Positions 1 to 64,000 of a stretch of 64,000 nt of DNA are shown here, one piece after another. Numbering within the stretch: the first letter of the stretch is position 1; each line of letters opens with the position of its first letter. The notes beneath the pieces were generated by a model. The model was not told the origin of the DNA, ran no database searches, and saw nothing but the letters and a program-made list of their open reading frames with translations. This DNA comes from Fervidobacterium thailandense (GTDB lineage Bacteria; Thermotogota; Thermotogae; Thermotogales; Fervidobacteriaceae): positions 124,001 through 188,000 of the forward strand of contig NZ_LWAF01000003.1 in assembly GCF_001719065.1 (NCBI RefSeq). Direction: 5' to 3'. The position numbers were made by a program, and so were the translations under genes.

Positions 1-1893
1 CCACAGGAACCTCCAGTGTGAGCAACCATCGATCTTGGCCGCATCGAAGAGTTCGAGCGGCAAGCTTAAGAAGTGCTGTCGCATGAGAAAGATAGAAAAG
101 ACACTCACTATCCAAGGTATTATCAGCGCGTAGTAGGTGTCTATCCAACCGAATTTCGTGACAGTGATGAAATTCGGAACAAGCAAAACCTCTCCGGGCA
201 CCATCATCGTTGCAAGGAAGATGCTGAAGAGTATGCCCCTACCTGGAAACTGCATCCAGCTGAACGCGTACGCCGCCATCGCCGAAACAATGATCTCAAG
301 TATCGTGGTCACAACCGCTATGAAGACGGTGTTCGCATAGTACCGACCGAACGGCGCCGCTTTCCAGGCAAGTGCGTAATTTTGGAAGACGTTTTTAACA
401 ACATCCGACGCGGAGAATTTTAATTCAACTTTGCGAATGCCATCGTCAATGAAGTAAATTGGACTTACACCTTCCATGACTACCTCGATACTTTTACCTT
501 CTTTGACAAGCACAGATTTGACGAACTCCGGAGCCTCGATAAGTTTCCATGCGTACCTCGTGTTTTCAAATATCGTTCTGAAATCCTGAAGTTCGAGCGC
601 GTTCAACGCTACGTCCCTGAAAAGCTCGTCAGCATTTTTGAACTCTTCCCTGTAAGCCTGTAGTTTTGATCTGACCGAAACAAACGTAAGGTTGAACCCT
701 ACCGCATTTTCAACAGCCGATTCGAATCGGGCAAAAGAACCGTCTTTATCCGCAAGGTAGATTTCTGGATCAACATCGTGCTCGTAAGCAAGGTTCACAA
801 GCGAACCCACGAGTGACTTCAGGTTTGCAAGCTCTATACCGGTAATACCGTACTTTTTCTCAAGGTCTTTATCCAAGAATTTGGAAAACTCCTCCGGTAT
901 ATTATCCAATGGGAGCTTTTCCACTAGTTCTTTTATCAACGATGCGTCCTTGAAGTGCTGTGTCCTCTCGATTAAAATTCGCCTTTTATCTTCTTCGGTC
1001 AACGGTTGCGCTACAACGTCTTTTCCGGCAGTCCTATCCTGGACCTCTTTGAAGAACTTGTCAACTGCAAGGAAGAATTCGAGGTGTTTTAATTGATTCC
1101 CCAGGCCGTTCCGAATAGCCGAGTTGTAGTTGTCGATGACTTCGTGCGAACTATTCGTGGTGTACACCAAATCCAGCGAGTTGAGTATCTTCTGAATTTC
1201 AGTAAGCTCGTTTTGGGAGAGTATCAGTTCCTCTCCAGCTTTGTACCTCTGAACCAACGGCTTAACCTTCTCGAGTTCTTCAAGTTTCTTCTCAAGGAAG
1301 TTTGCGAAACGGTCCCGTTCCGATTCATCCTCTATCCTATCCACCGCAAAAGTCAACATTGTATCGATCATATCTGCCAGACTTTCGATAGAGTTGAGAA
1401 TAGTCTCTATGTAAGTGTCGCGCTTGAAATAAGGAGAGGCTCCGAGAATGTAATGGAGATAAACGTTCTCAAAGAACACCTCCGGGGAGTCGGTTGGGAA
1501 CTCCTTCGGAAACTCCAATTTCTCCAGAAATTGGGAAAATTTCTCCGTCGTTACCGCTGCGGTGTATGTTGCACCTTTGAAGGGGATTCTGAGTGTGCCT
1601 CTGTAGAACGGATCATCGTTGACGTTCAGCACCAAGCCCTCACTCTTCTTCGCGACGAAGGTCAGTGCTTCCCTCAAACTCAGACCTTTTGCGATAGTTG
1701 CGGATCCGGTAGTTGGCACAACTTTCACTGTTCTACTCGTCGCGAACGAACGGGTTGTCCACCTCGGTGGCCACGTGTTAACCTCGCTTGGGAGCTTGAA
1801 AGACGTCACAACCATCCAAGCAAAAGGAGCGAGCATGACCACGGAACCAACTATCAGAAGGAAGTAAATAAGCATTCTTTTAAGTTCTTTCAT
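1..1893 (-). CDS. Sugar ABC transporter permease, MalG type with giant loop insertion (C-terminus off the left edge)
   Basis: Inner-membrane permease half of a carbohydrate (probably maltooligosaccharide-type) ABC importer. I read one uninterrupted minus-strand frame of 631 codons from an ATG at 1893, which sits 7 nt after a GGGAGGTAA ribosome site, to base 1. The first transmembrane helix is near residues 8-25 (LIYFLLIVGSVVMLAPFAWM). About 430 mostly hydrophilic residues follow. The conserved permease core then resumes near codon 490 (YYANTVFIAVVTTILEI) and ends at the edge with the EAA loop (ELFDAAKIDGCSHWRF), which docks the ATPase. Ordinary MalG proteins have only a short loop after TM1. 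The MalF-type partner lies directly upstream with a 23-nt gap, and no binding protein or ATPase gene is visible. Thermotogales MalG proteins of about 830 residues are, as I recall, known, and this would fit. The sugar specificity is not shown by the sequence. Confidence 0.9.
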   Translation of the reverse strand, partial: MKELKRMLIYFLLIVGSVVMLAPFAWMVVTSFKLPSEVNTWPPRWTTRSFATSRTVKVVPTTGSATIAKGLSLREALTFVAKKSEGLVLNVNDDPFYRGTLRIPFKGATYTAAVTTEKFSQFLEKLEFPKEFPTDSPEVFFENVYLHYILGASPYFKRDTYIETILNSIESLADMIDTMLTFAVDRIEDESERDRFANFLEKKLEELEKVKPLVQRYKAGEELILSQNELTEIQKILNSLDLVYTTNSSHEVIDNYNSAIRNGLGNQLKHLEFFLAVDKFFKEVQDRTAGKDVVAQPLTEEDKRRILIERTQHFKDASLIKELVEKLPLDNIPEEFSKFLDKDLEKKYGITGIELANLKSLVGSLVNLAYEHDVDPEIYLADKDGSFARFESAVENAVGFNLTFVSVRSKLQAYREEFKNADELFRDVALNALELQDFRTIFENTRYAWKLIEAPEFVKSVLVKEGKSIEVVMEGVSPIYFIDDGIRKVELKFSASDVVKNVFQNYALAWKAAPFGRYYANTVFIAVVTTILEIIVSAMAAYAFSWMQFPGRGILFSIFLATMMVPGEVLLVPNFITVTKFGWIDTYYALIIPWIVSVFSIFLMRQHFLSLPLELFDAAKIDGCSHWRFLW

Positions 1894-1916
1894 CGCACAT
1901 TACCTCCCAAGGTCCG

Positions 1917-3227
1917 TCAGCTGACGTACTCCACGACCCTGTTACCAACCCTGTACTGTATGAAAGTAAACGCAAGTATTATTAGAAAGAGCAAATAAGC
2001 GGCCGCGCTCGCTATACCCATACGTTGCTGACGATAGAAAAGATCGAAGACGTAGTAAACCATTGTCATACCACTGTTCCCGTAAGGGCCCGGTAGTCCG
2101 TCGTAAAGTACAAAAACTTCCTGGAACACCTTAAACGCACCTATGACCGAGACGATTACGAGGAAGAACGTGGTGGGCGATAGTAGTGGCCACGTAATTT
2201 TCAAAAATTTTTGCCAGGAGTTGGCACCATCAACTTCCGCCGCTTCGTAGTAGAACGCATCGATGTTCTGCAAACCCGCAAGGAAGATGATGGCATTGTA
2301 CCCAACGTTTTTCCAAATCGAAACGATGCTAACGGTAGGTATGGTCCACTTGGCGTCTTTTAACCACCTTACCGGCTTGAGACCGAGGGAGGTGAGGAAA
2401 TAGTTGAGCAACCCAACATCGTCGTTGTATATCCACTTCCATATCAATCCGACTGCCACCGACGAAGTAACAAAAGGTATGAAGAACGCTGTCCGAAAGA
2501 CCGCCCTGAATTTTATGTCGTTGTTCAACAACAAAGCAATCAATAGAGCAAGTGTCAAACCAATTGGAACTGTCAAAACGACGTAGTAAGTGGTGTTAAC
2601 AAGTGCCTTGAAAAAGAGATTCTTTTCAGCTGCATCCATGAAAAAGCTTATGATTCCAAACGTTTCACCGTTCAAGCCGGCTGAGAGTCGAAATTCGAAA
2701 ATTATGTAGCTCACAATCCAGATCAAAAAAGCAAACCAAGCGTGATCCTCAAAGAATTTTTTGTAAAATAATTTCTTTCTCAGAGCGATAAACAAGAAAA
2801 GCCCAATAACAGCCGCAAATATAACGCTACCCACGAAGTTAAGACTATTTCTTACAAGGAAGTAAGCTACCATTACTGCCAACAATACATACAGGATAGC
2901 TGACGGCTTCTTCCTGGTACCAATTCGAAAGATTTCGGAGACGATAGTGACAATCAAAATGGCGAGTCCTATGTAGACCAAACTGTAAACCAAGCCAACG
3001 TGAAAGGGAAACTTCACCGGATAGTCGAATTTGAGGATCTCCTTGTAGTTACCGAGTCCGTAGAAATACGGACTCTTCATGTTCCTGAAGTCCCACTTGA
3101 AAAAGCTCAAAACGAAGGAGAAACCTATCGGCCAGAACGTGAATATTGATAAGACCACAAGCGCGGGTGCAAGGAAGAGATACGCAAGTATCGCTTCGCG
3201 CACTTTACTCATTTTGATGCCCGCCAT
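1917..3227 (-). CDS. Sugar ABC transporter permease, MalF type
   Basis: Second permease subunit of the importer encoded downstream. It has 436 residues from an ATG at 3227, preceded by GAAGGGGAG about 10 nt upstream. A GTG at 3281 is in frame but overlaps hslU and has no ribosome site in place, so I reject it. TM1 lies at about residues 12-36. Residues 75-200 add roughly four extra hydrophobic helices not found in small MalF-like permeases. The core then contains the EAA loop (YYEAAEVDGANSWQKFL, near residue 340), followed by two terminal helices. E. coli MalF also carries a long insertion, but as a periplasmic P2 loop; here the insertion looks membrane-embedded. The gene follows hslU by 50 nt on the same strand, so it may be read from the same transcript. 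Confidence 0.88.
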   Translation of the reverse strand: MAGIKMSKVREAILAYLFLAPALVVLSIFTFWPIGFSFVLSFFKWDFRNMKSPYFYGLGNYKEILKFDYPVKFPFHVGLVYSLVYIGLAILIVTIVSEIFRIGTRKKPSAILYVLLAVMVAYFLVRNSLNFVGSVIFAAVIGLFLFIALRKKLFYKKFFEDHAWFAFLIWIVSYIIFEFRLSAGLNGETFGIISFFMDAAEKNLFFKALVNTTYYVVLTVPIGLTLALLIALLLNNDIKFRAVFRTAFFIPFVTSSVAVGLIWKWIYNDDVGLLNYFLTSLGLKPVRWLKDAKWTIPTVSIVSIWKNVGYNAIIFLAGLQNIDAFYYEAAEVDGANSWQKFLKITWPLLSPTTFFLVIVSVIGAFKVFQEVFVLYDGLPGPYGNSGMTMVYYVFDLFYRQQRMGIASAAAYLLFLIILAFTFIQYRVGNRVVEYVS

Positions 3228-3277
3228 ATATTCAGCACTCCCCTTCACGGTTTCAGTGAACAATAACGGAATTGAAA

Positions 3278-4672
3278 TCACAAGATGTAAGCTGCAAGGT
3301 TCTCATCTTTGATCAAGTCACCGAGCTTGCGTCTGACAAATTCCCTATCTACGACCACTTTTTTCTCCTCGAGCTCGGGAGCCTGGAACATCACATCCTC
3401 CAGGAGCTTCTCGAGTACGGTGTAGAGGCGCCTTGCACCAATGTTTTCGAGTTTTTCGTTCAGTCGCGTCGCTATTTCGGCTATTTCGTCAATTGCATCG
3501 TCTGTGAATTCGAGCTCGATGCCTTCGGTGTAAAGTAGCGCCTTGTACTGTTTTGTGAGCGCGTTCTCCGGTTCGGTCAGTATCCTGACAAAGTCCTGTT
3601 TTTTCAAAGGCTCCAGTTCCACGCGAATGGGGAAGCGACCCTGCAATTCCGGTATGAGATCCGTGGGTTTCGTCATGTGGAATGCTCCAGCGCCGATGAA
3701 GAGTATGTAGTCTGTTCGCACGGGACCGTACTTTGTTGTGACCGTCGTACCCTCGACGATGGGAAGAAGATCCCTCTGGACTCCTTGCCTTGAAACATCC
3801 GGACCGTGACTCGAACCACCACCCGCTATCTTATCCAACTCGTCAATGAAGATGATACCCCGTTCCTGTGCAAGCTTCAGAGCCTGCTGGATCACTTCGT
3901 CCATGTCGATGAGCTTTTCGGACTCGATGGGGGTCAGGATGCGTCTTGCCTCGGAAATTTTCATCCTCCGACGTTTTCGTTGTTTTGGTAGGATGTTTCC
4001 AAGGATCTGGGAGAAGTCAATTCCCATGTCCTCCATATCGGGAATACCGACAAATCCAATTCCGGGTTGTTGAACCTCCACATCGAGCTCAATCTCCAAA
4101 TCTTCAAGCTCGCCGTTTCTGAGTTTCTCCCTCAGCTCAGCGCGTCTCCTTCGAACGTCTTGATCTTCCACCGACTCTGACTGAACCTGGAGACCGAAGA
4201 TGTTCGCAAATGGAAGTCCTTGCTTACGACTGGGAACGAGCGCTTCCAGAATCCTTTCTTCAACCAGTTCCTTCACCCTCGGCTCGACTTCCTTTATCTT
4301 CTCCTGTTTCACCATGTTGACTGCAATTTCAACTAGATCTCGGATCATCGAATCCACATTTTTCCCAACGTAACCTACTTCGGTGAATTTCGTGGCCTCC
4401 ACTTTCAGAAACGGAGAACCGGAGAGTTGCGCAAGCCTCCTTGCAATCTCCGTCTTTCCCACGCCAGTTGGCCCTATGAGCAAAATATTCTTCGGTATTA
4501 CCTCTTTTCGCCATTCTTCCGGTAGTCGCTGTCTCCGGATTCTGTTCCTTATCGCAATTGCAACGGCCTTTTTTGCTTCGTACTGTCCGATAATGTACTT
4601 GTTAAGTTCTTCGACTATTTGGCGTGGAGTTAGCTCATCAAAGTTTTTCCGGACATCTCTAATTTCCTCCAA
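3278..4672 (-). CDS. hslU: HslU, ATPase subunit of the HslUV (ClpYQ) protease
   Basis: Cytoplasmic AAA+ unfoldase that feeds substrates to the HslV peptidase. The 464 residues match the family length. Visible motifs are Walker A GPTGVGKT (residues 67-74), the pore loop GYVGKN (near 100), an I-domain rich in charged residues (about 105-245), Walker [11 protein letters not shown] (near 290) and the C-terminal sensor region ending in AYIL. The start is TTG at 4672, chosen because GGAGGTGA sits 6 nt upstream and the protein then begins in the usual MEEIRDV style. hslV, normally next door, is not in this window: the upstream neighbour is an M16 peptidase 28 nt away, and downstream come sugar permeases. 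Confidence 0.95.
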
Positions 4673-4700
4673 AATCCGTCACCTCCACGTATCACCGTGA

Positions 4701-5924
4701 TTAAACCACAAGGTCTTCAAGTGTCACATTAAGTTGCGCACCGGGTGTAACATAGGCCAAAGACCACTGACCAGCGATTAATTTTTCGAAAACTCTCATC
4801 ACATCGCTTTCGGTAACTTGCTTTATGTTGTTGACGAACTCCTCTATCGTCCTAACTTCTACGTCGTTGGCAACGTACTGTATGTACAGAGAAGTGAGTG
4901 CCGAGGTACTTTCCGTGGCAAGTTCCAGCATTCCCAAAAGTCTCTTTTTTCCGTAATTGAAAAGTTTCTTGGTCAACTGGAAATTTCTGAAGATGTGGAA
5001 AATCTCTTTTATAACCTTCTCGGCATTTTTTTCAGAAGCCGCGGCGTAGATGGTGAAGACTCCCCATTCGCGAGATTGAACGTTCTGAGTGGCAATGTCG
5101 TAAACCAATCCCTTCCTCTCGCGAACTTTCTCAAAGAGAAGAGAGCTCATACCACTACCGAGTATCGTATTCAGAACAAGTGCTGGATAGAGGGATTCTT
5201 CATCCGCTAAACCGGTACTTTCGTGGGAAAGGAGAATGTGAAATTGCTGAGTCTCCTCGAACTTATCAAAAACGATCCCCTTCTTTAGCCTTGAGACGTG
5301 CTTTGCTGTCTTAATACCGTCGTGTAGCTCAACGGATTTGAGGAGTTTAAGGTCTCCCTTAGAGACGTTACCTGCGACGAATATTTTCACGTTGTAAGGT
5401 GAGTACATTTCGTAGTGGAATTCTTTCAAATCCTTGAGTGTTATGTTTTTGATCGTCTCCTCTTTACCGATGATCGATTTTGAGTGGGGACCTTCTATCA
5501 GCGTCTCGAAGAACTTGTTGTACAAACGCTGCTCGGGAACTTCCTGCTCGGAATAGTACTCCTCCAGAATTATTTTTCTCTCGAGTTCCAGGTTCTTCTC
5601 AGTAAAGTCTGGCTCGAAGACCAGTTCCTTAAGAATGTTGAATGCTGTTCTGAAAAACGTTGATGGAACTTTTGCATAATAAACGGTATTCTCCTTATCG
5701 GTCCACGCGTTAAGAATTCCACCGATCTGCTCGATGGGGAGCTTTATTTGCTTCATCGAACGCCTCTTGGTTTTCCTAAAAGCGATGTGCTCGATGAAAT
5801 GGGATATACCGAGCAAATGGTCCGGTTCATAGACCGGACCACTACCGACAATGAACGCGATTGTTACCGAACGAATTCCAGGAATCTCATAATAGTAGAC
5901 GTTTTCCGAGACTTTAACTATCAT
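4701..5924 (-). CDS. M16 family zinc peptidase (YmxG/PqqL-like)
   Basis: Predicted cytoplasmic insulinase-family metallopeptidase of 407 residues. The inverted zinc motif HFIEH (HxxEH) is at about residues 42-46, and the third ligand is probably one of the glutamates in the helix ENLELERKIILEEYYS about 75 residues later. The length corresponds to a catalytic half plus a C-terminal non-catalytic half, as in the short bacterial M16 proteins. It starts directly after the pnp stop (no gap), with TAGGAGG at the end of pnp as its ribosome site, so translation is probably coupled. pnp next to an M16 gene recalls the Bacillus pnpA-ymxG order. The natural substrate is unknown. Confidence 0.9.
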   Translation of the reverse strand: MIVKVSENVYYYEIPGIRSVTIAFIVGSGPVYEPDHLLGISHFIEHIAFRKTKRRSMKQIKLPIEQIGGILNAWTDKENTVYYAKVPSTFFRTAFNILKELVFEPDFTEKNLELERKIILEEYYSEQEVPEQRLYNKFFETLIEGPHSKSIIGKEETIKNITLKDLKEFHYEMYSPYNVKIFVAGNVSKGDLKLLKSVELHDGIKTAKHVSRLKKGIVFDKFEETQQFHILLSHESTGLADEESLYPALVLNTILGSGMSSLLFEKVRERKGLVYDIATQNVQSREWGVFTIYAAASEKNAEKVIKEIFHIFRNFQLTKKLFNYGKKRLLGMLELATESTSALTSLYIQYVANDVEVRTIEEFVNNIKQVTESDVMRVFEKLIAGQWSLAYVTPGAQLNVTLEDLVV

Positions 5925-8006
5925 TCATTCTAACCTCCTAAATTGCAATCTCCCGAGTTCGTCGATGTTCACCACCTCTACCTTGATCCTGTCCCCAACT
6001 TTGAAGCTCGTTGGCTTCACGTTACCCATCTTGCTCGCATGTAGCAACCCTATTTTTCCGGTCGCAATTTCGACGAATAAACCGTAGTTTTCCACACGAG
6101 TCACTCGACCTTCGAACTGGTCTCCAATTGAGATATCTCGCAGCATATTCTGGATGTACTCCACCGCATCGTTCACTTTATCTGGATTCGTGCCACTGAC
6201 GGTGACCTTTCCCGTTTCATCATCGATGACGATTTCTACGTCGAACATCCTGATGATGTTCTTGATAATGCGTCCACCCGGTCCGATGATTTCACCGGAT
6301 CTGGTTGGATCAATATAGAACCAGCGGATGCGCGGCGCGTAAGGTGAAAGCTCCTTGCGTGGTTCGGAAATCGTTTCGTAGAGCTTATCGAGGATGAACA
6401 TCCGAGCCTCACGGGCTTGCAAAAGCGCCTCTCTCAACAACTCCTCACTGACGCCGGAAACCTTACAGTCCATCTGGAAAGCGGTGATACCGTCCCTCGT
6501 TCCGGCAACTTTGAAATCCATATCACCCCAGTGGTCCTCCAACCCGATTATGTCGGTTAGAATAACTCCCTTACCCTCTTCGAGGATGAGCCCCATCGCC
6601 ACACCGGCAACGTGCTTCTTTATCGGAACTCCGGCATCCATGAGCGCCAAGGACGCCGAACACACGGTTGCCATCGATGAAGAACCGTTCGATTCGAGTA
6701 TCTCGGAGACGACACGGATCACGTACGGGAATTCGTCTTCACTTGGCATAACCGCTTTTACAGCACGTTCCGCAAGATGGCCGTGCCCAATCTCCCTCCT
6801 ACTTGGACCCCTCAGGGGCTTAACTTCTCCTGTTGAAAACGGTGGGAAGTTGTAGTGTAGCATGAATCGCTTTGTACCTTCCTCTATGAGTGTATCGATG
6901 ATTTGCTCCTCGGCTGGTGAGCCGAGGGTTACTATACCAAGGCTCTGAGTTTCTCCACGTGTAAAGAGTGCAGAACCGTGCGTTCTCGGTAACACTCCGA
7001 CCTCACACGTGATGGGCCTAATATCTTTTGGCCCCCTACCGTCGGCCCTCAGGCCACGTTCGATGATGATCTTTCTCATGAGCTTTTTCGCGACTTCGTC
7101 ATACTTATCCTTCAACGGGATCTTGTATTTCTCTTGCTCGTCTTCGTCGATGATTCCATTTTCCTGGAAGAACCGTTCAACGAGGCTTTCGTAGTACTCA
7201 TCGGCCATTTCCGCGCGTTCTTGCTTTCCGCGCAGGAAAATTCTCTTTTCCAGCTCCGCCATATCTATGTACTCTGCGAACCTTTCAACCAGGCTGACAT
7301 CGTAATCCGGTTCCGGTAGTTTCATCTTCTCGACGTTGAACTCTTTTATAATCTCTTCCTGGAAGGCCACAAGTTCCTTGATTGCCTCGTGCGCTTTCAT
7401 AAGGGCTTGGAGCATTTCCTCTTCGGAAACTTCCTTCGCTTCACCTTCGACCATGGTGATGGCATCCTTTGTCCCGGCAACGACGATATCTATCTTGCTC
7501 CTCTCCAACTGCTCGGGTGTTGGGAATATGATGAACTCGCCATCAACGTAACCAACCTGAACACCGGCTACGATGCCATCAAACGGCACTTTGGATATAT
7601 TCAACGCGAGTGATGCTGCCGAAATTCCAAGCACGTCAGCTGGGTTATTCGGGTCAACTGAAAGCACGGTAACAATAACCTGCACTTCATTCCTGAGGTT
7701 CTTTGGAAAGAGTGGTCGTATCGGTCGGTCGATGAGCCTGGAGGAGAGTATTCCACTTTCCGAAGGCTTCCCTTCCCTCTTGATAAATCCACCGGGTATC
7801 TTACCAGCCGCGTAAAACTTCTCCATAAATTCCACAGTCAGCGGGACGAAGTCTATTCCTTCAACAACATTGTCTGAAACGTTGACAGTGGCCAGTACAA
7901 CCGTATCACCCATCCTCGCCCAAATCGCGCCGGCCGATTGTTTTGCAACTTTACCGTGCTGGAAGTAGAACTCCCTTCCAAAAAGTACTTTTCGCCACTC
8001 TCGCAT
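5925..8006 (-). CDS. pnp: Polyribonucleotide nucleotidyltransferase (PNPase)
   Basis: Phosphorolytic 3'-5' exoribonuclease of mRNA decay. The 693 residues carry two RNase PH-like halves (about 1-220 and 300-540) separated by an all-helical linker, then a KH domain with GPGGRIIKN (near 560-570) and a C-terminal S1 domain ([20 protein letters not shown], about 622-690). The start ATG is 6 nt after AGGAGGTG. It follows rnfA by 28 nt on the same strand. In many bacteria pnp follows rpsO, but no rpsO is seen here. All expected catalytic blocks appear intact. Confidence 0.97.
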
Positions 8007-8034
8007 CGAAACACCTCCTACAATCTATCCCGTT

Positions 8035-8607
8035 CTATTTTATCATACCCTGGAACCCCATGAAAGCTAAGGAGAGTATCGAAGCGGTTATCATCGAGAT
8101 TGGTAAGTTCTGGAATGGTTTTGGAACATCGTACAGTTCGAGTCTCTCCCTGATACCGGCAAATATTATGAGCGCCAGTGTGAAACCGAGTCCGGCACCG
8201 AGTGCATTGAAGATTGCTTCAAAGAGCGTGTACCGAGAGAGACTGTTTACAATCGCAACACCAAGAATTATACAGTTTGTCGTTATCAATGGCAAGTATA
8301 TTCCCAACGCTTCGTAAAGTGTGGGATTATTTTTCTTTAAGAACGCTTCGACGAATTGGACAAACGTTGCTATAACGAGTATGAAAACGATCGTTCGGAG
8401 GAATTCCAACCCGAACGCGATGAGGATATTATCCAGTCCCCACGATATTGCCGAAGACATGACCAAGACGAAGATAACGGCGAGTCCCATACCGATCGCC
8501 GTGGATGTTTTCTTGGAAACACCGAGGAATGGACAGATCCCGAGGAATCGGACGAAGACGTAGTTATTAACAAGCATTGCTGAGAGAAGTATTAAGAAGA
8601 GCTTCAT
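8035..8607 (-). CDS. rnfA: RnfA, membrane subunit of the Rnf ion-pumping complex
   Basis: Integral membrane subunit (190 residues, six predicted helices) of the Rnf ferredoxin:NAD+ oxidoreductase, which couples electron flow to Na+ or H+ export. Family signatures include LVNNYVFVRFLGICPFLGV at the N-terminus and LPLITTNCIILG in the middle; the cysteines in these two half-membrane repeats are the ones known to bind an intramembrane Fe-S cluster with RnfE. It overlaps the rnfE stop by 4 nt (ATGA). In most rnf operons rnfB follows rnfA; here pnp starts 28 nt later instead. NqrE is the closest paralogue, but the presence of RnfC with ferredoxin motifs argues for Rnf. Confidence 0.95.
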   Translation of the reverse strand: MKLFLILLSAMLVNNYVFVRFLGICPFLGVSKKTSTAIGMGLAVIFVLVMSSAISWGLDNILIAFGLEFLRTIVFILVIATFVQFVEAFLKKNNPTLYEALGIYLPLITTNCIILGVAIVNSLSRYTLFEAIFNALGAGLGFTLALIIFAGIRERLELYDVPKPFQNLPISMITASILSLAFMGFQGMIK

Positions 8608-9248
8608 TTTTGCTCACCCACTTTCTGAGACTGTTGTGCTTTCTTCTTGGCTTTCTCTTCCCTCGAGATACCGATTGCCGCAAAGAGCGCCGCAAAAAGT
8701 CCAAGTGTAAGGTAAGCACCGGGTGGGAGGATCATTGCAAACATGTTGAACGCCTTCCCCCAAACAGGTATATCGAAGATGGTGCCGTTACCGAGCAATT
8801 CGCGAACACTTCCAAGGAGCGTTAAACTCAGCGTAAAGCCCACACCCATCCCAAGTCCGTCGAGTAAAGAGTCAACGACTCCGTGCTTTGAAGCGTACGC
8901 CTCGGCACGTCCCATGATGATACAGTTGACAACGATCAGTGGAATGAAAAGCCCAAGTGTTTTCCAGAGTGAATAAGTGTACGCGTGCATCACAAGATCG
9001 ACGATCGTAACAAACGTCGCTATGACGGTTATGAAAATAGGTATTCTTATCTTTTCTGGCACAGTTTTCCTGATTGCGGAGATGACGATATTTGACATCA
9101 CAAGCACTGCGGTAGCTGCCAACCCCATTCCAAAACCATTCTTCGCACTCGTCGTGGTAGCCAAAGTCGGACACATTCCGAGCACTTGAACGTACGTGGG
9201 ATTTTCTTTGATTATTCCCTTGGTGAACTCACCGAGTTTATTTGCCAT
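8604..9248 (-). CDS. rnfE: RnfE, membrane subunit of the Rnf complex
   Basis: Integral membrane partner of RnfA (214 residues). Motifs are KENPTYVQVLGMCPTLATT near the N-terminus and LIVVNCIIMGRAEAYA in the middle; the paired cysteines there match the Fe-S site shared with RnfA. Six hydrophobic segments are followed by a basic, lysine/glutamine-rich cytoplasmic tail (about residues 190-214). The gene starts 3 nt after the rnfG stop and overlaps rnfA by 4 nt, so the block is translated as a unit. NqrD is homologous, and the assignment to Rnf rests on the operon. Confidence 0.95.
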   Translation of the reverse strand: MANKLGEFTKGIIKENPTYVQVLGMCPTLATTTSAKNGFGMGLAATAVLVMSNIVISAIRKTVPEKIRIPIFITVIATFVTIVDLVMHAYTYSLWKTLGLFIPLIVVNCIIMGRAEAYASKHGVVDSLLDGLGMGVGFTLSLTLLGSVRELLGNGTIFDIPVWGKAFNMFAMILPPGAYLTLGLFAALFAAIGISREEKAKKKAQQSQKVGEQK

Positions 9249-9251
9249 GCC

Positions 9252-9941
9252 TTATTCACCTCCCTGACCCTTCAGGTACTCTTTCTTCAGGTACTCGTAC
9301 ATAGCGTTGATGGAGTTAGCAACTGCTCTCGGTGTTATCGTCGCTCCGGTCATCACGTCGGAAACTTTTATGATCCCCTCGGCTTTTGACTCTTCGGGAT
9401 CTACAACCGTTTTTCCCGCATCTTTATCAACCCTCAGTCCCTTCTCCAATCCGGAGCTTGGAATAGGATAGAACCGGTGCTGAACCTCCGCCTCGGCAAT
9501 TTTGGCGCCCAAGCCCGGTGTTTCTTGAGAGTAATCCAGTACTTTGATGGCCCTGAGGCGGAGTTCCCCATCCTTTACGAAAGCCGCCATGGTGAGGACC
9601 TTTCCACCGTAGCCAACCGCGTATCCGGATAAGACGTAATAGGTCGCGCCTTCGGTTCTGAACTCGTAAACGGGAGATACAACCGTACCAATTCCGTTCG
9701 TGTACAGTTCCTTTCCAGCGTTCTTCCGCTCGGCTAGCACCGTTTGTTTTATTTCATCGGGAGGAACGAGGTTTTTACCGTTCTCATCGGTGAGCAAGAG
9801 CTCCATCGAATGTATAACGTTTTCCATCTCCGCTTCAACGATTCGAACCTCGGTGAGCTTATAGACCACCGAAAGTGCAAGTCCTGCTATGAGTGTGTAT
9901 ATCATCAGAATGAGACTTGTCTTTAGCATTTCCTTCTTCAT
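9252..9941 (-). CDS. rnfG: RnfG, FMN-carrying subunit of the Rnf complex
   Basis: Membrane-anchored flavoprotein subunit of 229 residues. One N-terminal helix (about 9-28) is followed by an extracytoplasmic domain with the conserved ETPGLGAKI stretch and the flavinylation motif TGAT at residues 198-201; a threonine in this motif carries covalent FMN in the family. The start is ATG at 9941, forming an ATGA overlap with the rnfD stop. A longer in-frame extension to 10079 lies wholly inside rnfD and looks non-native, so I exclude it. It sits between rnfD and rnfE in the standard order. Confidence 0.95.
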   Translation of the reverse strand: MKKEMLKTSLILMIYTLIAGLALSVVYKLTEVRIVEAEMENVIHSMELLLTDENGKNLVPPDEIKQTVLAERKNAGKELYTNGIGTVVSPVYEFRTEGATYYVLSGYAVGYGGKVLTMAAFVKDGELRLRAIKVLDYSQETPGLGAKIAEAEVQHRFYPIPSSGLEKGLRVDKDAGKTVVDPEESKAEGIIKVSDVMTGATITPRAVANSINAMYEYLKKEYLKGQGGE

Positions 9942-10912
9942 GACTTTCGCCTCCCGAAGATCGTGGGCTGCGTGTAACGATCGATGACCGGTACAAACGC
10001 GTTCATGAGGAGGATCGACAGCGAAACGCCCTCCGGATAACCTCCAAAGTACCTGATCAACATCGTTATCAAACCACAACCAACACCGAATATCGCCTGC
10101 CCCTTAGGTGTCATTGGTGTGGTCACCATATCGGTTGCCATGAAGAGTGCTCCCAGCATCATACCACCGGCAAGTAGGTGGAAGAGTGGTGTTCCGAATC
10201 TTTCGGGATTCACCATGTACATAATCGACGAGAATACAAAAACAGTACCAAGGTACGTTATCGGTATGACGAGTTTGATCCTGCCCCTGAAAACTAAGTA
10301 CAGGAAACCGATTATCAACAGCAACGCACTCGTTTCACCGATGCAGCCTCCGATGTTTCCAAATAGCAAATCAATGTAAGTAAACTTCTTCATCGCCGAA
10401 CTGAACCCCTCAAGTTTTAAAACAGCAAGAGGTGTTGCAGTTGTCTGAATATCCACGTAAGTTCCGAAGAACTTTCCCAAAGGTGGGTACCAGGTTGTCA
10501 TAGCTGTTGGAAAAGAAACCAACAAGAATACCCTTGCAGCGAGTGCCGGGTTGAATATGTTCTGCCCTAAACCACCGAACGCGTGTTTTACAACAGCGAT
10601 TGCAAATAGTACTCCTATCAACAAAACCCACCAAGGTGTGGCAACACTTACGTTGAGAGCCAGAAGAAGTCCGGTAACCGCTGCACTGCCGTTGGGAACG
10701 AAACCTTTATCTTTTCTCAAAAATCTCATAATGAAGAACTCTAACAACTCAGCACTGATCATTCCTACGATTGATAGGATAAAAGCCTGGAGTCCGAAGA
10801 AGTACGTTGCCGCAACCACGGCTGGTGAAAGCGCTATCAGAACATCTATCATCACACTCGCTGTCGAGTCCGTTGTGCGAACGTGTGGAGCTGGAGATGT
10901 TAGAAGCTTCAT
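9938..10912 (-). CDS. rnfD: RnfD, flavin-carrying membrane subunit of the Rnf complex
   Basis: Multi-pass membrane subunit (324 residues, 8-10 predicted helices), homologous to NqrB. The stretch DIQTTATPLAVL aligns by eye with the family flavinylation motif SGATPL; the likely FMN-bearing residue is Thr160, although the usual Ser-Gly is replaced by Thr-Thr. Other family blocks are GLGQNIFNPALAARVF and MATDMVTTPMTPKGQ. It overlaps both rnfC and rnfG by 4 nt. It probably helps carry electrons across the membrane and drive ion translocation. Confidence 0.94.
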   Translation of the reverse strand: MKLLTSPAPHVRTTDSTASVMIDVLIALSPAVVAATYFFGLQAFILSIVGMISAELLEFFIMRFLRKDKGFVPNGSAAVTGLLLALNVSVATPWWVLLIGVLFAIAVVKHAFGGLGQNIFNPALAARVFLLVSFPTAMTTWYPPLGKFFGTYVDIQTTATPLAVLKLEGFSSAMKKFTYIDLLFGNIGGCIGETSALLLIIGFLYLVFRGRIKLVIPITYLGTVFVFSSIMYMVNPERFGTPLFHLLAGGMMLGALFMATDMVTTPMTPKGQAIFGVGCGLITMLIRYFGGYPEGVSLSILLMNAFVPVIDRYTQPTIFGRRKS

Positions 10913-12225
10913 TTCTTACCACCCCTCAGTGACCTGTAAACCTTCTTTGCAAGTTTTATGGATTTGACGTGTTCAACGTTTGCTGGGCATATATAACTGC
11001 AAGAACCGCACTCGATACAGTCCAGCAGGCCTATTTCCGCTGCCTCGTCGTACTTCTTCTTTCTTGCAAGTAAATCAAGCAAGTAAGGTTGCAAGTTCAT
11101 CGGGCAGACGTGCACGCAGTAGGAGCACCTTATACAGTTTGTTGATTTCCTCTTCTGCTCGGGTATCACCGTAATACCGTTGTTTCCCTTCAGTATAGGT
11201 GTATCAAGCGAGCCAATGGGAATACCCGTCATCGGTCCACCCATGAGTACTTTGATCTCCTCGTAACCGTCCGCAAACCCACCACCGAGGTGCTCGATGA
11301 CCCAAGAGATAGGGGTACCGATCCTGATCCACCAGTTACCACGGTTCTTTACACCTTCGCCAGTTAGCGTCATTCCGCGTTCAATCAACGGTTTTCTGTC
11401 CACCACCGCTTCCTTTATCGCCAAGACGGTACCAACGTTCTGAACGAGTACGCCAACATCGGCCGGTAGACCACCGCTTGGCACTTCCCTACCGGTGATG
11501 AACTTTATGAGTTGCTTTTCGGCCCCCATTGGATACCTCGTCGGTAGTGGAACAACTTCCACGGAATTCTTCCACTTTTTGCTGAGCAGTTCTATCGCAT
11601 CTTGTTTGTTCGTTTCAATCCCAATGTACACGTTTTTCACGTTCAGTATCTTTCTCACTATTTCAACACCAATTAGTATCTCATCGGCCTTTTCGAGCAT
11701 CGTTCGGTGATCGATGGTAAGGTACGGTTCGCACTCCGCACCGTTCAGTATGAGCGTATCGACGGGCTTAGGAGGATTTAGTTTCACGTGTGTTGGAAAC
11801 ATCGCACCACCCAGTCCAACAATGCCGGCTAATTTAACCAGCTCGATCAATTCTTCTTTTGTTGCACGATCAAAATCAACTTTAGGTAAGAGTTCCCATT
11901 CATCTTCTCCCGTTCGCTCTATCACGACGGCTTCAACCATCGCACCGTGAACTGAACTGCTCACCTTCGTTACTGCTGTTACCTTACCGGTTACCGGTGA
12001 ATGAACGTAAGCCGATATCGGACCTTGAGGTTCGCCGATCACCTGACCGGTTTTCACTTCCTGCCCCACTTCAACTACCGGTTTTGCCGGCGCGCCGGCG
12101 TGCTGTTGCATGTAGACCACTACCTTATCCGGTAACGGAGCCACCTTGATAGGCTCACTACTTGTCAGTTTTTTCTCCGGAGGATGGACACCTCCCTTGA
12201 CTCTCTTAAACGCCAGCAGATTCAC
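10909..12225 (-). CDS. rnfC: RnfC, peripheral NADH/Fe-S subunit of the Rnf complex
   Basis: Cytoplasm-facing electron-transfer subunit (438 residues). The N-terminus FKRVKGGVHPPEKK is typical of RnfC. An FMN/NAD-binding, Nqo1-like domain follows (LVGLGGAMFPTHVKL and LNGAECEPYLT blocks). Two [4Fe-4S] motifs lie at the C-terminus: Cys364/367/370/374 and Cys403/406/409/413. I place the start at GTG 12225, because GGAGGT lies 5 nt before it; the in-frame GTG at 12234 overlaps that ribosome site. It is the first gene of rnfCDGEA. The 46-nt gap to the upstream gene shows no convincing promoter or terminator, so transcription may continue from the flagellar genes. Confidence 0.95.
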   Translation of the reverse strand: MNLLAFKRVKGGVHPPEKKLTSSEPIKVAPLPDKVVVYMQQHAGAPAKPVVEVGQEVKTGQVIGEPQGPISAYVHSPVTGKVTAVTKVSSSVHGAMVEAVVIERTGEDEWELLPKVDFDRATKEELIELVKLAGIVGLGGAMFPTHVKLNPPKPVDTLILNGAECEPYLTIDHRTMLEKADEILIGVEIVRKILNVKNVYIGIETNKQDAIELLSKKWKNSVEVVPLPTRYPMGAEKQLIKFITGREVPSGGLPADVGVLVQNVGTVLAIKEAVVDRKPLIERGMTLTGEGVKNRGNWWIRIGTPISWVIEHLGGGFADGYEEIKVLMGGPMTGIPIGSLDTPILKGNNGITVIPEQKRKSTNCIRCSYCVHVCPMNLQPYLLDLLARKKKYDEAAEIGLLDCIECGSCSYICPANVEHVKSIKLAKKVYRSLRGGKK

Positions 12226-12271
12226 ACACCACACCTCCCAACAACAACGTCCACCACATTGAATTGTGAAA

Positions 12272-13084
12272 TCACGTTTTGGTTACCACATGGTACACAA
12301 ATCTGTCACCGTATCGGAAAACAACTATGTTCACCAACCTCTGAAACCTAACACCGTACTTCACAACTTCCGGATCAAGGAAAATAGTTAAGTAACCTTT
12401 AGGATTGATCTTCATCATTTTAACATGTTCCAGAGGAACGTACTTGTAGTAGCCGTAAAATTTTAGACTTGAAATGTCGTATTTTGTTTTCAAAGATTTT
12501 AAAGTATCTAAGATAACGTGCCGTTCGACAAAATCTTCCGGCTTTCGCAGAACTGTGTAAATTAGCTCTATCTTCGGATTCGTGTTCACAATCACTCGTT
12601 CATTAACTATTCTACAACGAGCCTCGCGTGTTTTTAAATTAAAAGATGTATCATTTTTGTGAAAAATTGGATTTTCAACCTCAAGATTCACCTTGAGCAC
12701 GTTCGGCTCGAATCCACTCGAACCTTTTTCGTAGAAATTGAGGCCACATTCGAACTTGAAATCGAACTGCTGTATCTCTCTACAGCTAAAACTCTCATCA
12801 AAATCCAGGCTACGGACGGAAAGGTCTGATACGGAAGGTTGAGCAAGCTCACGAACATTTACGTACGACTCTTTGCTCAGGCCAGCTTCGCGGATTTCTG
12901 GATGAAGATCCCCGGAAGAGGAAACTCCCAAACTAAATTCGGACATCGACAGGGAGCTTACGGAAGGTTGGAGACACGGTTGGATGGAGAAAACTCGGGA
13001 TCCCAGCGCTAGATCGACACTATTGTATTTCAAAAAGCCAAGTTCCATTCTCAGCGTTTCGATTATTTCTCTTGCGATTCGCAT
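12272..13084 (-). CDS. Uncharacterised protein, flagellar/rnf junction
   Basis: I do not recognise this 270-residue protein. It has no signal peptide or transmembrane segment. Residues 30-105 are serine-rich and contain two similar stretches (QPSVSSLSMSEFSL and QPSVSDLSVRSLDF), backed by a repeated 12-base DNA motif, TACGGAAGGTTG. The C-terminal half (about 155-270) looks like a compact alpha/beta domain ending in VFRYGDRFVYHVVTKT. It overlaps the upstream unknown gene by 22 nt, so it belongs to the fliA transcription unit. A role in motility or surface assembly is inferred only from position. Confidence 0.7.
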   Translation of the reverse strand: MRIAREIIETLRMELGFLKYNSVDLALGSRVFSIQPCLQPSVSSLSMSEFSLGVSSSGDLHPEIREAGLSKESYVNVRELAQPSVSDLSVRSLDFDESFSCREIQQFDFKFECGLNFYEKGSSGFEPNVLKVNLEVENPIFHKNDTSFNLKTREARCRIVNERVIVNTNPKIELIYTVLRKPEDFVERHVILDTLKSLKTKYDISSLKFYGYYKYVPLEHVKMMKINPKGYLTIFLDPEVVKYGVRFQRLVNIVVFRYGDRFVYHVVTKT

Positions 13085-13551
13085 ACGTACTCCAACGCTC
13101 TCTCGATCCTATCAAACGGCTCAAGAATGTCGATCTTCGAACTGAGTTCGCGTATCTTTTCTATCACCGTATCATCGAGTTTGAAGTTCTCCGAAACCAT
13201 AAGTTTCAAGCTCATGCCCGAAAGATTGATGATAGCTTCCGAGGCTTCCCTTTTCTCGGCCACACCTTGTGGCAAAGCACTCACGTAGACGATGTTCTTA
13301 TCAAAAAGCAGATTTGGATCCTGTACCAGGATCACCTCGGGACGGCTCTCACTTTTTTGGATAAGCCCTTTGGCAATGATCTCGACGTGTAGATAGTACT
13401 CGAGTGAGCTACCGTAGATAATTTCCTGCAACCTCGTCGGAGTAACGGGTTCGGAGTACTTAAACTCGACGGGAATCCCAATATCGTTCACAACCAAGAA
13501 CCCACCAAGGTGTTTGTTATCTATCTTCGTAACAGCTAAGTAACCTATCAT
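13063..13551 (-). CDS. Conserved hypothetical protein in fliA operon
   Basis: 162 residues, soluble and acidic. The N-terminal block (GGFLVVNDIGIPVEFKYSEP, then TRLQEIIYGSSLEYYLHVEI) resembles an uncharacterised bacterial family that I recall seeing annotated only as hypothetical; this recognition is from memory and untested. The C-terminal part (about 110-160) is helical. It overlaps the gene on each side (4 nt and 22 nt), so the three unknown genes and fliA are almost certainly co-translated. No catalytic motif is evident. Confidence 0.75.
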   Translation of the reverse strand: MIGYLAVTKIDNKHLGGFLVVNDIGIPVEFKYSEPVTPTRLQEIIYGSSLEYYLHVEIIAKGLIQKSESRPEVILVQDPNLLFDKNIVYVSALPQGVAEKREASEAIINLSGMSLKLMVSENFKLDDTVIEKIRELSSKIDILEPFDRIERALEYVCESQEK

Positions 13552-13868
13552 ACTCTCACATCCAAAATGTGGGAGCTATTCTGGGAAACGACCTCTTCTT
13601 TGGACCTTTCTTTACCTTGTCGAGACGAGTACGCAGCTGTGTACCCCTGGCTTCGACCGTCGGTAGCGGTTCTCGTCCTCTTGTCTTGTGAGCGTTCCAC
13701 GTTTCTGGGAGCGTTCATCTCCTCTTGTGCACGCTTGGCCACCTGCTGTGCGCTGTGCGCTATCGCCGCCTGCGCCATGTACTGCTGAAGGCTCGATATG
13801 TGTGAAGACTCATGGCTTACACGAAGCACGATCGTCTGATTCTGAATACCACTCACCGGTTCGACCAC
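13548..13868 (-). CDS. Small hypothetical protein following fliA
   Basis: A 106-residue, strongly charged, Gln/Ser/Arg-rich protein with no hydrophobic segment. A helical N-terminal half (SSLQQYMAQAAIAHSAQQVA, about 26-50) precedes a low-complexity basic tail. The start GTG at 13868 is 9 nt after GAGGAG, which lies at the end of fliA; only 6 nt separate it from the fliA stop. It overlaps the next gene by 4 nt. The position directly behind the flagellar sigma factor would suit a small regulator or export-related factor, but it does not show a recognisable FlgM motif. The function is unknown. Confidence 0.65.
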   Translation of the reverse strand: MVEPVSGIQNQTIVLRVSHESSHISSLQQYMAQAAIAHSAQQVAKRAQEEMNAPRNVERSQDKRTRTATDGRSQGYTAAYSSRQGKERSKEEVVSQNSSHILDVRV

Positions 13869-13874
13869 GTTTCA

Positions 13875-14567
13875 TCACTCCTCAAGCATCCTCCTAAGCT
13901 TGGAGAGAACGATGGTTAACAACTGCGAAACCCGAGACTCCGTTACACCCAAGACCGCTGCGATTTCCTTCAGGGATAGTTCGTGCTCAAATCGCAAACT
14001 CAGTATTATCTTTTCTCGGTCGCTCAATTTATTTATCGACTCTCTAAGTTTTTCGTAAAGTAATTCTTTCTTAACCTTTTCTCTGACATCGTCCTCGCTG
14101 CTGACTTGAAACTCGAGTACATCACCCGACCTCACGTCAATAAGGTAGCTGTCTAAGCTCAGAAATTGTTTGACTTGCAAGTCCGAATAAAGACTCTTGA
14201 CCTCATCGACGGTTAGGTCTAAAGCATCGGCTAATTCCTCAAACGTTGGAAATTTACCGTTCTCTTCGTGGAACTTTAATATCGCCGCCTCGAGTTTTTT
14301 AATCTCTTGACGTACGGTTTTGGGTAAAAAATCGAGTTTCCTGAGATAATCGAGCATCGCTCCCCTTATCCTCGTGTAGGCATAGGTTTTAAAAGACGCT
14401 CCCATCTTCGGATTGTATTTTTCCACAGTCTGCAGGAGAGCGATGACTCCCTCCTGTATCAGGTCATCCAATTCGACGTTGTACGGTAACGTGATTTTAA
14501 GATCCCTGGCCAGCTTTACAATCAGTGGCAAGTATTCCTTGACTATGCGTTCCTTATCTACTATCAA
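13875..14567 (-). CDS. fliA: Flagellar/motility sigma factor (sigma-28, FliA/WhiG family)
   Basis: Alternative sigma factor directing RNA polymerase to late flagellar and chemotaxis promoters. The 230 residues include region 2 (DLIQEGVIALLQTVEKYNP, then KTYAYTRIRGAMLDYLR, about 37-75), region 3 (about 90-140) and region 4 with a helix-turn-helix (SLKEIAAVLGVTESRVSQ, about 195-215). Region 1 is absent, as usual for this class. It overlaps cheD by 4 nt (ATGA). It lies after cheC-cheD and before three small unknown genes. I do not see an obvious flgM anti-sigma gene in the window. Confidence 0.95.
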   Translation of the reverse strand: MIVDKERIVKEYLPLIVKLARDLKITLPYNVELDDLIQEGVIALLQTVEKYNPKMGASFKTYAYTRIRGAMLDYLRKLDFLPKTVRQEIKKLEAAILKFHEENGKFPTFEELADALDLTVDEVKSLYSDLQVKQFLSLDSYLIDVRSGDVLEFQVSSEDDVREKVKKELLYEKLRESINKLSDREKIILSLRFEHELSLKEIAAVLGVTESRVSQLLTIVLSKLRRMLEE

Positions 14568-15052
14568 ATCTCGATGACCTCCACACTGTCTCCGGTCTTG
14601 ACCTTTCTAATGAGCAATTTTCCACTTTCTATGTCGTATTCAATACTTCGAGCCTTGTTTCCGCCGGTATCTTCCGCCAAAAGTTTTATACCGTGTCGTT
14701 GGAGCGCCTTTTTCACAGCTTCCACATTTCTTGCACCAATGTCCATCGCAGACTGGAACATGGAGGCTCCTCCCGCAATTTTAGCCTCGAGTTTACCACG
14801 TTGGGCACCAAGTTCTATGAGCTTTTCAACGACAATGTCTATTCCCGTATCCGCGAATTTACCCGGCGTATTCGTCGGCTTTCCACCGCTGTCCGGCAAC
14901 ATCACGTGAACCATGCCACCAACCCGAGCTATCGGGTCCCGAATGCAAACCCCCACACAAGAACCAAGGCCGAGGGTAACCAAGATCGCTGGATTTCTCT
15001 CCACAGCGTATTCACCGATGCCAATTATAACCTTCTTCTTCACGGACATCAC
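14564..15052 (-). CDS. cheD: CheD, chemoreceptor glutamine deamidase
   Basis: Deamidates glutamines on methyl-accepting chemotaxis proteins and partners with CheC in adaptation. 162 residues. The catalytic Cys32 is in LGLGSCVGVCIRD and the active-site His49 in GGMVHVMLPD, which matches the Cys-His pair of T. maritima CheD. The GGASMF and ARNVEAVKKAL blocks are also typical. The first codon is GTG 15052 or ATG 15049, both overlapping the cheC stop. Two chemoreceptor genes elsewhere in the window are possible targets. Confidence 0.95.
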   Translation of the reverse strand: MMSVKKKVIIGIGEYAVERNPAILVTLGLGSCVGVCIRDPIARVGGMVHVMLPDSGGKPTNTPGKFADTGIDIVVEKLIELGAQRGKLEAKIAGGASMFQSAMDIGARNVEAVKKALQRHGIKLLAEDTGGNKARSIEYDIESGKLLIRKVKTGDSVEVIEI

Positions 15053-15663
15053 ATCCCCAACGCCTTGAGAAGTTTCTCAAGAGATTCGACCGAAGGAATG
15101 AGTAATAGGTAACCTGTCAGTTCCTGTTCTACACCTTCGATCTCTATCTTAGTCTCGACAAGCATGATGTTTTCCTCACCAGCGATCGCCATCGGAAGCG
15201 ATAACTCTGAAACGACTGCACTTATCATATCTATCGTCAACTCTGGAGGATCTGGGTTAACGAACAACCCAGTGAACCCGGCAAGAGCGGTGATGTACGA
15301 ACCACACATGATGTTACCAATCTCCTTCATCATGGAGCTGGTGAACTCATCCAACTCGGTGATATCAGCAGGCTCCATTCCTGTCAAAATCCGCGAAATG
15401 GTCTTTACCACGTTAGGTTCGAAGATCAAGACGATCTCACCGGTTAAATCCTCTTTAAGCGGCATCTTTACGGCACAAATTATTTCCTCCGGATTGTCGA
15501 AGAGGAACGGAATTTTCGATATCGGGATCACTTTCACCTGTGGAACGGATATGTCCACCTTTTTATCGAGCATAGTTGAGAGTGCCGTTGCCGCATTCCC
15601 GGTTCCTATGTTTCCCACTTCTTTTATAGCGTCCAGTTGCGCGGGTCCCAGCTTTTCGAGCAT
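15049..15663 (-). CDS. cheC: CheC, CheY-P phosphatase
   Basis: Chemotaxis phosphatase that dephosphorylates CheY-P and binds CheD. 204 residues with two copies of the phosphatase signature (E-x3-N): EVGNIGTGNAATAL near residues 14-27 and EIGNIMCGSYITAL near 112-125. Because both are present it belongs to the CheC rather than the CheX type. The start is ATG 15663, 7 nt after GGAGG; a GTG lies one codon upstream. It is co-directional with the PilZ genes (28 nt) and overlaps cheD. Confidence 0.95.
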   Translation of the reverse strand: MLEKLGPAQLDAIKEVGNIGTGNAATALSTMLDKKVDISVPQVKVIPISKIPFLFDNPEEIICAVKMPLKEDLTGEIVLIFEPNVVKTISRILTGMEPADITELDEFTSSMMKEIGNIMCGSYITALAGFTGLFVNPDPPELTIDMISAVVSELSLPMAIAGEENIMLVETKIEIEGVEQELTGYLLLIPSVESLEKLLKALGM

Positions 15664-15691
15664 CACATTCCCTCCTTCTCACACTCACGGG

Positions 15692-16363
15692 TCATCTCTT
15701 AACGTTTCTCATCTTCAACTCTTTTTGGAAAATGAAGCGCACAAGCTTTGTCTCAAGTTGTGCGGGTAAATCCAGGAATTGCGTTCCGAAGACGAACCCA
15801 TCCTCCACCATCGGATCCTCACGAACTACTTTAGTCTTCTGTTTAACGAGCGCCAAGTTTTCTTCAAAAGTTAAGTCTACATAAATTATATCACCAGGAT
15901 TCAAATGTTTCTTCGTTACGATCAACATACCCCCGGCACTAACGTTCCTTGTTGTAAAGGGAAAGGATTCGGCATCTTCCTCCGGACTTAAGTACAACCT
16001 TCCTTCCAAGTACAGCGGTATCCTCACAAACTTCCTTCTTTCGGTTTTACGAACTTCATCCGGGAAAGGCACGGGGATAACGTACATGTTGTCAAGTTTC
16101 ACAACGCCCAGAGAAATTGTGTCGAACTCGTAAATGGAGGACCTATCAAAGACGTTGACGTTCATGCGAACACCCTTGGGGATGGGGACAAACCTACCTT
16201 TATACGAAGGTATTGAGAGGAATAGTATTTTCCTCCCGAAATCGATGTCGGAGATGTTGGTTTTGAAACTTCCTTCAAGTTCACGCACCATCGTAATGTT
16301 TATCACGGCTGGTAATCCAACTTTCAGAACTTTCTGCGCATCCACCAACTCGACGTACGCCAT
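15692..16363 (-). CDS. PilZ-domain protein, YcgR-like c-di-GMP receptor
   Basis: Predicted c-di-GMP-binding motility regulator of 223 residues. An N-terminal YcgR-like beta domain (about 1-100) precedes a PilZ domain that shows the ligand motif RRKFVR (Arg110 to Arg114) and NVSAGG (140-145), so binding residues are intact. YcgR homologues slow or bias the flagellar motor when c-di-GMP rises. It shares one base with the upstream PilZ gene (TGATG). The only visible c-di-GMP enzyme in the window is the HD-GYP protein at 53368-55002. Confidence 0.88.
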   Translation of the reverse strand: MAYVELVDAQKVLKVGLPAVINITMVRELEGSFKTNISDIDFGRKILFLSIPSYKGRFVPIPKGVRMNVNVFDRSSIYEFDTISLGVVKLDNMYVIPVPFPDEVRKTERRKFVRIPLYLEGRLYLSPEEDAESFPFTTRNVSAGGMLIVTKKHLNPGDIIYVDLTFEENLALVKQKTKVVREDPMVEDGFVFGTQFLDLPAQLETKLVRFIFQKELKMRNVKR

Positions 16364-16917
16364 CAGAGCTTCTCCCCTAAGAGTTCGTATGTTTTCGAAA
16401 CCGTTGACCAGGATTCACTCGGTTGAGGGATGTACGCACCGAATCTGTAACATTCCTCTTCCTCAACGTACCACATTACTTGAACAGTCTCGAAGGTTCC
16501 TCTGGAGGTGAGCTCCAAACGGAGCATTTCTCTAAGGTTCGGTTTGTACTCCGTGATAACTTGGCATCCATTTTCGGACACATCGATGATGACACCCCTG
16601 AAACCGGCAACTTTGCACGGCTCGAACGAGACGTACCGAGGCTTTGAACGCCGCTGCAAAATACCGGCCTTCTCGAATACCTCGTACGAGTATTCGTCCC
16701 CATCGGAGGCCTTCAGTTTTCCAACCAAGGTCACAACGTAACCTTCTATCGGAAGGTCAACCCTGATTACCTCGGGTATTTCATCAAACGAAAGAAAGCT
16801 GAGTGTAAAACGTCTTCCAGTCAAACCTTTGAATCGCACGGAAAGTTCAGAATCCTTGCCGTAAGCTCTCAATATTGCGTTGCGCAAGTTCGTGTTTATG
16901 TAATCCTCGATCGTCAC
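16363..16917 (-). CDS. Second PilZ-domain protein
   Basis: 184 residues in the same two-part layout as the following gene but shorter: an N-terminal beta domain (about 20-85), then a PilZ domain with RRSKPR (Arg90 to Arg94) and DVSENG (112-117), which fit RxxxR and (D/N)xSxxG. Both c-di-GMP contact motifs are thus present. The C-terminus is more divergent than in the neighbouring protein. It overlaps flhG by 4 nt. Two consecutive PilZ genes inside the flhG-cheC interval suggest duplication followed by divergence, perhaps one acting on the motor and one on FlhF/FlhG. That division is inference. Confidence 0.8.
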   Translation of the reverse strand: MTIEDYINTNLRNAILRAYGKDSELSVRFKGLTGRRFTLSFLSFDEIPEVIRVDLPIEGYVVTLVGKLKASDGDEYSYEVFEKAGILQRRSKPRYVSFEPCKVAGFRGVIIDVSENGCQVITEYKPNLREMLRLELTSRGTFETVQVMWYVEEEECYRFGAYIPQPSESWSTVSKTYELLGEKL

Positions 16918-17750
16918 ACCCTATCACCCCTGAAGAACCTCACGAACTTTTCGATAAGTCCTTCGCGATCCTTGGGTACCACGGGTTCTTTAATTAGTAT
17001 GGAAACAATGCGTCGGATGGAAAATGAGGGCTGTATACTCCTGTACTGCTTTACGAACAGTACCCTCTCACGAACACTTCGCTCAACACCGGGATGCTCT
17101 TTTATCAAAGTCATCGACGAGACCCTGTTGTTGAGAAACCGTTCGGAGACTTCGGCAAAACGTTCCAGCAGTTTGGTTGCTTCCTTGACGTCCTGGACCA
17201 TATTCGCCACCAGGTGGATACTTTCACCGGATATACCTTTCAACGACAGGAGCTTGACCATCGTGTAGGTATTGACAACGGAAGTTGGCTCAGTTGTTGT
17301 GACCACGAGGAAATCGTCCACGAGTGCAAGGAACGGCATGTAACTTTCGTTGAATCCCGGTGGCATGTCCATAACAACGATGTCGTAATTCTCAAGCAAC
17401 TTTAGAAAATGTGTTGTGAAATCCCTGATGATGAAATCGTTCGCCATAAGTAGGTCCGACACGTCTCCACCGAGGGAGATCAAGTCCAAGCCGTGTTCCG
17501 TTTGTGTGATTAGTTCTTCCACAGTACACTTGTGGTTGACAAAGTCCTTTATGCTATACTTTGGATACACACCAAGGATTATGTCCGAGTTGGTAAATCC
17601 CACATCCGTATCGAGCAATAATGTCCTTCGCCCTATCTCGGCAAAGACAGCGGCCAGATTTGCGGCTATTAGAGTCTTTCCAACGCCACCCTTACCACTG
17701 ACTACGGCAACAACTTGACTCGTCTTCAAGTTACTGGCCTGACTTAGCAT
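16914..17750 (-). CDS. flhG: FlhG/FleN (YlxH), MinD-like flagellar number ATPase
   Basis: ParA/MinD-type ATPase that works with the GTPase FlhF to control flagellar number and placement. 278 residues with the deviant Walker A KGGVGKT (20-26), DTDVGFTN (switch I) and VVMDMPPGF (Walker B). The N-terminus SQASNLK resembles the DQAxxLR motif that stimulates FlhF. The start lies within flhF, giving a 20-nt overlap and probable translational coupling. It sits upstream of the PilZ pair. Confidence 0.93.
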   Translation of the reverse strand: MLSQASNLKTSQVVAVVSGKGGVGKTLIAANLAAVFAEIGRRTLLLDTDVGFTNSDIILGVYPKYSIKDFVNHKCTVEELITQTEHGLDLISLGGDVSDLLMANDFIIRDFTTHFLKLLENYDIVVMDMPPGFNESYMPFLALVDDFLVVTTTEPTSVVNTYTMVKLLSLKGISGESIHLVANMVQDVKEATKLLERFAEVSERFLNNRVSSMTLIKEHPGVERSVRERVLFVKQYRSIQPSFSIRRIVSILIKEPVVPKDREGLIEKFVRFFRGDRV

Positions 17751-18846
17751 GTTTCAACACCTCTTTGGCCAACAAAAGGGCCAGTTCCCTGTTGTTCGCC
17801 TCGAAAATGTCATCCGGTACGCGTTGACCGTTCGTCACGAACGCGATAGGTACTTTCAAAAAGTTTGGAACGTTCACGAAGTGCCCGTAAGCGGACGTTT
17901 CATCGAGTTTTGAAAGAATTACATGCGTTGGGTTAACTGTTGAAAACTTCTGGACAATGTCTCTCACATCCTCCTTCCGGTACTGCATACCAACAACAAG
18001 GAAGCAGAGGTCTGGTTGCACAACCTCGGCCATCGCTTTTATCTCCGTCATGTGTAGCTCGTTTTTCTGGCTTCTTCCAGCTGAGTCTATCAGAATTGTA
18101 TCGAAGTCGCTCAACGCCTCTATTTCCAATTTTGCCTCTTTGGGAGTGTACGCAACACGAATTGGTACATCGAGAAGCATCGCGTACGTTTTGAGTTGAT
18201 CAACCGCCGCTATTCTGTAAGTATCTAACGTGATTATTGCCACACGTTTGTGGTCGTTTATCTTAAGCTTAGCCGCAAGTTTGGCAAGTGTGGTCGTCTT
18301 ACCAACTCCGGTGGGTCCGACAAGAAGAACCTTACCTTTCAGTTCCGGCACGTTGGTGTTGATAAATGGCAGAAGCATCTCGGATATGATTAAGCGCGTG
18401 TTCTCACTGCTGAAATCCAGCTGGCTGTACTTCACCTTCGCGTATTCTGTGAGTTTCTCAGCAATTTCCTCGTCCATGTCTTGCTTAAGAAGAGCCTTTC
18501 TGAAACTCTCCACCCACGCAGGTTCGTTAATTCGTTGCGTGGATATCATAGATTTCAACTCGAGCATCATTTTCTTCAGTTCCGTTATATCCTCGCTCTG
18601 CTGAGGCTGCTTTGATTTTGAGAGTATTTCCTGAAGTTTGTATATTTGTCCTTTCTCCTCGGGTTGCGGCAGTTTTTTTTCTTCGACAGCCGCGGTGACT
18701 TCTATGAACACCTTTGCCCCGATTCCCAAAACGCCACCTTTCTTAACTTTCCTGGTACTCAGTATAACCGCGTCCTTGCCAAGCTCCATCCTTATTTTTT
18801 CGAAGGCCTCCTTTATGTCCTGCACCACGTACTTTTTCACTATCAC
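17731..18846 (-). CDS. flhF: FlhF, SRP-type GTPase for flagellar placement
   Basis: Signal-recognition-particle-like GTPase that positions flagella. 371 residues: a B domain (about 1-60) linked by a charged segment to the NG domain, with G1 GPTGVGKT (177-184), the DTYRIAAVDQL insertion-box region, and G3 DSAGRSQ. The B domain includes MELGKDAVILSTRKVKKGG, as in other FlhF proteins. A run of eight A residues in the mRNA at 18673-18680 encodes EEKK in the linker. It overlaps flhA by 4 nt. Confidence 0.95.
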   Translation of the reverse strand: MIVKKYVVQDIKEAFEKIRMELGKDAVILSTRKVKKGGVLGIGAKVFIEVTAAVEEKKLPQPEEKGQIYKLQEILSKSKQPQQSEDITELKKMMLELKSMISTQRINEPAWVESFRKALLKQDMDEEIAEKLTEYAKVKYSQLDFSSENTRLIISEMLLPFINTNVPELKGKVLLVGPTGVGKTTTLAKLAAKLKINDHKRVAIITLDTYRIAAVDQLKTYAMLLDVPIRVAYTPKEAKLEIEALSDFDTILIDSAGRSQKNELHMTEIKAMAEVVQPDLCFLVVGMQYRKEDVRDIVQKFSTVNPTHVILSKLDETSAYGHFVNVPNFLKVPIAFVTNGQRVPDDIFEANNRELALLLAKEVLKHAKSGQ

Positions 18847-20885
18847 AGTCTCACCACACCTTCAACAGAAAGGCTGATATCTTCGGGAACCTCCTCGTAG
18901 GCCAACACCGCAATACCAGGAATGAATCTCAGAAGTACACGCGATATGTACGGTCTAATAATCCCCGATACAATCAAAATCGGTTGGTAACCTTTTCTCA
19001 TGAGTTTTTCGAGTTCTTGAGAGATTCTCTCAATCAACTCCCTCATGATTTGCGGATTGACGTTCAGAAATCTTCCTTCTTCGCTTTCCGAAATTGATTC
19101 GGTCAACATCCTCTCGAGTTCGGTATCGATCGCAACCGCGTGGATCTGCTTGTCGCTCCCCACAAGTTTTGAAACTATTTGTCGTTTCAGCCCTCTACGA
19201 ACAAACTCAACCAACGACTCCAAATCCCTCGCTTTGTCCGAGTTGTCGAGTATCAACTCAAAAATGAACGGTAGGTTTCTGATCGAAACTCCCTCTCTGA
19301 GCAATTCCTGGAGTACCTTCTTGACCGATGAAGGTTTCACAACGTTGAAAACGTCATCGACCAACTTGTCGAACTTCTTTCGCAACCCTTCGACCAAAAG
19401 TTGGAACTCTCGATTTCCGAGTAACTCTGGAGCGTACTTCCTCAGGGTCTCCGTGACGTGTGTCGCGAAAACGGTTGGCGGATCCACCACTGTGAAACCC
19501 TTCTGTTGGGCTTCGTCCTTTCGACTCTCATCGATCCAAAATGCCTGTAACCCAAACGCCGGTTCCCTGACTTCTATACCTGGTATTTTCTCGGTTATGT
19601 ACCCGGGATTGATGGCCAATAACCTGTTCGGAACGAGTTCGTACCTCGCAACCTCGGCACCCCTGATGATTATCGTGTACTCGTTCGGTTTAAGCAACAC
19701 GCTATCCCTCACCCGTATCGGTGAAAGGACAAGTCCAAGTTCCTGGGCCAGCTGTTTTCGAATCATCGTCAACCTTTCGAGCATGTCACCACCCTGTGAA
19801 AGATCCGCCAGCGGTAATAATCCGTAACCTATGTTAATCTCAACCGTGTCAGATTGGATAACATCCGCAACCTCTTCAGGGGTTGAAAGTACCGGTCCAA
19901 CCGGGGCTGGTGGAGCACCAGTTGGTACACCTACCGCCTCCGATGGTACGAGCTCCGGCTGTTTTATTATCAAACCCGCCACAAGCAATAACCCACCGAT
20001 CAACAAACTCGTCAGAGTTGGCAGTGGTGTGAAGAGTCCGAGCGCTACGATCACCGATCCTGTGAGAATGATAACCTTCTTTTCGCCGGAGAGTTCCTTA
20101 ATCAGTTCGGCTCCGAGGTTGTCTTCGGCCGCACTTCTCGAAACGAGGATACCGGTTGCCGTTGAGACCATCAGCGCGGGGATTTGACTGACCAGACCAT
20201 CGCCAACGGTAAAAAGTAGGAACGTCTTAGCAGCTTCCGACGCACTCATTCGGTGCATCAGTAATCCTATTATGATACCCCCTATACTGTTTACCAGCGT
20301 AATTATTATACTTGCAATCGCGTCCCCCCTAACAAACTTCGACGCACCGTCCATCGCTCCATAGAAGTCCGCCTCACGCCTTATTTGTTCTCGTCTTTTC
20401 CGTGCTTCTTCTTCCGTAATCAATCCTGCGTTGAGGTCAGCATCCACGCTCATTTGTTTGCCCGGCATCGCATCGAGTGTGAACCTCGCGGCTACCTCAG
20501 CGATTCGTTCGGAACCTCTGGTGATCACGATAAACTGTATAATGACCAGTATCAAGAACACAACGATACCGACAACGTAATTTCCACCGACGACGAAATT
20601 TCCAAACGTCTGAATGACCTTACCACCAAACTTTGGTCCTTCAAGAAGAATGGCACGTGTTGACGCAACGTTCAACGCCAAACGGAATATCGTGATTATC
20701 AGGAGTATTGTCGGAAAAGACGCAAGTTCCAGCGCATTCCTGATGTACATCGTGGAGAAAAGTATCACAAGGGAGAGCGAGATGTTCAGGAGCTGAAAAA
20801 AATCGAGCAAAGGATCAGGTATGGGCACTATCATGAGTAACACGATGGCCACTATCATCAAAGAAACAATTACATCGGCCTTCAT
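18843..20885 (-). CDS. flhA: FlhA, flagellar type III export gate protein
   Basis: Core component of the flagellar export gate. 680 residues: eight predicted N-terminal membrane helices (to about residue 310) with the conserved FHIPEP-family cytoplasmic loop (RRREQIRREADFYGAMDGASKF, about 160-185), then a large cytoplasmic domain (about 350-680) that docks export chaperones. AAGGAG lies 8 nt before the ATG. It is the first gene of the motility run; flhB, which often precedes it, is absent. I see only a weak promoter upstream. Confidence 0.96.
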   Translation of the reverse strand: MKADVIVSLMIVAIVLLMIVPIPDPLLDFFQLLNISLSLVILFSTMYIRNALELASFPTILLIITIFRLALNVASTRAILLEGPKFGGKVIQTFGNFVVGGNYVVGIVVFLILVIIQFIVITRGSERIAEVAARFTLDAMPGKQMSVDADLNAGLITEEEARKRREQIRREADFYGAMDGASKFVRGDAIASIIITLVNSIGGIIIGLLMHRMSASEAAKTFLLFTVGDGLVSQIPALMVSTATGILVSRSAAEDNLGAELIKELSGEKKVIILTGSVIVALGLFTPLPTLTSLLIGGLLLVAGLIIKQPELVPSEAVGVPTGAPPAPVGPVLSTPEEVADVIQSDTVEINIGYGLLPLADLSQGGDMLERLTMIRKQLAQELGLVLSPIRVRDSVLLKPNEYTIIIRGAEVARYELVPNRLLAINPGYITEKIPGIEVREPAFGLQAFWIDESRKDEAQQKGFTVVDPPTVFATHVTETLRKYAPELLGNREFQLLVEGLRKKFDKLVDDVFNVVKPSSVKKVLQELLREGVSIRNLPFIFELILDNSDKARDLESLVEFVRRGLKRQIVSKLVGSDKQIHAVAIDTELERMLTESISESEEGRFLNVNPQIMRELIERISQELEKLMRKGYQPILIVSGIIRPYISRVLLRFIPGIAVLAYEEVPEDISLSVEGVVRL

Positions 20886-21105
20886 GACCTGACTCCTTTC
20901 AGAGCAGATTTATCAAACGTCTTAAAAAATCCCAAAAAATTTTCGAGAATTTTTTCGAACGATTTTTGGATAACGGTGGTCTAATATATTGGAAACGGAA
21001 TTCGAGGACCAGTTGAACCAACGTAACGGCTTTGAACAGTATGATATCGTAACATAAATTTATTCTACATTTCTTGATTTAGTCCCTACTACTTTAACAA
21101 CACCA
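20886..21105. other. AT-rich gap upstream of flhA
   Basis: Non-coding on both strands as far as I can see. It should contain the flhA leader. On the minus strand a TAGAAT hexamer at 21062-21067 could be a -10, but no matching -35 is present, and I find no clear sigma-28 (TAAA, GCCGATAA) site. T-rich and TTCGA-containing tracts at 20925-20965 give only weak pairing. Confidence 0.5.
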
Positions 21106-21114
21106 TGGTATAAT
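21106..21114 (+). promoter_or_regulatory. Extended -10 promoter for the small RNA
   Basis: TGGTATAAT, a perfect TGn extended -10, on the plus strand in a gap with no plus-strand gene. There is no good -35 at 16-18 bp, which extended -10 promoters tolerate. Transcription would begin at about 21121. The same TGGTATAAT string is found in front of mnmE and clpC in this window. Confidence 0.6.
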
Positions 21115-21120
21115 TGATGA

Positions 21121-21195
21121 TGCTGAGAACCCCCTATCCCCCTTGAGATACACCCCCCACGGCTTTATGCGGGCGACAAAGCCCGCTTTTTTTAT
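21121..21195 (+). ncRNA. Candidate small RNA with C-rich motifs
   Basis: A predicted transcript of about 75 nt between an extended -10 and an intrinsic terminator. Its 5' half has three C-runs (positions 21130-21134, 21138-21142 and 21153-21158, i.e. CCCCC, CCCCC and CCCCCC) in an otherwise poorly structured stretch; the 3' half is the terminator. C-rich single-stranded loops that pair with G-rich Shine-Dalgarno sites are the working part of known Gram-positive small RNAs such as RsaE, so a post-transcriptional regulator is the most natural reading. A nine-codon ATG-ATG frame at 21117-21146 also exists but lacks a ribosome site. The 3' end reaches the last base pairs of mnmE on the other strand. 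Confidence 0.5.
21169..21195 (+). terminator. Intrinsic terminator of the small RNA
   Basis: GCGGGC, a 6-nt loop and GCCCGC (21169-21186), followed by seven T (21187-21193). The T-run is on the plus strand only, so it serves the small RNA and not mnmE. An alternative pairing, GGCTTT (21161-21166) with AAAGCC (21178-21183), is mutually exclusive with the terminator stem. Confidence 0.8.
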
Positions 21196-22526
21196 TTCCC
21201 AACACAAAAGTTTGAAAATATCGTATCTATCAAATCTTCCATGTAATTTCTTCCCAGGAGCTCGTCGAATTCCTCAAGAGCTTTTCTTAGATCTATTGAA
21301 ATGACGTCGAAGGGATAACCCTTCTTGAACTGGTCGTACGCATTTGAGATGTTTGCATAAACCCTCTTGAGATATTCCAACTGTCTTTTGCTTGTAACGT
21401 GGGATAACTCGCCTTCCTCAACGATTAATCGAACTTTTTCAAGAAGTTTCTGCTCTAACGCTCTAAGCCCCTCGCCAGTCTTGGCACTGATCAAAACATC
21501 ATCTTCACCGATGCGTTGAACGTTGCTCGCCAGGTCGACCTTATTCCAAACAACCACGTGGTTTGTCTCCTTTATAAGCTCGTAAATATACTGATCGTCC
21601 TCGGTGAATCCCGTCGTCGCATCAAGCAAAAAGATCACGACGTCTGATTTCTGAACCTCACGAAGCGTTCTTTCAATACCTATTTTCTCAATTACATCTT
21701 CTGTTTCTCGTACACCGGCTGTGTCCGAAATAACAAAGTGTACCCCTCCTATCTTTATCTCGCCGCGTATGACATCTCGTGTTGTGCCCGGAATGTCGGT
21801 AACGATGGCCCTGTCCTCGTTGAGCAAACGGTTGAGGAGTGTGCTTTTTCCAGTGTTGGGTTTTCCCACGATCGCCAAGGTAACACCCGTGGAAAGGTGT
21901 AACCCCTTCCCGGCCATCTCGATTTTCGAGCGAAGCATTTCGAGTAAGCTGACGATGTCGTGGCGTATTTCCGAGTCGTCCACAATCACATCGTCGCTAT
22001 AATCGATCGACACCTCTATCTTGGCAAGTATGTCCAAAAGTTTCCGTCTGAAAAACTCTATCTCTTCGGAAAGCTTACCTTTCAGATTATCAAGCGCAAG
22101 TTTTAAAGCCTTTTCACTTTTAGCTTCTATTACCTGCAAAACAGCTTCCGCTTTAACGAGGTCGATCTTACCGTTCAGGAATGCGCGTTTTGTAAACTCC
22201 CCGTTCTTTGCAAGTCTCGCACCACCGGCGAGCATAACGTCCAAAACTTTTTGAGTAACGAGTATGCCACCATGGCAGTAAATCTCCACCATATCTTCCC
22301 CGGTGTAACTTTTGGGAGCTTTATAGTAAACGACCAGCACTTCATCGACAAGACTACCTGACGTATCGAATAGTTCTCTGTGATGGACGTACCTCGGCCT
22401 TGAAATCGGCTTGTTTAGAAACCTATTCACTATCTGAAGTGCCTCATCCCCACTTAACCGCACAACACTAATGGCACCAGTTCCATGAGGACTTGCGATT
22501 GCAACTATGGTATCTCTCAACCTCAT
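21192..22526 (-). CDS. mnmE: MnmE (TrmE), tRNA U34-modifying GTPase
   Basis: GTPase that, with MnmG, makes (carboxymethyl)aminomethyl-uridine at the wobble position of tRNAs. 444 residues from ATG 22526. The N-terminal folate-binding domain (about 1-115) is followed by a helical domain, the inserted G domain (G1 GKPNTGKST 221-229, GTTRD 247-251, DTAG 268-271) and the C-terminal FCVGK; the catalytic cysteine is there, with Val in place of the usual Ile/Leu. A longer reading to 22577 would start upstream of the promoter, so I reject it. Confidence 0.96.
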   Translation of the reverse strand: MRLRDTIVAIASPHGTGAISVVRLSGDEALQIVNRFLNKPISRPRYVHHRELFDTSGSLVDEVLVVYYKAPKSYTGEDMVEIYCHGGILVTQKVLDVMLAGGARLAKNGEFTKRAFLNGKIDLVKAEAVLQVIEAKSEKALKLALDNLKGKLSEEIEFFRRKLLDILAKIEVSIDYSDDVIVDDSEIRHDIVSLLEMLRSKIEMAGKGLHLSTGVTLAIVGKPNTGKSTLLNRLLNEDRAIVTDIPGTTRDVIRGEIKIGGVHFVISDTAGVRETEDVIEKIGIERTLREVQKSDVVIFLLDATTGFTEDDQYIYELIKETNHVVVWNKVDLASNVQRIGEDDVLISAKTGEGLRALEQKLLEKVRLIVEEGELSHVTSKRQLEYLKRVYANISNAYDQFKKGYPFDVISIDLRKALEEFDELLGRNYMEDLIDTIFSNFCVGK

Positions 22527-22559
22527 CACTTCCCAATTTGTTCTCCAATATCGTAAGCA

Positions 22560-22568
22560 ATTATACCA
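22560..22568 (-). promoter_or_regulatory. Extended -10 promoter of mnmE
   Basis: TGGTATAAT on the minus strand, 33 nt upstream of the mnmE ATG, placing the transcript start near 22553. The -35 region is only a T-run. Confidence 0.6.
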
Positions 22569-22582
22569 TACATCCAATTGTT

Positions 22583-22614
22583 AAAAAAGATGGCTTGCCA
22601 TGAACTGGCAAGCC
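22583..22614 (-). terminator. Intrinsic terminator of the chemoreceptor gene at 22650-24935
   Basis: A perfect 9-bp stem (GGCTTGCCA / TGGCAAGCC) with a 5-nt loop at 22592-22614, followed on the minus strand by ATC and six T. It lies 36 nt beyond the stop of the upstream chemoreceptor gene and just before the mnmE promoter. Confidence 0.85.
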
Positions 22615-22649
22615 AATCACTCTTTGAATAACACCGAAAAACTTAGATC

Positions 22650-24935
22650 TTAGCCCTTGAACCAACTGGCAACCATTTGCATCTTTTCGGATATCTTGGA
22701 CAGATTCTCCGTGATTTTCGCAAACTCAACGAACACAGCGTTCAGGGATTCAAATTTATCCTTGAACTCTCCAAGTTTGATACTCGAATTCTCAACGGAA
22801 TTTACTATTTCATCGAGGATGTTTTCTATTTCCGCGAACGCCTTCTCGTTCATCTTCAACAGCTCACCGATTTGAGCACTGAGGCTTCCCACGTTTTGAA
22901 CCTGTTCGATGATTGAGTAGTAATTTGTCGAAAACTCCGCTTTCGTTGTCTGAAGTTTGGAAAAACTCTCCTCGGACTTAGTGTAAAGTGTGTCAAGTTC
23001 TTTTAAGTCCGCCGTGTAAGTATCCACATCTTTTACAAGCTCCTTAGCAAGCTTGTTGATCTCAACGGACAACTTCATTACCTCATCTGCAACTACAGCA
23101 AATCCTCTACCAGCCTCACCTGCACGTGCTGCCTCAATGGCCGCGTTGAGAGCAAGTAAGTTCGTTTGCGCTGCAACATTTTGTATCTTTGCAATAGCCG
23201 TTTTGATGGCGGAGAATTTATCAATTGTTCTCTTCACCGCCTCATTGAACTTCCTAAATATTTCGGAGTTCACGTTAACCGCATCGCTCATCTCCTCGAT
23301 TAGAACGACGTTTTTCAGAATCTCGGCTTGAGTTTTTTCCACGTCATTCAAGAGTTGTTCAAGTTGTTTAGTCAACTGAGCGTTTGAAACGGATGTCTCA
23401 TCCACCACGTTTTCCAGGTCCTTTATCTTATCTTTCATCTCCGTCACGTTGCCTACGTAATCGCGCACAAAACTCGAGAATGCGACGGTTGCCCTACCAA
23501 CTTCCTCGTTAACGTTCGAAATGACCTGAACTTCGCGCATTAGTTCTCCCGAACTTGTGCGCATATCCTCAGCATAACTCCTGAGATTCTCCGAGAGCTT
23601 CCTCAGTGATTCAACGACACGCTGGAACTCACCAACAGCTTTATGCTCGACATCCAGAATCTCACCTTGTGAAATACGTTCGATGAGGTGAGCCGTTTGA
23701 GAAATGTTTGATGAAATCCTATTTATGAGCGGCACGGCAACTACCAACGCTACAACCAGTATTACCAAACCAACTATAACGTTGATCGTGACCAGTCTAC
23801 CGAGTTTGAGGTCCACATGAACTTTGACTTCTGGTAACTGGATTTCAGGAAGTTTAAACTCCTCCGGCTCCGGTATTTTTATTTCGGCCGTAACTTTTTC
23901 TTTCGGCAACGAAACTTCGATGCGTCCAATTTCCTCTCCAGCCACGGTGAATGGGGTTTTTACTGCAAAATACTCCGCCGAAGAGATTGTGAAGATCCTT
24001 TCGTCTTCCGTTGGTTCAGGTTCCCCTACTCGTCGCTCACCACTTTCCGAAATCATAGTGGTTGCGTACGCTTTACCGTTCACGTATATCGTCAATTCTG
24101 ACTGTGTAAGCCGTTTTATCTCGTCCAAGAAATCGTTACCTACACGCCCAGCGGTAACAATGAACCCGTTTATGGTGTTACCAAGTTGCGGGTGCATCAC
24201 CGGTTGAGCAACAACGATGAAGATATCCGAAGTACCAACGTATCCAAAAATTTCGGTGTACGCAGCGGGAGACGAAAGAATTTTTTCGATACGTTTGCCG
24301 AGCTCACCGAGGAATTCTGGTTCTTTGTAGATTGCAGCTGGTACCCCAGCAGCCATCGAATAAGCGTACTCCACAACGTATTTATCACGCACACTTACGT
24401 ATGGACGTATCTTTAACTTAGGCTCGGTACTCTCCAAGGTCCAGAGACCCATATAGTCGAAGAGTCCTCTTTCGACGAAAGGATTCAGCAGTGCACGTTT
24501 CATGGTAACGTCCAGATCTTTCTTGTCAGCCGCGTTCACAACATCCTTTGAAGCGGCGGCAACTTTTGAGAGATTCTCCAGTATACCCACTCGATCTTTC
24601 ACAAGGTTTTCCACAACGTTCTTGACACCGATTGCTTCTTTTTTGAGTGCTGAAATGTATATTGTTTCGAACGCTTTGCTAACGGAAACTTTCTGTGTTT
24701 CAACCGCACTCTTTAATTTCTCGTTATAGGATTTTATGTGTTTATCAAGTTCTGAGCTGAATTTCTCGAAAAAGTCCTTGAATAAAACCTTCGGATCCCC
24801 AAGTTGCTTTTGAACTTCCTTGGAGATTCTGTCACTTTCCCTTGAGAGATTAAAAACGGTGAATATGATTGAAAGTACCACTGGAACCGTTACCAACGCA
24901 ACGGTAAGGATCACAAGACGAGTCCTTATCGACAT
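22650..24935 (-). CDS. Methyl-accepting chemotaxis protein
   Basis: Transmembrane chemoreceptor of 761 residues. TM1 is at about 8-30; a large extracytoplasmic sensor region of unrecognised type follows, with an acidic/proline-rich stretch ([17 protein letters not shown], near 365-382) just before TM2 (about 388-412). After HAMP and coiled coil comes the signalling tip ([19 protein letters not shown], near 590-610). No C-terminal CheR-docking pentapeptide is present. It follows punA by 21 nt on the same strand, so the two are probably co-transcribed. The ligand is unknown; purine-related sensing would be pure inference from that neighbour. Confidence 0.93.
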
Positions 24936-24956
24936 GGTCTCGCCTTCCCGTTGCGA

Positions 24957-25784
24957 TTACATTCTCTTTACAACTTCAGCCAGAATCTTCGCTATCAGCT
25001 GACCTGTCCGGTTGGCAACCTCGAGTACTTCTTCCGCGGTGAGCGGTTTGAGATCATCGGGTACTGCCCTGTCGGTGATGGCCGATATTGCCAACACCTT
25101 TATTCCAGCGTGCGCGGCCGCTATAACTTCCGGAACCGTTGACATTCCCACGGCATCCGCACCCATCCAGCGTAGCATCCTGAGTTCAGCGGGGGTTTCA
25201 AAGTTCGGACCCGCAACGGCAACGTAAACTCCTTCGTAGACGTCGATTCCGAGCTCTTTCGCTACAGCCTTAGCGAGCTCGCGTAGATCCTTATCGTACG
25301 CGTTTGACATGTCCGGGAAGCGTGGTCCCCATTCTTCAATGTTCGGACCTATCAATGGGTTGTCACCCATCATGTTTATATGGTCTTTTATGATCATCGG
25401 CCGTCCGACCTCGTAATCCGGGTTTAGTCCACCGGCTGCGTTCGTGAGAAACAGGTATTTTACCCCGAGTAACTGTGCAACGCGAACACCGAAAGTAACA
25501 TCTTTCATGTGGTATCCCTCGTAGTAGTGGAATCGACCATTCATGAGCATAACGTTCTTTCCGTTGAGCTTTCCGAAAATCAGCTCACCTTTGTGGCCTG
25601 GGGCAGTTGAAACAGGGAATTCCGGAATCTCTTTGTATGGAATCTTTGTTGGATTTTCGACACTATCAGCTATACCGTGCAAACCCGAACCCAAAACGAT
25701 ACAAACCTCCGGAGCTTCGCTTATCTTACTCTTGATGTAGTCCGTTGCTTTCTTTACACGCTCTACGTACTGCCTGACGTCCAT
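24957..25784 (-). CDS. punA: Purine nucleoside phosphorylase
   Basis: Cleaves inosine/guanosine-type nucleosides with phosphate to the base and ribose 1-phosphate. 275 residues, the size of the trimeric (family 2) enzymes. Motifs are VLGSGLHGIAD (phosphate loop, about 29-39), NGRFHYYEGY, LTNAAGGLNP (base site) and GPNFETPAELRML with the base-contacting Glu, then GADAVGMSTVPEVIAA. AAGGAGG lies 7 nt before the ATG. It has its own promoter overlapping the end of potC and is followed by a chemoreceptor gene. Confidence 0.95.
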   Translation of the reverse strand: MDVRQYVERVKKATDYIKSKISEAPEVCIVLGSGLHGIADSVENPTKIPYKEIPEFPVSTAPGHKGELIFGKLNGKNVMLMNGRFHYYEGYHMKDVTFGVRVAQLLGVKYLFLTNAAGGLNPDYEVGRPMIIKDHINMMGDNPLIGPNIEEWGPRFPDMSNAYDKDLRELAKAVAKELGIDVYEGVYVAVAGPNFETPAELRMLRWMGADAVGMSTVPEVIAAAHAGIKVLAISAITDRAVPDDLKPLTAEEVLEVANRTGQLIAKILAEVVKRM

Positions 25785-25848
25785 AAGAGTAACCTCCTTT
25801 TGAAAGTATCGTGTGATTGTGAGATTTGCTAACTGTGCGCTTTACTAA

Positions 25849-26625
25849 TTAAATTATATAACGCACATAGCGCCTGAGCAAAAAGCTTATGAAAATCGTT
25901 CCAAGGAGCAACAAGCTCGAAATGGCGTTTATTACTGGTGAGATGCCAAACCTGATCATGGAGAATATCTGGAGTGGCAGAGTTGTCGCGTTAGGTCCGG
26001 CCACAAAGAAGGTTATAACAAAATCGTCGATGGAAAGTGTGAAGGCCATGAAGAACGCCGCCACAATTCCCGGCATGGCTATCGGTACGATGATTTTCCT
26101 CAAGACGACGGACTTTGTCGCACCAAGGTCGTACGCGGCTTCGATTATGGTTTTGTCAAAGTCCTGCAACCTGGTCAAGATGATCATCATCGTGTACGGG
26201 ATCGAGAAGGTTACATGCGCAATGTAAACGGTAAACAAACTGAGCTGGAGCCTTATCGTGACGAAAAAGATCAACAACGAAACACCTATGATAATATCGG
26301 GTATTACGAACGGAATGTATGTTGTCGTCCACATGAGTTTTTTGAATCTTGGACTTCCAAGGTACATCGCAATGGCTCCGAAGGTACCTATGACAACAGC
26401 TGTCAAACTCGCCGTGGTACCTACAAGGATCGAATTAAAAAACGTCCTCCAAATGTGTAGGTATCTGGTTGAGGTGAAGAGCTGAACGTACCATTTTAAG
26501 CTGAATCCGGTCCACTCCGGTGATTTTGAGGAGTTGAACGAAAAGATCACGACGACCAATATCGGTAGGTAGAAGAACACCAACGTTGCGATCGTAACGA
26601 ACTTTGAGAAGTTACCTGGTTTCAC
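25849..26625 (-). CDS. potC: Spermidine/putrescine-type ABC permease PotC
   Basis: Inner-membrane permease with six predicted helices and the EAA loop IIEAAYDLGATKSVVLRKI near two thirds of the length. 258 residues from a GTG at 26625, chosen because GGAGG lies 8 nt upstream within the end of potB; an ATG five codons earlier overlaps that site. It pairs with PotB and PotA. No potD-like binding-protein gene follows; punA does. The substrate could be a polyamine or another small cation, as sequence alone does not fix it. Confidence 0.88.
   Translation of the reverse strand: MKPGNFSKFVTIATLVFFYLPILVVVIFSFNSSKSPEWTGFSLKWYVQLFTSTRYLHIWRTFFNSILVGTTASLTAVVIGTFGAIAMYLGSPRFKKLMWTTTYIPFVIPDIIIGVSLLIFFVTIRLQLSLFTVYIAHVTFSIPYTMMIILTRLQDFDKTIIEAAYDLGATKSVVLRKIIVPIAMPGIVAAFFMAFTLSIDDFVITFFVAGPNATTLPLQIFSMIRFGISPVINAISSLLLLGTIFISFLLRRYVRYII
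25853..25881 (-). promoter_or_regulatory. Promoter of punA
   Basis: TTGCTC (25876-25881), a 17-bp spacer and TATAAT (25853-25858) on the minus strand, inside the last codons of potC. It predicts a leader of about 60 nt before punA. Confidence 0.6.
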
Positions 26626-27460
26626 GTCGTTCGCCTCCATACATGAAGAGGAGTACCGCTGCGATGGTTATTATGAGCAAGATTGAAGATATGGCCGCTG
26701 CCGCGGGCCAATTCTTCGCAACCGTCAGCTGTCTGGCAATTTCGTTACCGATCATCCTCGAGTTTTTACCACCAACAAGTTCGGGAACCGCGTAAGTACC
26801 GATCGAAGGAATAAAGACAAACACGAATGCGGAGATAATTCCTTGCTTTATATTAGGCAGCAGAACCTTGAAGAAAACCTGTCGTTTGGTACATCCCAAG
26901 TCCATCGCCGCTTCGAAAAGCTGCTTCTCCAGACGTTCGATCGACGAGAAAAGCGGGAGTATCGCAAAAGGTAGGTACGTGTACACGAGTATCAGAACGA
27001 CCGCGAAGTTGTTGTACATGAACTGGACGTACGTATCAACGAGACCTATTTTGAGAAGGAACTGATTGATCAGGCCGTTGTTTCCGAGTATGAAAATCCA
27101 CGCGTAAATGCGTATAAGTGAGTTCGTCCAGAACGGAATGATGACCAGAAGGAGTAGGAAATTCTTCCAACGGTGATTTGAGATGTAATACGCCACCGGT
27201 ATGGCCAAGATAATTGAAATACTCGCCGCCAAAATGGACAACAAAACGGTCCTTATGAAAACAACGAGATAGCTCTTAACGAATACGTCCCTGTAACCCT
27301 GGAGTGAAAACTTGAAAAAGACGCCCCCCATGTAGTCACGGCTGAGGAAGCTGTAGGTTAGTATGGAAAATACCGGTACAACGAAGAACACGAAAAGCCA
27401 TAATAAGTAAACCAGACCATATCTTCTGTACCCTTCGTTAATTACGGAAGTTTTTCTCAA
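26612..27460 (-). CDS. potB: Spermidine/putrescine-type ABC permease PotB
   Basis: 282-residue permease partner of PotC with six predicted helices (first at about 13-36) and the EAA loop LFEAAMDLGCTKRQVFFKV, followed by VPELVGGKNSRMIGN, a stretch typical of PotB. It overlaps potA by 4 nt and the potC coding region by about 14 nt, so the three subunits are translationally coupled. Confidence 0.9.
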   Translation of the reverse strand: MRKTSVINEGYRRYGLVYLLWLFVFFVVPVFSILTYSFLSRDYMGGVFFKFSLQGYRDVFVKSYLVVFIRTVLLSILAASISIILAIPVAYYISNHRWKNFLLLLVIIPFWTNSLIRIYAWIFILGNNGLINQFLLKIGLVDTYVQFMYNNFAVVLILVYTYLPFAILPLFSSIERLEKQLFEAAMDLGCTKRQVFFKVLLPNIKQGIISAFVFVFIPSIGTYAVPELVGGKNSRMIGNEIARQLTVAKNWPAAAAISSILLIITIAAVLLFMYGGERRETR

Positions 27461-28572
27461 CCTCGTTCAACCTCCACGATGAAGCTGTCATCCGGGTTCC
27501 AGAAGAGAAATACCTCGTCTTTCCACTGGATTATCTTCTCGTCGAGCAAGTAACTCGCGTGTTGTTTGTATACCCTCAAGATATAACCCTCATCTGTTCT
27601 AACAAAATATTTGGTCTGGTAACCCATGTAAATCGCCTCATCAACCCTTCCGTGCAGGAGGTTTACGGGCGTTGAATCCGTGAAGGTGGGCTTGTTGTGG
27701 GTTATACGGATCTTTTCCGGTCTCAACGTAACGAGCACCGTCTCCCCAACGCTAACGGGTTTGTCCCTGTAACAAATTATCTGCCCGAGTAACGGAAATT
27801 CCACAACCACGTAATTTTCAGAAAGAAGATCGACCACATCACCTTTCATAAGGTTGGTCTCACCGATGAAGGTAGCAACGAAACTGTTCGCCGGACTCTC
27901 GTAAATCTCAAACGGTGTCCCGTACTGTACAACCTCCCCGTTGTTCATCACAGCAACATGATCGGATATGCTGATTGCTTCCGCTTGATCGTGCGTTACG
28001 TATATGAATGTGATTCCGACCTTGTCGTGCAGGTTGTCAAGTTCTATGAGCAACTCTTGTCTCAGTTTCGCATCCAGCGCGCTAACTGGTTCATCCAGTA
28101 GGAGTACCCGCGGTTCGTTTGCGAGCGCACGTGCCAGCGAAACCCTTTGCTTCTGACCACCGGAGAGTTGGTGTGGCTTCTTCTTTGCGTGTTCCTCGAG
28201 TCTAACAAGATTGAGCAACCACCCTACACGTTCCTTTATTTCGTGCTCGGGGAGTTTCTTTAGCCGAAGTGGGAACGCTATGTTTTCGTACACCGTGAGG
28301 TGCGGAAAGAGCGCGTAATTCTGAAATATCGTGTTAACCGGCCTCTTGTTTGGAGGAAGGTGCACGATGCTCTTACCATCGAGGAGCACATCACCGCTGT
28401 CAACATCTTCAAGTCCAGCGATGATTCTCAACAACGTCGTCTTCCCACAACCGGATGGTCCGAGGATGGAGAAAAATTCGTTCTCTTTGATCTCCAGGTT
28501 GATGTTCTTCAAGACGTGGAAATCACCAAAGTACTTATCAACACCTCTTATCGAAACCGCTCCACCGGCCAA
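27457..28572 (-). CDS. potA: Polyamine-type ABC transporter ATPase PotA
   Basis: Cytoplasmic ATPase of the importer. 371 residues: Walker A GPSGCGKTT, signature LSGGQKQR, Walker B VLLLDEPVSALD, switch His in YVTHDQAEA, and a C-terminal TOBE domain (about 275-370). I put the start at TTG 28572, because AGGAG lies 8 nt before it while the GTG at 28581 overlaps that site. It is the first of potABC and follows a small membrane-protein gene on the same strand by 28 nt. Confidence 0.93.
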   Translation of the reverse strand: MAGGAVSIRGVDKYFGDFHVLKNINLEIKENEFFSILGPSGCGKTTLLRIIAGLEDVDSGDVLLDGKSIVHLPPNKRPVNTIFQNYALFPHLTVYENIAFPLRLKKLPEHEIKERVGWLLNLVRLEEHAKKKPHQLSGGQKQRVSLARALANEPRVLLLDEPVSALDAKLRQELLIELDNLHDKVGITFIYVTHDQAEAISISDHVAVMNNGEVVQYGTPFEIYESPANSFVATFIGETNLMKGDVVDLLSENYVVVEFPLLGQIICYRDKPVSVGETVLVTLRPEKIRITHNKPTFTDSTPVNLLHGRVDEAIYMGYQTKYFVRTDEGYILRVYKQHASYLLDEKIIQWKDEVFLFWNPDDSFIVEVERG

Positions 28573-28600
28573 GACGATCACTCCTAAACTTTGTTGTTTC

Positions 28601-28825
28601 TCACCAACCGAACATGTAAAGCAAAACCAGGAAAAACACCGTTATCGAGACGAGCGAGATCGTGAGGAGTGGGATTGAAAGTGTGAAGGAAGCGAACGTG
28701 TGAAACAACAATGCGAGCACGAAAAATGCGTTCGCGTATTTGAGTTTTAAGGGAAGAACCTTTGCTCGAATGTAACCAAGAAGCATGAAATACCCCAGGA
28801 TGATTAAAACAATCCGCAAGACCAA
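28601..28825 (-). CDS. Small membrane protein
   Basis: 74 residues with three hydrophobic segments (LRIVLIILGYFMLLGYI; FFVLALLFHTFASFTL; LTISLVSITVFFLVLLYMF) and few charges. It starts at TTG 28825, with GGAGG 8 nt upstream; an ATG eight codons earlier lacks a ribosome site. It lies between the histidine phosphatase and potA on the same strand. I do not recognise the family. Its conserved-looking position may mean an accessory role, but nothing in the sequence shows it. Confidence 0.6.
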   Translation of the reverse strand: MVLRIVLIILGYFMLLGYIRAKVLPLKLKYANAFFVLALLFHTFASFTLSIPLLTISLVSITVFFLVLLYMFGW

Positions 28826-28855
28826 ATGGCATACCTCCACGCTACACATTCTAAA

Positions 28856-29452
28856 CTACATTTTCCAGTTAAGTAACGTCACCCTGAGCTTTTTGGAGTT
28901 ACTCTCCAGGATCGAGACGGATGCGTTGTCCAAACCAAAATTGATATGATTCGGCGGCGTGATACCGAGTACCCTGGATATCAACATCCTGAGTGCTATC
29001 GCATGCGAAACAATTATAACATCATCGATCGGAAATTGAAGCATGAGAGATTCAACAAATTCGTACATGCGTTCTTGAACACTTCTTAGTGATTCAACGC
29101 CATCCAAGTTCGAATCCAGGTTGTTGAACCATTCAAAGAATTCCTTGGGATACGTCTTTAACAATTCATCGGTTGTCATCCCATTCCAGAGTCTAATCTC
29201 GCATTCTCTTAGACGCTCGTCCGTCATTAATTCTCCGTTATAACCGATTTCTTGGGCTATGATTTGTGCTGTTTGAAAAGCTCGACGCATCGGACTGGAA
29301 ACGATCAAATCGATTTTCCGACCTTTAAAAAACTCCGCCACTCGTTTGGCTTCCAGTATTCCTCTTTCCGAAAGTTCGGTGTCAACCACACCTTGCCAAA
29401 GTCCTTGCTCGTTCCATGGTGTACTCGCGTGTCTAACCAGGTATATTCTCAT
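28856..29452 (-). CDS. Histidine phosphatase family protein (phosphoglycerate mutase-like)
   Basis: 198 residues from ATG 29452 (GGAGG about 8 nt upstream). The catalytic RHAST motif (nucleophile His8), SSPMRRAFQTA (second Arg), an ECEIRLWNG Glu and the second His in VSHAIALRML are all present. Members act on small phosphorylated metabolites such as cobalamin or sugar phosphates, or phosphoglycerate, and this one lacks features that would choose among them. True glycolytic mutase activity is probably supplied by the apgM gene further on. It overlaps the 3' end of dus by 20 nt. A longer in-frame reading to 29539 lies inside dus and is not supported. Confidence 0.88.
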   Translation of the reverse strand: MRIYLVRHASTPWNEQGLWQGVVDTELSERGILEAKRVAEFFKGRKIDLIVSSPMRRAFQTAQIIAQEIGYNGELMTDERLRECEIRLWNGMTTDELLKTYPKEFFEWFNNLDSNLDGVESLRSVQERMYEFVESLMLQFPIDDVIIVSHAIALRMLISRVLGITPPNHINFGLDNASVSILESNSKKLRVTLLNWKM

Positions 29453-30392
29453 CGTACATTCCTCCCGTGTCAAGAAAACGAGTTGCTTGGTTGCTAAAGT
29501 TCCTGAAATAAGCTTCGAACTCGTTTTTAACTTCTTCAACAGTCCGAAGTTTCATCACCTTCTCGCGAAATTCACGCGCGTGGGGCAATCCTTTCGTGTA
29601 ACCCGCTACGAATTTTCTGAACACCACTGCTCCGTAATCGCCGTACTCCTGATGGAGATAATCCAGGTGCCTCTTTATAATCACCAATCTCTCCATCGGT
29701 TCAGGCGCTCGATCGCCGGAAAAGATCCACGGATTTCCAATCGCACCGCGTGCAACGATAGCACCTGTCGCTCCTGACTCTTCGAGGGCAGTTTTAATGT
29801 CCTCCACCGTGTACAGATCACCACTAATGTACAACGGTACGATTCCGGGATTGTAGATCCTCCACTTCGCCTTCCCAGAGTACATTTGCTTTGCCGTCCG
29901 GCCGTGAACGAAGATGACGTCCACCCCTTCTTCTACCAAGATACTGTAAATCTTCTCGAACTCGTCTTTATCCCATCCAAGTCTCGTCTTGACCGAACAC
30001 CTCTTCACGGCTCCTCTCAACGCTCTGACAACCTTTCTAAAGTGCTCCAAATCCCGTAGTAAGCCACTTCCAGCACCTCTTTTTACGACTTTTGCAACGG
30101 GACATCCCGCGTTCAAGTCGACCCAAAGTCCTTGATCTTCAACCATCCTGGCTGCTTCGGCAATTTCGTAAGGATCACTCCCGAAAAGTTGGATTATCAC
30201 TTTACCTTTTTCCTCGGATCTGGGCAGGTACTGTTGGTTGATCTCCAAGTTCATCAAGACACTCTTGGCACTGATCATCTCCGTGAACGCGAACTCCGCA
30301 CCAAATTCAAAGCAGATCCTCCTGAACGGAAAATCCGTCACTCCAGCCATCGGTGCCAAACCGATACGACCGGGCAGTTCGAAAATGTTCAT
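29433..30392 (-). CDS. dus: tRNA-dihydrouridine synthase
   Basis: FMN enzyme that reduces uridines in tRNA D-loops. 319 residues with the TIM-barrel signature LAPMAGVTDFPFRRI (12-26), catalytic Cys97 in LNAGCPVAKV, and the ISGDLYTVEDIK and GAIGNPWIF phosphate-site blocks. The helical C-terminal RNA-binding domain is present (about 245-319). It overlaps nadD by 4 nt at its start. Confidence 0.95.
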   Translation of the reverse strand: MNIFELPGRIGLAPMAGVTDFPFRRICFEFGAEFAFTEMISAKSVLMNLEINQQYLPRSEEKGKVIIQLFGSDPYEIAEAARMVEDQGLWVDLNAGCPVAKVVKRGAGSGLLRDLEHFRKVVRALRGAVKRCSVKTRLGWDKDEFEKIYSILVEEGVDVIFVHGRTAKQMYSGKAKWRIYNPGIVPLYISGDLYTVEDIKTALEESGATGAIVARGAIGNPWIFSGDRAPEPMERLVIIKRHLDYLHQEYGDYGAVVFRKFVAGYTKGLPHAREFREKVMKLRTVEEVKNEFEAYFRNFSNQATRFLDTGGMYDENIPG

Positions 30393-31066
30393 TCACAATC
30401 AACCCCATCTGAACGCCCTGAATAAAAGTTCTTCAACGTACTCTCTATATCATCCAGCAAATCGTACGGAACCATACCGACGATCGACTTTCCCAACCTC
30501 ACACGCTCTCGAATCTCCGACGAAGAAATTTCAATCAGCGGGGCGTTGAGTTCCACAACGGATTTGTCGTAAAGTTCTCCCAGAATCATCTTGCCCCGAG
30601 CAAACAGGGAACCATCCCTAGTACGTGGATAGACTAAAAATCGGCACAGAGATAGTAGTCTTTCGTACTCGTACCACCTTTCTATGTTCCCGAGGGCATC
30701 CTCACCGACGAGCAAAACGATCTCCTTATAGTAGCTCAAGAAGTGTTCAACATTCTTGATCGCGTAATTCACACCCTGAATGTGAGGTTCCAGATCGTAG
30801 AGATAAAGTTTCGGGTATCTGAGTACTTTGAAGGTTTCCCTCGCCCACTGGAAGCGTTTCTCGTAAGGCACGTCAACCACCTTGTGAGGGGGTACGTGCG
30901 TTGGTAAAATAAAAACGTCTCCATCGAAATCCTCTATCGCGTAGTTCAGGATGATAACGTGTCCAACATGTGGGGGATTAAAGGAGCCCCCGAATATTAA
31001 GGCCCTGTTACTCCTTGAAAATGAACTCAACGCCTTCAATCCAGACAGTATCTCCATCTTTCGCAC
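30389..31066 (-). CDS. nadD: Nicotinate-nucleotide adenylyltransferase
   Basis: NAD biosynthesis enzyme joining ATP to nicotinate mononucleotide. The nucleotidyltransferase motif [12 protein letters not shown] and the C-terminal [15 protein letters not shown] (the ISxTxxR-type motif) are intact. The start is uncertain. In-frame GTG 31066, ATG 31057, TTG 31039 and TTG 31030 all lie inside obg and would add an unusual 11-23 residue leader before ALIFGG. The only good ribosome site, AAGGAG, overlaps the obg stop and points to codons TTA or ATA just before the FGGSF motif. I give the longest frame as an outer limit. The gene is translationally coupled to obg. Confidence 0.9.
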
Positions 31067-32330
31067 CCGCCGCCTTCAACTTTTCCTCGAGTCCGTGCTT
31101 TTGAAGTATCTCGATAATATCCTCAAGCATAAGCTTGGCTTCCTTTCTGTACTTTCCCATGTACGCTTTTACGTACTCGCTCACCACTTCGAACTCACCC
31201 TTCTCGTTCTTCGTAACAATTATATCAACCCTATCCGGCAGTACAAGTTTCACCGGTTCAGGCTTTCTGAAGTCCACAGACTTGAGGTCAATCGTCCCAA
31301 CAAACAACTTCTTACTTTCCCTGACAACGTTCCAAATCGCAAGTTTCAACTTGTCTAGGTTCGTACCGATTACCGCAGATATCGGTAGAACAGATTTCCC
31401 GATCGCTTTTTCGATCTCCCTTGTTCGCTTCTCAACCTCTTCCGGGCTCAAAAGATCCGCTTTGTTGCCAACAACGATTTCTGGCTTCGATGCCAGCTCG
31501 GGGTTGAAGAATTCCAGTTCCTTCCTTATATCGTAATAGTCCTGTAGTGGATCCCTTCCCTCGCTACCGGCAATATCCAAAACATGAACGATTACACTAC
31601 ATCTTTCCACATGTTTCAAAAAGACGTTTCCCAGTCCACGTCCTTCACTTGCGCCTTTGATTAACCCGGGAACGTCAGCGACAACGAAAGACGTCTCCGG
31701 AGTGTTGTCTATCGTAACCACGCCGAGATTCGGCACAAGTGTTGTAAAGTGGTAATTTGCAATCTTCGGCCGCGCGTTGCTTATGCGGGCGATGATGGAA
31801 CTCTTACCAACGTTCGGATAGCCGATCAACCCAGCATCGGCCAGCAACTTAAGTTCCAAAAGTACGTGCCTTTCTTCACCCTTGACACCTTGCTCGGCAA
31901 ATCTCGGCGCCTGATTTGTGGAAGATTTAAAATGCGTATTCCCGCGTCCGCCCTTACCTCCACGCGCAACACAACAGTACTTACCTGGCTCGTCAAGATC
32001 GGCTATAAACTCACCAGTGTGGTAATCTTTCACAATCGTTCCAACCGGCACCCGTATGATCAAATCATCACCATTTCTACCGTTCTGCTTCTTCCCGCGT
32101 CCGTTCTCTCCGTTTCCAGCAACGTACCTTTTCTTCTCGGTCAAATGGTACAACGTCGAGAGTGTTGGATCGGCGACGAGGAAGACAAAACCCCCATCTC
32201 CACCGTCCCCACCATCTGGTCCTCCGAACGGGACATATTTCTCGCGCCTGAACGACACGGAGCCATTTCCGCCGTCACCGGCCTTGACGATTATATCCAC
32301 CACATCGACAAACTCCACTTTCGGATTCAT
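31008..32330 (-). CDS. obg: Obg GTPase (ribosome assembly)
   Basis: 440 residues from ATG 32330. The N-terminal glycine-rich Obg fold ([27 protein letters not shown]) spans about 1-158; the G domain has G1 [10 protein letters not shown]2 TTLVPNLG and G3 DVPGLIKGA; the C-terminal OCT domain occupies about 355-440. It acts in late large-subunit assembly and stress signalling. A longer reading by 13 codons lacks a ribosome site, whereas GGGGTGA lies 4 nt before 32330. It follows the tRNA-Thr/tRNA-Met unit, separated by a terminator. Confidence 0.96.
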
Positions 32331-32367
32331 CGTGTCACCCCACTCCAAGAATTTAGGAAAGTTTAAC

Positions 32368-32395
32368 AAAAAATATCGGGCTCGCTACGAGCCCG
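32368..32395 (-). terminator. Intrinsic terminator of the tRNA-Met/tRNA-Thr unit
   Basis: An 8-bp stem (CGGGCTCG / CGAGCCCG, 3-nt loop, 32377-32395) is followed on the minus strand by ATA and six T (32368-32373). It lies between tRNA-Thr and obg; some readthrough would reach obg. Confidence 0.85.
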
Positions 32396-32422
32396 GCTTA
32401 TCGACACAATATTTTCCTGATC

Positions 32423-32498
32423 TGGAGCCAGCGGAGGGACTCGAACCCTCAACCTGCGCATTACGAATGCGTCGCTCTACCGGTTGAGCTACGCTGGC
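32423..32498 (-). tRNA. tRNA-Thr (CGU anticodon)
   Basis: 76 nt including an encoded CCA. Acceptor stem GCCAGCG/CGCTGGC, D-arm GCTC/GAGC, anticodon loop TTCGTAA and T-arm GAGGG-TTCGAGT-CCCTC fold normally. The top pair of the anticodon stem (27-43) is A-C, a small irregularity. It is the second gene of a two-tRNA transcript. Confidence 0.95.
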
Positions 32499-32513
32499 TC
32501 ACATCGGAATGGC

Positions 32514-32589
32514 TGGTGGCGGCGAAGGGACTCGAACCCTTGACACGATGATTATGAATCATCCGCTCTAGCCACTGAGCTACGCCGCC
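32514..32589 (-). tRNA. tRNA-Met (CAU anticodon, probably elongator)
   Basis: 76 nt with an encoded CCA. Acceptor GGCGGCG/CGCCGCC, anticodon stem GATGA/TCATC with loop TTCATAA, T-arm AAGGG/CCCTT. A G1-C72 pair and the lack of three G-C pairs in the anticodon stem argue against the initiator. A lysidine-modified tRNA-Ile (CAU) cannot be fully excluded, but the acceptor sequence resembles bacterial elongator tRNA-Met. Confidence 0.93.
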
Positions 32590-32606
32590 ACTCAACCGCA
32601 TTGCAA

Positions 32607-32635
32607 ATTCTACCACACGTTCTTGGAAGTGTCAA
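32607..32635 (-). promoter_or_regulatory. Promoter of the tRNA-Met/tRNA-Thr unit
   Basis: TTGACA (32630-32635), exactly 17 bp, TAGAAT (32607-32612): the best vegetative promoter in the window. It fires about 10 nt before the mature tRNA-Met 5' end. Confidence 0.9.
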
Positions 32636-32688
32636 GCAGGGGAAGCATTATCGTATTAACTTTCGGAAATGGATTTTCTTTTCATATG

Positions 32689-32697
32689 TGTTATAAT
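32689..32697 (+). promoter_or_regulatory. Extended -10 promoter of the PHP phosphoesterase gene
   Basis: TGTTATAAT on the plus strand, divergent from the tRNA promoter, with no clear -35. The leader would be about 60 nt. Confidence 0.5.
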
Positions 32698-32764
32698 ATA
32701 ATGCTAAATGTTATGTTCTCTGGAAAAAACATGAATGAGTATATGAGACGGGAGGGAACCTTTT

Positions 32765-35122
32765 ATGCGTGTTGCATGTAAAGCTACCGCGAGGATGTTA
32801 ACGTTTTTACTCATCGTTACGATGATCGTGCTCACGATGGGTACGGTAAGTGCCCAGGATTTTCAGCAGGATTTTCAAATATTTTACGGCAACCTTCATT
32901 CTCACACATCGTTCTCGGATGGTCGCGGTACTCCGGAGGAAGCCTACGAGCATGCAAGGAGATATGGTGACGTACTTGCCGTTACGGATCATTGCTATTA
33001 TCTAAAAACCCCTATCAACGGCACCAGCAAAGTTTTACGTACCATCCAAGCGGCGAGAAACGCGACCGTTCCGGGAAAGTTCGTCGGACTGCAAGGCTTT
33101 GAATGGACAGCCGGTTCCGGTCACATTAACGTTTACGAGACGGAAGAGATCATAACGCGCGACGAAAAAGGGGACTTGAAAGATTTTTACGAGTGGATCG
33201 TGAGGGTCAAAAAGCTTGCCCAGTTCAACCATCCGGGAATGACATTCGGAAACTTCCAAGACTTCGTGTACTATCCGGAAGCGGATCTGTATGTGAACCT
33301 CGTAGAAATCGGTAATGGAAGTGCTTCCCGTAGCGATACTATTAGCGACGAGATGTTCCAAAACTTCATCCTCGCCCTGAACCGCGGATGGCACGTCTCT
33401 CCCACCGCAAACCAGGATAACCACCGTGAGAACTGGTTGAGTGCGAACGATTCCAGAACGGGCATACTTGCAAGAGACCTAACCTACGAAGCGATCATGG
33501 ACGCGCTGTGGAATCGACGCACGTTCGCTTCCGAGGACAAAAATGTCAAAGTATTCTTCTGGGGTGACGGTGCCATCATGGGAAGCATCGTCCGAAAAAG
33601 TCCCGGTAGCACCGTGAAGCTTAAGCTAACTTACGAAGACCCGAGCGATCCAGCCGACACGGTGATTCTCTACTCCCAAAGTGGCATCCTGTTCCGTGCC
33701 GATAATTTTGCAAAAGACAAGTTCACGCTTGAACAGGAATTCCAACTTCCCGATGGATACGAGTGGTTCTTTTACTACATCAAACAGAAAGACGGTGACG
33801 AGATCGTTTCAGCACCGATCTGGTATGAAGTCGCTCAACCCGTGAAGGTCAACTACGTGAGAATAGGTCCTTCAAGACCGTCAATCAGGGACACCGTTAC
33901 CGTAACGTACGATGTTTACAATTCCTCGAATGAAGCTCGGCACGTAAAGTTGTCCATCAAAGTCGACGGCAACAAGTTCTTCGAGGAAACCTTAGACCTG
34001 AAGCCCTACGCTGTCATGTACGATAAACGCGTCACGATTGAACCGCTGGAAGCTGGTAAACACAGGATTGATTTCGAAGTCAACGATCAAATTGTCCAGA
34101 ACTGGACCTTCGAAGTAAGTGAAAGTGCGGGATTGCGCGTTCTGGTCGACAGGCTTCACGAGAACGACATCAACCAAGAAGTTTTATCCTTTCTCGAGGC
34201 ACTACAGAAAAATGGCCACGAGATCCTCTATCCGGAGACTGTACTGGCTGGCTACGACAATATCGACGTTGTCCTCTTAATTACACCGAGCAAGGCCGGA
34301 TTGAGCTTCTTCAAAGATCTCATGGACATGGAAATCGAGTGGCTGAACAATTTCAAAGGTCACGTATACCTGGTGCGCGGTTCGGATGCTGAGTATTTCG
34401 AAATCTACAAACAGTTGATAAAGAACGCGAAGGTTTTTGAGGATGTACGTAATTTATTTGAAGAATTCCAGATAAGCGGTGTTCAACAGCGGAAACTCCA
34501 ACCGGTGGTGTTCATAGACCAGGGGCACGAGAACGACTACACCAGCCGTTACCTCACAAAGCTTGAGTCGTTTTTGAAGTCGCTGGGGAAGGAAGTAAGG
34601 TACGTTACAAAGTTGACGGACCTGGATGGGGAATACCTGATACTTATGAACGGGAAGGGGTACTCCGACGACGAGGTTCAGTCGATCGTGAAGTTCGTAC
34701 TGAACGGTGGGATTCTCATTATAACCTCAAAGAGCGATTATCAAAACGGAGGGAACACGGAAGAGCTGAACTTAATTCTCGACGCTCTTAACTCCCCGGT
34801 ACTCTTCAACGACGACCAGGTCGTTGACAAGGTGAACAACTACGGCGCCGATTACAAAGTCCTGGCTGGAGGTGTTCGATTCTATTCCGCATGCTCGCTT
34901 CTCATCGTCGGTGACGACGTCGAGGTACTTCTCGCATCCGAAACAGCCTCTTCCGTCGATGCAGATGGGAGAAAGGATGCAAAACCTGTAGACAGGGTTG
35001 TGTTGGCCTCTCGGTTCAAACGTGGTAGCGGGACAGTGATCGTACTGGGCAAAGCGGTCTTCTCGGATTACGATTTTGAACCGAACAGGGCATTTATCGA
35101 AACACTTTTTAGACAGCGCTAA
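32765..35122 (+). CDS. Secreted PHP-domain phosphoesterase (CehA/McbA-like) with extra C-terminal domains
   Basis: 785 residues. An N-terminal signal peptide (hydrophobic core about 11-27, likely cut after VSA, residue 30) directs export. The PHP domain (about 38-290) has the metal motif HSHTSFSDG (His45, His47), VTDH near 78, FNHPG near 158 and a late HRE-type ligand region. A beta-sandwich, CARDB-like segment (about 355-450) follows, then an alpha/beta region (about 455-785) resembling glutamine-amidotransferase-like domains without an evident catalytic Cys. A GGGAGG site lies 9 nt before the ATG. The substrate is unknown; CehA-type relatives hydrolyse phosphate and phosphonate esters. It stands alone between the tRNA promoter and clpC. 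Confidence 0.85.
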   Translation: MRVACKATARMLTFLLIVTMIVLTMGTVSAQDFQQDFQIFYGNLHSHTSFSDGRGTPEEAYEHARRYGDVLAVTDHCYYLKTPINGTSKVLRTIQAARNATVPGKFVGLQGFEWTAGSGHINVYETEEIITRDEKGDLKDFYEWIVRVKKLAQFNHPGMTFGNFQDFVYYPEADLYVNLVEIGNGSASRSDTISDEMFQNFILALNRGWHVSPTANQDNHRENWLSANDSRTGILARDLTYEAIMDALWNRRTFASEDKNVKVFFWGDGAIMGSIVRKSPGSTVKLKLTYEDPSDPADTVILYSQSGILFRADNFAKDKFTLEQEFQLPDGYEWFFYYIKQKDGDEIVSAPIWYEVAQPVKVNYVRIGPSRPSIRDTVTVTYDVYNSSNEARHVKLSIKVDGNKFFEETLDLKPYAVMYDKRVTIEPLEAGKHRIDFEVNDQIVQNWTFEVSESAGLRVLVDRLHENDINQEVLSFLEALQKNGHEILYPETVLAGYDNIDVVLLITPSKAGLSFFKDLMDMEIEWLNNFKGHVYLVRGSDAEYFEIYKQLIKNAKVFEDVRNLFEEFQISGVQQRKLQPVVFIDQGHENDYTSRYLTKLESFLKSLGKEVRYVTKLTDLDGEYLILMNGKGYSDDEVQSIVKFVLNGGILIITSKSDYQNGGNTEELNLILDALNSPVLFNDDQVVDKVNNYGADYKVLAGGVRFYSACSLLIVGDDVEVLLASETASSVDADGRKDAKPVDRVVLASRFKRGSGTVIVLGKAVFSDYDFEPNRAFIETLFRQR

Positions 35123-35156
35123 AATCGTTTTGACACCAAGGAAAGTGAGTGTAAGT

Positions 35157-35184
35157 TTGATTTTTTTCATGGACGTGGTATAAT
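35157..35184 (+). promoter_or_regulatory. Promoter of the clpC operon
   Basis: TTGATT (35157-35162), 16 bp, TATAAT (35179-35184), the latter preceded by TGG (extended -10). The leader is about 85 nt and contains a 6-bp inverted repeat, TCTGGA/TCCAGA, at 35231-35246. No CtsR heptad pair or CIRCE element is visible. Confidence 0.75.
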
Positions 35185-35275
35185 AGTTTTCAGAGGCAAA
35201 CAATTGCTCCGGATTTTCAATTCATCGCCTTCTGGATGTTTCCAGAGAGGTGTTTGTAATGTGAGGTGATGACGC

Positions 35276-37762
35276 ATGTTCGATAAATTTTCGGAAAGAT
35301 CGGCAAGGGTATTCGTAACGGCTCAAGAAGAGGCCAAAGATCTCGGGCATTCCTACGTTGGAACCGAGCACTTGTTGCTTGCCATACTGAAACTTAACGA
35401 CAAACCACTTTCAACGATCCTCGAACGCTACGGACTTACGTACGCACGCGTAAAAAATGAAGTCATTTCCATCGTCGGTATGGGCATGCGGGGCTTCATA
35501 ATGTCACCGCAGATGACACCGCGTGCAAGAAAAGTTACAGAAATTGCTTTCGAGGAAGCAAGAATGTCCGGTAGTGATAAGATAGAACCGGAACACCTTT
35601 TGCTTGGGATTTTGCGTGAGGGTGAAGGTATCGCAATACACATACTTAAGAAGTTGAATGTCAATATTGCGAACCTTCGTCGGGAGCTTTCCGAAAATGT
35701 GAGCGACGAGGACTACACCGAAGAGGCTCCGGGACTTCCAGGTAGCTCGGAGGAAGTCTTTACTTCTCCCGCTGTTCGCCAGCTTGAAGGCTTTGGTGTA
35801 GACCTCACCGCGATGGCGATGAAAGGTGAACTTGACCCCGTTATCGGCAGGGAAGCGGAAATAGAACGAGTGATGCAAATTCTCGTTCGCCGAAAGAAAA
35901 ACAACCCCGTGCTCATCGGTGAACCCGGGGTTGGAAAGAGTGCGATCGTTGAAGGATTAGCCCAGAAGATCGTATCCGGTGAAGTTCCCGAACCGCTTAA
36001 GGGAAAAACTATCTTCTCTCTGGACGTTGCCGCGATCGTTGCCGGTACCAAGTATCGTGGTGAGTTTGAAAAACGTATGAAGAAATTACTCCAGGTAGTT
36101 AGGAGTAACAAAGACATAATCCTTTTCATCGACGAATTGCACATGATCGTCGGTGCAGGTTCGGCCGAAGGTGCGGTCGATGCGGCTAACATCTTAAAAC
36201 CAGCGCTCGCTCGCGGTGAACTCAGGTGTATTGGTGCAACAACACCAGATGAGTACAGAAAGTACATCGAGAAGGACGCCGCGCTGGAGAGAAGGTTCCA
36301 GAAGATATACGTTCAGGAACCGAACGCGGAGATGACTCTGGAGATACTCAAAGGCCTTAAATCGAAGTACGAAATGCACCATAAAGTGGTGTACACCGAA
36401 AAGGCGCTCGAAGCAGCGGTTTATCTATCCCAGCGCTACGTACCGGATCAGTTCTTGCCAGACAAAGCTATCGATGTGATGGACGAGGCCGGTGCACGTG
36501 CAAGGTTGAAACTCTTTGTCATCCCAAGCGAGTTACAGCTCTTGAAGCTCCAAATAGACTCAGTGAGATCTGAGAAAGAAACGGCCGTTGCAAGTCAGGA
36601 TTATGAAAGAGCTGCGGAACTCAAGGCCAGAGAACAAGCTTTGAGGGAAGAATATAACGAAAAATACAATGAATGGAGAAGAGAAGTTGAGAATAAGGTG
36701 GTCACAGTTGATGTGCCCGATATTGAGGAAGTAGTGGCCGGATGGACTGGTATACCGTTGAAGCGTCTTGAAGAGTCTGAACGTGAAAAACTCCTAAAAC
36801 TCGAGGATGCGCTCCACGAACGCGTCGTTGGACAAGACGAAGCGATCGGTGCCATCGCAAGGGCGATCCGCAGGGCAAGGAGTGGACTGAAAGACCCACG
36901 CAGGCCCGTAGGTGTTTTCCTCTTCCTCGGACCGACAGGAGTAGGTAAGACTGAACTTGCGAAAGCACTTGCCGAATATCTGTTCGGTGATGAGAAAGCG
37001 TTGCTGCGTTTTGATATGAGCGAATACATGGAAAAGTTCGCCGTTTCCAGGCTCATAGGGGCTCCTCCGGGATATGTGGGTTACGAAGAAGGAGGAGAGC
37101 TCACTGAACGTGTCAGAAGGCGACCATTCTCGGTGATACTCTTCGATGAGATTGAAAAAGCACACCCAGATGTCTTCAACATACTGCTACAGATAATGGA
37201 TGACGGCAGGCTTACGGACTCTCAAGGCCACGTTGTGGACTTCAGGAACACGATAATCATAATGACCAGTAACATAGGTAGTACCGAAATCGTGTCCGGT
37301 AGAAAGTCTCTTGGATTCGTCGAAGGAGAAGAAAAGCAAAGGGAATTCAGCGAGATGAAAGATAAGGTCCTTGAAGAAGTCAAACGCGTCTTCAAACCCG
37401 AGTTCATAAACAGGATCGACGAGATCATCGTTTTCCACAAACTCTCGAAGGAACACATCGAAAAGATTATCGACATACTCCTCAAGGATGTTAGAAAGCG
37501 CCTTGCGGAGAAAAACATCGATTTAGAGCTTTCGCCGGAAGCCAAAGAGTTCCTCATCAAGGTCGGATTCGACCAAGTGTACGGTGCAAGACCGTTAAAG
37601 CGTGCAATCCAGAGGTACATCGAGGATCCTTTGGCCGAGAAACTGCTTAGCGGTGAGATCGAACCTGACACGGAAGTCTTAGTTGTTCCCGCGGACGATA
37701 AGCTTGTGTTCGAGAAGGTGCGAAAAAAGAAAGGTGAAAAAACGAAGGTTAAAAAGACCTGA
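35276..37762 (+). CDS. clpC: ClpC, AAA+ unfoldase of the ClpCP protease
   Basis: 828 residues. Two N-terminal Clp repeats (about 1-145); D1 ATPase with Walker A GEPGVGKS and Walker [13 protein letters not shown]; a middle domain carrying a UVR motif ([20 protein letters not shown], near 440); D2 with GPTGVGKTE and [11 protein letters not shown]; then a C-terminal domain. The M-domain and UVR motif identify ClpC rather than ClpB or ClpA. The partner peptidase ClpP and the mcsA/mcsB/ctsR genes that accompany clpC in Bacillus are not here. It is first in a plus-strand run with radA, degV and polA. Confidence 0.96.
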
Positions 37763-37782
37763 TAAACCAAGGTGAAAGTAAA

Positions 37783-39186
37783 ATGCCAAAGCAAAAGGTA
37801 GTCTACGTTTGCGACAAATGTGGCTACGAATCCCCCAAATGGTTCGGCCGGTGTCCAGTGTGCGGGGAGTGGAATAGCGCTAAAGAATTCAAATTGAAGA
37901 GCACGTCGGTCGAATCGATATCGCAGGAAGGACTCGAATCAACGGGGAACGGGAAACCCATTCCCCGTTTTTTTGATTTAGTCTCCGCACTTCGCGAAGC
38001 GGAAATCAAGCGAACGAAGGTCGGAATAGAGAGCCTCGATACTTTACTGAACGGTGGAATCGTACCGGGACAGGTTATCCTACTTGGTGGTGAGCCAGGT
38101 GTCGGAAAGAGTACCTTGGCGCTCCAAATTTGTGACCGTGTCGCTTCGGAAAACAAACGTGCGTACTACGTTTCCGGAGAAGAGAGTGTCCAACAAGTTG
38201 CACTTAGGGCCAAGAGGTTGAATATCTCTAACCCTGGCATAATCATCTCATCTGAAACACAAATCGAGAAAATTTTGGATGGTATCGATGTCGATAAAAC
38301 TGCCCTGTTGGTTATCGACTCGATCCAAACACTGAGTAGTGAGGACATCGATTCACCGGTTGGCGGTGTTGTGCAAATACGCGCGGTTGTGGAAAAAGTA
38401 CGACTCTTTTCTAAGAAATACGGTATACCATCACTGTTAATCGCGCACGTAACGAAGGAGGGACTCATAGCTGGTCCAAAACTCGTTGAACACGTTGTGG
38501 ATACCGTCATTTACTTTGAAGGGGAACGCACGACAGACTTTCGGATCCTTAGAGTCCAGAAAAACCGTTACGGTCCAAGTGGTGAGTTAACGATATTCCA
38601 AATGACCCACCAAGGGCTTGAGGGTTTATCGGAGGATTCGCTCATAACCTACACAGATGCCCCAGGTAACGTGTTCACCAGCGTGTTCGAGGGTCTGAGG
38701 CCTATAAACGTCCAGATACAAGCACTGGTTTCGAGGGTTAAAATGGCCTCCGGAAGAAGGATCGCGCATGGAGTGGATATAAGGAAAGTCATTATCATAT
38801 CCGCGGTACTTTCCAAACACCTGAATTTACCCCTTGATTTCCACGATATTTACCTGAACGTGTCGGGAGGAATAAACGTAACCGATCCCGGATGCGAGCT
38901 GGCAATCGCGGGAGCCATAGTATCCTCATTTTTGGACGTCTACATGGGAGACACCCTTATGGTGGGAGAAGTGGCACTCGATGGTAGTGTGCGATCCGCA
39001 CTGAACCTACCAAAGAGGGTGGAAAACGCCAAAAGTTTGAAGATTTCAACCATTGTTATACCGAAAGCCTCGAATCTGGAATGGAAAAGTGTCGCTCAGG
39101 ACAGTACCTCGAAATTAATCAAGGTAGGACACGTACGGGAGTTGTTCGAGTTAATCGTTGAGCGCAAAGACGGGCAGAAGAACTGA
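37783..39186 (+). CDS. radA: RadA/Sms, DNA branch-migration protein
   Basis: 467 residues. N-terminal zinc finger with Cys9, Cys12, Cys23 and Cys26 (CDKCGYESPKWFGRCPVCGEW), RecA-like ATPase with [10 protein letters not shown], the RadA-specific KNRYGPSGE motif, and a Lon-like C-terminal domain (about 310-467). It processes recombination intermediates. It follows clpC by 20 nt. The linker between the zinc finger and the ATPase contains a strong hairpin followed by seven T (37941-37974), which is listed separately. Confidence 0.95.
   Translation: MPKQKVVYVCDKCGYESPKWFGRCPVCGEWNSAKEFKLKSTSVESISQEGLESTGNGKPIPRFFDLVSALREAEIKRTKVGIESLDTLLNGGIVPGQVILLGGEPGVGKSTLALQICDRVASENKRAYYVSGEESVQQVALRAKRLNISNPGIIISSETQIEKILDGIDVDKTALLVIDSIQTLSSEDIDSPVGGVVQIRAVVEKVRLFSKKYGIPSLLIAHVTKEGLIAGPKLVEHVVDTVIYFEGERTTDFRILRVQKNRYGPSGELTIFQMTHQGLEGLSEDSLITYTDAPGNVFTSVFEGLRPINVQIQALVSRVKMASGRRIAHGVDIRKVIIISAVLSKHLNLPLDFHDIYLNVSGGINVTDPGCELAIAGAIVSSFLDVYMGDTLMVGEVALDGSVRSALNLPKRVENAKSLKISTIVIPKASNLEWKSVAQDSTSKLIKVGHVRELFELIVERKDGQKN
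37941..37974 (+). promoter_or_regulatory. Terminator-like hairpin plus T-run inside radA
   Basis: A 9-bp stem AACGGGGAA/TTCCCCGTT (37941-37949 with 37961-37969), a C-A mismatch, a further 3-bp GGG/CCC and an AAA loop, followed at once by T to give seven T in a row (37968-37974). It has the geometry of a strong intrinsic terminator in the sense direction, at codons 53-64 of radA. Confidence 0.65.
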
Positions 39187-39219
39187 GACCGAAAATCCTG
39201 GTGTGGGAGGTATTGGCTC

Positions 39220-40086
39220 ATGGCAAAGTACAAGATACTCCTAGATAGCACTTCCGATTTTCCGAAGGAACTGTTGGAGAGGTTGGACGTTGATATCGTT
39301 CCGTTGTACGTCAACTGGCCAAACGGCGAGGTTGAAAAGGATGACACGAGGGACTTAGGGGAACTGAAGGAGTTCTACGATAAACTCAGAAATGCTCAGG
39401 AACTCCCCAAAAGTTCGCAACCGAGTGTGGAAGACTGGAGACGGAAGTACGAAGAGGTCCAAAAACAAGGTTACGATGGTATTTTGGTCATAACGATCTC
39501 CAGTGCCATGTCCGGAACGTACAATTCGGCGCGTTTGGCAGCGCATGAAGTTTCCATCCCGGTGCGCGTTGTGGACTCGAAAATGGCTTCAACAGCTATA
39601 TCACCGATGGCAAGATACGCACGCGAACTCTTCGAACTCGGTGTCAACCTCGACAAAGTAACTGAAGAGCTTGAAAAGAAGATTGCTGCGAAGGGATTTG
39701 GCGCATTCTTCTTCGTACAAGACTTCAACTTCTTGGTGAAGGGTGGTAGAGTGAGTAGATTCGCCGGTTTCGTCGGTTCACTACTTAAAATCAGAGTTGG
39801 AATATACATAAACGAGGAAGGTAATATGGTCCCGTTTGCAAAAGCTCGAGGTTTAAAAGCCATCACCGACGAGCTGATCAAAAAAGCTCAGGAGGAAGGT
39901 TTCAAACCAGGTGACACTGTCGACCTGTACATGGTGAGTTGCGACAACATGGATGAAGCTAAGGAAATCGAAAAAGTCCTTCGCGAAGTTTACAAGGTAA
40001 AGAACGTTTACTACACGCCCACGGGAAAGGTTATCTCCTTGCACGTTGGCCCAGGGCAGGCTGGGTTTGGAATCGAAAAGTTCTGA
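39220..40086 (+). CDS. DegV family fatty-acid-binding protein
   Basis: 288 residues. N-terminal DSTSDFPKELLERLDVDIVPLYV and SQPS motifs, TISSAMSGTYNSARLAA (head-group site) and VVDSKMAS fit the DegV family, whose members bind a fatty acid; the T. maritima homologue was crystallised with a bound lipid. Homologues act as FakB lipid carriers where a FakA kinase exists, but no fakA is seen here. It is 33 nt after radA with a GGGAGG site. Confidence 0.93.
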   Translation: MAKYKILLDSTSDFPKELLERLDVDIVPLYVNWPNGEVEKDDTRDLGELKEFYDKLRNAQELPKSSQPSVEDWRRKYEEVQKQGYDGILVITISSAMSGTYNSARLAAHEVSIPVRVVDSKMASTAISPMARYARELFELGVNLDKVTEELEKKIAAKGFGAFFFVQDFNFLVKGGRVSRFAGFVGSLLKIRVGIYINEEGNMVPFAKARGLKAITDELIKKAQEEGFKPGDTVDLYMVSCDNMDEAKEIEKVLREVYKVKNVYYTPTGKVISLHVGPGQAGFGIEKF

Positions 40087-40139
40087 TACATTATATTTGT
40101 GTAGCTTTTCTCAATGCTGTAACGTCGGGAGGTTATCCG

Positions 40140-40523
40140 ATGTCGGAAGCAAGGTACAATTCCCTTGAAGAATTCAAAAAGTTTCGCGAGGAAATGAACA
40201 AAGAGATTCTTGAACGTGGAACTTTGAACACAAAGCGCTTCTGGGCACTGGATGGTGCAGTCTACAAGGACGGCGCGCTCGATTCAAAGACCAAAGAACT
40301 CATGGGTCTTGTGGCATCGTTGGTGCTAAGATGCGACGATTGTATCACCTACCATATGATCCGGTGTGCCCAACTTGGAGTAACAGACGAAGAATTTTTT
40401 GAGACATTCGATATAGCGCTGATCGTTGGTGGCTCGATTACAATCCCGCATGTGAGAAGGGCCGTTAGCACACTTTTGGAGATACGGAGGCTTCAAGCAA
40501 GTGGCAAAAGTGTTTCTATTTGA
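40140..40523 (+). CDS. Carboxymuconolactone decarboxylase/AhpD-like protein
   Basis: 127 residues with the AhpD-type redox motif CDDC at Cys65/Cys68 and His72 (LRCDDCITYHMIRCAQLG), in an all-helical fold. The family includes peroxidase-linked thiol proteins, and this short form is probably a thiol-disulfide or peroxide-detoxifying enzyme. It overlaps the polA start by 23 nt, which implies coupling. The substrate is not evident. Confidence 0.85.
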   Translation: MSEARYNSLEEFKKFREEMNKEILERGTLNTKRFWALDGAVYKDGALDSKTKELMGLVASLVLRCDDCITYHMIRCAQLGVTDEEFFETFDIALIVGGSITIPHVRRAVSTLLEIRRLQASGKSVSI

Positions 40524-43197
40524 CGGCACTGGATTGATTTACAGGGCGTTTTTCGCTATAGATCAGTCCTTGAGTACGACGACCGGTATTCCAACCGGTG
40601 CGTTGTATGGTTTGACCAGAATGCTTGTTAAATTCTTGAAAGAAAACGTGGTAGTTGGTGAAGACTACTGCGCGTTCGTCATTGACGTGAAGGGTGGTAG
40701 CACGTACAGAAAGCAGTTGTATGAGCAGTACAAAGCGCACAGACCTGAGACACCAGAACTTTTGCTCGAACAGATCAAACACGTTGGTGAAATCGTGGAA
40801 GCGTTTGGAATAAGGCTCCTAAAACAACCGGGTTACGAGGCCGATGATATCATCGCAACACTCGTAAAAAGGTTCAAGAATGAGTTGGAGAAAAGAAAAA
40901 TCAACGAGATAAATGTCGTCACAAGCGACAAGGACCTCTTACAACTTGTAGACAGGAACGTCAGTGTCTGGCGTGTTGAGCGTGGTGTGACGGACGTAAA
41001 GAAGTACACCCCGCTCGATGTAAAGGAAAAATACGGTGTAATGCCAGAACAGATAAAAGATTACCTCGCACTCGTAGGTGACGCTTCCGATAACGTACCC
41101 GGCGTTCCCGGAATTGGTGAGAAGACCGCGCAAAGGATACTCCAGGAATTCGGGACCATCGAGAACGCACTTAAATTCAAACAAAGACTGCCCGAAAAGG
41201 TGCGTTCTGCCCTGGAGGAACACTACGAAGAACTGGAACTGAGCAGAAAATTGGTCGAACTCGACTCCAACGTGGAACTGCAAATTGAGCTCGATGAGCT
41301 AATTTATAAGGGTTACGAAAAATCAAGATTACTGGAAGTCCTAAAAAAATTCGAATTCTCGAGCATCATAAGGGAGTTGCAATTAACGACCGACTTAACG
41401 AAGGAGGCTAAATACTCTTGGGTCTCGGACGAGAGGGAACTGAAAAAGCTCCTTGAACGAATCGAACAAACCAAGAAAATAGCCCTCGATTTGGAAACAA
41501 CATCGCTCGATCCTTACACCGGTTCGATAGTTGGCATCTCGATCGCCGTGGATGAGGGCGAAGCATATTACATCCCAGTTGGTCACAAAGGCTCAAAAAA
41601 CATCGACCACGCAACGATTAAAGAGTTTTTAAACGCTCTGCTGTCGAAAAACATCAAGATCGGCGGACACAACCTGAAATTCGACCTGAAATTCATTCAC
41701 AGGTTTGGATATCCTCTCTTCACACCAAGCTTTGACACCATGATCGAAGCGTACCTCCTAAACCCCAACGAAAAGCGCTTTAACTTGGACGAACTATCGG
41801 TTAAGATACTGGGGCACAAGATGATCTCCTACGAAGAGGTTGTGCAATCGTCCCTACCGCTTTTCGCGGGGGACTTTTCTTACGTTTCCCTTGAAGCAGC
41901 GACCAAATACGCTTGCGAAGATGCCGATGTTAGTTTGCGACTCCACAACCGTTTCTATCCCCTGTTGTACTCAAACGAATTGGTTGAACTGTACGAGAAG
42001 ATAGAACTCCCAATCGTTGAAGTCCTCGCACAAATGGAACTCAACGGCGTTTACTTCGATCTGGAGTACTTATCTAAGCTCTCAACTGAAATGGAGAAGA
42101 AGATGAACGTACTTTCGCAAAGAATCTTCCAGATAGCTGGAGAAAGTTTCAACTTGAATTCTCCAAAACAAATCGCGTACGTATTGTTCGATAAACTCAA
42201 ACTCCCAACTGTTAAAGAAACTGATACGGGAGCCTTTTCAACGGACGTCGAGGTACTTGAAACTCTCGCGCAGGATTACGAAATCGCAAAACTCATCCTC
42301 GAGTACAGAAAGATACAGAAACTCAAGAGCACCTACGTAGACACGATTCCAACGATGATAAACCCTGTCACTAAGAGAGTTCACGCATCGTTCAACCAGA
42401 CTGGAACCGCCACGGGCAGACTGAGTAGCTCCGAACCGAATTTACAGAACTTACCAAGTAGGACAGAAGAGGGAAGGGAAATCAGAAGCGCGGTAAAACC
42501 TCAAAAACCGGATTGGTGGATCATCGGTGCAGATTACTCACAGATAGAACTGCGCGTACTTGCACACATGTCAGAAGACGAACAACTCATTAAAGCCTTT
42601 TCCGAAGGCAAAGATATTCACCTTGAAACGGCAAAACGCATCTTCAATGTGAGTGATGAATTTATCACCGAAAGCATGCGTAGGATCGGGAAAATGGTGA
42701 ACTTTGCGATTATTTACGGTGTTTCCCCTTACGGACTTGCAAAAAGAATCGGAATGGATGTCAAAGAAACAAGAAAGATGATCGAAAATTACTTTGAGCA
42801 CTACAAAGGTGTTCAAAGGTATGTCTCCGAAATAAAAGAATTTGCAAGGAAAAACGGCCACGTTAGAACGTTGTTCGGAAGAAAGCGGGATATTCCTCAT
42901 ATTCTCTCAAAAGACCAAAACATAAGAAGTGAAGGTGAACGAATTGCTGTGAACACCCCGATCCAAGGCACGGCCGCGGACATCATGAAGATTGCTATGA
43001 TACGTATACACGAACGGTTCAAAGCCGAAGGATTAAAGAGCATGATGATACTCCAGGTTCACGACGAACTCGTCTTCGAAGTGCCGGACGACGAGGTGGA
43101 GAAAGTTAAGAACATCGTTAAGGAAGAGATGGAAAATGCTGTGAAACTTCGTGTTCCGCTCGTAGTCGACCTGTACGTTGAAAAATCCATGGCATGA
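40501..43197 (+). CDS. polA: DNA polymerase I
   Basis: 898 residues from GTG 40501. Three domains: 5'-3' nuclease (about 1-290, GYEADDIIATL and GDASDNVPGVPGIGEKTA), 3'-5' exonuclease (about 310-480) with the catalytic DLET near 325, so proofreading looks retained, unlike Taq polymerase, and polymerase with motifs A (DYSQIELRVLAH), B (RRIGKMVNFAIIYG) and C (QVHDELVFEV). It works in repair and Okazaki fragment maturation. It is last in the clpC run and is followed by a strong terminator. Confidence 0.97.
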   Translation: MAKVFLFDGTGLIYRAFFAIDQSLSTTTGIPTGALYGLTRMLVKFLKENVVVGEDYCAFVIDVKGGSTYRKQLYEQYKAHRPETPELLLEQIKHVGEIVEAFGIRLLKQPGYEADDIIATLVKRFKNELEKRKINEINVVTSDKDLLQLVDRNVSVWRVERGVTDVKKYTPLDVKEKYGVMPEQIKDYLALVGDASDNVPGVPGIGEKTAQRILQEFGTIENALKFKQRLPEKVRSALEEHYEELELSRKLVELDSNVELQIELDELIYKGYEKSRLLEVLKKFEFSSIIRELQLTTDLTKEAKYSWVSDERELKKLLERIEQTKKIALDLETTSLDPYTGSIVGISIAVDEGEAYYIPVGHKGSKNIDHATIKEFLNALLSKNIKIGGHNLKFDLKFIHRFGYPLFTPSFDTMIEAYLLNPNEKRFNLDELSVKILGHKMISYEEVVQSSLPLFAGDFSYVSLEAATKYACEDADVSLRLHNRFYPLLYSNELVELYEKIELPIVEVLAQMELNGVYFDLEYLSKLSTEMEKKMNVLSQRIFQIAGESFNLNSPKQIAYVLFDKLKLPTVKETDTGAFSTDVEVLETLAQDYEIAKLILEYRKIQKLKSTYVDTIPTMINPVTKRVHASFNQTGTATGRLSSSEPNLQNLPSRTEEGREIRSAVKPQKPDWWIIGADYSQIELRVLAHMSEDEQLIKAFSEGKDIHLETAKRIFNVSDEFITESMRRIGKMVNFAIIYGVSPYGLAKRIGMDVKETRKMIENYFEHYKGVQRYVSEIKEFARKNGHVRTLFGRKRDIPHILSKDQNIRSEGERIAVNTPIQGTAADIMKIAMIRIHERFKAEGLKSMMILQVHDELVFEVPDDEVEKVKNIVKEEMENAVKLRVPLVVDLYVEKSMA

Positions 43198-43210
43198 ACT
43201 CAAAACAAAA

Positions 43211-43242
43211 ACCGACCGCTTGAAGCGGTCGGTTTTTGTTTT
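43211..43242. terminator. Bidirectional terminator between polA and a chemoreceptor gene
   Basis: A perfect 9-bp stem ACCGACCGC/GCGGTCGGT with a 5-nt loop (43211-43233). It is flanked by T-rich sequence on the right (TTTTTGTTTTT) and A-rich sequence on the left, so it can end both the plus-strand polA transcript and the minus-strand esterase-to-chemoreceptor transcript. Confidence 0.9.
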
Positions 43243-43256
43243 TCTTTCATTTTGCG

Positions 43257-45242
43257 CTACACCTTAAACCTTCTTACAGTTTCAACCAGCTTCTCTGCCA
43301 AGTCGTCCAAATTCTCCGCCGTCCTCGCCACCGTACTGATTGCATCCGCCTGCTGTTTTATCGCAGCCGTCACTTCCGACATCTGCTCCACCACACTCAC
43401 CATCGACTTGCTCGCACTATCCATTGCACTGCTCATCTCTTCCGCCGCCGCACTCTGCTCTTGCGCACTCGCCGCTAGGTTCTCTACCATCTGCGACATC
43501 CTTACTATACTGTCCAGTATCTCCTGGAATTGACCCCTTACCAGGTTCGCCTGTTCCGTTGCTTTGTTCACTATCTCCACCGTCTCTCTCGTTGCCTCGC
43601 TCGCTTTCAAGCTTTCATCCAGTATACCCCTCAATATATTCGCTATGTTCTGCGTCGCTTGCTTACTCTCCTCAGCAAGCTTCCTAATCTCATCCGCAAC
43701 AACCGCAAATCCCCTTCCAGCTTCTCCTGCCCTGGCTGCCTCTATCGCCGCGTTCAACGCAAGCAAGTTCGTCTGTTCCGCTATCGAGTTGATCGTGTCC
43801 ACTATCTCCCCTATGTTCTTCGCACTTTCTGACAACCTCTCCACCGTCTGGTACGTAACGTTTGCCTTCTCTTTTGTCTGATTGATCACATCCGTGATGG
43901 TGAGTATCGCTTTTTGACCGTTGCTCGCGAGAGTGGAAACCTTGTTGGCTTCCTCGCTAAGTTTCTGGGATGCGTTCGCAACGTTCTGGGCACTTGCCGC
44001 CACCTCTTCAATACCACTCGTAAGCTCTTCGATTGCCGCGGAAGCGTTGTTGATGTTCGAGTTAACATTCTCAACCTGGGCGGTGAGTTCCTCGACAGTT
44101 GCACTCACTTCTTCTGAAACAGCCGCAACTTGGGCAGCTTCTTGCTTCACAACGCTCGAATCACTGCTGATTCTGTTTGCTATTTCCCTGAGTGACTGGA
44201 TCATCGTATTCAAAACACCAGCCAATTTACCAAGCTCGTCTTTGCTGTCAAGACTCACCTGCGCCGTCAAGTCTCCACTGGCCACTTTCTCGGCAGTTGA
44301 AACAAGTTCTTTCAAAGGCTTTGTTACGTAAATCCTTATGATGAATACCGCGATCAAGAAAGCAACGATCGCAGCTATGGTAATTATCGACGTTAGTACA
44401 ATGGTGATGTAATTAACTCTTCCCATCAGATCCTTTTCGAGCACGAGAGTGGCAAATATCCAACCATTCGGTAACCGTTTGTAACCCGTTATCCTCCTAA
44501 CGTTGTTGAACGTGTACCCAAACACCCCACTTTCAGGCCCGGTGATCCACTTTTGGAAGAACTCCGTGTCTCTGACGTTTTTACCCACCAACTTTTCGTC
44601 AGTGTGAAGAAGAATCGTTCCGTCTTCCGCGACCACCGCATTCGAATAACCAAGGTCTTTACCTTTCGAAAGAAGAAGCTTTGTCAAAACGGAGATATCG
44701 AAGTCGAGAGCCACTACGCCCACGATTCCCTCCTCAGTTTGAATGGTTTTAGCAACGGTCACCACCAACTTCCCGGTTGCAGCATCCGGGTACGGTTTCG
44801 TGATAATGATTTTTCCAGCGTTGGCTACCGCATCTTTGTACCACGGGCGCGTTGTTGGATCGTAACCTTCGGGCAACTCAGTTTCTGGGATTAAGTACAT
44901 TCGCTTATCCTTGAACCCTGCGTATACGTACATGACGTTCGGATAACTCTTTAGAACGCTGTGGAACAACTTCTTCATCCACTCTTCTTCACCGTACTCG
45001 TTCTTGTAGACACCTTTGACGTTTGCATCATTCGATAAAAAGTCAACTAACTGAGTATAGCCCGAAAGAAAGTTTTGTAAACTATCCGCACTCCCATCCG
45101 CCATCGACTTGAGGTTTGTCATCGTATCACTTATGATACTCGAGCGAAGCATGAGCACCGAAATAACCCCGACCACCACGAGAGCACCTGTGAGCATGAA
45201 CGCTATGAACGAGATCTTCCAAAGGAAACTCCAGTTCTTCAT
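43257..45242 (-). CDS. Methyl-accepting chemotaxis protein, Cache type
   Basis: 661 residues. TM1 is at about 9-31; a dCache-like extracellular sensor follows (about 35-275, with [18 protein letters not shown] and [17 protein letters not shown]); TM2 at about 280-303; HAMP; then the cytoplasmic signalling helices with tip [19 protein letters not shown] (near 485-505). There is no CheR pentapeptide. dCache sensors often bind amino acids or organic acids. It follows the phospholipase-like gene by 20 nt with AAAAGGAGG before the ATG. Codon choice in the signalling half (43290-43900) is rich in GCG, GTG, ACG, TTG and ATA, unlike the sensor half. Confidence 0.95.
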
Positions 45243-45262
45243 ACAGCTACCTCCTTTTAATC

Positions 45263-46261
45263 TTAGTTTTGTTGGATGGTTTGACCTATTCTGCTAATCT
45301 CCGTGATTAGGAATCCCTTTAAAACGGCCGTCATCGTTTGAACAATGTCGAGTGTGATTTTAAGAAGTTTGTCCAGTTTCCCCTCACCCTCAAGTTTCTT
45401 AAAGTCGTCCATCGAGGGAACTCTCGTTTCTAAAATACCTGAGAACGCGCGTCTAACTTCTCGGTGAACTTCCGGGAACTTGTAATAACCGTACATCATA
45501 ACCTCGTAGATGAGTTTCTCCGGATCACCACTTACAAACCTCGGTTGTGTTTGACGAATGATTTCTCTCACATCCTCCGCATGTTTGGAGTAGTACACCA
45601 AAAACAGTAAGTAATTATCATACGTGTAATGCGCGTTGTTCAGCATTCTCATGACTTTCTTGTCGAACAAACCGCTAAGCACTTCCCAGAACGTCCCGGG
45701 GGAATTGTGGTAAGGTTGGAACAAGTCCTCAAGGTAGTGGATGGCATAAGACAGGAACCTGTAGCCCCAGTACTCATCACCTTTTTTAAAGGCCTCGCGG
45801 GACATGTTTACAAAATGGACAAACGACCGATCACCCTCAAACGCTTCGATCGGCCCGAGTTTATAGCGCATGTGCCGGACACCCTGACTGTTACCGATCA
45901 GTGCTTGGAGTGGTGACAGGTTCAGCTCCTCGTCCATACCAAAGTCCGGGAACTGAGCGTAAATGGTCAGTATCTGCCAGACTGGAAGCTTACCGTCAAC
46001 CGGTTCGGGATCAGGTGGAAAAACACCATCACCAAGATCGTCGAAGAACTTCCTTTTTCCCGCAAAATCATCTTTGTAGTAATGCTTTTCGTTGTAGATC
46101 CTGGTTTCTTTATAGGTGTATGGAGTGATCTGAACGAGTTTGTCAACATCGATAGGCAAGGATCTCACAACCAAGTAAGTATACGCCTCATGACCACTCC
46201 AAGCTAATGAAAAAGTGGCCAACGAAAGTACGAAAATCGTGAAGTGCTTCAAATTTTTCAC
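45263..46261 (-). CDS. Secreted zinc-dependent phospholipase C / S1-P1 nuclease-like protein
   Basis: 332 residues from GTG 46261 (AAAGGAG 10 nt upstream). A signal peptide ends in SLA just before Trp21. Candidate zinc ligands follow the trinuclear pattern: Trp21 (new N-terminus), His24, an Asp near 106 or 110, His130, then H-x3-D (His175, Asp179), His185 six residues later and H-x3-D (His211, Asp215). The ordering and spacing agree with Bacillus phospholipase C and P1 nuclease. Substrate class, lipid or nucleic acid, is not decided by these residues. It lies between a secreted esterase and a chemoreceptor in one likely operon. Confidence 0.7.
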
Positions 46262-46268
46262 AGCTCTC

Positions 46269-47435
46269 TCACTCCTTTCCAAAGAAGAACATCAATAGTT
46301 CGGGAAACCTCCTTGCCCACGCACTTTCGGAGTGTGGTGCATTCCTGTCTTCCAAGTACAACAAATCCACGTTTTTCTTCATCTGAAGTAGCTTGTTCAT
46401 GTTCCTTGCATCGAAGAGGTACACCTCGGGATTGGAACCCTCCGCAGTTCCAACATCCATATAAATTTTTGTCGGATACTGGAATTCGTTTTCTTTTACG
46501 TAATCGAATATCTTCTTATTCGCAAACCAAAACGCGGGGCTCATGACACCGAGCATTGAAAAAACATCGTTGTGTTTCAACCCGATGTACAAGGAGATTA
46601 ATCCTCCCATGGACGACCCACAAATAGCTGTGTTTTCACGATCCGGTAGCGTTCTGAAATTTGCATCGATGTACGGCTTGAGCGTTTCGACGATGAACTT
46701 TGCGTACAAATCTCCTTTGCCTCCACCGTAGTTTTCATCAACCCACGGGGAGTATTCGTTTCTCCTCTCGACACCAGTGTTGTAAATACCGACGATGATG
46801 ATCGGCCTTATAGCTCCTTCCTTTATCAATCGCTCAGCAGATTCATCCGCTTCCCATTCGATGCCACTGAACGAAGTTGATTTGTCGAAAATGTTCTGAC
46901 CATCGTGCATGTACAAAACAGGGTAGCGTTCCGTTGAGCTTTCATAATCCGGAGGTAAATAGATGATGATGTTTCTGTAATTTCCAAGCTCGGGAGAATA
47001 GAAATTTTCAATCAGCTTGATGTTCCCGGTGTACGTCTTTCTCATCCCAGCCTTCCCCTTTTCCACAAAATCCCTCCAATGCATCACAACAAGTTTGACC
47101 TCCATGTCATCTTGAATCTCCAAAACTCGGTTGGCTATCTCCTCACCGCGAGAGCCCTTTTCTACCGTTTCCCAAGAACCTCTCGTGAACTTGAATTCTA
47201 TCCTTCCCGAGAGTTCGAAGGTGCCAACGTAGTACCAACCTTCCCTGTACAGTCTAAACCGCGGATCACCAGGATTCCAACCGTTGAAATTTCCAGCTAT
47301 GAATATCTCAGCATCATCAGGTGTGTACGTGGGAACTTCAACGATGAATGTTACTTTATACCCAAAAATTTTAGTGGCAGACACTACGGTTAGTATCATC
47401 GCAAAGAAGATTAACAGCTTTCCAAAACGTATCAC
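46269..47435 (-). CDS. Secreted alpha/beta-hydrolase esterase with N-terminal Ig/CBM48-like domain
   Basis: 388 residues from GTG 47435 (GGGAGG 7 nt upstream; a longer frame to 47480 would begin at the predicted transcript start). A signal peptide (about 1-20) precedes a CBM48/Ig-like domain (about 26-120, EIFIAGNFNGWNPGDP) and an esterase-D type catalytic domain with nucleophile Ser275 in GSSMGG, an Asp region near MDVGTAEG, and His in APHSESAW near 369. It recalls the T. maritima EstA architecture. Substrate choices include short acyl or feruloyl-type esters. It is first of three genes with the phospholipase-like protein and a chemoreceptor. Confidence 0.88.
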   Translation of the reverse strand: MIRFGKLLIFFAMILTVVSATKIFGYKVTFIVEVPTYTPDDAEIFIAGNFNGWNPGDPRFRLYREGWYYVGTFELSGRIEFKFTRGSWETVEKGSRGEEIANRVLEIQDDMEVKLVVMHWRDFVEKGKAGMRKTYTGNIKLIENFYSPELGNYRNIIIYLPPDYESSTERYPVLYMHDGQNIFDKSTSFSGIEWEADESAERLIKEGAIRPIIIVGIYNTGVERRNEYSPWVDENYGGGKGDLYAKFIVETLKPYIDANFRTLPDRENTAICGSSMGGLISLYIGLKHNDVFSMLGVMSPAFWFANKKIFDYVKENEFQYPTKIYMDVGTAEGSNPEVYLFDARNMNKLLQMKKNVDLLYLEDRNAPHSESAWARRFPELLMFFFGKE

Positions 47436-47485
47436 CCCGATCCCTCCCTGGCAACGTTGGTAACGGTAGATTACTAACACTAATC

Positions 47486-47494
47486 ATTATAGCA
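47486..47494 (-). promoter_or_regulatory. Extended -10 promoter of the esterase operon
   Basis: TGCTATAAT on the minus strand, about 45 nt upstream of the chosen GTG. The -35 is poor. Confidence 0.55.
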
Positions 47495-47592
47495 CATCAG
47501 GTCGATAAATATGAAAGAGAAAAAAGTTTTTCTGAGAAACTGCTAAAAACACGTGAAACAATTTACACTACGTCAAACGGTAGGTGAGAAGC

Positions 47593-48480
47593 ATGCGCGT
47601 TGATAAGTACGGAATTTCATTGGAAGCTGAGAACCTTTCTTTGAAGTATTCGAAAGTGAGGCAAAGTATACTATGCTACAAAACACCTGATACCCTTCAT
47701 ATAACCATTAGGGAACACCGACCATCGCTCGACGATAAGGAACTGATGAAACTTAAAATTCTCAAGAGCATGCTCGAAAAGCTCACGGGAAACAAGCTAA
47801 AGCTCTACCTTCCAAAACCCACTTACAGTGTCGAGGTAAGCCTGGAGCGAGGCCAGGAAGTTGTCGAAATGGACAGCGAAGAAGAGAACTTGGAAGTTCA
47901 GTATTCTGGTTTCACAGCGAGAGGATTTGTTAAAACAAAGGATGGTAGAACTGTAGAGTTCTCGGCCAGAATCGAAAACTTCTCTTTGACTTACTCGTAC
48001 CGCAGAATCCACGAAAAGGTTGTTGATCCGATAGTTCTCGAACTTGGAGGCACCGAAAGTAACAAAAAAGCCGTGGAGATCGATTTGAACTTCGACGGTC
48101 AAAAAGAACGTTTCTTCATCGGAGGAGGTTTAGGTTTTCTGGTCTACGATCGCAACGGTAACGGAAAAGTGGACAGCGCCGACGAACTTTTCGGACCGAG
48201 AACGGGGGACGGTTTTGCCGAACTTGCAAGACTGGACACGGATGGAGATAACTGGATTGACGAGGACGATATCGAATTTCTCAAATTGAAAATCTGGACC
48301 GTCGACGAAAACGGTCGTGAGAAACTCGTTGGATTACTCGACCTGAATGTGGGAGCCATCTTTCTGGGGAATGTAAGTACACCTTTTGACTATTACGATC
48401 ACATCGTTAGGAAATCAAGCATTTATCTGAGTGAGTCGGGAGCGCTAGGAGTGGTGAAGCAAATCGATTTGAGAGTTTGA
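47593..48480 (+). CDS. Ca2+-loop protein, hypothetical
   Basis: 295 residues from ATG 47593 (TAGGTGA 5 nt before; GTG 47584 overlaps that site). No signal peptide or transmembrane helix. The C-terminal half contains two calcium-binding-type loops, Asp186 to Asp197 (DRNGNGKVDSAD) and Asp215 to Asp226 (DTDGDNWIDEDD), in a module (EIDLNFDGQ, GGGLGFLVYDRNGNG, ELFG, GFAELARLD) that I associate with large secreted calcium-binding proteins. The N-terminal half (about 1-150) is unrecognised. It is divergent from the secreted esterase operon. How or whether it is exported is unclear; type I or flagellar routes lack an N-terminal signal. Confidence 0.75.
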   Translation: MRVDKYGISLEAENLSLKYSKVRQSILCYKTPDTLHITIREHRPSLDDKELMKLKILKSMLEKLTGNKLKLYLPKPTYSVEVSLERGQEVVEMDSEEENLEVQYSGFTARGFVKTKDGRTVEFSARIENFSLTYSYRRIHEKVVDPIVLELGGTESNKKAVEIDLNFDGQKERFFIGGGLGFLVYDRNGNGKVDSADELFGPRTGDGFAELARLDTDGDNWIDEDDIEFLKLKIWTVDENGREKLVGLLDLNVGAIFLGNVSTPFDYYDHIVRKSSIYLSESGALGVVKQIDLRV

Positions 48481-48490
48481 TACTACACGA

Positions 48491-49447
48491 TTATTTCACA
48501 GGCTCCAAATTGAATTTATTGGCCATTTCTTCGAACGTGCATATTCCATCACCGCAGGTACTTAAACTGTACTTCAGTAGCAAGATCTTTCCATCCTTTT
48601 CCTTTGCCAACTTAACGATTTTTTCATCGAAATCGCTGGCAATTAGGATACCAGCAACCGAGTTCGCGCTTTTATCAATGTAATCGAGGACCTGCTCGAC
48701 CGAATCTTTTCTTGCTTTTCCTTTCTTTACTTCAACGATTATTTGCCGAGCAGACTCCAACGGGTACTTCGGTTTTATCAACAGGTCAACGAAGCCCTGC
48801 TCGGTGGCTTTCTCACTGAGGATTTCCCACTCTTCTCCGCTGCCATCGATCCCGAGCCTGTCAAAAATTTCTCCTAATACATCCCCCAATTTTCTCTTAA
48901 CTAAGACCTGCAAAATCAACTCGTTGAACGCAACTGTCCCGTCCCTTGGCTTCGTATTTCCAAGCGATATTTTTGGCACATACTCCAACTCTTCCGGAGC
49001 GGAATAGTAACTTACGTTCATAGACCTAATTTCTTGCCCTAAGGTCGAGACAAAATGCAGCGTGATCTGATACGCTTGAAAATGTGTCTTCCTGTAGCCT
49101 CCTCTTAGCAACAAATCCTCGGCAACGTACAAGAATTCCGGGCGTACAATAGACTCGTTGAAAGTCCTAACGGGAACAAGAAGAAGTCTGTAGGGAAAAG
49201 TGTAAACCTTCCCCGACTTGAACCTAATAGGTTTCCACGGATCGGATAAGTTTTTGAACGCCTTCTTTTTCACAACCCTGTAAAGGTTGTATATCCGCGC
49301 ACCGTACAGAAATGAAACGTAATCACCCTCTTCTATTTCGAGAAACGTCCAAAATCCACTCTGGCTACCTGGGAAACCGGCCATGTTGTACTGTAGACAA
49401 ATTTCCAAATTCTCTTTGCTCGATACTGCCAGTAGAAAGTAGCCCAT
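48491..49447 (-). CDS. EVE/PUA-like domain fused to NucS-like nuclease domain (putative modification-dependent nuclease)
   Basis: 318 residues from ATG 49447 (GAGGAG 7 nt upstream). The N-terminal region (about 1-150; GYFLLAVSSKENLEICL, FWTFLEIEEGDYVSFLY) resembles EVE domains, PUA-like readers of modified bases. The C-terminal region (about 195-300) shows a PD-(D/E)XK core, Asp221 then Glu239-Val-Lys241 (VDLLIKP, IIVEVKKG), followed by a helix (SVEQVLDYIDK) as in NucS/DUF91 nucleases. The combination suggests a nuclease targeted by base modification, that is, type IV-like restriction. It lies 43 nt downstream of a DUF429-like gene. The domain calls are from memory of the families and need profile confirmation. 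Confidence 0.65.
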   Translation of the reverse strand: MGYFLLAVSSKENLEICLQYNMAGFPGSQSGFWTFLEIEEGDYVSFLYGARIYNLYRVVKKKAFKNLSDPWKPIRFKSGKVYTFPYRLLLVPVRTFNESIVRPEFLYVAEDLLLRGGYRKTHFQAYQITLHFVSTLGQEIRSMNVSYYSAPEELEYVPKISLGNTKPRDGTVAFNELILQVLVKRKLGDVLGEIFDRLGIDGSGEEWEILSEKATEQGFVDLLIKPKYPLESARQIIVEVKKGKARKDSVEQVLDYIDKSANSVAGILIASDFDEKIVKLAKEKDGKILLLKYSLSTCGDGICTFEEMANKFNLEPVK

Positions 49448-49490
49448 CGGATCACTCCTCAAATCTTTTCAGTCGTTTTCAACGTGTTTA

Positions 49491-50177
49491 TCAGTTTTCA
49501 AGGGAAACTTTTGGATAACAAATCCTCATCGGTATCCCGAACGAATCGTAGGGATATCGTTGAGGGATAGTTTCAAGTTTGAGGACTTGCGCGATAGCCA
49601 AGACTGCCGCATCGACAAGATCGTGTTTTGGAACCGAGAAGTGCGATGAAAAGGCTTCTACTTTTCGGCTTAACCCGGGGCAAAAATTCTCAAGAATTTC
49701 GAGTCTCATCTTAAGTCCTTCAGCCGAGTGTTTGGATGGCAAAACCTTTCCCGAGAGTTTCAGAAAGCACACTTCAGGATGCGATTCAAAAATTTTCTCC
49801 ACAAGCCAGTGTTTCGAACGCAAGATAGTATCCACCTCGATTACCTTCGAACGGATGTTCCAGAACTGTTTTGAAAAGCCTCGCCCTTGAAGTCTTCTAT
49901 TGATATCCAGAGCTGTTTTAAAATCCCCCGCGTAAACTGCCTCCCGTGCGGGTACGGTGAAAACGGTTGACGCTCTACCTTTCAACATTTTCCGCGCAAG
50001 CTGGTCGCACTCGCGCAATCCTGAGGAGGGTAAGCCTATAGGTATGTCCACAAGCATAAAACGGAAATCGCAGTCGGGTATCGTGAACGTGGGAGACAAA
50101 TAAAAATCCAATTTTTTTGATGGCTCATAAAGGCAGTAGATCCAACCGTTCCTTGTTCCATCAACACCTACAAGCAA
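49491..50177 (-). CDS. DUF429 family protein (predicted RNase H-like fold)
   Basis: 228 residues if started at TTG 50177 (AGGTGA 5 nt upstream; a GTG at 50186 abuts GAAGG). The family blocks are VGVDGTRNGWI at the N-terminus, LVDIPIGLP and RECDQLARKMLKGRASTVFTVPAREAV in the first half, and ESHPEVCFLKL and HDLVDAAVLA in the second. The acidic residues (N-terminal VGVD Asp, VDIP Asp, HPE Glu, HDLVD Asp) fit an RNase H-like nuclease centre. The family is described only as predicted nucleases. It precedes the EVE-like nuclease fusion in the same direction and follows the ECF genes by 58 nt. Confidence 0.8.
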   Translation of the reverse strand: MLVGVDGTRNGWIYCLYEPSKKLDFYLSPTFTIPDCDFRFMLVDIPIGLPSSGLRECDQLARKMLKGRASTVFTVPAREAVYAGDFKTALDINRRLQGRGFSKQFWNIRSKVIEVDTILRSKHWLVEKIFESHPEVCFLKLSGKVLPSKHSAEGLKMRLEILENFCPGLSRKVEAFSSHFSVPKHDLVDAAVLAIAQVLKLETIPQRYPYDSFGIPMRICYPKVSLEN

Positions 50178-50244
50178 CTTTCTCACCTTCGATATACAAC
50201 AGAGGCAAACTCCTCGTTTAGTTAGGCCTCGCTATTTCTGTTGG

Positions 50245-51021
50245 CTATCGTTCAAGCAGTTTCGAAAGATCTTTCCCCACAAGTGAAGAGATTTTGAAAA
50301 TATACGGCATCTCCAAACCAGCGGTTTTCAATATATCTTCCTGTTTGAGTACTTCCTCAGTTTTTCCATCCGCAAGTAATTTGCCTCGATGCAATACTAA
50401 AGTTCTCTTGAAGTATTCAAAAACAAAATCCATGTCGTGTGTGATCGCTATGATGGTTTTTCCATTTTTCTCCAGCTCTAGTACAAGTTCTCCGATTCTC
50501 TTTACGTGATACCTGTCCTGCGCAATCGTTGGTTCGTCGAAGATGATAACTTCGGGATCCATCGCGAGCACGGACGCGATGCAAAGTAGCTTTCTTTCGG
50601 AGAGTGTTAAATCGTACGGATGATCGTTAACCTTCCCTTCAAGCCCGACGAGTTTCAACGCTTCTATCGCTCTTTCATAGGAATACTGCTTGTCCTTGAA
50701 AATGTTTAGCGGGCCAAACATCACCTCGTCAATTACTTTGCTTTTGAATATTTGATCAGATGGATCTTGAAATACCAATCCGACCACCTTTGCAAGCTGA
50801 GCCACCGTTTTTTGTTTAGTGTTGACACCTTTGACCCACACGTCCCCCACAGTGGGTTTCAGTAGTCCTTTGAGAATCTTGACAAATGTTGTCTTTCCAG
50901 CACCGTTTTGCCCGACTATTGCCGTCGAGGATGCGTTCAGAGAAAGGTTGATATTTTCCAAAACAAATTTGCCTGGCTTGTATGAAAACCACAGATTTTC
51001 TACTTTAACGACCGGTTCCAC
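50245..51021 (-). CDS. ECF transporter ATPase (EcfA, second copy)
   Basis: 258 residues from GTG 51021 (GAGGTG 6 nt upstream). Walker A VGQNGAGKTT, Q-loop VFQDPSDQIF (the QDP form of EcfA proteins), Walker B VIIFDEPTIAQD and ITHDMDF switch. The signature is the degenerate LTLSERK, as known for one of the two EcfA subunits. It forms a heterodimer with the following gene product to power an energy-coupling-factor vitamin importer. It overlaps the neighbouring gene by 17 nt. Confidence 0.9.
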   Translation of the reverse strand: MEPVVKVENLWFSYKPGKFVLENINLSLNASSTAIVGQNGAGKTTFVKILKGLLKPTVGDVWVKGVNTKQKTVAQLAKVVGLVFQDPSDQIFKSKVIDEVMFGPLNIFKDKQYSYERAIEALKLVGLEGKVNDHPYDLTLSERKLLCIASVLAMDPEVIIFDEPTIAQDRYHVKRIGELVLELEKNGKTIIAITHDMDFVFEYFKRTLVLHRGKLLADGKTEEVLKQEDILKTAGLEMPYIFKISSLVGKDLSKLLER

Positions 51022-51880
51022 AAAATGCACCTCTCAAGATTTCGACGGCTTCCGAGAACTTTACGGGATAATATCCACGGGAATTTTTCAAGTTCAACTT
51101 TTTGCACAACTTTGTGTGGAGTGGTTCCCCGACCATATAGTCATCGATCTCGGACAGCGAAAAAATCTTCTCCGGTTCATCGAACGCAATCAGTCTGCCT
51201 TCGTGAAGAAAGATAATTCTGTCAGCGTATTCGACGAGCAACTCGTATTTGTGTTCAACCAGAACGATCGTAGTCCCGTGTTTCTTCATTTCGGAAATTA
51301 CCTCAAAAACCTCGATCGTTCCAGCAGGATCAAGCTGTGAGGTCGGTTCATCCAGGATCAGGATTTCAGGCTGGAGAACCAGAATGCTTGCTATTGCGAG
51401 CCTTTGGAGTTGGCCACCTGATAGTTCAAATGGGTTTTCATCCCTCTTTTCCCACAAGTCCAAGTCTTTTAAAACTCTCTCCACCCTCTCAATAACCTCT
51501 TCCCGAGGAATCCCGAGATTTTCGAGTCCGAAAGCCACTTCTTCATATACCGTCATCCTGGCTCCAGAAATCTGCGAGAACGGATTTTGCAAAACAAGAC
51601 CAATTTTATTCACAAGCTTTTCGGGTGGAATCTCCCGTACATCTTCACCGTCCAACAACACTTTTCCGGAGTATTTTCCCTTGAAAAACCTTGGAACAAG
51701 ACCTGTGAGTGCGAGACAGAGCGTCGATTTTCCGGCACCGCTCCGGCCAATAACACCTACGCATTCACCACGTTCAATCGAGAAACTTACATTTTCGAGT
51801 GCGTTTCTATTTGAAAATGGATAAGCGTAGGTAAGGTTCTCAACCCTTATTTTCTGTGTGATCACTTCAACACTATCCAC
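51005..51880 (-). CDS. ECF transporter ATPase (EcfA, first copy)
   Basis: 291 residues from GTG 51880 (GGAGG 8 nt upstream). Walker A GRSGAGKST, Q-loop VLQNPFSQISG, canonical signature LSGGQLQRLAIAS, Walker B ILILDEPTSQLD and VEHKYEL switch. It carries the intact signature that its partner lacks. It overlaps ecfT by 19 nt and the second ATPase by 17 nt. Confidence 0.92.
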   Translation of the reverse strand: MDSVEVITQKIRVENLTYAYPFSNRNALENVSFSIERGECVGVIGRSGAGKSTLCLALTGLVPRFFKGKYSGKVLLDGEDVREIPPEKLVNKIGLVLQNPFSQISGARMTVYEEVAFGLENLGIPREEVIERVERVLKDLDLWEKRDENPFELSGGQLQRLAIASILVLQPEILILDEPTSQLDPAGTIEVFEVISEMKKHGTTIVLVEHKYELLVEYADRIIFLHEGRLIAFDEPEKIFSLSEIDDYMVGEPLHTKLCKKLNLKNSRGYYPVKFSEAVEILRGAFCGTGR

Positions 51881-52644
51881 GATACTATCCTCCAAGTAAT
51901 CGAACCATACAGTATAAACTGAAACAGTCTAACTAAGAACTTATCAAGTTTACTTTCAGCGAACTCCTTCAGGAAAGTTCGTTTGGTCCTCACCGCAAAG
52001 CCCCTCATTTCAAGTGCAAGTGCCCGTTCACGCGCTTCAACTAAGGAACCAAGCACAAGTGGGCCTATTAATGCAAAGAAGGCCCTGAGCTTCTTGAGAA
52101 AACTTCCCTCCATCTCAAGACCCCTGGAACGTTGTGCATCGATTATCCTTGTAGCTGTTGAGAGCATCTGTGGAACGATTTGCAGCACCGAAGCAAGCAC
52201 GTACCCAAACCTCGGTGACAACCCCCTCCGAACAAGGTCGTCGATCAAATCCGAAGGGCACGTCGTCAATACCAACACTCCGAAGGCCGAGATCATGGTA
52301 AAGAGCCTGAGAACAAGCACGGTTGCACGTTGAAGACCTTCGGAATAGAAGGTAATACCGAACAGGGAAAACAAAGACGTTCGGTTTCCAACGTAGAACA
52401 TCCCTTGGATAACAACGATGGAAATCGAGAGGACTAATACAACAAAAAGCAAATTGGTGAGGTACTTTAAAACTTTTGCAACGGAAGTCAGAAATACCGA
52501 GAGTCCTAAGAAAACTCCTCCAACCACGATGGATGGGAACAGAAACGTCACAACCGTGGACGTTAAGGCAAACATGAGCTTGGTAAATGGTGCAAGTCTG
52601 TGTACAAGTGTATCCCGTTCAACGTAAAGGCTAAGGACGCGCAT
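51862..52644 (-). CDS. ecfT: ECF transporter transmembrane subunit EcfT
   Basis: 260 residues with about five hydrophobic helices and two cytoplasmic coupling motifs, AQRSRGLEMEG and LEARERALALEMRGF, that fit the ATPase-contacting AxRxxG motifs of EcfT. It links the two ATPases to the S component. It starts 9 nt after the S-component stop. Confidence 0.92.
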   Translation of the reverse strand: MRVLSLYVERDTLVHRLAPFTKLMFALTSTVVTFLFPSIVVGGVFLGLSVFLTSVAKVLKYLTNLLFVVLVLSISIVVIQGMFYVGNRTSLFSLFGITFYSEGLQRATVLVLRLFTMISAFGVLVLTTCPSDLIDDLVRRGLSPRFGYVLASVLQIVPQMLSTATRIIDAQRSRGLEMEGSFLKKLRAFFALIGPLVLGSLVEARERALALEMRGFAVRTKRTFLKEFAESKLDKFLVRLFQFILYGSITWRIVSWIVLK

Positions 52645-52653
52645 ACAGTTTGG

Positions 52654-53223
52654 TCATTCTCCCTGGAACGTGTAGATCAACGTCTTTGGTAGCGATTTGA
52701 ATATTACGAACGCGATAATGGCTGACAGCACTTTATCAACCAAATCCACAACCAACTCGTCGAAAAACGATGCTATCCAAACATTGATCCCTTTACTTCT
52801 GAGGAACGCAAACAACGCATCACCCCAGATATTTCCCGTCTGCCCTTCCCAGAATACAACGTTCAAGGGAACGGAGATGACCGTGGCAACAAGAGCAATT
52901 ATTAAGCCGCTTAAAATTGCTTTCAGCATAGTTTCAAACATTCTTGCCTTGTACAACGCGCCTGCCGATAAACCTATACCCACACTTGTTAGTGCGTAGA
53001 TGAGTGAAACAGGCCCCGCGGTCAAACCGTAAATTATATTATTGATCGCACCGCTGATCGCACCGACAACTGGACCGGCAAGCATCGCCGCCAGTATCGT
53101 GCCGATGGAATCAAGCCAGAGTGGTAACTTCAACGCCTCGGCAAAAAACTTTCCTGCATAGTTGATACCAACAGCCACGGGTATGAGTACCAGAACGGCT
53201 GTGGTGAACTTTCCCCTCATCAA
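52654..53223 (-). CDS. ECF transporter substrate-binding (S) component
   Basis: 189 residues with six predicted helices. LPLWLDSIGTILAAMLAGPVVGAISG near the N-terminus is a block I have seen in S components of unassigned substrate. TTG 53223 or ATG 53220 follows a GGGAGGG site. It is first of the operon S-T-A-A, so this is a dedicated (group I) arrangement. No riboswitch or biosynthesis gene nearby reveals the vitamin. Confidence 0.8.
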   Translation of the reverse strand: MMRGKFTTAVLVLIPVAVGINYAGKFFAEALKLPLWLDSIGTILAAMLAGPVVGAISGAINNIIYGLTAGPVSLIYALTSVGIGLSAGALYKARMFETMLKAILSGLIIALVATVISVPLNVVFWEGQTGNIWGDALFAFLRSKGINVWIASFFDELVVDLVDKVLSAIIAFVIFKSLPKTLIYTFQGE

Positions 53224-53265
53224 CCTCGATCCCTCCCCACTTATGGAGTACCATAACCTACTCTA

Positions 53266-53271
53266 ATTATA
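53266..53271 (-). promoter_or_regulatory. Probable -10 of the ECF operon
   Basis: TATAAT on the minus strand, about 43 nt upstream of the S-component start; the -35 is weak (TAGAAT-like). Confidence 0.45.
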
Positions 53272-53367
53272 CACTAACACACGTTCAAATTCTAAACGTA
53301 ATGGCAAACAATCTTAACAGAATTTCGCTAAATTAGACGTGAACACTCGCAAGGAGGGGAACTTTTA

Positions 53368-55002
53368 ATGGCCAAAACCACAGTAAGGGAGTTCTTTAAA
53401 GGATCCGTCTTGAGAATGCTCCTTTCGGTGAGTACCGTTACAGTTTTCGTCTTCGTGGTACTTTTGGGAATATTTGTGAAAAGGACGGAGAACGCAATAT
53501 CCAAAATGATATACACTCAGGTGAAGAACCAGGTATCACTCGTGGAAACCGCGATAAGAAACTTCGTAGAAGTTTACGAGGAATCTGTTCACGAGGTCGT
53601 TTCACAAATGGTGAATGTCTTGAAGAACGAATCGCAACTTGACAAAAAAATCGTTGACACGTACGTGAACGTTTACTTATCGTATTTCACGCCGCCGTTT
53701 GAAGAAATAAGTTACGAAATCTTAGAAAGCAAAGAAAAAAAGCAACAAATCGATGGCCAGAGCTCTATGATCGAGTTCGATACGTTAACGAGGAGATTCT
53801 ACTTCCGAGTTTTCAAGAAAATTCTTGGGGAGAAAGACATCGTGCTAACTTTCTATTTACCATCCGATACCTTAGATTCTTACCTGAAGAAAATAGACTT
53901 TTCAGATTTCTCAGTTATCAACAAACTAATTCTACTCGACAGCGAAACCATGCGCGCGATTTTTAGAATTGAAAGCAGGTCGAAAAGGAATACTTTTCTG
54001 ATTTCAAAGACGATTAGTTATCCGGGTGAACTAAAACTTTTCGGTCGATCGCTACAAATATACGTGGAAACGTGTTACGAAGAGATCGTTTCTCCGTTGA
54101 TTGCCCTAATGTCGTTCGTACTGTTTTCAATTTTGTACCTCTCGCTGAGGATTTCCCGCTACTCTAACCATTTAATAACGGAAATAGAGAAGATAGACAA
54201 CGCACTGTCAGATTTTCAAAACGGTACCTGCCGTTATGACTTGTACAGCGATTTGGTTGAAATTGACAAAACCCTCGACACCCTCAGGCATACACACGAG
54301 CTAATTTTCCATCAAATAAACGAGCTGCAGAACTCGAACGCGCGAATTGAGGAACTGTACACCGAGGTTCAGGAACTATCGAAAGAACTTCGTGATGCTT
54401 TCTTTGACTTTGCACAACGCTTGGCAACGGTAGTTGAAGGTTTCGAGGAAGAGACTGCCAAACATGTTTATCGAACACGTGCGTTGACAGAGTTGATAGT
54501 GAGAAGACTTGATATCCCTCAGGACTACAAAGAGGAGATTGTGCGTTATTCAACACTCCACGATATCGGGAAGATTTTCATCCCCAAAGAATTGTTGAAC
54601 AAACCAGGCAAACTGAGCAAAGAGGAATTCGAAGAGATTAAAAAGCACACGATTTACGCCAAAAGACTCCTAACTCATCCAAGGTTCAAAGTAGCGTTAA
54701 ACATAGCGCTTTTCCATCACGAAAATTACGATGGGACGGGATACCCGTTTGGGCTGGTTAGTGATGAGATACCTCTTGAAGCCCGCATTGTGAAAATCGT
54801 TGATGTGTACGACGCACTGCGAAGTGATAGACCGTACAAGAAAGGAGTCTCGCACGATACTGCGATTAGAATAATGACCGAGGGAGATGGTAGAGTCATG
54901 CCTTCCCACTTCGATCCCGAGTTGTTGAACATCTTCCTAAGTTTGGAGGAAGATGTGAAGTTACTTTACCAAAATACCAATATCGACGCTTTGACGTTGT
55001 GA
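53368..55002 (+). CDS. HD-GYP domain c-di-GMP phosphodiesterase with membrane-bound sensor
   Basis: 544 residues. TM1 is at about 13-35; an extracytoplasmic domain follows (about 40-235); TM2 at about 240-262; a helical linker; and an HD-GYP domain (about 340-530) with HDIGK and HHENYDGTGYP, all metal and GYP residues intact. It would hydrolyse c-di-GMP in response to an external signal. AAGGAGGGG precedes the ATG. It is divergent from the ECF operon and followed by tRNA-Ser. The two PilZ receptors at 15692-16917 are the visible readers of its product. Confidence 0.9.
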   Translation: MAKTTVREFFKGSVLRMLLSVSTVTVFVFVVLLGIFVKRTENAISKMIYTQVKNQVSLVETAIRNFVEVYEESVHEVVSQMVNVLKNESQLDKKIVDTYVNVYLSYFTPPFEEISYEILESKEKKQQIDGQSSMIEFDTLTRRFYFRVFKKILGEKDIVLTFYLPSDTLDSYLKKIDFSDFSVINKLILLDSETMRAIFRIESRSKRNTFLISKTISYPGELKLFGRSLQIYVETCYEEIVSPLIALMSFVLFSILYLSLRISRYSNHLITEIEKIDNALSDFQNGTCRYDLYSDLVEIDKTLDTLRHTHELIFHQINELQNSNARIEELYTEVQELSKELRDAFFDFAQRLATVVEGFEEETAKHVYRTRALTELIVRRLDIPQDYKEEIVRYSTLHDIGKIFIPKELLNKPGKLSKEEFEEIKKHTIYAKRLLTHPRFKVALNIALFHHENYDGTGYPFGLVSDEIPLEARIVKIVDVYDALRSDRPYKKGVSHDTAIRIMTEGDGRVMPSHFDPELLNIFLSLEEDVKLLYQNTNIDALTL

Positions 55003-55023
55003 AGCCATGATAGGTGTTTTTGA

Positions 55024-55041
55024 TGTACCCATTCAGGTACA
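55024..55041 (+). other. Short inverted repeat after the HD-GYP gene
   Basis: TGTACC/GGTACA with a 6-nt loop, 21 nt beyond the stop. No T-run follows, so it is a poor terminator; it could stabilise the 3' end. Confidence 0.35.
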
Positions 55042-55055
55042 CCCGTGAGGGGATC

Positions 55056-55083
55056 TTGATTTTTAGTTTTGCTATGATATAAT
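55056..55083 (+). promoter_or_regulatory. Promoter of tRNA-Ser (and probably rimP-nusA)
   Basis: TTGATT (55056-55061), 16 bp, TATAAT (55078-55083) preceded by TGA, giving an extended -10. It has the same -35 and spacing as the clpC promoter. Confidence 0.75.
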
Positions 55084-55113
55084 CTCTTGTGGTCTTGTAA
55101 GCTCCTCAGGTGT

Positions 55114-55204
55114 GGAGAGGTGGCCGAGGGGTCTAAGGCACACGCCTGGAGAGCGTGCGGTGGGCAAAACCCACCCGTGGGTTCAAATCCCACCCTCTCC
55201 GCCA
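55114..55204 (+). tRNA. tRNA-Ser (GGA anticodon)
   Basis: 91 nt with a long variable arm and encoded CCA. Acceptor GGAGAGG/CCTCTCC, discriminator G, anticodon stem CACGC/GCGTG with loop CTGGAGA, T-arm GTGGG-TTCAAAT-CCCAC. A strong promoter lies 30 nt upstream. Confidence 0.96.
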
Positions 55205-55225
55205 AAGTATCGAGTCTTGAAAGTG

Positions 55226-55249
55226 AACCGGGACGGTAGTCCCGGTTTT
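55226..55249 (+). terminator. Intrinsic terminator between tRNA-Ser and rimP
   Basis: A 9-bp stem AACCGGGAC/GTCCCGGTT with GGTA loop (55226-55247), followed by three more T and C, giving TTTTT. Only 37 nt separate it from the rimP start, with no clear promoter there, so rimP-nusA expression may depend on readthrough. Confidence 0.8.
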
Positions 55250-55286
55250 TCGATTAATATTTGGGACCCTTTGGAGGTGTTAGCGT

Positions 55287-55748
55287 ATGTCCGGATTGAG
55301 TCCGAAGGAAATTGCCTCTCGAGTCGGTGAGATCGCAAAACCGATCATCGAGAGCTTGGGATATGAGTTATTCGATGTGAAATACAAACTACAGGCCGGT
55401 AGATGGGTACTAACCATAGTAATTGATAATCCAAGAGACTACGTAAGTACAAGAGATTGCGAAATAGTCTCCTACGAACTTGAAAAACAGCTGGATGCAT
55501 CCGACTTTATTCCCGGAAGTTACATTCTCGAGGTGTCGTCACCGGGACTTGATAGGCCTTTAAGGAACATAAACGATTTTGAAAGGTTCGTTGGTAAGCT
55601 TGCGAAGGTCAAGGCCGGGAAAACGTACAAAGGTTATATAAAGTCCGTCAACAAGGAGACTGGAAATATCGTACTTGATGTTGACGGTAAGGATATCGAA
55701 ATAAACATCGATGAGGTAAAAAGTGCAAATTTGGAAATAGACTTTTAA
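55287..55748 (+). CDS. rimP: RimP, 30S ribosome maturation factor
   Basis: 153 residues with the family blocks IIESLGYELFDVKY, SYILEVSSPGLDRPL and VKAGKTYKGYIKSV, and a C-terminal Sm-like domain. It assists 30S assembly. GGAGGTG lies 8 nt before the ATG. nusA follows after 15 nt, the standard pairing. Confidence 0.95.
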   Translation: MSGLSPKEIASRVGEIAKPIIESLGYELFDVKYKLQAGRWVLTIVIDNPRDYVSTRDCEIVSYELEKQLDASDFIPGSYILEVSSPGLDRPLRNINDFERFVGKLAKVKAGKTYKGYIKSVNKETGNIVLDVDGKDIEINIDEVKSANLEIDF

Positions 55749-55763
55749 GGGAGGTAAGCCAGG

Positions 55764-56798
55764 ATGAACAGTGCGATGCTCTTGGAAGCGCTCAGGGAAC
55801 TGGAAAGGGAAAAGGGAATAAGTATAGACGAGTCGATTGAGATTCTCGAAAAGGCTCTAATGAGCGCTTATAAGAACCGAACCGGTGAGCGCAACATCGA
55901 AATTGTCATCAACAAACATTCCGGTGAAATTGAACTGTACCAGCTCCTTGAAGTCGTCGACAAGGTGGAGAACGAGAACCTTCAGATCTCCTTGGACGAG
56001 GCTCTAAAAATCAAGCCTGACGCAACGATTGGTGATATTGTCAAGCGAAAGGTGAACGTGAAAAAGCTCGGAAGGTTCGCGGTACAGGTCGCCAAACAGG
56101 TGCTCATCCAGAGGATTCGAGAGATCGAGAAAGAGAAGCAGTACGAAAAATACGCCGATCTCGTGGGGCGTGTGGTCACCGCGGAAGTTCTGAGAGTTAC
56201 ACCGGAGTTTCTGGACATCAGGATAGGAAAACTCGAAACGCACTTACCGAAGAAAGAATGGATCCCGGGGGAGCAGTTCGAACAATCGGACTTGATCAAA
56301 GTCTACGTGCGTGAGGTTAAAAAGGACAAGAAGGGGCCCAAGATAATAGTCTCTCGCACGGACCCAGAGTTCGTGACCGGTCTTTTGAAGTTGGAGGTTC
56401 CCGAAATCGAAGATGGTATCGTTGAAATCGTGAAGATCGTAAGGGAACCAGGTGTACGCTCGAAGGTCGCTGTAATTTCGAAGGACCCGAAGGTTGATCC
56501 AGTGGGTGCGTGCATCGGCCCCGAAGGTACCAGAATTGCATCGGTACTGAGGGAACTTAAGGTTGAAAAGATCGATATCATCAAATGGTCCAACGATCCG
56601 AAAGAATTGATAGCCAACGCGCTTCTTCCGGCTAAAGTCATAGAAGTTGAAATTCTCGATCCGGAGATGAAAGCTTCAAGAGTTCTGGTTTCACCAAACG
56701 AACTTTCACTTGCGATTGGTAAAGCTGGACAAAACGCGCGACTCGCAGCGAAGCTAACAGGCTGGAAGATAGACATTAAGCCCATCATGAATGCTTGA
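55764..56798 (+). CDS. nusA: NusA, transcription termination/antitermination factor
   Basis: 344 residues: N-terminal RNA polymerase-binding domain (about 1-128), S1 domain (about 132-198, LVGRVVTAEVLRVTPEFLDI) and two KH domains (about 200-344, GACIGPEGTRIASV and LAIGKAGQNARLAAKLTGW). The acidic C-terminal repeats of E. coli NusA are absent, as in other Thermotogales. After it, where infB often comes, stands a Fur-family gene. Confidence 0.96.
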   Translation: MNSAMLLEALRELEREKGISIDESIEILEKALMSAYKNRTGERNIEIVINKHSGEIELYQLLEVVDKVENENLQISLDEALKIKPDATIGDIVKRKVNVKKLGRFAVQVAKQVLIQRIREIEKEKQYEKYADLVGRVVTAEVLRVTPEFLDIRIGKLETHLPKKEWIPGEQFEQSDLIKVYVREVKKDKKGPKIIVSRTDPEFVTGLLKLEVPEIEDGIVEIVKIVREPGVRSKVAVISKDPKVDPVGACIGPEGTRIASVLRELKVEKIDIIKWSNDPKELIANALLPAKVIEVEILDPEMKASRVLVSPNELSLAIGKAGQNARLAAKLTGWKIDIKPIMNA

Positions 56799-56871
56799 TG
56801 TCCGCCAATTCAAAAACAGAGCGAAAGCCGAGGCAACGTAAAAATTGCAAAATACTGTAAAGGGGTGCGGA

Positions 56872-57330
56872 ATGATGCATGTCGACAGTCTAAAGAAAGA
56901 ACTGAAGGAAAGAAAATACAGGATGACCCCGCAGAGAGAGCAAGTTTTGAAGGTTTTCATAGAAACGAACAGCGAACACCTTGGGGCTGAAGAAGTTTAC
57001 AGGTACCTCTTAAGCAAGAGAATCAACGTGAGCAAGGCAACTGTGTACAGAACGGTCGACTTACTGGTAGAGCTTGGGTTCCTACGCAAGTTGCAGTTCG
57101 ACGAGGGTGTTTACAGGTACGAACTGGTTGATAAGGACAACAAGCACTCGCACTTCATATGCAACTCCTGTGGTAAGATCTACGAGTTGAAAGATGAGCT
57201 CTCACCGGACAAAATACTGAAGGACTACACTGATCTACTCAGGGCCCAGGGATTTGAAGTGAACGAATTTGATGTTAAATTCCGTGGCATGTGTCCGAAA
57301 TGCTCTAAGAAAACACGGAAAGATAAATGA
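56872..57330 (+). CDS. Fur family metal-responsive transcription regulator
   Basis: 152 residues from ATG 56872 (AGGGG 6 nt before; an earlier in-frame ATG at 56845 lacks a site). N-terminal winged helix (YRMTPQREQVLKVFIE, INVSKATVYRTVDLL), the Fur metal region KHSHFICNSCGKIYEL, and paired CxxC motifs (CNSC and CPKC) for structural zinc. Whether it senses iron, zinc, manganese or peroxide is not decided by sequence; the His/Asp set is common to Fur and PerR. It follows nusA by 73 nt. Confidence 0.92.
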   Translation: MMHVDSLKKELKERKYRMTPQREQVLKVFIETNSEHLGAEEVYRYLLSKRINVSKATVYRTVDLLVELGFLRKLQFDEGVYRYELVDKDNKHSHFICNSCGKIYELKDELSPDKILKDYTDLLRAQGFEVNEFDVKFRGMCPKCSKKTRKDK

Positions 57331-57363
57331 GGAACAAATAAAGACTAAGTCCTTTGAAAGTCA

Positions 57364-58635
57364 TCACTGAAGTTTTTCAAGCTCCTCGGTCAATGAAATG
57401 TATACTCCAAAGGTGAATCCGAAAGCGATCGCGATGATCCAATGACTGGGTAGTAATGGTAGTCTTGAAAAAAGACTCGCGATGAATCGTACGAACCAAA
57501 CGAAAGGAAGCAAAGCCTTTAGTATCAATTTTGCAAGTGCGTGAAGCTGTAGCACGAATGTTGCAAAGGCCGAGGTTAAACCGAACATGATTATCTGAAC
57601 TGGAAAGCCGACGATAAGCGTTGCGATCGGAGAGAACACGTTCACATCGGAAATCAACGAGACGAACGGTGCGCTACCAAGGAAACCACCAAGTCCGGAC
57701 ACGATGTTCTTAAACTTACCCTCGTACACGAGTACACCGAGTGTGGCAAGGAAGGTCATGTAGAACGAGAGTGAAAAGACAATCTCCGGATTAAATAGTA
57801 CCATGAATAACCCCGTCAACGAAACAACGTTGACGGGGTTTACTTTTACATCGACCAACTTGAACAGTACCGAAACGTATATCATCAAAAGTGCCCTTAC
57901 CGCGGGAACGTTTAATCCCGAGCCCACAACGAAGACGGTGGGAAAGATCAGGGGGAGTATCAACCTCGCGTTTCTTCGATAAATTAAAAGGCTTATGAGC
58001 TTGTCGGAAATCACGTACAGCATACTTACGTGCATCCCGGAAACGCAAAAGATGTGGAAAAGCCCACTCTTCACAAAGGATTCATCGCGGGACGCGTCTC
58101 CAAAGAGACTCGGGTAAAACGGTTCAACCTCACGGGAGAAATCCCGAAATCTTTGGAAAGTTTCAAAAATTTTGGACCTTAATGAAACGTAATTCTTCAC
58201 CTTGACGATGACTCTCGGCTTCACGTAGAAAACTGGATAGCTCTTTGCCCTCCTGAGCTCTCCCTTTAGATAAACTATCGTGCCCACGTCCAGTCGTTCG
58301 TACAACCGGACGTCAAATCCCAGCTTTCTCCAACGTCTTCCATCATAGTAAGATAATGAAAGGATCGACGATTCACCTTGTACCGATTTCACCGTACCCA
58401 CGAACTCGACGTTTTTCACCACTTCAAGAGGGGAATTCGTTACCAACACGAGGTTTGCGAAGAAAAGGAAGAATAAAAAGAGAGCCACTTTGGGTCTTTT
58501 GTAAAGTGCAAACGTCGCGAGTAAACAATAAGGTGGGAACCTTACAGCGGTCCCCACCAGCGCACCAATTACGGATGCCGAAAAGTAGTAGAACGTTAAG
58601 TACCTTGGACTTGAACTTCCTAAGCTTCGCATCAC
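57364..58635 (-). CDS. ComEC/Rec2 family DNA-uptake channel protein (short form)
   Basis: 423 residues. An N-terminal OB-like DUF4131 segment (about 70-160) precedes a competence domain with about seven helices and the signature LFHIFCVSGMHVSML (near 190-205). The C-terminal metallo-beta-lactamase-like nuclease domain of full ComEC is missing, so this is the short type. It would form the inner-membrane channel for single-stranded DNA. No ribosome site is obvious; it begins 22 nt after apgM. A perfect 13-bp inverted repeat lies within the coding region (57809-57840). No other com genes are seen. Confidence 0.88.
   Translation of the reverse strand: MMRSLGSSSPRYLTFYYFSASVIGALVGTAVRFPPYCLLATFALYKRPKVALFLFFLFFANLVLVTNSPLEVVKNVEFVGTVKSVQGESSILSLSYYDGRRWRKLGFDVRLYERLDVGTIVYLKGELRRAKSYPVFYVKPRVIVKVKNYVSLRSKIFETFQRFRDFSREVEPFYPSLFGDASRDESFVKSGLFHIFCVSGMHVSMLYVISDKLISLLIYRRNARLILPLIFPTVFVVGSGLNVPAVRALLMIYVSVLFKLVDVKVNPVNVVSLTGLFMVLFNPEIVFSLSFYMTFLATLGVLVYEGKFKNIVSGLGGFLGSAPFVSLISDVNVFSPIATLIVGFPVQIIMFGLTSAFATFVLQLHALAKLILKALLPFVWFVRFIASLFSRLPLLPSHWIIAIAFGFTFGVYISLTEELEKLQ
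57809..57840. repeat. 13-bp perfect inverted repeat inside comEC
   Basis: AACCCCGTCAACG and CGTTGACGGGGTT separated by 6 nt. On the plus strand (antisense to comEC) it is followed by TTTACTTTTAC, so it resembles a weak terminator for antisense reads; on the sense strand no T-run follows. Confidence 0.6.
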
Positions 58636-58656
58636 TGCAAATCGACTTATGACAGA

Positions 58657-59871
58657 TTAAGCACCGAACTTTTCTAATCTACCCGCGTACGCAAGTATTA
58701 GGTTCATCACGTCAGTTGAATGAATCGTTCCAAGTGACCCACGTGCACATTCGAATTCGTTGAACGCCTTTGACATGCCTTTTCTGGTATGTTTTGCGCA
58801 GAAGAGGATCGGCACCGGATGGAAGGAGTGTCCCTTCATCGCACACGGTGTTGAGTGGTCACCAGTTATCACCAAAACGTCCGGATTGAGCGAAAGTATC
58901 TCCGGAATTACGCGATCCACATTTTCGATAACATGAACCTTTTCGTCGAACTTACCATCTTCACCGTAGGAGTCGGTCTTCTTAACGTGCACGAAGAAGA
59001 AGTCGTAGTTGTTCCACTCTTTCTTCAGAGTCTCGATCTCGTCTTCAATCGTTTGTCCAGTTGGAATTACTGTCATTCCCACGAGCTTTGCTAATCCTCG
59101 GTACATTGGATAGACCGCGATGGCACCAGCCCTCAACTTGTAAACTTCCGGGAATTGTGGTAGTTTCGGATACTTGGAGAAGCCTCTCACGAGTGCAAAG
59201 TTCATCTTCGGTTGATCTTTCAAGACTTCCTTTATCCTCTCAAGGAGCTTATTCACGATACGCGCGGTCTTCTCCGCTTCTGGACTCAACGCCGTTGTGT
59301 ACTTGATAGGTTTACCTTCTTTTTGTGGATCGGCATCCTCGATGTTGTCGGATAATCCTTCACCTGTGAGTTTTAACACGAACCTGTGTTCCTTACCTGG
59401 ATAGAAAGTGACTTTAATATCTTCAATCTCCTTGATGTTGGCATTCAGAATCTCAACGACCTTCGCGCTCTCCTCCGTTGTTGGTCTTCCTGCACGTCTA
59501 TCAACAACGATTTCTCCATCGATTGTCGCAAAGTTTCCACGTGCTACTACGTCGAGTTCACCAACTTCGATATCCTCACCCAACGCTTCAAGTATCCCCC
59601 TACCGATCTGGTACTTTATGGGATCGTACCCGAAAAGTCCAAGATGTCCAGGCCCACTCCCAGGAGTGATACCGGGGAGAACTGGAATGGTTTGTCCCAG
59701 GTCACTCATGGTTGCAAGTTTGTCCATGTTCGGTGTGTGCGCTTTCATCAGTGGGGTCAACCCTTCCTCGTTAGGTAGATCGCCGATACCGTCCAGAACA
59801 AGAAGAACGATCTTACTGGAGTTGGGAGAGATGAGTTCACTAACGAAGGCTTGTTTGTCAATGTTCAACAT
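58657..59871 (-). CDS. apgM: 2,3-bisphosphoglycerate-independent phosphoglycerate mutase, archaeal type
   Basis: Interconverts 3- and 2-phosphoglycerate in glycolysis. 404 residues from ATG 59871 (AAGGAGG 7 nt before; the ATG two codons upstream is too close). The alkaline-phosphatase superfamily metal motif VLLVLDGIGD, the TPNMDKL and LPGITPGSGPGHLGLFGYDP blocks (with catalytic Ser in GSGP) and VITGDHSTP near the end fit ApgM rather than GpmI. Confidence 0.95.
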   Translation of the reverse strand: MLNIDKQAFVSELISPNSSKIVLLVLDGIGDLPNEEGLTPLMKAHTPNMDKLATMSDLGQTIPVLPGITPGSGPGHLGLFGYDPIKYQIGRGILEALGEDIEVGELDVVARGNFATIDGEIVVDRRAGRPTTEESAKVVEILNANIKEIEDIKVTFYPGKEHRFVLKLTGEGLSDNIEDADPQKEGKPIKYTTALSPEAEKTARIVNKLLERIKEVLKDQPKMNFALVRGFSKYPKLPQFPEVYKLRAGAIAVYPMYRGLAKLVGMTVIPTGQTIEDEIETLKKEWNNYDFFFVHVKKTDSYGEDGKFDEKVHVIENVDRVIPEILSLNPDVLVITGDHSTPCAMKGHSFHPVPILFCAKHTRKGMSKAFNEFECARGSLGTIHSTDVMNLILAYAGRLEKFGA

Positions 59872-59907
59872 CGGCATACCTCCTTCCTTAGAAAATGTTA
59901 GATTCAG

Positions 59908-60006
59908 TTATTTTGAAAGGATCCTCCAAAATGCAAACCTTTCCCCTCTTTCGCGCTCGACCATAACCGTTGCCAAAGCAAAAGCACACCCGGAAAAGCC
60001 GAACAA
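59908..60006 (-). other. 139-nt gap with a possible 32-codon reading frame
   Basis: Between the serine hydrolase and apgM. A TTG-started frame of 32 codons has a gene-like composition (hydrophobic start, charged VERERGERF, then FWRILSK), but there is no proper ribosome site and nothing similar comes to mind. It may be chance or a gene remnant. I do not call it a gene. Confidence 0.25.
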
Positions 60007-60016
60007 CGTACGAAAG

Positions 60017-61096
60017 TCACCGATAGCTTAAAAATCTTTTGATCATCTTTGAGATCGCAGCCTGGCACGCGGAGAACGCCAATTTGCCACCACAGTTGGT
60101 CGCCGCCAGGAAAGCGATATTTCGTTTCGGGGCAACCCAAACGACGGCAAACCAAAGTCCGTTGCTACCACCGTGTGTCAATGCTAACCCTCCTGCCCAA
60201 CTTCGCTCTACCACCAACCATCCCAACGCATAACCTTGGTCGTAGTGATCTTTGTGGAGAAATTCGAAGGTTTCTTTCGACAGAAGCTTTGAATTTCCCT
60301 GCAACCCTTTAAGATGTTCAGAGACAAATTTGGCCCAATCTTTCACAGAGCAATGAATACCACCAGCAGGAGCGAGAACAGGAGGATTGTCAGCATCAGG
60401 TCCTGGTGCGATTGGCTGACATGTAAAGATCAACCTTCTGTGTCCCCAAACGTCCCTGGGAGGACCGAAACCGGCCGATTCCATACCCAGTGGTTTGAAG
60501 ATAAGTGTTTTCATAAGCTCTTCCCAAGATTTTCCCGTGACTTTTTCTGCCATCGCCGCGGCAACAACGTAGCCGTAATTACTGTATACCATGCACTCTC
60601 CTGGTCGATAAGATGGTGGATTTGCCAGTACGAGCTTAACCAGTTCGTATCGCTGAAAAACGACGGGGCCACTCATCTCCCTCAGCTTTGGAAAGAAGTT
60701 TCTGTCCGGACGCACGTCTTTCGGCAACCCCGCTTTGTGCGAGAGCAAGTGTACAAGTGTGATAGAGTGAAAACCTGGGTGTATTGCGTCCGCCGCCTCC
60801 GGAAACACATCAATGATTTTCGCATCCCAACTCAACGATCCTCGCTCAACTAAGATCGCGAGCATCGTAGCCGTCATCGCCTTAGTACACGAACCAAGGT
60901 GGAACGCGTCATCTAACCTTATTAGTTCACCACTACCTATCTTTCGCTCCCCAACCACTTCTGCAAAGATCAATTCCCCATCTTTCACACAAGCAGCTGC
61001 CAACGCAGGTACGTGAAAAATATCACGAACTTTGTATAAAAGATCTCCCTCGCAAAACCATCTTTTCACATGATTAAATAACGGCACAATCCACAT
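60017..61096 (-). CDS. Beta-lactamase-fold serine hydrolase (penicillin-binding-protein-like esterase)
   Basis: 359 residues. The SxxK motif is SCTK at Ser69 to Lys72, the Tyr motif is YSN (near 178) and the third motif is HGG (near 315), in the class C beta-lactamase/DD-peptidase fold. No signal peptide is evident, so it is probably cytoplasmic, such as an esterase or peptidase of small D-amino-acid or ester substrates. It lies between an aminopeptidase and apgM, on the same strand, with 54- and 145-nt gaps. True antibiotic hydrolysis is unlikely without export. Confidence 0.85.
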   Translation of the reverse strand: MWIVPLFNHVKRWFCEGDLLYKVRDIFHVPALAAACVKDGELIFAEVVGERKIGSGELIRLDDAFHLGSCTKAMTATMLAILVERGSLSWDAKIIDVFPEAADAIHPGFHSITLVHLLSHKAGLPKDVRPDRNFFPKLREMSGPVVFQRYELVKLVLANPPSYRPGECMVYSNYGYVVAAAMAEKVTGKSWEELMKTLIFKPLGMESAGFGPPRDVWGHRRLIFTCQPIAPGPDADNPPVLAPAGGIHCSVKDWAKFVSEHLKGLQGNSKLLSKETFEFLHKDHYDQGYALGWLVVERSWAGGLALTHGGSNGLWFAVVWVAPKRNIAFLAATNCGGKLAFSACQAAISKMIKRFLSYR

Positions 61097-61150
61097 AAGT
61101 CCAGAACAACGCGCCTGGTACCATGATGCAACGGAAACGGACCAGAAATC

Positions 61151-62350
61151 CTAAATTACCCATCTTCCGCCCAAAATAATTGGTATTTCCTTTCCATCTT
61201 TAATTCCGTACACGTTCATCGACGGATTACCAACCATGAAGTCAACGTGCGTAAGGCTGTTGTTCAATCCAGCTTGCTCGAAGTCACCGTTAAATTCTCT
61301 GACGCACGTTGGATACGCCCTTCCAAATGCAAAGTGGGCAGCCGCGTTTTCGTCGTAGAGTGTGTTGTAGAATATTCTTCCAAGCTTGTATATGGGTGAG
61401 TCGATATCAACGAGTGCAACTTCCCCGAGATACGAGGCACCTTCGTCCGTCGAGAGCAGTTCCTTGAGGACTTCCTTACCTTTTTTCGCGTCGAAATCAA
61501 CAACTTTACCCTTTTCGAACTTTAGCCAGAACTCGTCGATCACATTCCCTTGGTACACCAACGGCATACTACTGTGAACCACACCGTCCACGCCATACTT
61601 GTACGGAGCGGTGAAAACCTCTTCCGTTGGTATGTTGGGCAAGAACGCGACACCGTTTTCATCGTTTTCGATACCACTAAGCCATTGGTGATTGGGTGCA
61701 AGCTTCACGATCAAGTCCATTCCAGGTCCTTCGTACCTGAGCGCTTCGAACTTCTCGGAGTTTAAGATATTTTTTCGTCTCCTGAGGTCTTCCAGATGCT
61801 TCAGTAAATCGTCATAGCCATCTTCGTTCACCCTGGCCACGAACAAAATATCGTTCCACAACCTTTCAACGTCCTCTTCCCCGTACACCTTGCGTGCCCA
61901 CTCAGGGTTAGGTACACCAGCAACGCACCACCTATTCTTGTTCATCATCGTTCTTTCCATGACTTCTCTGAACGCAACCTGTCGCGCACGCGTGTAGATC
62001 CCGAGCCGTTGTGCGGGAACGTCCGAAAGTACATCCGCATAAGACCCGACAAGCGAGATCGAAGCCGCACCGGCTTCTAAGAAAGATTTAGGCATTGCAA
62101 CTTCCCAATCGTAAATGTTTTTGATTACTTCCTCCGAGGCTTTCAACAACTTTTGGCGTGTGATGTAAGTATCGTTCCAAACAACGAAAACCTCACCAGC
62201 TCCGAGATCGTAAGCTCGTTCGACGAGCAAACGCACAAAATCTTTGTGGTCAACCGAAGCGTTGACGATGAGTTTCTGACCCGTCTGTAGGTTGACACCG
62301 ACTTTAAGTATCGCGTCCGCGTAGTTACTGAGCGCTTTTTCCGATACCAT
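61151..62350 (-). CDS. M29 family thermophilic aminopeptidase (AmpS/AmpT type)
   Basis: 399 residues, the family length. Metal ligands expected in the C-terminal half are visible: Glu in NIPTEEVFTAP, Glu in YLGEVALVD, His in ENAAAHFAFG and His/Asp in LTHVDFMVG. It removes N-terminal residues from peptides in the cytoplasm. AGAAGGGAG precedes the ATG. It follows a small membrane-protein gene by 24 nt. Confidence 0.95.
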   Translation of the reverse strand: MVSEKALSNYADAILKVGVNLQTGQKLIVNASVDHKDFVRLLVERAYDLGAGEVFVVWNDTYITRQKLLKASEEVIKNIYDWEVAMPKSFLEAGAASISLVGSYADVLSDVPAQRLGIYTRARQVAFREVMERTMMNKNRWCVAGVPNPEWARKVYGEEDVERLWNDILFVARVNEDGYDDLLKHLEDLRRRKNILNSEKFEALRYEGPGMDLIVKLAPNHQWLSGIENDENGVAFLPNIPTEEVFTAPYKYGVDGVVHSSMPLVYQGNVIDEFWLKFEKGKVVDFDAKKGKEVLKELLSTDEGASYLGEVALVDIDSPIYKLGRIFYNTLYDENAAAHFAFGRAYPTCVREFNGDFEQAGLNNSLTHVDFMVGNPSMNVYGIKDGKEIPIILGGRWVI

Positions 62351-62374
62351 GCGAAACTCTCCCTTCTGTATATC

Positions 62375-62866
62375 TCAGTCGGTTTGGATTAAAGATAGTA
62401 TGAGTCCCACGATCAAAGCAAAGTATCCAATGTCCGGTGCGTTCGATCTCAACGAAACCAAGAAGGTCATCAGGGAAAGCACGTAAAACTTCAGCAGATT
62501 CCCGAACAGTCGCGCAATGTTGCGCTCCAGGGTGAATCGAGCATACTCTCTATGACTTACGCCGAGTGATAGCACGAGGAGTCTAAAACGCTTGTCGACT
62601 GAGTATATACCGACAAGTAACTTGTAGAGCTGATAGGTGAAAGCGAAAAAGCCGACAACGAAGAATATGAGGATCAAATTATCGAGGTAGTACCAGCAGA
62701 GAATCAACAATCCCGACGTCATTATATCGTTGAAAAGGTACAGCGGTTCGTATTTGAACCTCGCAAGTTTCAACGTTATCCTGTAAATCGTTATGAACGC
62801 AAATAAGCTACCAACGAGTGTGGCAAGTAATGCGCCGTAGAGAATATGCTGAAATGGTTCGAACAT
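62375..62866 (-). CDS. Hypothetical integral membrane protein
   Basis: 163 residues with four to five hydrophobic helices and a basic central loop (LLVLSLGVSHREYARFTLERNIARLFG, about 95-122). I do not recognise the family. The start overlaps the stop of the SPFH gene by one base (TAATG), so it is co-translated with it and with nfeD; a part in the same membrane complex is possible. Confidence 0.75.
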   Translation of the reverse strand: MFEPFQHILYGALLATLVGSLFAFITIYRITLKLARFKYEPLYLFNDIMTSGLLILCWYYLDNLILIFFVVGFFAFTYQLYKLLVGIYSVDKRFRLLVLSLGVSHREYARFTLERNIARLFGNLLKFYVLSLMTFLVSLRSNAPDIGYFALIVGLILSLIQTD

Positions 62867-63783
62867 TATTCTTTCTTTACCTCCGGTTTTTGCTCTTTGA
62901 ACAGCTCGGCTATTGCTCCAACGGAAGCGAGGATCGAAGATGTTTCAACCGGTATGAATATCTTAGTAGCCTGTCCGTTCGCTATGTCGCGTAGCGCTTC
63001 AAGGTACCTGATCGCGATGAGATCGTTCGTAGGATTACCTTCGTGAATTGCCTTGAACACGTTCAGTATCGCCATCGCCTGACCTTCCGCCTCGGCGATG
63101 AGTTTGTATTTGTTCGCCTCCGCAACTTTCTTGATGGCCTCAGCCTCACCTTCCGCTCTCAATATTGCAGCCTGTTTTTCTCCCTCGGCCTTAAGGATTT
63201 CGGACTGTCGAATACCTTCGGCCTCGAGTATCGCAGCCCTCTTAGTACGCTCGGCTTTCATCTGTTTGCTCATCGCTTCCATAATGTCTTTTGGAGGATC
63301 GATTTTCTTAATCTCAACACGCGTGATTCTAATTCCCCATTTGTCGGTTGCCTCGTCTAACACTGTTCTGAGCTTTGCGTTGATACTCTCACGCGATGTT
63401 AAGGTTTGGTCAAGCTCGAGTTCGCCGATAACGTTCCTCAGGTTCGTTTGCGCGAGTTTTATCGTGGCAAATTCGAAGTTGTTGACGTTGTACACGGACT
63501 TGAAGGCATCAGTGACCTCGTAGTAAATGACCGCGTCCACGACAACCACAACGTTATCTTTGGTTATGACCTCCTGAGGTGGTACATCAATCACGTGCTC
63601 ACGCATATCGACTTTTATCATCTTATCGAAGAATGGGATGATAAAGTGGAGTCCCGCTTTCACTTCTTTTTTGAATTTTCCAAGTCTTTCAATCAACCCG
63701 CGTTCGTAAGGTCTGACTATCCTGATTCCCGTTCCAGCTATGATAAGTAGCAAAACGGCTATCGCCAATAAAACAACGTACAT
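62866..63783 (-). CDS. SPFH/band 7 (stomatin-like, QmcA type) membrane protein
   Basis: 305 residues from ATG 63783 (GGAGGGAG 5 nt before; an upstream extension of eight codons is not used). One N-terminal helix (about 2-22), a band 7 domain (about 23-190, [21 protein letters not shown]) and a long coiled coil of repeated [19 protein letters not shown] type (about 190-250), as in flotillin- or stomatin-like microdomain proteins. The NfeD partner gene immediately precedes it, the standard pairing. Confidence 0.93.
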
Positions 63784-63816
63784 GCTTACTCCCTCCTTTC
63801 GTATCAAAGTTGTGCC

Positions 63817-64000
63817 TCATTGTTGGCCTTGAGTTGTCTCTTCCGTTGTTTGCTTTTCAACCGATTTGACGACAACATGCGCGCCCTCGACCTTTAATAT
63901 CACAACTTTCTGCCCCTTTTCGTATTGTGCATCATCGTCGTCTGCCATCGCACGCCACATATCGCCGTTTACCTTGACAATACCGGTTCCCGCTTTGTTG
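63817..64000 (-). CDS. NfeD-like protein, C-terminal part (cut by the right edge)
   Basis: The last 61 codons are present. The residues GTGIVKVNGDMWRAMADDD and EKGQKVVILKVEGAHVVVK match the C-terminal OB-fold domain of NfeD proteins, followed by a Gln/Thr-rich tail. It works with the SPFH protein encoded 33 nt downstream. The membrane portion lies outside the window. Confidence 0.85.
   Translation of the reverse strand, partial: NKAGTGIVKVNGDMWRAMADDDDAQYEKGQKVVILKVEGAHVVVKSVEKQTTEETTQGQQ

What the first reader, a model, noticed from the sequence alone, without database searches (positions are those of the whole stretch)
48491..50177. EVE-like domain fused to a NucS-like nuclease, next to a DUF429 protein
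The 318-residue protein appears to join a PUA/EVE-type modified-base reader to a PD-(D/E)XK nuclease core (Asp221, Glu239, Lys241). Only 43 nt upstream lies a DUF429 protein, a family predicted to be an RNase H-like nuclease. A reader-nuclease fusion beside a second putative nuclease looks like a compact modification-dependent restriction or nucleic-acid quality-control module that I do not know to be described.
Basis: partly seen in the sequence, partly recalled or inferred. Interest (0 to 1): 0.63.

Follow-up and report, generated by a model that had tools for sequence, protein, structure and literature searches.

The report
Modified-base reader fused to DNA-cutting enzyme
This gene joins a domain that probably recognises chemically modified DNA bases to a DNA-cutting domain, most likely to destroy foreign modified DNA; the design was already predicted in other microbes, and the neighbouring gene that seemed to be its partner is there by chance.

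Summary
The fusion is real. Window 48491-49447 (-) encodes 318 aa that AlphaFold models with high confidence (pLDDT 92.6). The N-terminal domain folds like YTH/EVE modified-base readers. The C-terminal domain is a NucS-type PD-(D/E)XK nuclease whose active-site residues D221, E239 and K241 are identical in 51 of 51 homologues. Foldseek's best PDB match to the whole chain is the modification-dependent restriction enzyme MspJI.

The proposed partnership with DUF429 fails. No other homologue examined has DUF429 beside it. DUF429 occurs without the nuclease in two relatives and stays with an ECF-transporter operon in the sister genome.

The true partners lie in other genomes: an 80-aa protein overlapping the nuclease stop codon (23 genomes), and an N6/N4 DNA methyltransferase beside it (9 loci). 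Genomes with an intact methyltransferase of this family usually carry a broken nuclease (5 of 8, against 6 of 56; Fisher p=0.0026, not significant after tree correction). Where the nuclease is intact, four of five readable adjacent same-family methyltransferases are broken. This fits methylation-dependent cleavage better than ordinary restriction-modification.

Bell et al. 2020 already reported EVE-, YTH- and DCD-PD(D/E)XK fusions as predicted type IV restriction enzymes. This is therefore a member of a known kind; its partners and the reciprocal decay appear new. No cleavage data exist.

The parts
48491..49447 (-). Reader-nuclease fusion gene, 318 aa, ATG start
   Evidence: homologues
49043..49447 (-). 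N-terminal YTH/EVE-like (PUA superfamily) reader domain, about residues 1-135; W33, W71, F84, R87, R115, H122 and F123 are invariant
   Evidence: fold; conservation, 51 sequences
48554..48850 (-). C-terminal NucS-like PD-(D/E)XK nuclease domain, about residues 200-298 (E208, E212, D221, E239, K241)
49455..49460 (-). Shine-Dalgarno sequence GAGGAG of the fusion gene
49491..50186 (-). DUF429 gene (RNase H-like superfamily by literature); neighbour, judged not part of the system
   Evidence: PMC3985635
50245..53223 (-). ECF-transporter operon (two EcfA-like ATPases, EcfT-like, S component) upstream of DUF429; syntenic with DUF429 in the sister genome G001

Best explanation
A stand-alone modification-dependent (type IV-like) DNA endonuclease. 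The YTH/EVE-like domain flips out and holds a modified base, most likely N6-methyladenine and less likely N4- or 5-methylcytosine. The NucS-type PD-(D/E)XK domain then cuts the DNA nearby, probably as a dimer. It protects the host against DNA carrying methyl marks that the host lacks. It moves horizontally among mostly hot-environment archaea and bacteria. Shown here: the two folds, the invariant catalytic residues, patchy spread across domains, frequent decay, linkage to DNA methyltransferases and to an 80-aa protein in other genomes, and no linkage to DUF429. Inferred: the ligand, DNA as substrate, cleavage, and defence.
For: Fold: YTH/EVE reader plus NucS nuclease; the best PDB match to the whole chain is MspJI, though whole-chain TM-scores are low. 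Residues 1-150 match by sequence only MJECL36, an EVE/YTH-like protein, and weakly (E 1.5). Catalytic residues are invariant in 51 of 51. The gene is patchy in the bacterial family (5 of 20) and in the Thermococcaceae phylum (about 13 intact plus 5 broken in 115 genomes), with archaeal and bacterial rows interleaved in the tree. DNA N6/N4 methyltransferases sit beside it in 9 loci. The nuclease is intact while the adjacent methyltransferase is broken in L020, L026, L034 and L041, so it does not need that enzyme for protection. Of 8 genomes with an intact methyltransferase of this family, 5 have a broken nuclease, against 6 of 56 others (p=0.0026). The window genome has no methyltransferase of that family.
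Against: No biochemistry exists for any member of this family. Three genomes (G126, G161, G782) have both an intact nuclease and an intact methyltransferase, and L038 has another N6/N4 methyltransferase head to head with an intact nuclease. The tree-corrected test is not significant (p 0.25), and some breaks in metagenome assemblies may be errors. The m6A aromatic cage could not be measured. The window copy is not in an obvious defence island, and PADLOC has no strong match. The window genome does encode one large N6_N4-type methyltransferase, 851 aa.
Confidence: 0.62

Rival explanations
1. Restriction enzyme of an ordinary restriction-modification pair: it cuts unmethylated DNA, and the linked N6/N4 methyltransferase protects the host.
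For: Nine loci have an N6/N4 DNA methyltransferase adjacent, several head to head. PADLOC calls these enzymes type II methyltransferases. L083 and L038 have both genes intact.
Against: Most homologues, including the window's, have no methyltransferase of that family in the genome. Four loci keep an intact nuclease beside a broken methyltransferase, which should be lethal. The N-terminal domain has the fold of modified-base readers.
Confidence: 0.12
2. DNA-repair or quality-control endonuclease of thermophiles: the reader detects a damaged or deaminated base and the NucS-like domain cuts beside it.
For: The nuclease domain is closest to NucS/EndoMS, a mismatch repair enzyme, and the hosts are largely from hot environments.
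Against: Patchy, horizontally spread and often pseudogenised, unlike repair genes. Some hosts keep a separate NucS gene as well (G581, G599, G572). Linkage to DNA methyltransferases.
Confidence: 0.13
3. RNA-targeting enzyme: a YTH-like reader of m6A in RNA coupled to an RNase, as part of RNA quality control.
For: The best fold matches include eukaryotic YTH domains bound to RNA.
Against: NucS-type PD-(D/E)XK domains act on DNA. The linked enzymes are DNA methyltransferases. Archaeal YTH-McrB is reported to bind m6A DNA (quoted in PMC7641849).
Confidence: 0.06
4. The fusion and DUF429 form a two-nuclease module.
For: The genes lie 43 nt apart on the same strand. DUF429 is assigned to the RNase H-like superfamily (PMC3985635).
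Against: No other homologue examined has DUF429 nearby. DUF429 occurs without the fusion in G001 and G015, and in G001 it sits in the same place behind the ECF operon.
Confidence: 0.03

Closest known systems
EVE-, YTH- and DCD-PD(D/E)XK fusions, predicted type IV restriction enzymes (Bell, Wolf and Koonin 2020, PMC7641849)
   Same: PUA-superfamily modified-base reader joined to a PD-(D/E)XK nuclease; DCD and YTH variants are said to occur mostly in archaea, DCD also in hyperthermophilic bacteria; predicted to restrict modified DNA
   Different: That paper's main text does not name NucS, the 80-aa partner or the reciprocal decay with a methyltransferase family. Whether its supplementary lists include this family could not be checked.
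MspJI (SRA + PD-(D/E)XK, 5mC-dependent)
   Same: Best whole-chain Foldseek match (E 4e-6); reader plus nuclease
   Different: SRA rather than YTH/EVE reader; the nuclease here is NucS-like; 9-11% identity and low whole-chain TM-score
VcaM4I (EVE-HNH endonuclease, PMC7897488)
   Same: EVE-type reader in a modification-dependent enzyme; fold match
   Different: HNH nuclease instead of PD-(D/E)XK
Thermococcus gammatolerans McrB YTH domain, and MJECL36
   Same: Prokaryotic YTH/EVE-like domain; MJECL36 is the only, weak, sequence match of the N-terminal profile
   Different: TgMcrB is a GTP-driven McrBC system; MJECL36 (147 aa) has no nuclease domain
NucS/EndoMS
   Same: C-terminal nuclease domain and active-site motif
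   Different: Lacks the NucS N-terminal domain; 27 bits against the 216-bit NucS equivalog cut-off

Membership tests
PUA superfamily, YTH/EVE branch (N-terminal domain) | YTH/EVE fold | tested here: met
   Foldseek prob 1.00 to YTHDC1, Mmi1, 1zce and VcaM4I, TMt mostly 0.5-0.6 against single-domain structures, on a model with pLDDT 92.6
PUA superfamily, YTH/EVE branch (N-terminal domain) | Match to a Pfam EVE (PF01878), YTH or DCD (PF10539) model | tested here: not met
   none of 31 members matches at E<=1; it cannot be filed under any one of these Pfam families
YTH m6A readers | Aromatic cage that binds N6-methyladenine | tested here: inconclusive
   Invariant aromatics W33, W71, F84 and F123, but no coordinates were available to measure a cage
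NucS_C nuclease domain (PF01939) | Domain above Pfam gathering score, with D, E and K of the active site | tested here: met
   (29.9 against 24 bits)
NucS/EndoMS (full protein) | NCBIfam equivalog score and NucS N-terminal domain | tested here: not met
   (27.1 against 216 bits); the N-terminal domain has another fold
Modification-dependent (type IV) restriction enzymes | Cuts modified but not unmodified DNA | not testable with these tools
   Needs purified protein
Modification-dependent (type IV) restriction enzymes | Reader domain plus nuclease domain, no cognate methyltransferase needed | tested here: met
   most hosts, including the window genome, lack the linked methyltransferase family; intact nuclease beside broken methyltransferase in 4 loci
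Type II restriction-modification | Cognate protective methyltransferase present with the nuclease | tested here: not met
   absent for the window. A methyltransferase of an unrelated family could still serve: one 851-aa N6_N4 enzyme is present
DUF429 | Pfam PF04250 above cut-off | tested here: met
   E 1e-44 (neighbour gene 49491-50186)
DUF429 | Nuclease activity (RNase H-like) | not testable with these tools
   Superfamily assignment by PMC3985635; activity only predicted there

The most novel reading that the evidence does not exclude
A DpnI-like but structurally unrelated methylation-dependent nuclease (YTH-like reader plus NucS-type nuclease) that reads the mark made by one family of archaeal and bacterial DNA methyltransferases. 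The two genes meet at the same loci but cannot stay active together, so one decays when the other arrives. A dedicated 80-aa partner tunes the nuclease.
Probability: 0.27. Interest if true: 0.6.

Novelty: new member of a known kind. Interest (0 to 1): 0.42.

Why it matters
If correct, it adds a heat-stable, two-domain, methylation-dependent nuclease family found in Thermotogota, Thermococci, WOR-3 and other lineages, including isolates that could be expressed directly. The reciprocal decay with one methyltransferase family gives a concrete, testable guess at its target mark. Readers of N6-methyladenine in DNA are few, and a thermostable one would be useful for mapping methylation. It also helps to cover the gap between prokaryotic restriction readers and eukaryotic m6A readers.

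Tried and rejected
DUF429 partnership: rejected. Phage or plasmid origin: no matches in phages, plasmids or viral contigs; PHROGs gave nothing useful; the viral fold library gave only scattered reader-like or nuclease-like single domains. ECF-transporter linkage: the fusion sits near ECF operons in the window, in G016 and in L016, but L016 and G016 look like one locus, so this was not pursued as functional. Cobalamin adenosyltransferase neighbours (L010, L016, L019, L049): probably shared synteny. The 80-aa partner: AlphaFold model (pLDDT 85) but no PDB fold match below E 1; HicB appears only at E 1.5 and is not claimed. The single-sequence scan of genome contigs found nothing; the alignment scan found 37 loci. 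A DCD assignment was considered from a remembered motif resemblance (N, C, GDxxSFLY, FPxR) but Pfam DCD does not match, so it stays a lead. 'Nuclease cassette inserted into methyltransferase genes' was considered for L020, L026 and L034; no downstream methyltransferase remnant was found, so insertion is not shown.

Full report
WHAT IS THERE. The minus-strand gene 48491-49447 encodes 318 aa, with ATG at 49447 preceded by GAGGAG. Pfam finds NucS_C at residues 211-288 (E 6e-7, above the curated cut-off). No Pfam reader model matches the N-terminal half, either here or in 30 homologues. An AlphaFold model from 31 homologues has mean pLDDT 92.6 and pTM 0.90. In the PDB the whole chain matches MspJI first (E 4e-6, low whole-chain TM-score). 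The C-terminal part matches NucS/EndoMS and the N-terminal part matches YTH domains (Mmi1, YTHDC1, YTHDF2) and EVE proteins (1zce, VcaM4I) with probability 1.00; the split by part is read from aligned lengths and the domain order, as residue ranges are not printed. A profile of residues 1-150 finds a single, weak PDB sequence match (E 1.5), and it is MJECL36, an EVE/YTH-like protein. The profile aligns D221, E239 and K241 with the NucS active site. These and E208, E212, W33, W71, F84, R87, R115, H122 and F123 are identical in 51 of 51 full-length homologues.

DUF429. The gene 49491-50186 is a clear DUF429 member (E 1e-44), a family assigned to the RNase H-like superfamily by Majorek et al. (PMC3985635). 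It is not a partner. In the bacterial family, DUF429 is found in G000, G001 and G015, while the fusion is found in G000, G004, G005, G014 and G016. In G001, the sister genome, DUF429 (78% identical) follows the same ECF operon as in the window. That contig ends inside DUF429, so the next gene is unknown, but the genome has no fusion gene. None of the other homologous loci carries DUF429.

SPREAD. The family is sparse and wide. It is found in 5 of 20 genomes of the window's family. A scan of genome contigs gave 37 loci in archaea and bacteria, mostly from hot settings, at 31-63% identity in the best segment. Phylum searches found about 13 intact and 5 broken copies in 115 genomes of the Thermococcaceae phylum, 8 full-length in 147 WOR-3-type genomes, and 6 full-length plus fragments in 349 genomes of the phylum of G156. 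The remaining hits at residues ~210-300 are ordinary NucS genes. In the tree, archaeal and bacterial rows interleave (for example L025 bacterium with L036 archaeon, support 97). The members of the window's family fall in separate places, and the window protein is a long branch alone. No copy was found in phage, plasmid or viral collections.

REAL PARTNERS ELSEWHERE. (1) An 80-aa protein overlaps the nuclease stop codon by 4 nt in many loci. It is present in 23 genomes counting degenerate copies, and no copy was found in 39 other genomes, most of which carry the nuclease without it (that search had no positive control). It has no Pfam, PHROGs or PADLOC match and no PDB fold match below E 1. The window genome lacks it. 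(2) An N6/N4 DNA methyltransferase (PF01555, order X-I-IV, THPPY motif) lies beside the fusion in L020, L026, L034, L035, L041, L047, L052 (1.3 kb away) and L083, and a different N6/N4 methyltransferase lies head to head in L038. With a few such enzymes in about 2000 genes, chance would give well under one.

RECIPROCAL DECAY. Where the nuclease is intact, the adjacent methyltransferase is broken in four loci: L020 (C-terminus missing), L026 (TGA and short C-terminus), L034 (stops at residue ~117, frameshift) and L041 (C-terminal remnant only). Where the methyltransferase is intact, the nuclease is broken in L047 (catalytic domain lost), L052 (split, residues 57-216 missing), G154, G572 and G194. 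Counter-cases with both intact are G126 and G782 (different contigs) and G161 (adjacent). L038 also has both intact, but with another methyltransferase family. L035 is cut by a contig end. The table for nuclease-bearing genomes is: methyltransferase intact, 3 intact and 5 broken nucleases; methyltransferase absent or broken, 50 and 6 (Fisher p=0.0026). On independent tree pairs the direction is consistent (2.5 agree, 0 oppose), but five pairs are too few for significance (p 0.25). Some breaks in metagenome assemblies may be sequencing errors. I therefore call this suggestive.

MECHANISM. A conventional restriction enzyme must have its methyltransferase. This nuclease mostly lives without that family, outlasts it when it decays, and is usually broken where it is intact. 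Together with a modified-base reader fold, this favours a nuclease that cuts DNA bearing a methyl mark. The mark is probably N6mA: the nearest folds are YTH domains, archaeal YTH-McrB is reported to bind m6A DNA (quoted in PMC7641849, and PMC11037411), and the linked enzymes are N6/N4 amino-methyltransferases. Shown: folds, residues, distribution, linkage. Inferred: ligand, substrate, cleavage, defence. The window genome encodes one unrelated 851-aa N6_N4-type methyltransferase, so the mark must be sequence-limited or of another kind for the host to be safe.

KNOWN OR NEW. Bell, Wolf and Koonin 2020 (PMC7641849) describe EVE-PD(D/E)XK, YTH-like-PD(D/E)XK and DCD-PD(D/E)XK fusions as predicted modification-dependent restriction enzymes. 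[quoted passage not shown] The main text does not mention NucS; supplementary lists could not be read. The finding is thus a member of a known predicted kind. What I did not find described is the 80-aa partner and the reciprocal decay with a defined methyltransferase family.

VERDICT. Observation confirmed; interpretation partly supported; the DUF429 module rejected; moderate interest, mainly because the target mark is now testable.

Noticed in passing
window 45263-46282 (-): 339-aa protein with conserved-looking His/Asp motifs ([23 protein letters not shown]) resembling zinc-dependent phospholipase C / S1-P1 type enzymes, yet no Pfam match at E<=10.
   Followed up: no
window 47584-48480 (+): 298-aa protein with two EF-hand or dockerin-like calcium loops (DRNGNGKVDSADE, DTDGDNWIDEDD), below Pfam cut-offs, convergent with the fusion gene (about 10 bp between their stop codons).
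   Followed up: no
L020:1792-2544, L026:1801-2769, L034:7614-7998: N6/N4 methyltransferase genes truncated at different points right where the nuclease gene begins; no downstream remnant found. Possible gene replacement or insertion.
   Followed up: partly
L034:8957-9199 and homologues (23 genomes): Uncharacterised 80-aa protein (KKRLFxFxTPDGVTYSS..PDVDNFQVLG.GEG..EEEAF) translationally coupled to the nuclease; no known family.
   Followed up: partly
L010, L016 and the window: The fusion gene lies beside an ECF-transporter operon in three loci (window, G016 and bacterium GBS-1; the latter two look syntenic).
   Followed up: partly
L010:6911-7438, L019, L049: A cobinamide/cobalamin adenosyltransferase-like gene (P-loop GNGKGKTTAAFG) adjoins the fusion in both Thermotogota and Thermococcaceae loci; probably coincidence or a shared insertion spot.
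   Followed up: no
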